From IMG/VR virus record IMGVR_UViG_3300006128_000049, positions 1 to 27,277 of that record: a DNA stretch of 27,277 nucleotides; one strand, 5' to 3'. A program made the translations under genes and the position numbers. Shown here piece after piece: positions 1-27,277 of the stretch (position 1 is the stretch's first letter; every line of letters starts with the position of its first letter). The notes under the pieces are model-generated. The model was not told where the DNA came from. It made no database searches and saw only the letters and a list, made by a program, of their open reading frames with translations. This DNA comes from a virus.

Positions 1-6931: not shown

Positions 6932-8169
6932 GATTGTTCCTCAGTTGTTTCTTTTACTTGCTCTTCGCTATACCATTCGCAATTCTCTTCGTCATACCAT
7001 CCATCACTCTTAAGCCCATGCTCGGCTGTGTCATGGAAAAATACAACGTTCTCATCGTCCGTTCTGTAGTACGCATCATTGATACAGACGGCATTATCTA
7101 AGTGGCAGTACTCACCACTCTCTAACTCGACAATATCGTTATCGCCTAAATAATCCTCATCGTAGTAGTCACCGTCAACCTCAACCGCACAGTCTTCATG
7201 AACATAATACGTTTCTGAATTACGCCCATTGACTACCCGGTACGAATAGTCGGCACAGCTTTGGCATATCATGCGATCAGCCCACCTACCTAGGTATACA
7301 CCGTCACCCTCATCGACACGATCATGACAATCGTCACACTCTGGGCGGTCATCCTCACCGGCTGTACCCTCGGTGCTGTCAAGCGATAGATCCCCACCGC
7401 TTGTAATCAAGATATGATCTCTACGTAACTCCCCGTTCTGGACGTTGCCGTCAATGTAAGGCGCAACGTAGTTGCCGTACCTACTCTCGATCTTGGCGAG
7501 CTTGCAACCCTCCCAACTGTCAGCGTGCTCGTAGCCCTGATCTTTGAGCCATGCTTCGAGTACCTCGTCAGCGTGTGAGTAACCCCCCACATCTTCCATG
7601 TTGCGTTTGAACGAGCGCACAAAGAATTTATTGTTACCCTCATCCATACATACGGCACGACCCCGCACATCATCGTCAACGATGCGAACTGCCATGTGCC
7701 AACCAAACTCGGGAGCGTATGCTTCGAACGGATGTGTCTGGTCACGCCACCTATTGCCACCCATACATGAACTCGGCCCACGTTTCGCATGGTCAATCAT
7801 CTCAGCAGTGGTATAGACAAACTTACACGTACCCTTACCGGTGAGTGCTACCAAGTCACGTATCGTATGGTCTTCTAAGTCAAAGTGACGTCTTAGGTAC
7901 TTACCTAGTGTGGTAACGGTTTGCTTGTCGTTGATACCGGCACGCTCATCCCTTGTGTATGCTATGCGTGCATCGTCCATCTCGGCAACGTGAGGCCACT
8001 CTAGTAAGAGTAAGTGCCAGTCAAAGGGTTGGTGGTTCTTGAGAACCTTGTTGATAATAGGGTGCAATGTGGGATATTTGCAGGTCAGATTGTTGTACCA
8101 ATCCCTGTGTCTACGCACAATGTGGTGTGCCTCTAAGAATGTTTTGTAGTTTTCTCTGTTGTTATACAT
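6928..8169 (-). CDS. Large acidic protein with C-terminal cysteine (zinc-ribbon-like) region
   Basis: A 413-residue protein. The N-terminal half (1-210) contains a conserved-looking core, PSSCMGG (132-138), THPFEAYAPEFGWHMAVRIV (145-164) and GRAVCM (170-175), a pattern I have seen in uncharacterised phage proteins. Two CxxC pairs (C278/C281 and C302/C305) could bind zinc. The last 90 residues are very acidic, with repeated units of the type YYDEDYL and EYCHLDNAV carrying more Cys residues (327, 355, 362). The gene follows a small basic protein with AAGGAG and an eight-base overlap. The acidic tail could mimic DNA or bind a basic host protein; that is speculation. No enzyme motif was seen. Confidence 0.75.
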   Translation of the reverse strand: MYNNRENYKTFLEAHHIVRRHRDWYNNLTCKYPTLHPIINKVLKNHQPFDWHLLLLEWPHVAEMDDARIAYTRDERAGINDKQTVTTLGKYLRRHFDLEDHTIRDLVALTGKGTCKFVYTTAEMIDHAKRGPSSCMGGNRWRDQTHPFEAYAPEFGWHMAVRIVDDDVRGRAVCMDEGNNKFFVRSFKRNMEDVGGYSHADEVLEAWLKDQGYEHADSWEGCKLAKIESRYGNYVAPYIDGNVQNGELRRDHILITSGGDLSLDSTEGTAGEDDRPECDDCHDRVDEGDGVYLGRWADRMICQSCADYSYRVVNGRNSETYYVHEDCAVEVDGDYYDEDYLGDNDIVELESGEYCHLDNAVCINDAYYRTDDENVVFFHDTAEHGLKSDGWYDEENCEWYSEEQVKETTEEQS

Positions 8170-8329
8170 GATTACTCTCCTTAATTAAACGATATGTAGT
8201 TACTTTCCTTAAATACGGGTTGGCTTGCTTGTATAGTTCTTTTGCCAACTTCTTATTCTTAGCGTTCAGCACATCTGCCTTCCATTGGCAGTATCTCTCG
8301 CACCATCCGGTCACGTAGTATCTAGCCAT
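8162..8329 (-). CDS. Small basic protein (55 aa)
   Basis: A 55-codon ORF from ATG at 8329-8327 to TAA at 8164-8162, starting MARYYVTGWCERYCQW. It is lysine- and arginine-rich after a Cys-x3-Cys N-terminal motif (WCERYC). AGGGGAG lies upstream. Its last codons carry the AAGGAG used by the next gene, with an eight-base overlap, and its start lies three bases after the preceding gene's stop. This tight fit supports a real gene. The fold and role are unknown; a small nucleic-acid-binding protein is possible. Confidence 0.65.
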   Translation of the reverse strand: MARYYVTGWCERYCQWKADVLNAKNKKLAKELYKQANPYLRKVTTYRLIKESNHV

Positions 8330-8331
8330 GT

Positions 8332-8634
8332 TTACTCCCCTTTAATAACTTCTACTACCGGGTTAGCTAGTGCGTTCGCATATTCTCTACCTTGCATCAG
8401 CGTGCCAACTTCGCCAACACATACCCACCCACGCCATGTCTTGCGATCAACAAGACACTTTGTATACAGCGTTTGTGATGCGATATACGGTGCAATCCTT
8501 ACCCGGTACTTTGGTTTTAATTCTTTCCTACCGGTAGGATTTTCCCGGGCTATGGTTATCAAGTGATACCCCGCTTGAATGATGAGTCCAAACAGTACGC
8601 CCAAACATACATTTGCAATATCGTTTATGTCCAT
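8332..8634 (-). CDS. Membrane-anchored hypothetical protein
   Basis: A 100-residue protein. Residues about 6-27 (IANVCLGVLFGLIIQAGYHL) form one N-terminal membrane span, followed by a basic stretch (ARENPTGRKELKPKYRVR) and a cytoplasmic or periplasmic domain with KTWRGWVCVGEV. AAAGGATAAATC precedes the start. It is the first full gene after a roughly 450-nt leader driven by the promoter at 9126-9098. A palindrome copy (8524-8541) lies within the coding sequence. Function unknown. Confidence 0.68.
   Translation of the reverse strand: MDINDIANVCLGVLFGLIIQAGYHLITIARENPTGRKELKPKYRVRIAPYIASQTLYTKCLVDRKTWRGWVCVGEVGTLMQGREYANALANPVVEVIKGE
8524..8541. repeat. Dispersed 18-bp palindrome, copy 3
   Basis: TTTCCTACCGGTAGGATT, inside the gene for the membrane-anchored protein at 8332-8634. 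The inner 14 bases (CCTACCGGTAGG plus flanking T and A) form a perfect dyad. Confidence 0.68.
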
Positions 8635-9097
8635 GATTTATCCTTTAAAGTTTAAGTTGTTGGTGCGATATACACCCCAATAGATATAGTCTCATAAGTA
8701 CGCCCATGACGTACTTGGCTTTCATACTATACCCATCAGGCTAAATACAGCTTGTGAACGGATACGAGTTGCCCAGTATCCGCATGGTTTATTCTTTGAT
8801 TGCACGTTAGACTTGGTTGTTATTACCTGCCGACTGGCTACGGCCATCTTCTCATGTGTTATGCGATCACATATCTGTATATGGGGAGTCTGAGTGCCCT
8901 TCTTGTTATCAGCGTAATTCCTGCATCACATTTCTCGTATTACATTAGTTCCGAGCGATGGTTTATTAGTCGTGTTGTATGCACGACTGTGCTTAAGTTA
9001 TTTTTAAAGATGTTGTACCGATTAAACTTTCCTACTGGTAGGATAAAAATGAGGAGCCGTTCAGTACAGGTCAAGGCGATACTCAACCATAAGACAT
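8635..9097 (-). ncRNA. Gene-free 460-bp stretch: long structured leader or non-coding RNA
   Basis: Between the promoter at 9126-9098 and the gene starting at 8634 there is no well-supported ORF. Read on the minus strand, the transcript would contain three hairpins with perfect seven-base-pair stems: 8988-8968 (AGTCGTG/CACGACT, 7-nt loop), 8782-8759 (CGGATAC/GTATCCG, 10-nt loop) and 8716-8696 (AAGTACG/CGTACTT, 7-nt loop). It also carries a palindrome copy at 9028-9045. Two tiny overlapping ORFs (8847-8722, 41 codons; 8725-8645, 26 codons) have poor ribosome binding sites. A tandem-hairpin leader, a regulatory RNA or a set of tiny peptides are all possible. It does not match a riboswitch or tRNA that I know. 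Confidence 0.45.
9028..9045. repeat. Dispersed 18-bp palindrome, copy 4
   Basis: TTTCCTACTGGTAGGATA, located about 45-65 bases downstream of the predicted start of the promoter at 9126-9098. In that position a bound protein could act as a roadblock, or the RNA form could fold as a hairpin. Confidence 0.7.
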
Positions 9098-9126
9098 ATT
9101 CTAACATAACATAAGGGTATTGTCAA
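9098..9126 (-). promoter_or_regulatory. Sigma70 promoter, leftward
   Basis: On the minus strand: -35 TTGACA (9126-9121), a 17-base spacer and -10 TAGAAT (9103-9098). The start should fall near 9091, immediately before an ATG at 9090 that opens only a nine-codon ORF. It drives the structured leader and the genes from 8634 leftwards. Confidence 0.78.
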
Positions 9127-9153
9127 GTTGAAACAGTACTAAACGGCATTAGA

Positions 9154-9468
9154 TTACACTATCCGAACTACAACTACAACCCATCTTTTTAAGGTCGCAC
9201 CGGGTAGTTTGAGGAGTCGCTTGTCGAACATGTACCGCTTCCCAATACGCATACACGCATAGGTTACAGAGTTGCGGATACTTCGGTGCATTTCCCCTGC
9301 GATCATCAGCGACCCTTCATACTCTAACCCTAGTATGGCATCGAGTGCCTTGCCCCTATCCTCAATGAACGGCACAAGTTTTAAGATCTCGCTCTCGTCA
9401 GTGTATTGCTTAAGTATTTCCTCATAGTTGCATACATGCACTACGGCTGTGGCTAATGGCTTAGACAT
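9154..9468 (-). CDS. Small protein, paralogue 3 of a tandem three-gene family
   Basis: A 104-residue protein. Its C-terminal half contains G-S-L-x-I at about 53-57, then SIRNSVTYACMRIGKRY and a hydrophobic end (VVVVVRIV). This follows the same order as the two genes upstream: a G-E/D-S turn, an IR..A..Y helix, G-K-x-F/Y, a basic strand, then a terminal hydrophobic strand. The module resembles small phage proteins (GxSF...GKxFxTR...RVWR type) found near control regions. It is the most diverged of the three. GGGAGA precedes the start. DNA binding is a guess based on size, charge and position beside the control region. Confidence 0.65.
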   Translation of the reverse strand: MSKPLATAVVHVCNYEEILKQYTDESEILKLVPFIEDRGKALDAILGLEYEGSLMIAGEMHRSIRNSVTYACMRIGKRYMFDKRLLKLPGATLKRWVVVVVRIV

Positions 9469-9469
9469 A

Positions 9470-9856
9470 TTATTTCTCCCTTAGTACTTTAAGATATTCG
9501 ACTCGGTTAAATTTAAACTTCTCAGTCCTAAACTCTTTACCGTATGTAGACTTCTGATATGAACAGGCAACTCGAATATTATTTATCAATCCTGCGGGTA
9601 CAGTAAACGATTCTCCTGCACCTAAGAGTTTTAGTTTTGCAAGGGCTGACTTGCCATCACTGATAAGCCGCACACGAGTTGCATTGCGCCTAGAGGTTAG
9701 AGTTTGCAGGGTGGATACAGGGGTATCTGAATCTGGCTTCTCCATATTCTTTGCAACCCGCTCTAATAATACTCGGTGCTTTCGCATACTCTCGGACGCT
9801 TCCCATGCTGATCTATACAGCGGGTCATCCATTGGGTTTATTACGCTATTCTCCAT
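9470..9856 (-). CDS. Small protein, paralogue 2 of a tandem three-gene family
   Basis: A 128-residue protein. The first 65 residues are helical and charged. The C-terminal module (about 75-128) reads LLGAGESFTVPAGL, then IRVACSYQKS, then YGKEFRTEKF, matching the layout in both neighbours. In many phages this small module (GESF followed by a helix and GKKFxTRK...RVWR) occurs alone in proteins of unknown function. The start has a very strong AAGGAGGG site and overlaps the upstream stop by 16 bases. The extra N-terminal helix distinguishes it from its siblings. It is probably a regulatory or DNA-associated protein, low certainty. Confidence 0.68.
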   Translation of the reverse strand: MENSVINPMDDPLYRSAWEASESMRKHRVLLERVAKNMEKPDSDTPVSTLQTLTSRRNATRVRLISDGKSALAKLKLLGAGESFTVPAGLINNIRVACSYQKSTYGKEFRTEKFKFNRVEYLKVLREK

Positions 9857-10062
9857 ATTCTTAGCCCTCCTTGTACTTTACGGGTCTTAAATTTGACACC
9901 AGTCAACTGACTAAATATATTGGCGCTCGTTCTCGCCCGCTGTATGTTGCGCACATCGGTGCAGTCTATCAACACTGAATCACCCACTCCCATCGCTCGC
10001 ATTGTCTCTCTGGGTAGCGTGACTGATCGGTTGTCTTCTATCGGTACATCGTACTCTATCAT
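9841..10062 (-). CDS. Small protein, paralogue 1 of a tandem three-gene family; first gene of the leftward arm
   Basis: A 73-residue protein, MIEYDVPIEDNRSVTLPRET at the start and GLRIWRIA at the end. The middle holds MGVGDSVLID, an arginine-containing helix (IQRARTSANIF) and GVKFKTRK, the fullest example of the module shared by the next two genes. I chose ATG at 10062 because AGGAG lies five bases upstream, and because the longer frame's start at 10140 lies upstream of the promoter (10119-10091) and would not be in the transcript. The RSVTLP segment faintly recalls AbrB/MazE-type DNA-binding strands, but this is weak. Confidence 0.72.
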   Translation of the reverse strand: MIEYDVPIEDNRSVTLPRETMRAMGVGDSVLIDCTDVRNIQRARTSANIFSQLTGVKFKTRKVQGGLRIWRIA

Positions 10063-10090
10063 ATTAGCTCCTATGTTATTTAAGTTTATT

Positions 10091-10119
10091 ATTTTATTTA
10101 TATTTGAATCGATTGTCAA
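10091..10119 (-). promoter_or_regulatory. Sigma70 promoter for the leftward arm
   Basis: On the minus strand: -35 TTGACA (10119-10114), a 17-base spacer and -10 TAAAAT (10096-10091). The expected start is near 10084, giving a leader of about 22 bases before the ATG at 10062. Confidence 0.8.
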
Positions 10120-10146
10120 TAGTGTGTTCCGGTGTTCCATGCGATG

Positions 10147-10253
10147 CTAATTGAATTAGTCGCGTATCCTAATTGATAAGAACGCATAAAAGGATAGTTA
10201 ATGTAACTAGATGATCGAGTTTAATGCTTTGTTCTTTTTTAAATGCTAATTGA
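10147..10253 (+). repeat. Three direct repeats of CTAATTGA
   Basis: Identical octamers start at 10147, 10169 and 10246, spaced 22 and 77 bases. The first is part of an imperfect dyad (CTAATTGAATTAG). They sit upstream of the leftward promoter and could be operator or iteron sites. Confidence 0.5.
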
Positions 10254-10280
10254 TTCTAATTTTTGAGGGTTCTCTGAGCC

Positions 10281-10371
10281 AATTTCAGACCTTTACAATG
10301 ATTAGCGTGACCTTAGACGAACGGACGAAAATAACCGCCAAAAAACGTGCTCATTGTAAAGGTCTTGAATT
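10281..10371. repeat. Long inverted repeat, 21-bp arms, 49-nt loop
   Basis: The left arm (10281-10301) and right arm (10351-10371) pair with 19 of 21 matches. The inner 15 bases (AGACCTTTACAATGA and its complement) are perfect. The loop is 10302-10350. There is no poly-T tail, so it is not a simple terminator. It lies 40 bp from the A/T tract. Confidence 0.75.
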
Positions 10372-10411
10372 TTCCAAAATGAAAAGTAAAAAACAAAATC
10401 ACTTAGACTAC

Positions 10412-10446
10412 TATATATAAATATAAATATAAATATTTAATTTAAT
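10412..10446. other. 35-nt tract with no G or C
   Basis: An uninterrupted A/T run with three ATAAAT-type hexamer repeats. Such tracts melt easily and often serve as unwinding elements at origins. No gene overlaps it. Confidence 0.6.
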
Positions 10447-10628
10447 GAGTGAATTGCTATTTTGGTACATGCTGTAAATGCCTCAAACATGGTTAAACAT
10501 AACTAAACAGGCGTACCGCTAACGTACTTGGTACATCACTTCACCACTTAGCATTTGCATGGAACATGGAACGCATGGCTACGTTTGCGTGGCTACAAAC
10601 CCGTCGTTACTTTTATAACCAGTTCCCT

Positions 10629-10659
10629 AAAAGAAAAAGCCTATGCAAATACATAGGCT
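10629..10659 (-). terminator. Rho-independent terminator, leftward, distal
   Basis: On the minus strand the stem AGCCTATG/CATAGGCT (eight pairs, six-base loop, 10659-10638) is followed by TTTTTCTTTT. It is the second of two terminators downstream of the gene at 11267-10758. Confidence 0.8.
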
Positions 10660-10684
10660 GTGTTTATATACTGTACTTTGGAAT

Positions 10685-10702
10685 TTTCCTACCGGTAGGA
10701 AA
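10685..10702. repeat. Dispersed 18-bp palindrome, copy 5 (perfect)
   Basis: TTTCCTACCGGTAGGAAA, a perfect dyad that extends to 20 bp (10684-10703). It lies between the two leftward terminators, in DNA that should be little transcribed, which favours a protein-binding site over an RNA hairpin. Confidence 0.8.
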
Positions 10703-10712
10703 AATAGGGGCG

Positions 10713-10737
10713 AAAAAAAGCCCAGATAAACTGGGCT
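10713..10737 (-). terminator. Rho-independent terminator, leftward, proximal
   Basis: On the minus strand the stem AGCCCAG/CTGGGCT (seven pairs, five-base loop) is followed by a run of Ts (complement of 10719-10713). It begins 21 bases after the stop of the gene at 10758. Confidence 0.88.
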
Positions 10738-10757
10738 AGAATTTTAGGAAAGTTTAA

Positions 10758-11267
10758 TTACTCAGAATCTTTTATCTCGTATCCATTAAGTATCAATAAG
10801 TCTTTTATGATATCCAATAATGAACCCTCATCGTTATCATATGATGATTGGATATCGTTTAAGAATTTAATACCATTATCGGTCTTGAGTACCCTTGCAA
10901 GTGCATCAAGTGTAGGGTCATTCTCTGATTTAGATTTAGGTTTCGTAGACTTTACCGAACCCTTAGAACTTGAGAGACTAAATTCTTTACCGGACTCAAC
11001 CGCATCGACAAACGCAGTTACATAGTTCATATAAGTCTTTTTAGACTTCCCGGGTAATGCGATAGTTACAGCATCGAGGCATTGTGCCCGGTATTGGCAT
11101 GTTTTAACTGATTTGCCAAACGCTAATTTTGATTCTCTGAATTGTGCGATTGAATTGTCAATCTTTGCTTTACCCGATTCGAATAGTGATAACCCACTAG
11201 CGAAATCCTTAAACAATGCGATTGTGTCAATCGTTACGTTTGATTTGATTTGATTTGATTTTGACAT
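10758..11267 (-). CDS. Hypothetical protein, isolated leftward gene in the control region
   Basis: A 169-residue protein. Residues 1-90 are helical with a basic surface (KSVKTCQYRAQCLDAV, GKSKKTYMNYVTAFVDAV). A Ser/Lys-rich linker (about 92-115) follows, then an acidic helical C-terminus. It stands alone as a monocistronic unit with its own promoter (11351-11323) and two terminators, between the two genome arms. That placement is typical of regulators or early host-takeover proteins. The first residues (NQIKSNVTI) are encoded by a (TTTGA)4 repeat. No helix-turn-helix is evident to me. It could be the protein that binds the nearby palindromes, but that is a guess. Family not recognised. Confidence 0.72.
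   Translation of the reverse strand: MSKSNQIKSNVTIDTIALFKDFASGLSLFESGKAKIDNSIAQFRESKLAFGKSVKTCQYRAQCLDAVTIALPGKSKKTYMNYVTAFVDAVESGKEFSLSSSKGSVKSTKPKSKSENDPTLDALARVLKTDNGIKFLNDIQSSYDNDEGSLLDIIKDLLILNGYEIKDSE
11239..11258. repeat. Pentanucleotide tandem repeat (TTTGA)4 at a gene start
   Basis: Four perfect copies, followed by a TTTTGA variant, lie in codons 3-10 of the gene at 11267-10758. A change of one unit would shift the frame. Confidence 0.8.
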
Positions 11268-11322
11268 TTTAGATATCCCTTTTAAAGTTTAATGAATCGG
11301 TACTCTCTCAACCGTTATAACT

Positions 11323-11351
11323 ATTGTAATCGATTTTACTATCATTGTCAA
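11323..11351 (-). promoter_or_regulatory. Sigma70 promoter for the isolated leftward gene
   Basis: On the minus strand: -35 TTGACA (11351-11346), a 17-base spacer and -10 TACAAT (11328-11323). The start is expected near 11316, with a leader of about 48 bases. A perfect palindrome ends 23 bp upstream of the -35 box. Confidence 0.8.
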
Positions 11352-11373
11352 CTTCTAATTACGTTTAAGAAAC

Positions 11374-11391
11374 TTTCCTACATGTAGGAAA
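11374..11391. repeat. Dispersed 18-bp palindrome, copy 6 (perfect)
   Basis: TTTCCTACATGTAGGAAA, a perfect dyad whose central bases differ from the other copies (CATG for CYGG). It lies just upstream of the promoter at 11351-11323, as expected for an activator or repressor site. Confidence 0.8.
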
Positions 11392-11399
11392 AAATCAAA

Positions 11400-11413
11400 T
11401 CGAGCCAGTTCCC
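11400..11413 (+). repeat. Copy of a dispersed 14-16-bp motif (TCGAGCCAGTTCCC)
   Basis: The 14 bases match 1415-1428 and 6691-6704, where the motif extends to a 16-base identity (TTCGAGCCAGTTCCCT). Those two copies are coding (Gly-Thr-Gly-Ser), while this one is intergenic. Confidence 0.55.
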
Positions 11414-11438
11414 CGACCCACCGCACCCCGACCCCCCC
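11411..11438 (-). other. G-quadruplex-forming motif on the minus strand
   Basis: The plus strand reads four C-runs of 4, 3, 4 and 7 bases with spacers of 2, 6 and 2. On the minus strand this meets the standard G3+N1-7 quadruplex pattern. It sits between the arms, about 180 bp before the terminase genes. Confidence 0.6.
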
Positions 11439-11522
11439 TTTGGCGTCAAGGGACTCCTACGTACAATGCACTGTATTTCACACAAACAAATACCAAATTT
11501 TTTTAAATCAGACCCCCCACCC

Positions 11523-11551
11523 TATTGATTTTTTACAAAACATGATATAAC
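11523..11551 (+). promoter_or_regulatory. Weak candidate rightward promoter
   Basis: TATTGA (11523-11528), 17 bases, then TATAAC (11546-11551). The -35 match is poor. It is the best rightward candidate before the late genes, which may instead need a phage activator or be read from elsewhere. Confidence 0.25.
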
Positions 11552-11615
11552 ATACATACCTGCAAAACACCCCCCGTCAATGTAGCTAAGGCTATATAAC
11601 GCTAAAAATTTAAAA

Positions 11616-12236
11616 ATGCTAACAGTCACACCTGAACTTAGTATACAAATTCCGGACAATCCGCAGGAACAGTTGTCCTTGCACGCTCGTGTCGAAGCGT
11701 TATTTCAGACCACAGAATTTCTCTCTGCGTTCAATGCAGATACCGAACCCACCCCCCTTGATGAAGTGACTGCCCGTGCAGTCTTCAATGCCAACCTGCC
11801 AAAGACCCCCCATCAAACAATGGGTACCGATGTATCCCAAATTACAACCCCCGGTGCGGTAAGACATTTAAGAACAATCCTTGGCGAGTATGACCACCTC
11901 GTTGTGCAGTCTGCTGTACAGCTTAGGACTTACGTTACTAATAAGTTAATTGAAGAATCTGACAATAACGACCCCAAGATCCGAATTCGGGCATTAGAAT
12001 TGCTAGGCAAGATTGGCGATGTGGGTCTATTTGTAGAGCGTAGCGAAGTTACCGTCAAGCATAAGACCACGATAGAACTCCAGTCTTCGATCAAAGAACG
12101 CATTGCAAAGATACTAGAAATGAAAAATCAGCGACACGATGCTGAGGTCATGGACGTAAAAGCCAAAAATATCGACACGTTAAACGTAACAAGTGAAACA
12201 ATTGGGGATCCAGACCCCACTCCGATCGATGGTTGA
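11616..12236 (+). CDS. Terminase small subunit (probable)
   Basis: A 206-residue protein directly before the large terminase, the standard place of the small subunit that recognises phage DNA and regulates packaging. Residues about 120-150 (RIRALELLGKIGDVGLFVER) match the helical 'ALELLGK...GLF' segment seen in small terminases annotated in environmental phages. The C-terminal part is helical (SSIKERIAKILEMKNQ), followed by an acidic tail. There is no clear Shine-Dalgarno sequence before the ATG; a TATAAC lies only 16 bases upstream, so a very short leader is possible. The stop overlaps the next start by eight bases. The position argument is strong and the motif evidence moderate. Confidence 0.72.
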   Translation: MLTVTPELSIQIPDNPQEQLSLHARVEALFQTTEFLSAFNADTEPTPLDEVTARAVFNANLPKTPHQTMGTDVSQITTPGAVRHLRTILGEYDHLVVQSAVQLRTYVTNKLIEESDNNDPKIRIRALELLGKIGDVGLFVERSEVTVKHKTTIELQSSIKERIAKILEMKNQRHDAEVMDVKAKNIDTLNVTSETIGDPDPTPIDG

Positions 12237-13764
12237 GTACGACGAGATTTCCCTAGAGGCACTCCTCAATACTGACATGACTGGCATGTCGGAAGCGGAA
12301 TTGATCTCATTGCAAGAAGAAATTGAGGAATTATCAAGGCGGGAATCCGCCAAAGCGGCGAGGATGAGCTTGCTTGACTTCTGTGTCAAGATGAATCCTG
12401 ACTATAAGATAGGTGCGCACCACAGACAACTTGCGAAATTACTTGAAGAGATGGCTGTAAATCACAAAGATAGGATTGCAGTGTCTATTCCGCCTCGGCA
12501 TGGTAAGAGTTTTATGGTATCTGTGTACTTTCCGGCGTGGTTTTTGGGTAATTTCCCGGATAAAAAGGTGCTGATGGTGTCGCATACGACCGATTTAGCG
12601 GTCGATTTTGGTCGAAAAGTCAGGAATTTGGTCGATCAACCCGCTTATAAAGACATATTTCCAACTGTAACGCTTGCGGCGGACTCGAAAAGTGCGGGAA
12701 GATGGAACACCAACGCCGGTGGTGAGTACTTTGCATGTGGTGTGGGCTCTGCCTTGGCCGGTCGAGGTGCGGATTTCTTGATTGTTGATGATCCGTTTTC
12801 TGAGCAGGACATTTTGAACGGTAATTTTGAAGTGTTCCAGAAAGCTTATGAGTGGTTTACGTTTGGAGCACGTACACGTTTGATGCCGAAAGGCCGGGTT
12901 GCGATTGTGCATACCCGTTGGCACCCCAACGACTTGATTGGGATGATGGCAAAAGACATGGTGAAGAACGATGACTCGGATCAGTACGAGTTTTTTGAAT
13001 TCCCGGCTATATTTAATGAGGGCACGCCAGACGAGAAGGCGCTTTGGCCTGAATTCTTTGATTTGCAAGCACTCAAACGCACAAAAGCATCGATGCCCGC
13101 GTACCAGTGGAACGCCCAGTATCAGCAAACGCCGACCAGTGAAGAAGGTGCAATTATTAAGCGCGAGTGGTGGCAAGTATGGGAAGCGGTGGATCCCCCG
13201 CAGTGCGACTATATTATTATGACGCTTGATGCGGCGGCGGAGATTAACAACCGGGCTGACTTTTCAGCGCTACTCACGTGGGGAATATTTAGCGATGACG
13301 GCTTGACGAAGGGCGCAGACCATATCATCTTGCTCAATGCGATTAACGTGCGGGTGGAGTTTCCCGAGCTCAAAGACATTACAATTAAAGAATACCGACG
13401 TTGGCAACCCGAAGCATTTATTGTGGAGAAAAAGTCAAATGGTACGCCGCTGTTCCAAGAATTCCGTAGAATGGGAATACCTGTGCAAGAGTTCACTCCG
13501 CACAGAGGGACAGGCGATAAACTTGCTCGGCTAAACGCTGTGGCAGATGTGTTCAGATCGGGGTTTGTGTGGTACCCCGCGGGTAGACGTTGGGCAGAGG
13601 AGGTCGTTGAACAAGTTGCGGCTTTCCCGGCGTCTGACAAAGATGATATGGTGGACTGTACAAGCATGGCTCTCAACCGCTTCAGGAATGGGGGGTTCAT
13701 TAGTTTGCAGTCTGACTATAAGGATGACAACAACTATGCGGCTCGCAAAGCGGCGTATTATTAA
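12229..13764 (+). CDS. terL: Terminase large subunit
   Basis: A 511-residue packaging motor and nuclease. ATPase: Walker A PPRHGKS (88-94), Walker B FLIVDD (183-188) and the coupling motif VHTRWH (227-232). RNase H-like nuclease: D334 in MTLDAA, E400 in IVEKK, and D472/D473/D476 in DKDDMVD. All catalytic residues are present. The protein cuts concatemeric DNA and pumps it through the portal. I chose ATG at 12229, which overlaps the terS stop by eight bases as elsewhere in this genome; a GTG at 12193 would add 12 residues with no better ribosome binding site. Family: Terminase_6-like (T4 gp17-related). Confidence 0.95.
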   Translation: MVEYDEISLEALLNTDMTGMSEAELISLQEEIEELSRRESAKAARMSLLDFCVKMNPDYKIGAHHRQLAKLLEEMAVNHKDRIAVSIPPRHGKSFMVSVYFPAWFLGNFPDKKVLMVSHTTDLAVDFGRKVRNLVDQPAYKDIFPTVTLAADSKSAGRWNTNAGGEYFACGVGSALAGRGADFLIVDDPFSEQDILNGNFEVFQKAYEWFTFGARTRLMPKGRVAIVHTRWHPNDLIGMMAKDMVKNDDSDQYEFFEFPAIFNEGTPDEKALWPEFFDLQALKRTKASMPAYQWNAQYQQTPTSEEGAIIKREWWQVWEAVDPPQCDYIIMTLDAAAEINNRADFSALLTWGIFSDDGLTKGADHIILLNAINVRVEFPELKDITIKEYRRWQPEAFIVEKKSNGTPLFQEFRRMGIPVQEFTPHRGTGDKLARLNAVADVFRSGFVWYPAGRRWAEEVVEQVAAFPASDKDDMVDCTSMALNRFRNGGFISLQSDYKDDNNYAARKAAYY

Positions 13765-13772
13765 GGAACGAC

Positions 13773-14036
13773 ATGGCAACGCAGAAATTTATGGGGAAGA
13801 ATCAGATGCTCGATCGCCTTGCGGCGCAAGTGGGTAACAAAGAGTCCGCCATTAAAATTTTGCAACAACGTGGACACCTCAAAGCGGATGGTAAGACCTG
13901 GACAGCAGAAGGCGCTAAACGCAACGCAATGACAGCGCAAGAACGTGCGCTAGACCGCGCAAGTAAAAGCAGTGGCAAAAAACCCTCTGCGTATAAATAT
14001 GACCCAAGCACTAACCGTGCGACACTTAGGAAATAA
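13773..14036 (+). CDS. Small basic protein between terminase and portal
   Basis: An 87-residue basic protein starting MATQKFMGKNQMLDRLAAQV. It contains a likely helix-turn-helix-like segment (KESAIKILQQRGHLKADGKT) and a lysine-rich tail. It starts eight bases after terL with AAGGA upstream, and the portal start follows its stop by one base. DNA binding is plausible from charge and the helical pattern. The family is not recognised. Confidence 0.72.
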   Translation: MATQKFMGKNQMLDRLAAQVGNKESAIKILQQRGHLKADGKTWTAEGAKRNAMTAQERALDRASKSSGKKPSAYKYDPSTNRATLRK

Positions 14037-14037
14037 C

Positions 14038-16548
14038 ATGGCGATCGATAAAGCACTCTATACAAACTCCGTTCCTGTTCAACCACAGGGAGGCCAACCC
14101 GATTTCAGTATTGAGATTAATAATCCAGATATGGTGACACTAGACGACGGAAGCGTGGAGATCACGATCGAGCCCGGAGACGGGCAAGCAGGAGATGAGG
14201 AGTTTGATACCAATCTTGCTGAGCTTGTTGATGAGGGATATCTCTCTGAACTGGGCGGTAATTTACTTGAAGATTACGACAATGATATCTCTAGTCGCAA
14301 GGACTGGGAGAAGACTTATACAGAAGGCTTAAAGCTACTGGGTCTAAATTACGAAGAGAGGACTGAGCCTTGGAACGGTGCGTGTGGTGTGTTCCACCCC
14401 ATGCTGACAGAAGCGGTTGTTCGCTTCCAAGCCGAAACCATCATGGAGACTTTCCCTGCCGCCGGTCCTGTAAAGACGGTGATTATCGGTAAGCAGACCC
14501 AAGACGTAGAAGACGCGGCTAAACGTGTGGCTGATGATATGAATTATCAGTTGACTGAGGTGATGGTCGAGTACAGACCCGAGCATGAGAAGATGCTGTG
14601 GAATTTGCCAATCGCAGGTTCTGCGTTCAAGAAAGTGTATTACGACCATAACCTAGGTAGACAGGTGTCGATGTTCGTTGCCGCTGAAGATGTGATTTTG
14701 CCTTACGGCACATCTGAGATGACCCTTGCTCCGCGCGTAACCCACCGCATGAGAAAGAACGAGAATGACCTGAAGAAGCTCATTCTTGCAGGGTTTTACA
14801 TGGACGTTGAGCTTGGCGACCCAAGCAAAACAGTAGATGAGATCCAGAAAGCCAAGGATAAAGAGACTGGGTTTAGCGCATCGTTCGATGACCGCTATCA
14901 ACTGCTTGAGATGCAAGTTGAGCTAGATATTCCCGGCTTTGAAGATAAAGACGAGGACGGTGAGCCAACTGGAATTGCACTGCCTTACGTGGTGACTATT
15001 CTCAAAGATACCCAAGATGTAATCTCGATCAGACGCAACTGGAAAGAAAAAGACAAGAACAAAAAGCCACGCCAACACTATGTGCACTACCAGTACATTC
15101 CCGGGTTTGGGGCTTACGGCTTTGGCTTGATTCACTTGATTGGTGGTGCGGCAAAGTCAGCTACATCCCTCACAAGGCAACTGATCGATGCAGGAACGCT
15201 GTCTAACTTACCAGGTGGTTTGAAAACCAGAGGCTTGCGTATCAAGGGTGACGATACACCGATCGCACCGGGCGAGTTCAGAGATGTGGACATCACAGCA
15301 GGTTCACTCAGAGACAGCATCGTGCCGCTTCCTTACAAAGAGCCAAGTCAAGTTTTACTGGCATTGATGAATCAAGTGGTAGATGATGCAAGACGCTTTG
15401 CGGCACTTGCGGATATGAAGGTTGCCGATATGGACGGCAACTCTCCCGTGGGTACAACCCTTGCGATCTTAGAGCGTATGCTCAAGGTAATGAGCGCAGT
15501 TCAGGCACGCTTGCACTACTCGATGAAACAAGAGTTGAAGCTCTTGGAAGACATCATTAAAGAGATCATGCCCGAGGAATATGCGTATGTACCTGATGGT
15601 CCACGCGGATCCAAAGCAAAACTGTCTGATTACGACAATGTAGATATCATTCCTGTCAGCGATCCGAACGCGGCAACGATGAGTCAGCGTGTGGTGCAGT
15701 ACCAAGCGGTCATGCAAATGGCCCAACAAGCCCCACAAATCTACGATTTACCCCAATTACACCGCCAAATGTTGAATGTTTTGGGCGTAAAACACGCAGA
15801 AAAGCTCATTCCGATTGAAGATGACATGCTCCCAATTGACCCAGTTTCTGAGAATATGGCGATTATTAAGGGCAAACCAGTCAAAGCTTTTATCGAACAA
15901 GACCACTCAGCGCATATCCAGACGCATATGGCCTTCTCACAAGACCCCCATTTAGCTCAAATGATGGGTCAAAATCCACAAGCGCAGATGCTTATGGCGG
16001 CAATGCAAGCGCATATTGCCGAACACATTGGGTTTGCGTACAGACAACAGATCGAACAACAACTTGGGGTACCACTTCCACCCCCAGACGAGCCGTTACC
16101 ACCACAAACAGCGGCTCAACTTGCGCCCCTTATTGCTCAGGCGGCTCAACAATTACTGCAAAGCAACCAGAAACAACAGGCCCAACAGCAAGCTCAACAG
16201 CAACAGCAGGACCCAGAGACACAGATTGCAATGCAAGAACTTCAGATCAAACAAGCCGAGCTCCAGATCAAACAAGCAAAGCTCAAGCTCGATGCCGCCG
16301 CGCAAGCAGACAAGATCGATACAGAACGCGCGCGTATCCAGTCACAAGAAAAAATCGCCGGTATGCAAGTCGGCGCCAAAGTTGCAGGTGACAAAATGCA
16401 CCTTCAATCGCAAGAGCACTCCCACGGCGTTGACGTTGGGGTAGAAATTGCGAAACACCACGCAGAAATGCGCAATTCCGCTATGCAAGTAGCGCAACAA
16501 AGGAGTTTGAATGAGTCAGGAGATGGAGGTTCTAAAAAAGAAGATTAG
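14038..16548 (+). CDS. Portal protein
   Basis: An 836-residue portal, identified by position between terminase and scaffold and by sequence: the segment with PIAGSAFKKVYYDHNLGR and YLPY-like ILPYGTSEM is typical of long podovirus-type portals. It forms the dodecameric ring at one capsid vertex through which DNA passes. The C-terminal 150 residues are Gln/Ala-rich and helical (QQAQQQAQQQQQ followed by QIKQAELQIKQAKLKLD), consistent with a P22-like barrel that projects into the head. The start at 14038 has AGGAAATAAC upstream; an upstream GTG at 13972 lies inside the previous gene and is less likely. The length exceeds the 500-700 residues of most portals because of that tail. Confidence 0.9.
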   Translation: MAIDKALYTNSVPVQPQGGQPDFSIEINNPDMVTLDDGSVEITIEPGDGQAGDEEFDTNLAELVDEGYLSELGGNLLEDYDNDISSRKDWEKTYTEGLKLLGLNYEERTEPWNGACGVFHPMLTEAVVRFQAETIMETFPAAGPVKTVIIGKQTQDVEDAAKRVADDMNYQLTEVMVEYRPEHEKMLWNLPIAGSAFKKVYYDHNLGRQVSMFVAAEDVILPYGTSEMTLAPRVTHRMRKNENDLKKLILAGFYMDVELGDPSKTVDEIQKAKDKETGFSASFDDRYQLLEMQVELDIPGFEDKDEDGEPTGIALPYVVTILKDTQDVISIRRNWKEKDKNKKPRQHYVHYQYIPGFGAYGFGLIHLIGGAAKSATSLTRQLIDAGTLSNLPGGLKTRGLRIKGDDTPIAPGEFRDVDITAGSLRDSIVPLPYKEPSQVLLALMNQVVDDARRFAALADMKVADMDGNSPVGTTLAILERMLKVMSAVQARLHYSMKQELKLLEDIIKEIMPEEYAYVPDGPRGSKAKLSDYDNVDIIPVSDPNAATMSQRVVQYQAVMQMAQQAPQIYDLPQLHRQMLNVLGVKHAEKLIPIEDDMLPIDPVSENMAIIKGKPVKAFIEQDHSAHIQTHMAFSQDPHLAQMMGQNPQAQMLMAAMQAHIAEHIGFAYRQQIEQQLGVPLPPPDEPLPPQTAAQLAPLIAQAAQQLLQSNQKQQAQQQAQQQQQDPETQIAMQELQIKQAELQIKQAKLKLDAAAQADKIDTERARIQSQEKIAGMQVGAKVAGDKMHLQSQEHSHGVDVGVEIAKHHAEMRNSAMQVAQQRSLNESGDGGSKKED

Positions 16549-16705
16549 GATGCGAATGAATGAGGTAGCCGACGTTATATCGACGGGCGGCTGTTCTTCG
16601 TTTGAGTCTTATCAAAAACTTTGCGGGGTGATCGAGGGACTGGCCTACGCAGAGAGAGATGTTATCGACCTCGCAGAAACAATGGAGAAAGCAGACAATG
16701 AGTAA
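16511..16705 (+). CDS. Small hypothetical protein overlapping the portal end
   Basis: A 64-residue, mostly helical protein (MSQEMEVLKKKIRMRMNEVA), out of frame with the last 38 bases of the portal gene. AAAGGAG lies five bases before its ATG, and its stop overlaps the next start by eight bases. Two Cys residues are present but no motif. Small helical proteins at this position are common in phages of this gene order; the role is unknown. Confidence 0.75.
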   Translation: MSQEMEVLKKKIRMRMNEVADVISTGGCSSFESYQKLCGVIEGLAYAERDVIDLAETMEKADNE

Positions 16706-17126
16706 TTTAATTCTACCCCCGGGCGTTCGTTCAGTTAGCGATAACCCAAGCGACGCACCTGAGCAGGAGAATATCCCAATCGAGGATAGAGCAAAGCAGT
16801 TACCCGACCCCAAAGGTTGGATGATTCTTGCGGCTGTTGTTGAGTCAGCAGACAACTTCGATAACAGTGTCCTTGTCAAGTCAGACATTACAAAGCGCAT
16901 TGATGAGCAAACCTCACCGATATTATTTGTGATGAAGCTTGGCCCAGAGGCTTATATAGATAAGACCAAATTCCCAAGCGGTCCCCGCTGTGCGGAAGGC
17001 GATTTTATTTTGACTAGGCCTTATGCCGGAACCAGAGTAAAGATTCACGGTAAAGAATTCCGCTTGCTCAATGATGACCAAGTAGAAGCAACTGTGCAAG
17101 ATCCCCGCGGCGTTAGCCGTGCTTAA
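16698..17126 (+). CDS. GroES-like co-chaperonin
   Basis: A 142-residue protein. The C-terminal 90 residues follow the GroES order: SVLVKSD, then VMKLGPEAYIDKTKFPSGPR, then AEGDFILTRPYAGTRVKIHG, then RLLNDDQVEATVQDP, a beta-barrel with the typical GDxV and 'NDDxVxAxV' ends. The central region around ITKRIDEQTSPIL may serve as the mobile-loop equivalent, but this is uncertain. In phages such co-chaperonins (T4 gp31 and relatives) work with host GroEL to fold the coat protein. Placement between portal and scaffold/coat fits that role. ATG at 16698 is chosen because it overlaps the upstream stop and has GGAG upstream. Confidence 0.75.
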   Translation: MSNLILPPGVRSVSDNPSDAPEQENIPIEDRAKQLPDPKGWMILAAVVESADNFDNSVLVKSDITKRIDEQTSPILFVMKLGPEAYIDKTKFPSGPRCAEGDFILTRPYAGTRVKIHGKEFRLLNDDQVEATVQDPRGVSRA

Positions 17127-17136
17127 GGAGTAATAT

Positions 17137-18198
17137 ATGGCAGGAAAATTTAGAGGGGATACGTTTAAGTTCCCTGATGAAGTCTCGGTTAAAGCGCCTC
17201 TATCAGACGAGAAGCTAGACATTGAGATTGAAGGAGCAGAGACTGAGGTTGCGGTGGAAACACCGGATGATCCCAGAAAACCACAACCGGTTGTAAAGCC
17301 CAAGGCGAAGGATAAAGATGCGCCCGAGATTGAGATCGTGGATGACACCCCCGAGGATGTCAAACTCCATAAGCCTCTCAAAGAGCCAGTCGGAGACCCA
17401 ACCGAAGACGAATTAAAGTCTTATTCAGATAACGTCCGCAAGCGAATTGAAAAGCTCACACATGCTCGTTACGATGAGCAACGGGCCAAAGATGCCGCCC
17501 TGCGGGAAAAAGCTGAACTAGAGAAGATTGCCCAATCTATCGTAGACGAGAACCGCAAACTACAGGAATATGTACAGAACGGGGAAAAAGCCTATATAGA
17601 GAAGGTGCAAGCACTAGCCAAGGTGGAAATGGACGCGGCTAAGGAAAGGCTTACCAAAGCCTATGAAGCAGGGGATGCCAAGGCATTAACTGAAGCCCAA
17701 GAGCAAATGATGCTTGCCGGTATGAAAATACAACAAGCAGAAAATTTTAGGCCAACCCCTTTACAACAGCATCAAAATGTAGTACAGTCCACTCCATCGG
17801 CTCCCCAAACGCCGTCAGCACCCAAACTGGATAGTAGAACATCTGCATGGATGGAAAAAAATCCTTGGTTCGGTGATGACAAAGCTAAAGCTATGACTAG
17901 CTATGCGATGGGACTGCATCAAGAATTAGTAGACAAGTATGGTGAGGACTTTGCCCGAACCGATGAATACTTCTCACAAATCGACGCTGAACTGCGTCGC
18001 ACCTTCCCGACAAAATTCGAAGATACCGAACATACGTCGAGAGAAACTAAAAGAATCCCCGCAACAACCGTTGCGCCCGCAACTCGTGCTACGTCTGCGA
18101 AGAAAATTCGTTTGACGCAAACGCAAGTAAGTATTGCCAAGAAACTTGGTGTACCCCTTGAAGTTTATGCTAAACACGTTGCACAACTGGAGAAATAA
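17137..18198 (+). CDS. Head scaffolding protein (probable)
   Basis: A 353-residue, highly charged protein without cysteines. It has an acidic N-terminus (about 20-90), long helical or coiled-coil stretches (about 85-205, with RKRIEKLTHARYDEQRAKDA), a Gln/Pro-rich linker (about 205-235) and a basic C-terminus (KKIRLTQTQVSIAKKLGVPL). This profile and the position just before the coat genes match phage scaffolds, which guide capsid assembly and bind coat through a basic C-terminal helix. TAAGGAG precedes the start. No protease motif was seen, so it is probably a plain scaffold and not a protease-scaffold fusion. Confidence 0.7.
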   Translation: MAGKFRGDTFKFPDEVSVKAPLSDEKLDIEIEGAETEVAVETPDDPRKPQPVVKPKAKDKDAPEIEIVDDTPEDVKLHKPLKEPVGDPTEDELKSYSDNVRKRIEKLTHARYDEQRAKDAALREKAELEKIAQSIVDENRKLQEYVQNGEKAYIEKVQALAKVEMDAAKERLTKAYEAGDAKALTEAQEQMMLAGMKIQQAENFRPTPLQQHQNVVQSTPSAPQTPSAPKLDSRTSAWMEKNPWFGDDKAKAMTSYAMGLHQELVDKYGEDFARTDEYFSQIDAELRRTFPTKFEDTEHTSRETKRIPATTVAPATRATSAKKIRLTQTQVSIAKKLGVPLEVYAKHVAQLEK

Positions 18199-18199
18199 T

Positions 18200-18649
18200 A
18201 TGACTGAAATCAATCGTACCGCCCGTAAAGCTGAAACCCGTGATACCCAAAAACGTACTGGGTGGCAACAAGCGAGCACTCTTCCAGACCCCGATCCAAG
18301 ACCGGGACTTGTGCATAGATGGATTGCGACAGCTATCCTAGGGCAAGCAGACCCAGTGAACGTATCCAAAAAGATGCGCGAATACTGGGAGCCATGTAAA
18401 GCAACAGACTACCCTGAAGTTTCAATTCCGGGTGACAAGAATGGGAACATCGAAGTCGGTGGACTTATGTTGTGTGCGTCCCCAATGGAAATCCAATTGG
18501 AAAGAAACGCTCATTATGCTAAACAGGCGCAAGCACTTACAGACTCTGTAGATACGAAGTTTTTAGGTCAGTCAGACCCGAGGATGCCCGTGTTTTCGGA
18601 GAAAAAATCAGGAGTCACTCGTGGCTCTGTATTCGGAAATGGTTCATAA
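18200..18649 (+). CDS. Hypothetical head-region protein
   Basis: A 149-residue protein beginning MTEINRTARKAETRDTQKRT, with conserved-looking segments DPDPRPGLVHRWI (about 30-42) and VGGLMLCASPMEIQLERNAHY (about 86-106). It lies one base after the scaffold stop and before two virion-type genes, so a structural or assembly role is likely. ATG at 18200 has GGAGA upstream and is preferred over an in-frame ATG at 18134 inside the scaffold gene. I recognise the pattern only as a conserved hypothetical of related phages. Confidence 0.72.
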   Translation: MTEINRTARKAETRDTQKRTGWQQASTLPDPDPRPGLVHRWIATAILGQADPVNVSKKMREYWEPCKATDYPEVSIPGDKNGNIEVGGLMLCASPMEIQLERNAHYAKQAQALTDSVDTKFLGQSDPRMPVFSEKKSGVTRGSVFGNGS

Positions 18650-18665
18650 ACTAGGAGCTTAAAAG

Positions 18666-19271
18666 ATGGCATATCCAACTGTCTCGGCACCATACGGTCT
18701 AAAGCCTGTCAATCGCATTGACGGCCTCCCATATGCAGGTGCCTTTCGTCAGATCCCCATTGCCGCAGGTTACGCTACCGCTATTTGTAATGGCGATACT
18801 GTAAAACTGAGCGGTGGGTATCTCGTTGCTGATACTGCAACTAACAACGCTACACCAGTCGGTGTGCTCGTTGGCTGTACGTATATCAACTCCCTTGGCC
18901 AAACGACTCGCAGTCAGTTCTACCCTGCAAGCGCTTCGACTTCAACTAACTTGGCTTATGGCTACGTTATTGATGATCCGATGGTGCTCTTCAAGGTAGC
19001 TGTTGTGACTTCTGGTACCACAATGGGTACTGTTCAGCGTTCAGTCGTTGGTCAGAACTTCCCCTTCGTGCAAAACGCAGGAAACACCACAACAGGTGAC
19101 TCCGCAATCGGCGTTTCAGCGACTGGTTCAGGTACTACTGCCACGATCCCCGCGCGTATTATTGACGTTGTTCCAGATACTTCTTATATCAGCGGCGGTA
19201 ACGTCGTATATCCAGAAGTGCTGATCCGTCTCAATACACAACAGTACAACAACACCACTGGTGATTCTTAA
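18666..19271 (+). CDS. Probable capsid decoration or minor head protein
   Basis: A 201-residue protein, Gly/Thr/Ser-rich and beta-type by composition. It opens with APYGLKPVNRIDGLPYAGAF (about 8-27) and has GDTVKLSGGY near 43-52. This opening is a recognisable pattern of structural proteins encoded beside the coat gene in environmental phages. It has no enzyme motif. CTAGGAG is upstream. Expected location: outer capsid surface or the virion. A decoration role is inferred from position. Confidence 0.65.
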   Translation: MAYPTVSAPYGLKPVNRIDGLPYAGAFRQIPIAAGYATAICNGDTVKLSGGYLVADTATNNATPVGVLVGCTYINSLGQTTRSQFYPASASTSTNLAYGYVIDDPMVLFKVAVVTSGTTMGTVQRSVVGQNFPFVQNAGNTTTGDSAIGVSATGSGTTATIPARIIDVVPDTSYISGGNVVYPEVLIRLNTQQYNNTTGDS

Positions 19272-19287
19272 TCCAAGGAGCATATAA

Positions 19288-20199
19288 ATGGCTATTTCAC
19301 GCGCACAACTATTGAAAGAGTTGCTCCCCGGACTGAATGCACTATTCGGAATGGAGTACGCCCGATACGGCGAAGAGCACAAAGAGATCTTCGAGACAGA
19401 AGCTTCCGAGCGTTCCTTCGAAGAAGAGACAAAGTTATCCGGCTTCTCAGCCGCACCTGTTAAGAACGAGGGCTCAGCCATCGCTTATGACAATGCGCAA
19501 GAAGCATGGACAGCTCGCTACGATCACCAAACTATTGCACAAGGTTTCTCTATCACTGAAGAGGCGATGGAAGATAACTTGTACGACAGCTTGTCAAATC
19601 GTTACACCAAAGCATTGGCAAGGTCTATGGCCTATACCAAGCAAGTTAAAGCCGCTTCCGTCTTAAACAACGGATTCACATCAGGCTATAACGGTGGTGA
19701 CGGCGTGCCTTTGTTCTCTACAGCACACCCATTGGTATCCGGTGGTACAAACGCCAACACTCCTGCTACACAGGTTGATTTGAATGAAACAGCTATCGAA
19801 GCCGCGACAATTCAAATTTCCCAGTGGACAGACGAGCGTGGTCTTTTGATCGCCGCACGCCCAGTGAAGATGGTTGTTCCTCCACAGCTTATGTTCGTTG
19901 CTAAGCGTTTGTTAGACACAGAACTCCGTGTCGCTACAACCAACAACGACATCAACGCAATTAAAGCAATGAACGTCATCGAGCAAGGTTATACAACTAA
20001 CCATTTCTTGACAGACCCAAATGCTTGGTTCTTGTTGACTGACGTACCTAACGGTTTGAAACACTTCGAACGTGTAGCTTTGTCTACCTCAATGGATGGA
20101 GACTTCGACACCGGAAACGTTCGCTACAAAGCTAGAGAGCGTTACAGTTTTGGTTGGTCAGATCCTCTTGGAGCATGGGCTTCTTCTGGTTCTTTCTAA
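19288..20199 (+). CDS. Major capsid protein (HK97 fold, Mu gpT-like)
   Basis: A 303-residue coat protein. The pattern of an N-terminal helix (RAQLLKELLPGLNALFG), a long charged arm (EASERSFEEETK), an E-loop region, and VPLFSTAHPLVSGGTNANTP (about 140-159) is characteristic of the Mu gpT-like branch of HK97-fold coat proteins. The C-terminal domain contains VPPQLMFVAKRLL and ends in WSDPLGAWASSGSF. No long delta domain is present, consistent with a separate scaffold gene upstream. Strong AAGGAG before the start and an immediate strong terminator after the stop suggest high expression ending here. Confidence 0.9.
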   Translation: MAISRAQLLKELLPGLNALFGMEYARYGEEHKEIFETEASERSFEEETKLSGFSAAPVKNEGSAIAYDNAQEAWTARYDHQTIAQGFSITEEAMEDNLYDSLSNRYTKALARSMAYTKQVKAASVLNNGFTSGYNGGDGVPLFSTAHPLVSGGTNANTPATQVDLNETAIEAATIQISQWTDERGLLIAARPVKMVVPPQLMFVAKRLLDTELRVATTNNDINAIKAMNVIEQGYTTNHFLTDPNAWFLLTDVPNGLKHFERVALSTSMDGDFDTGNVRYKARERYSFGWSDPLGAWASSGSF

Positions 20200-20224
20200 T
20201 TTAGTATTAGTTTTTACTAAAACT

Positions 20225-20250
20225 AGGGCCCTTCGGGGCCCTTTTCTTTT
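20225..20250 (+). terminator. Strong Rho-independent terminator after the major capsid gene
   Basis: The stem AGGGCCC/GGGCCCT (seven pairs) with a TTCG tetraloop is followed by TTTCTTTT. It begins 25 bases after the coat stop codon. Confidence 0.9.
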
Positions 20251-20262
20251 ATCTTTTATTTA

Positions 20263-20271
20263 TGGTATGAT
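20263..20271 (+). promoter_or_regulatory. Extended -10 promoter for the HNH gene
   Basis: TGGTATGAT matches the extended -10 form (TGN followed by TATGAT). No good -35 is present, as is usual for this class. The start would be near 20278, about 22 bases before the HNH ATG. Confidence 0.45.
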
Positions 20272-20273
20272 TA

Positions 20274-20294
20274 CCTGTAACTAAGTCACAGGAG
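20274..20294 (+). promoter_or_regulatory. Hairpin overlapping the HNH ribosome binding site
   Basis: CCTGT (20274-20278) can pair with ACAGG (20288-20292), covering three bases of the AGGAG site (20290-20294). It could restrict translation of the endonuclease. Confidence 0.35.
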
Positions 20295-20299
20295 TTAAT

Positions 20300-20890
20300 A
20301 TGGAATACCCAACTACAAGAGAAGAAGCAAAGAAAACCGGTGCCAAGTACTATTTCACTGGGCAACCCTGTAAACATGGGCATATAGCTCCGCGTAAAAC
20401 CAAAGGCGCGTGCATTGACTGCTTAAAAGTAGAATGGACTAAAGGTAATGAAACCCGTGCGGAATACTTTAGGCAGTACAACAAACAAGAAGAAGTTAAA
20501 GACCGTAAGAATGAATGGTATCTTGAAAATAGAGAACAAGTTATTTCCGCCGCTAACATCCGCCCTATTGAAGTTAAACGTGAATATCAAAAAGCTTGGA
20601 AGGAACGGAATATAACTTGGGTTAGAGCTGATACTAAGGCGCGGAGGCGTAAGCATAGAGAAGCTACCCCCAAGTGGCTGACTAAAAAAGAAAAGGCTGA
20701 AATTAGAGAGCTCTACAAAATTGCCATAACTATGTCTAAAACGACAGGGGAGCAATATGTTGTAGACCATATCGTACCTTTAAGGGGAGAAGGTGTTTGC
20801 GGGCTTCATGTACCTTGGAATCTAAGAGTAATCACCCAAGAAGAAAATCTTAAAAAGTCCAACAAACTTCTTGACACACCCATAAAATAG
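20300..20890 (+). CDS. Free-standing HNH homing-type endonuclease
   Basis: A 196-residue protein. The N-terminus has a possible zinc-binding motif (C24 in QPCKHGH, then CIDC at 38-41). The middle is very basic and helical. The C-terminal HNH nuclease is visible as VVDHIVPL (D156, H157), LHVPWNLRVI (H170, N174) and ENLKKSNK (N183, N188). Such genes are mobile and cut intron-less or sibling genes at their own insertion site. It sits between the coat terminator and a new promoter, so it appears inserted into the structural operon. AGGAG precedes the start. The gene looks intact. Confidence 0.88.
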   Translation: MEYPTTREEAKKTGAKYYFTGQPCKHGHIAPRKTKGACIDCLKVEWTKGNETRAEYFRQYNKQEEVKDRKNEWYLENREQVISAANIRPIEVKREYQKAWKERNITWVRADTKARRRKHREATPKWLTKKEKAEIRELYKIAITMSKTTGEQYVVDHIVPLRGEGVCGLHVPWNLRVITQEENLKKSNKLLDTPIK

Positions 20891-20898
20891 TGTATTAT
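20871..20898 (+). promoter_or_regulatory. Strong sigma70 promoter for downstream structural genes
   Basis: TTGACA (20871-20876), a 16-base spacer and TATTAT (20893-20898). It overlaps the last codons of the HNH gene and starts transcription near 20905, about 83 bases before the next ATG. Confidence 0.78.
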
Positions 20899-20976
20899 CA
20901 GGGCATCCGGGAATTCGACCTTGTTGCCACTGGCCCGGCAGACGATGCAACGATTAACAAGGTAACTTTTGCATAA
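20890..20976 (+). pseudogene. Possible gene remnant or 28-codon leader ORF
   Basis: A frame ending at TAA 20974-20976 reads GIREFDLVATGPADDATINK then VTFA, which looks like the C-terminus of a virion protein and not like random leader. It opens after a stop at 20872-20874, with only a GTG (20890) as start and no ribosome binding site. The same bases contain a perfect eight-pair inverted repeat ACCTTGTT/AACAAGGT (20918-20925, 20956-20963), so a structured leader is an alternative. Confidence 0.35.
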
Positions 20977-20987
20977 GGACTTTTGTC

Positions 20988-21680
20988 ATGGCACGCACCA
21001 CATTTGAAGGCCCAATCCTATCGGGCGATAACCGTTTTGGCCCTATCCGCGACGTTGGATACACTGATTTAGTTCAGACAGCCTACCTAGATTTTTCTAA
21101 TACAACTTCAGGCACAACAGGCTATTCTGGCGGTTCTGGCGTTTTTATCAATGCCAATACGATCCCCAATTTACCTGGTAATATCTATTCTCCCCAAGCC
21201 GGTGTAGGTACTAATGCAGGTCCAACCGTTGTTACCCCAACTGCTGACACAGCAAGCAATATTTACCGCGGTGCGGTTATGTATCTACCTATTAACAGTG
21301 TTTTAACAACTGCTGATATCTTCTTAGGTACAGCAATCACTGTTACAGGTACAACACCTACTTTCACTGCAAAGATTGGTAACGCCTTTAACGGTTCGCA
21401 GTACGGTACAGTTGCCGCTGTTTCTACAGGTAGAAACACAATTGCTTTGACAGCCGCTGAAGTCAACGCATGGCAAGCTACAACACTAGACTTCCAGAAC
21501 CCGAACATTGGTGTCCAACCTTCTTTCTTCTCTCAAGTTGTGTTCACGTTCAACATCAACGGCGCATCTGCTGACTTGGCTAGTTTGAGTGCGGGTACTT
21601 TGTATTTCCTCTTGAGATACAGACAATACGACGCTAACATCGGCAACACAACAACTTACCCATACGGTAACTTTGACTAA
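20988..21680 (+). CDS. Virion structural protein (probable)
   Basis: A 230-residue protein, Thr/Ala/Gly/Asn-rich and beta-type, with no cysteine. It begins MARTTFEGPILSGDNRFGPI, a start shared by structural proteins of related environmental phages. The segment TADIFLGTAITVTG and a repetitive Thr-rich middle suggest a beta-sandwich. AAGGAC lies before the start, and transcription is renewed by the promoter at 20871. Position after the coat gene suggests a capsid or head-tail component; the exact role is unknown. Confidence 0.68.
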   Translation: MARTTFEGPILSGDNRFGPIRDVGYTDLVQTAYLDFSNTTSGTTGYSGGSGVFINANTIPNLPGNIYSPQAGVGTNAGPTVVTPTADTASNIYRGAVMYLPINSVLTTADIFLGTAITVTGTTPTFTAKIGNAFNGSQYGTVAAVSTGRNTIALTAAEVNAWQATTLDFQNPNIGVQPSFFSQVVFTFNINGASADLASLSAGTLYFLLRYRQYDANIGNTTTYPYGNFD

Positions 21681-21685
21681 TCCCT

Positions 21686-21709
21686 AGGGGGCTTTGACCC
21701 CTTCTTTTG
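21686..21709 (+). terminator. Weak Rho-independent terminator or attenuator
   Basis: The stem AGGGG/CCCCT (five pairs, seven-base loop) is followed by TCTTTT. It is short, so partial read-through into the next structural gene is likely. Confidence 0.5.
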
Positions 21710-21727
21710 AACTAAAGGAGATTATTC

Positions 21728-22231
21728 ATGACCACCCAATATGACGTCAAAGGCCTACAGATAAATGGCTCCGGCCAACTGATAGTAGGTCGTTGGCGTA
21801 TGAAGAACATTGTTATCCTTGGTAACGGAACTGCCGGGCGTATTGATATTTTCGATACGATAACCGCACCAACTTCTGTTACTTATGGACAGACAGGTAC
21901 AACAATCACTGTTACGCACAATGCACATGGCTATGTTGCAGGGCAAGCAGTCGGTCTAGCATTTGCTCCGGCAAGTGGTGTATCCCCTCTCTCAGGGGAC
22001 TACATTATCCAGACTGTTGCGACTAATACCTACACGGTTACTACTATCAATTCTGCTACTATTTCAACTGGAACAGCGGCACTTGAAGGTACACGTTGGA
22101 TGGCGAGCTACGAGACAGGTACCAATTTGCAACCATTCCAGATCTTGATTCCAGGCGAAGGCGTGCTTGCTTATAATGGTATTTATGCGGCAGTAACAAA
22201 TATTACCAATGTAACCATCTATTATGGATGA
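21728..22231 (+). CDS. Structural protein with a beta-rich 'HGY' repeat-like domain
   Basis: A 167-residue protein. The central segment (about 48-112, THNAHGYVAGQAVGLAF and YIIQTVATNTYTVT) matches a small beta domain often inserted in phage tail or fibre proteins ('HG..G..V.l....G..Y.V..v.tntftv'). The flanking parts look like a compact virion protein (MTTQYDVKGLQINGSGQL). AAAGGAG lies upstream, and the stop overlaps the glycosyltransferase start by eight bases. It is probably a head or tail surface component. Confidence 0.65.
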   Translation: MTTQYDVKGLQINGSGQLIVGRWRMKNIVILGNGTAGRIDIFDTITAPTSVTYGQTGTTITVTHNAHGYVAGQAVGLAFAPASGVSPLSGDYIIQTVATNTYTVTTINSATISTGTAALEGTRWMASYETGTNLQPFQILIPGEGVLAYNGIYAAVTNITNVTIYYG

Positions 22232-22961
22232 AAAACCAGTCAGTATAGAGGGACGCATCTTAATGATTGCGATCCCTGCGTATGATGGCAAGCTGAACAT
22301 CAAGTCGGCTTTTGCTCTGGCTACTCTTGCTATGGACATGGCAAAGCACGGGGCGAAGCTGTACTTGACTCAGATTTCTGGTTGTTCCCTCATAACAAAG
22401 GCAAGAAATGCACTCGTTGCTGATTTCTTGGAATCCGATGCTACTGATCTTTTGTTTATTGATTCCGATATTATTTTTAAGTCTGACGACGTTCTCAGAC
22501 TGTTGGCTCTAAGCGGCAATAAAGATATTACAGCGGGTGCATACCCCCGCAGGTCTAAGGACAAGAAGTTCTTTACCGATATCTATTTAGACGACCAAAA
22601 CCAAATTGAATTCCGCGACGGGATGCTAAGAGTAGACCGTATTGGCACAGGCTTTATGCTTATCCGCCGCCATGTCCTAGAAACAATGAAGGCTAACCAC
22701 CCAGAGTGGGGCTACTACAATAACGTCAACGAGCGCACAGACTGCGCCTTGTTTGATTTTGAGCTCAAGAACGGCGAATATTATGGTGAGGACTATACGT
22801 TCTGTAACCGCGCAAAGGCCGATGGGTTCTCTATCTACCTCGATCCAGACATTAACTTGCCCCATATTGGCACTGAAGAGTACACCAACCACTTTGGTGA
22901 GGAAGTTATCAAACCCTTGATTGCGATCAATCAGATTGCAAAGGAGACAGTCAATGGCTAA
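22224..22961 (+). CDS. Glycosyltransferase-like protein (GT-A fold)
   Basis: A 245-residue protein. LLFIDSDIIF (about 76-85) holds the DxD metal motif (D80-S-D82) of GT-A glycosyltransferases, preceded by a Rossmann-like N-terminus (RILMIAIPAYDGK) and followed by RIGTGFMLIRR (139-149) and GEDYTFCNRAKADG (188-201). The His in LPHIG (about 214) may be the second metal ligand. It would transfer a sugar from a nucleotide-sugar donor. Encoded between virion genes, it may glycosylate a structural protein; a host surface target is the alternative. Translation is coupled to the upstream gene. The donor and acceptor cannot be predicted. Confidence 0.8.
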   Translation: MDEKPVSIEGRILMIAIPAYDGKLNIKSAFALATLAMDMAKHGAKLYLTQISGCSLITKARNALVADFLESDATDLLFIDSDIIFKSDDVLRLLALSGNKDITAGAYPRRSKDKKFFTDIYLDDQNQIEFRDGMLRVDRIGTGFMLIRRHVLETMKANHPEWGYYNNVNERTDCALFDFELKNGEYYGEDYTFCNRAKADGFSIYLDPDINLPHIGTEEYTNHFGEEVIKPLIAINQIAKETVNG

Positions 22962-23199
22962 AACCCCTGCATGGCAACGCAAAGAAGGGAAGAATAAAAA
23001 TGGTGGGCTCAACGCCAAAGGGCGTGCTTCTGCCAAAAAAGAAGGTCACAATCTGAAGCCACCACAGCCCGAAGGTGGACCAAGAAGAGATTCATTTTGT
23101 AGCCGGATGACCGGCATGAAGAAGAAAATGACGTCTGAGAAGACGGCAAAAGACCCGAATAGTCGTATTAACAAATCACTTAGAGCTTGGAACTGCTAA
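22954..23199 (+). CDS. DUF6321-like small basic protein
   Basis: An 81-residue basic protein with AWQRKEGKNKNGGLNAKGRA near the N-terminus and SFCSRMTGMKKKMT (about 47-60), followed by a basic tail ending SLRAWNC. The ordered motifs 'RKEGKNxxGGLNxKGR' and 'SFCxRMxGMK' are those of DUF6321, found in phage and some eukaryotic-virus genomes, with no known activity. AAGGAG precedes ATG 22954, which overlaps the glycosyltransferase stop by eight bases. It is probably a nucleic-acid- or virion-associated protein. Confidence 0.82.
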   Translation: MAKTPAWQRKEGKNKNGGLNAKGRASAKKEGHNLKPPQPEGGPRRDSFCSRMTGMKKKMTSEKTAKDPNSRINKSLRAWNC

Positions 23200-23444
23200 T
23201 GGAACCGATGGTCATTTGGAATCTCATCCTATCCGCAATGGTTGCGATATTGGGATTTTTCCTTAAAGAAAAGTTTTCAGAGCTTAAGAGACTGGATATT
23301 TTGCTTAACAAAACCCGTGAGGAGTTAGCTCGTGAGTATGTCCCCAAAGCAGAACTTAATCGCCTTAGCGACCACATTGACCAACGCTTTAATCGCATTG
23401 AAGCAAAAATTGACCAACTTATTCAGAAAGCCGTAGATGCCTAG
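23199..23444 (+). CDS. Membrane-anchored coiled-coil protein
   Basis: An 81-residue protein. Residues about 5-24 (VIWNLILSAMVAILGFFL) are one membrane span; the rest (KEKFSELKRLDILLNKTREE onward to QLIQKAVDA) is a charged coiled coil. The layout resembles small phage proteins sometimes called holin- or XhlA-like. The start overlaps the upstream stop (TAATG). No endolysin gene is visible nearby, so a lysis role is possible but not shown; a virion or membrane scaffold role is also possible. Confidence 0.72.
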   Translation: MEPMVIWNLILSAMVAILGFFLKEKFSELKRLDILLNKTREELAREYVPKAELNRLSDHIDQRFNRIEAKIDQLIQKAVDA

Positions 23445-23682
23445 TACAAGCAAGAAACAGCATAAGCTAATGGAAGCTGTGGCGAACAATCCCAAGTTCG
23501 CTAAGAAGGTTGGTATCCCACAAAAGGTGGGTAAAGACTTTGCGACGAAGGACAAGGGCAAAAAGTTTGGATCGGGTGGTGACACCATTCGTGAAGATAA
23601 GCAAGCAATCAATAAGCCAAAGACCCAACACGGGGCCGAGGCTTTTTTCAAAAAGGGCGGTAAAACGTCCAAATCTAAATAG
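23437..23682 (+). CDS. Small lysine-rich protein (SKKQ...FAKKVGIP family)
   Basis: An 81-residue basic protein. Residues 4-32 (SKKQHKLMEAVANNPKFAKK then VGIPQKVGKDF) match a recognisable family of small phage proteins, after which comes a Lys/Gly-rich tail with FFKKGGKTSKSK. The start overlaps the upstream stop by eight bases. Proteins with this motif are widespread next to head genes and may bind DNA or RNA in the virion. No function is established. Confidence 0.78.
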   Translation: MPSTSKKQHKLMEAVANNPKFAKKVGIPQKVGKDFATKDKGKKFGSGGDTIREDKQAINKPKTQHGAEAFFKKGGKTSKSK

Positions 23683-23691
23683 GAGTCTCAC

Positions 23692-23859
23692 ATGGCGACA
23701 TCAAAGAAAGAACAGAACATTACCAATGAGAAAATGGGTAAAGTTCAATCCGGCGGCTTGAAGAAATTCGGCGAACACTCAATCCAAGAAAAAGGCCACA
23801 CAAAGGGAAAAAACATCTCTATGCCTTCTTCTAAAGTTTTAGGGATGAACCAGAAATGA
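23692..23859 (+). CDS. Small basic protein (55 aa)
   Basis: A 55-codon ORF (MATSKKEQNITNEKMGKVQS at the start) ending GMNQK. AGGAG lies six bases before the ATG at 23692, and the stop overlaps the next start by four bases (ATGA). It is Lys/Gly-rich and presumably disordered, like its neighbours. There is no motif. Confidence 0.72.
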   Translation: MATSKKEQNITNEKMGKVQSGGLKKFGEHSIQEKGHTKGKNISMPSSKVLGMNQK

Positions 23860-24044
23860 AACATTACCACGAAGAAGTAGCTGAACTTCACAGCAAACAA
23901 GACGGCAAAATGCCCATGAAACACCACCACGAAGACATGAAAGCTCGTGAGAAAGAGCACGACGGCGCAACTCATGGCTTCAAACACTTCCATGAAGAAG
24001 TCGCTAAGATGTGCGGCGGTGGCATGGCAAAGAAAGCCAAATGA
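23856..24044 (+). CDS. Small His-rich protein with three KHxHE repeats
   Basis: A 62-residue protein built of three related units, KHYHEEVAE (2-10), KHHHEDMKA (22-30) and KHFHEEVAK (43-51). Each has paired His and acidic residues, the last unit followed by a Cys-Gly-Gly-Gly tail. Such clusters can bind transition metals, but no known family came to mind. The start (ATGA overlap) is coupled to the upstream gene. The repeat spacing (about 20 residues) suggests internal duplication. Confidence 0.75.
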   Translation: MKHYHEEVAELHSKQDGKMPMKHHHEDMKAREKEHDGATHGFKHFHEEVAKMCGGGMAKKAK

Positions 24045-24193
24045 GAGCCTCTAGAGGTATGGGGGACATCAACCCCAAGAAGATGCCGAAACCACGCAAG
24101 ATACTGCGTAAAGACGCTCTTGAGCCTGTAGAAATCTATAAGCGCGGTGGCAAAGTCAGCGCCGTTGCTAAGAAAGACAAAGCGAAGAAATAA
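24041..24193 (+). CDS. Small basic protein (50 aa)
   Basis: A 50-residue, strongly basic protein, MRASRGMGDINPKKMPKPRK at the start and YKRGGKVSAVAKKDKAKK at the end. The four-base overlap with the previous stop supports the start at 24041 over the longer frame at 24011. The 'MRASRGMG..NPKKMPK' opening is a pattern I recall from related phages. Probably nucleic-acid binding. Confidence 0.72.
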   Translation: MRASRGMGDINPKKMPKPRKILRKDALEPVEIYKRGGKVSAVAKKDKAKK

Positions 24194-24195
24194 AC

Positions 24196-25131
24196 ATGGC
24201 TGAGTACACATCCGGTTCTACGTCCTTTAATCTTGAGCTCACCGATCTCGTTGAGGAGGCTTTTGAGCGGGCGGGTTCTGAGATGCGTACCGGCTATGAC
24301 ATGAGAACGGCGAGACGTTCTCTGAATCTATTGTTTGCAGATTGGGCCAATCGTGGTATCAATATGTGGACGATGGAGCAGGGCACTATCAATTTGGTGC
24401 AAGGGCTTAACACTTATCCGCTACCCGTGGATACGGTGGATTTGCTAGAGCATGTGATCCGCACACAGGCCAACGACATCAATAATCAGGCTGACCTGAC
24501 TATTACCCGCATTAGTGTTTCTACCTATGCGACCCTCCCCAATAAACTAACCCAAGCGCGTCCAATCCAAGTGTGGGTTCAGCGTCTTGATGGTATGACG
24601 TATTTAACTTCCGCAACGGTTGCGACCGCCGTTGGGTTGACAGATACAACAATTACATTGACAAATGTCAATAACTTCCCATCCGCCGGGTACGTATTGA
24701 TTGACAGCGAATACATTTACTACAACGACATTGTAGGAACCACGCTTGGTAATTGCTTCCGTGGACAGAATGGATCGACCGCTACGACGCACAGCATGGG
24801 CGCCGCTGTCTACATACCAAAACTCCCTGCAATCACCGTCTGGCCCACTCCTGACAACGCACAGCCCTATCAGTTTGTATACTGGAGAATGAAGCGCACT
24901 CAAGATGCCGGAAGTGGTGTCAATGTGATGGATGTGCCGTTCAGATTTATCCCTCCTATGGCGGCAGGGCTTGCCTATTATGTGGCGCTTAAAGTACCTA
25001 ATGGGCTAGAGAGATTACAGATTTTGAAGTCGCAGTACGATGAAACTTGGAATACTGCGGCAAATGAAGACCAAGAGCGTGCGGCGGTTCGGTTTGTACC
25101 TCGTCAGATGTACATTGGGGGTAGCACCTAA
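24196..25131 (+). CDS. Head-tail adaptor (P22 gp4-like) with an inserted beta domain
   Basis: A 311-residue protein. The N-terminal part (FNLELTDLVEEAFERAGSEM, then YDMRTARRSLNLLFADWANR) resembles head-completion adaptors that attach to the portal (P22 gp4-like: helix, 'LN.LL..WANRGI'). Residues about 135-210 (LTSATVATAVGLTDTTITLT to MGAAVYIPK) form a beta-rich insertion between two adaptor segments, and the C-terminus returns to helix (PPMAAGLAYYVALKVPNGLE). It starts two bases after the previous stop with a poor ribosome binding site, consistent with re-initiation. Confidence 0.7.
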   Translation: MAEYTSGSTSFNLELTDLVEEAFERAGSEMRTGYDMRTARRSLNLLFADWANRGINMWTMEQGTINLVQGLNTYPLPVDTVDLLEHVIRTQANDINNQADLTITRISVSTYATLPNKLTQARPIQVWVQRLDGMTYLTSATVATAVGLTDTTITLTNVNNFPSAGYVLIDSEYIYYNDIVGTTLGNCFRGQNGSTATTHSMGAAVYIPKLPAITVWPTPDNAQPYQFVYWRMKRTQDAGSGVNVMDVPFRFIPPMAAGLAYYVALKVPNGLERLQILKSQYDETWNTAANEDQERAAVRFVPRQMYIGGST

Positions 25132-25520
25132 TGGGTAATCGGTTTTCGTCAGCCAAAAATTCGATTGCGGAGTGCGACCGATGCGGCCAACGATACAAGC
25201 TAAAGACGTTGAAAAAGGAAGTCATCAAGACTAAGACCTACGACCTTTTAGTTTGTCCGACCTGTTGGGACCCAGATCAGCCCCAGTTGCAACTCGGTAT
25301 GTATCCTGTGGATGATCCGCAGGGTGTGCGGGACCCAAGACCTGACCGAAGCTATTACACATCTGGACTCGATACGCTCGGGTTCTCAAGCGGTGGTAGC
25401 CGGGTCATTCAGTGGGGATGGAATCCTGTTGGGGGTTCTAGTTTTTTCGATGCGGCTCTCACGCCAAACAATTTGGCTTTGACCGTAGCTATTGGGCAAG
25501 TTACAATTAGCACAACTTAG
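25131..25520 (+). CDS. Zinc-ribbon phage protein
   Basis: A 129-residue protein. C15-x2-C18 (CDRCGQRYKL) and C42-x2-C45 (LLVCPTCWDPDQPQ) form a likely zinc ribbon at the N-terminus. The rest is Gly/Pro/Asp-rich and probably beta. The start overlaps the adaptor stop by one base (TAATG). The pattern 'CDRCGxRYKLxxLKKE...VCPxCWxPxxPQ' is a conserved phage motif that I recognise without a known function. It may act in virion assembly at the adaptor. Confidence 0.78.
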   Translation: MGNRFSSAKNSIAECDRCGQRYKLKTLKKEVIKTKTYDLLVCPTCWDPDQPQLQLGMYPVDDPQGVRDPRPDRSYYTSGLDTLGFSSGGSRVIQWGWNPVGGSSFFDAALTPNNLALTVAIGQVTISTT

Positions 25521-25528
25521 GAGTTACT

Positions 25529-25714
25529 ATGGTTAAGAAACACGAAGACGAAGCAGAAGACAAGAAACTCATCAAGTCTATGCTCCAAAAAGAAGAGAAA
25601 AAGTTTGGCGTCAAGAAGATGGCCGCAGGTGGTAAGACCAATGCGAACATGAAATCTATGGGCCGTAACATGGCTAAGGTAGTTAACCAACGTAGCTCCG
25701 GAAGGGGTCGATAA
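25529..25714 (+). CDS. Small lysine-rich protein (61 aa)
   Basis: A 61-residue protein with an acidic start (KKHEDEAEDKKLIKSMLQK) and a basic, Gly/Asn-rich end (MAAGGKTNANMKSMGRNMAK). AGGAG lies before the start, and the stop overlaps the next start by one base. It shares the '[K/A]-G-G-K' pattern of the other micro-proteins in this cluster. Function unknown. Confidence 0.72.
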   Translation: MVKKHEDEAEDKKLIKSMLQKEEKKFGVKKMAAGGKTNANMKSMGRNMAKVVNQRSSGRGR

Positions 25715-25902
25715 TGGCTACAAAAAAGAACAATAAGCCCGCGTCGGCTTATGCTAAACCACACGACATGAGTGGTAAGGCTACAAAGATTGATGACACC
25801 CCCGGTGCCGGATATCCAGATAAAGTCAAAACAACCGGTATCAAAATTCGTGGTACAGGCGCGGCAACCAAAGGCGTAATGGCTAGGGGACCAATGGCGT
25901 GA
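25714..25902 (+). CDS. Small basic protein (GTGAATKG..ARGPMA family)
   Basis: A 62-residue basic protein. The C-terminus IKIRGTGAATKGVMARGPMA is a conserved pattern of small phage proteins that I recognise without a function. The N-terminus is Lys/Asn/Pro-rich. GGAAGGGG lies upstream. The stop overlaps the next gene's GTG start (GTGA). Confidence 0.75.
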   Translation: MATKKNNKPASAYAKPHDMSGKATKIDDTPGAGYPDKVKTTGIKIRGTGAATKGVMARGPMA

Positions 25903-26855
25903 CATACACTGAACTTGTAAATAGTATTCAGAGCTATACGGAGAACCAGTTCCCGGCTGTGTATCTCGCGGATGGGACAATACAATCTTCGACAACGCAG
26001 ATTAACCGTTTCATCGAGCAAGCTGAACAACGCATTTACAACACCATTCAGTTTCCCTCGTTGCGTGCAAACGTGACGGGGACAGTCACACCCTCAAACC
26101 CCTATCTTTCTTGCCCTAATGATTTTCTTTCGGTTTACTCCATAGCGGTGTATTCCACGACAGGTACTAATGCGTACAACTATTACTACCTACTTAACAA
26201 AGATGTTAACTTCATCCGTGAAGCCTACCCAACACCACAAGCCACGGGTACTCCCAAGTACTATGCACTGTTTGGTCCTCAGTACAACAACGTTGCTGAG
26301 TTGAGCTTTCTCATGGGACCTACACCCGACCAGGCATATAACGTAGAACTTCACTATTATTACTACCCACCCACAATTATCCAAGGTGCGATTACTGCAA
26401 TGACTGTTGCTAATGCCGGTACTGGGTATGTTAACGGTACGTACTATGATGTGCCTGTCACAGGCGGAAATGGTAATTCTGCAACGGCTACCGTTGTAGT
26501 GACAAGTACTGGGGTCAATAGCATTACCGTAACGACTGGTGGTGCGTTGTATTCGGTTGGCGATACAGTTACTGTTGCTAGTTCATATATAGGCTCTGGT
26601 GGTTCTAATTTCACGGCTACTGTTTCTGCTGTTTCTAACGCAACCGGTATGACATGGCTTGGGGACAATTATGATTCTGTACTGTTGTATGGTTCTTTGG
26701 TTGAAGCTTACACATTCATGAAGTCAGAAGCCGATATCATTGCCGGTATCGATGGTAAATATAAAGAAGCGCTTATGGAAGCTAAACGCCTTGGAGACGG
26801 CCTCGAAAGGCAAGATGCTTATCGTAGTGGTCAGTATAGACAGGCGGTGACATAA
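25899..26855 (+). CDS. SU10-like adaptor with an inserted glycine-rich beta domain
   Basis: A 318-residue protein. The N-terminal part (MTYTELVNSIQSYTENQFPA and INRFIEQAEQRIYNTIQFPS) and the C-terminal part (DNYDSVLLYGSLVEAYTFMK to the end) are the two halves of a phage head-tail adaptor (SU10-type). Between them, about residues 160-250, is a Gly/Thr-rich beta domain (VANAGTGYVNGTYYDVPVTG, VGDTVTVASSYIGSGG) typical of domains found inserted in virion proteins. The start is GTG, supported by a GTGA overlap. The adaptor sits under the portal and links head to tail. Confidence 0.75.
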   Translation: MTYTELVNSIQSYTENQFPAVYLADGTIQSSTTQINRFIEQAEQRIYNTIQFPSLRANVTGTVTPSNPYLSCPNDFLSVYSIAVYSTTGTNAYNYYYLLNKDVNFIREAYPTPQATGTPKYYALFGPQYNNVAELSFLMGPTPDQAYNVELHYYYYPPTIIQGAITAMTVANAGTGYVNGTYYDVPVTGGNGNSATATVVVTSTGVNSITVTTGGALYSVGDTVTVASSYIGSGGSNFTATVSAVSNATGMTWLGDNYDSVLLYGSLVEAYTFMKSEADIIAGIDGKYKEALMEAKRLGDGLERQDAYRSGQYRQAVT

Positions 26856-27277
26856 TGTCGTTTACAGGAAATTGGGCGTGCGACGTATTCAAAGTTGGTC
26901 TTATGAACGGGACTTACAACTTCGGTACAGGCACGACCCAAAACTTCTACATTGCGCTGTATACCAACACGGCTACGCTTAACCAAACAACGCAGTCCTA
27001 CACCAATGTGGGGGAAGCGAGCGGTGGTAACTATACGCCTGGCGGTCAAGCGCTAACGATTATTCAAGTTCCAACGGTAGGGTCTTCAGGGGACACTGCG
27101 TATATTTCATTTGCTAATCCTATGTGGGTAGGGTCGATTACCGCTAGGGGCGCTCTGATTTATCTGAATAACGGTACGACAAATCCTGCGGTTTGTGTAT
27201 TAGATTTCGGTGCCGATAAAGTATCTACCTTGACCTTTACGGTTCAGTTCCCTGCGGTTACCAATTCATCAGCAATT
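26855..27277 (+). CDS. Virion structural protein, 3' end beyond the window
   Basis: An open frame of 141 residues to the right edge, starting MSFTGNWACDVFKVGLMNGT and containing FYIALYTNTATLNQTT and GNYTPGGQALTI. This is a familiar pattern of phage structural proteins following adaptor genes. The final QFPAVTNSSAI suggests only a few residues are missing. The start overlaps the adaptor stop (TAATG). It may be a tail or tail-tip component. Confidence 0.72.
   Translation, partial: MSFTGNWACDVFKVGLMNGTYNFGTGTTQNFYIALYTNTATLNQTTQSYTNVGEASGGNYTPGGQALTIIQVPTVGSSGDTAYISFANPMWVGSITARGALIYLNNGTTNPAVCVLDFGADKVSTLTFTVQFPAVTNSSAI

Follow-up and report, generated by a model that had tools for sequence, protein, structure and literature searches.

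A predicted structured RNA with a boxA-type leader in a group of uncultivated phages

A gap without genes and its counterparts in relatives

What is encoded between positions 9154 and 8634 of a 27,277-nt fragment of an uncultivated phage (IMGVR_UViG_3300006128_000049, the whole of which is called the window here), where no ORF has any family match and the longest minus-strand ORF is of 55 aa? An earlier note, made from the letters of this DNA, had described a gap without a credible gene, and the lack of a family-matched ORF agrees with that description; it had placed there a structured leader or non-coding RNA driven by a sigma70 promoter. The features first needed are these:

9098..9126, minus strand: sigma70 promoter of the RNA, TTGACA-17-TAGAAT, with a counterpart in 28 of 28 members of the group
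8660..9091, minus strand: structured untranslated RNA of about 430 nt, running from the predicted start through the 3′ helix, with both ends predicted
8332..8634, minus strand: downstream gene of 100 aa without family match, its start codon about 30 nt past the 3′ domain of the RNA

The promoter combines TTGACA (9126-9121), a 17-nt spacer and TAGAAT (9103-9098, preceded by TG), and agrees with the consensus at 11 of 12 positions, near enough to bear out the earlier reading of the site. Taken in isolation it is one of 17 promoter-like sites in a 6-kb stretch, where 14.7 would arise by chance; but a promoter in the same place in every member backs it. No tRNA or tmRNA was found in the 27,277-nt fragment. 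A leader, perhaps a processed one, is favoured over a separate RNA by a negative result: no terminator-like site turned up between the 3′ end of the RNA and the next gene.

Relatives were recruited from IMG/VR through TerL and the 413-aa gene, many of the contigs being of 48-68 kb, and blastn against them located homologous gaps with 58-80% identity to that of the window. In 23 non-redundant phages the promoter lies downstream of the homologue of the 128-aa gene, and in nearly all of these a TCCTAC/GTAGGA inverted repeat whose centre is 2 nt long comes after it; in L035 and L037 these arms enclose 3 nt. L216, L222, L224, L225, L227, L228 and L229 were added by scanning for the pattern of the hairpin that is best conserved. 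The same gap is present in 27 other IMG/VR phage contigs, which with the window make 28 members. Promoter, boxA (or a boxA-like sequence) and hairpins follow one shared order in all 28 contigs, with the promoter 52-86 nt upstream of the boxA or boxA-like sequence in each, and in 25 of them the phage's own inverted repeat stands between the two. Read in transcript sense, the promoter is followed by one or two upstream hairpins, the repeat hairpin, boxA, a stem, a hairpin of the form CGCU-stem-AGAA, a variable linker, the GCCGUA..CAGUCGGC hairpin, further variable stems and, near the next start codon, the 3′ helix. The distance from the CGCU/AGAA hairpin to the GCCGUA hairpin ranges from 64 to 264 nt among members, and the RNA as a whole from 430 to 800 nt.

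The RNA was also sought outside this group. A search with model R1, which was built from nearly all of its own matches, gave a single copy at each locus and none in the GGGTCA-type lineages, and is not an independent discovery of the family; under strict filters and without a positive control, the 143 genomes searched from one bacterial class yielded no R1 match. Occurrence in bacteria was rejected on the pattern scan as well, since its 37 matches in bacterial genome contigs compare with an estimated 30 or so by chance, and all were without the neighbouring hairpin and repeat. Among the cultured phages of INPHARED, the RNAs of two relatives gave no blastn match, and for the window as query the matches listed had E values of 2 or worse, mostly to PRD1-like phages.

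A folded body and its covariation

The structural elements of the body, with the comparison on which each depends, are as follows:

8968..8988, minus strand: stem with changing but paired arms, AGTCGTG-CATACAA-CACGACT, from comparison with relatives
8930..8959, minus strand: conserved hairpin with CGCU-stem-AGAA core, from comparison with relatives
8829..8844, minus strand: conserved hairpin GCCGTAGCCAGTCGGC, with compensatory C-G/U-A and G-C/C-G changes
8759..8782, minus strand: 7-bp hairpin CGGATAC...GTATCCG, known from the window only
8665..8751, minus strand: 3′ domain, a long imperfect helix kept in relatives; the window has a 7-bp hairpin (8716-8696) inserted in it

The three seven-pair hairpins that had been noticed from the sequence were recovered: the gap holds exactly three 7-bp Watson-Crick stems (8988-8968, 8782-8759 and 8716-8696), against a mean of 0.23 in shuffles, and three were reached in 0.1% of shuffles (P = 0.001). 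The single-sequence folding energy is unremarkable (z = -1.2), so the case for structure is built on comparison and not on energy. That z-score is what could be said for ordinary intergenic DNA with hairpins by chance, a reading made scarcely credible by the conservation and covariation seen in 27 relatives.

In the stem that follows boxA, at least six Watson-Crick pairs form in 23 of 27 sequences, as against 5% of shuffles, from about 12 different arm sequences; AGUCGUG/CACGACU in the window is matched elsewhere by GUAGGUG/CACCUAC, AGUCUGU/ACAGACU, GCGCACA/UGUGCGC and AUGCGC/GCGCAU. A first MAFFT alignment placed this variable stem wrongly, and counts from it are conservative. In the plain alignment 81.7% of cells are paired (63.7% in shuffles), with 57 double-change cells; shuffles give 19.3, and no slid control exceeds 17. 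Such counts do not equal independent events, the rows being related. The model-fitted alignment, which leans towards structure, gives 88.7% paired and 70 double-change cells against 19.9; the variable-length middle of the RNA lies outside the structure model. Among individual elements, the outer pairs of the CGCU/AGAA hairpin are A-U/U-A in the window and G-C/C-G in relatives; in the GCCGUA hairpin pairing is complete (100%), two positions being compensated and eight cells showing double changes; and in the 3′ helix, checked in ten members, six of 19 predicted pairs show double changes.

Compensatory changes thus stand far above both shuffled and slid controls in the covariance analysis that the earlier note had proposed, and its suggestion of a structured leader or non-coding RNA gains support from kept position, promoter, motifs and these changes in 27 relatives. 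On such comparative grounds the gap almost certainly encodes a conserved structured RNA. Its folded body is selected for structure and probably functions as an RNA in its own right, whether cut out or acting as a leader.

The same note had raised the alternative that tiny peptides are encoded (8847-8722 and 8725-8645), and these proved to have no homologue in the six frames of relatives. A plus-strand ORF (8800-9114) does give 54 translated matches in 37 loci, which would suit conserved short peptides, but these matches track the conservation of the RNA, and the spacings between conserved elements differ among relatives in all three frames. With homologues missing and frames not maintained, coding by the tiny ORFs was discarded, and that any of the three short peptides is the conserved item appears very improbable.

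Nor does the RNA belong to a catalogued family. The earlier note could name no matching family; an Rfam search gave no match to the window at gathering thresholds, and in seven relatives likewise none over threshold; the sub-threshold matches in L227 lie about 1 kb away from the RNA, and a known RNA family was rejected. The nearest kinds are untranslated RNAs led by boxA and large RNAs of phages, GOLLD and ROOL for example, which are ornate and of unknown function (PMC12286853). The likeness to GOLLD and ROOL lies in being a large structured phage RNA, but here their covariance models, like others in Rfam, did not reach the gathering score, and no tRNA was found in the window. Large structured phage RNAs are few and mostly without known function, and the 28 examples assembled here offer material for structure work.

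boxA and the reading of the leader

boxA is the bacterial signal for non-stop transcription of rRNA: it is bound by host NusB/S10 and renders polymerase resistant to Rho. Its gamma-proteobacterial consensus is GYTCTTTAANA (PMC5725501), and that of a Legionella CRISPR array reads GTTCTTTAAAA; boxA is known to allow polymerase to produce long untranslated RNA (PMC7862264). Of the 11 whole records with the RNA, ten have exact GYTCTTTAANA within the RNA leader, in seven cases (G001, G011, G016, G017, G019, G020 and G021) as the sole exact match of the record; three records without the RNA have no exact match. In L229 the boxA reads GCTCTTTAACA. The corresponding site in the window is:

9002..9012, minus strand: boxA-like sequence CATCTTTAAAA, 9 of 11 positions matching GYTCTTTAANA, exact in most relatives

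There is no exact or one-mismatch copy at this site in the window, CATCTTTAAAA having two mismatches, so that antitermination there may be weak or lost; a leader with GYTCTTTAANA downstream of the promoter is found in the relatives and not in the window itself.

The leaders of rrn operons and CRISPR arrays (PMC5725501, PMC7862264) share with this one a promoter, a hairpin and exact GYTCTTTAANA within about 90 nt, and a long untranslated RNA behind boxA. They differ in that the present leader is phage-encoded, that the folded RNA is neither rRNA nor CRISPR array, and that the boxA of the window is degenerate.

The explanation that we think probable, with considerable room for doubt, is a long structured leader or non-coding RNA that is assisted by boxA and heads the early operon. 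Host RNA polymerase would start at about 9091 and, in most relatives, the nascent RNA would expose the repeat hairpin and then boxA within about 90 nt. Host NusB/S10, bound to boxA, would make polymerase resistant to Rho, and the resulting antitermination would carry transcription across more than 400 nt of folded untranslated RNA and on into the genes downstream. The folded body would be either excised or act as a leader. The conservation, the compensatory changes and the positions of promoter and boxA are observed; transcription, Nus binding and processing are inferred. The link from boxA to host Nus factors gives a testable handle.

A different reading makes the RNA a long 5′ regulatory leader that senses a ligand, a protein or the ribosome and controls downstream translation or premature termination, the likeness to boxA being incidental. 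It would fit the short interval between 3′ domain and start codon, about 30 nt in the window and small in relatives too, without a terminator-like site between RNA and gene. Against it, exact boxA sits in the leader in nearly all of the whole records and is almost absent elsewhere, and the RNA is kept across phages whose downstream genes differ. We regard such a leader as rather unlikely, if still the strongest competitor of the boxA-assisted one.

The inverted repeats of the early operon

The 18-bp palindrome of the earlier note turned out to be a 14-nt inverted repeat, TCCTAC-CA-GTAGGA (9043-9030), with arms of 6+6 and a 2-nt centre; that note had noticed the palindrome site along with hairpins and promoter, but neither the boxA context nor the repeat family. 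The copies in the window are:

9030..9043, minus strand: copy TCCTAC-NN-GTAGGA in the leader
5834..5847, minus strand: copy between two genes, upstream of a 182-aa gene
8526..8539, minus strand: copy inside the 100-aa gene
10687..10700, minus strand: copy right after a terminator-like hairpin behind the 169-aa first gene
11376..11389, minus strand: copy that precedes the promoter of the 169-aa first gene, as palindrome TTTCCTACATGTAGGAAA

Four of these are exact copies of TCCTACYGGTAGGA (plus strand), and the fifth, TCCTACATGTAGGA at 11376, has identical arms and an AT centre. Five whole records (48-65 kb) hold 4-8 exact copies of TCCTACNNGTAGGA, all within one stretch of about 5-8 kb. In each phage a single inverted repeat is present in 4-12 copies, mostly intergenic and none of them outside the early operon; phages of the group that lack the window's repeat sequence carry a repeat of their own, with unrelated arms, at comparable sites. 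Such repeats include CGGGTCA-N3-TGACCCG, CGGGGACA-N3-TGTCCCCG, GTGGGACA-N3-TGTCCCAC, GGCGGAAC-N-GTTCCGCC, CGATTCAG-N-CTGAATCG, TTCATAC-N-GTATGAA and others, and lineage-specific repeats were seen in L104, L105, L108, L114, L128, L151, L152, L172, L003, L076, L085, L216, L225, L227, L229 and further loci. At least four copies of one arm occur in 33 of 68 non-redundant loci, as against at most two in shuffles; the loci without a repeat include structural-gene fragments. Repeat sites lie outside ORFs of at least 60 aa in 128 of 178 cases, compared with 22% of random positions, and they bracket genes, being found around the first gene, around the gene of about 240 aa and before the 413-aa gene.

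How the repeats are read can be approached from their centres and arms. In transcript sense the centre dinucleotide is strand-asymmetric (CC 29 : GG 1; CA 28 : TG 13), and its length is 2 or 3 nt within one phage (L014, L028, L035); a centre that is asymmetric and variable speaks for a site read as RNA. The invariant arms, for their part, favour a dimer that binds DNA. Intrinsic terminators were ruled out, the U-tract preceding and the A-tract following the stem, the reverse of a terminator. As for promoters of the T7 type or hairpin promoters of the N4 type, which would call for a phage single-subunit RNA polymerase, no PF00940 was found in 15 records, and likewise none in control genomes.

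If the repeats were the central element, each would be read by a phage factor, as a place of transcript cleavage, an antitermination hairpin like boxB or an operator in the DNA. The body of the RNA would then in part be spacer, or a unit excised from between two repeats. Their abundance over shuffles, their preference for sites outside ORFs, the copy between promoter and boxA in most members and the CC/GG asymmetry all speak for this. Yet the body covaries by itself at a distance from the repeats, three members have no repeat between promoter and boxA, and invariant arms with a variable centre would also fit a dimeric DNA-binding protein, so that we consider the repeat-centred account distinctly improbable. 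Returning to the boxA-assisted RNA, it is tempting to go further and propose a new class of large phage RNA under antitermination of the rRNA type, bounded in many phages by a lineage-private repeat that punctuates the early operon and is read, by cutting or antitermination, by a co-evolving phage factor. This wider proposal is tentative, and on balance we doubt it; if true, each lineage would have private punctuation while RNA and boxA remain constant. That the arms change completely between lineages while positions stay points to a phage factor reading early transcripts or early DNA.

Lambdoid nut sites consist of boxA and boxB, act with the N protein, and have hairpin arms that are phage-specific. 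The likeness here is a hairpin and boxA early in a phage early transcript, with phage-specific arms; the differences are that the hairpin precedes boxA, that it exists in many copies, and that the arms are invariant and the loop variable. The first gene (10758-11267), as candidate for an N-like protein, has no match in PHROG (E<0.001), Pfam, NCBIfam or by PDB fold; its 169-aa product gives a helical model (pTM 0.50), and the search for a PDB fold match gave it no identity as a repeat-binding protein either.

In temperate phages the CIRs of phiC31 are operator-like sites scattered between genes, serving immunity repressors. Mycobacteriophage stoperators are likewise dispersed operator-like sites (PMC9283540). 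Dispersal between genes is common to both and to the present repeats, but theirs serve temperate immunity repressors, and operators of that kind were ruled against here by the lack of a tyrosine integrase (PF00589) in 15 group records of 48-68 kb. Cluster K mycobacteriophages have 17-bp imperfect repeats (ESAS) adjoining the 13-bp start-associated sequence (SAS) GGGATAGGAGCCC (PMC3203893), which resemble the present repeats in being limited to the non-structural region, with a subcluster-specific consensus and a variable spacer; here the arms are near-perfect and of 6-13 bp, with centres of 0-5 nt.

Some other sequences of the window and its relatives may be recorded. A DUF2201 metallopeptidase/VWA-like gene adjoins one that by eye, and without a family match, resembles a MoxR-type ATPase (720-1883 and 2150-3235, minus strand). 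A 99-aa protein (9841-10140, minus strand), not found in relatives, has by eye an AbrB-like stretch VTLPRETMRAMGVGDSVLI and no family match. The 14-mer GGGAACTGGCTCGA occurs three times on the minus strand of the window (1415-1428, 6691-6704 and 11400-11413), and in most relatives GGGAACTGG(T/C) also directly precedes the first repeat. L010, L051, L101, L044, L009 and L031 have a conserved hairpin of the AAAACGG...GUGUGCCGUCUCACAC type immediately behind the repeat that lies upstream of the 413-aa gene, and L104, L105 and L108 a similar one; it is perhaps a second structured RNA or a pseudoknot. Finally, among the lineages with other repeats, L108, L128, L151, L172 and L003 share a conserved first-gene leader (AUCGGUUAGGG...) between promoter and repeat, and in several of these leaders a GTTCTT-like sequence follows the repeat.
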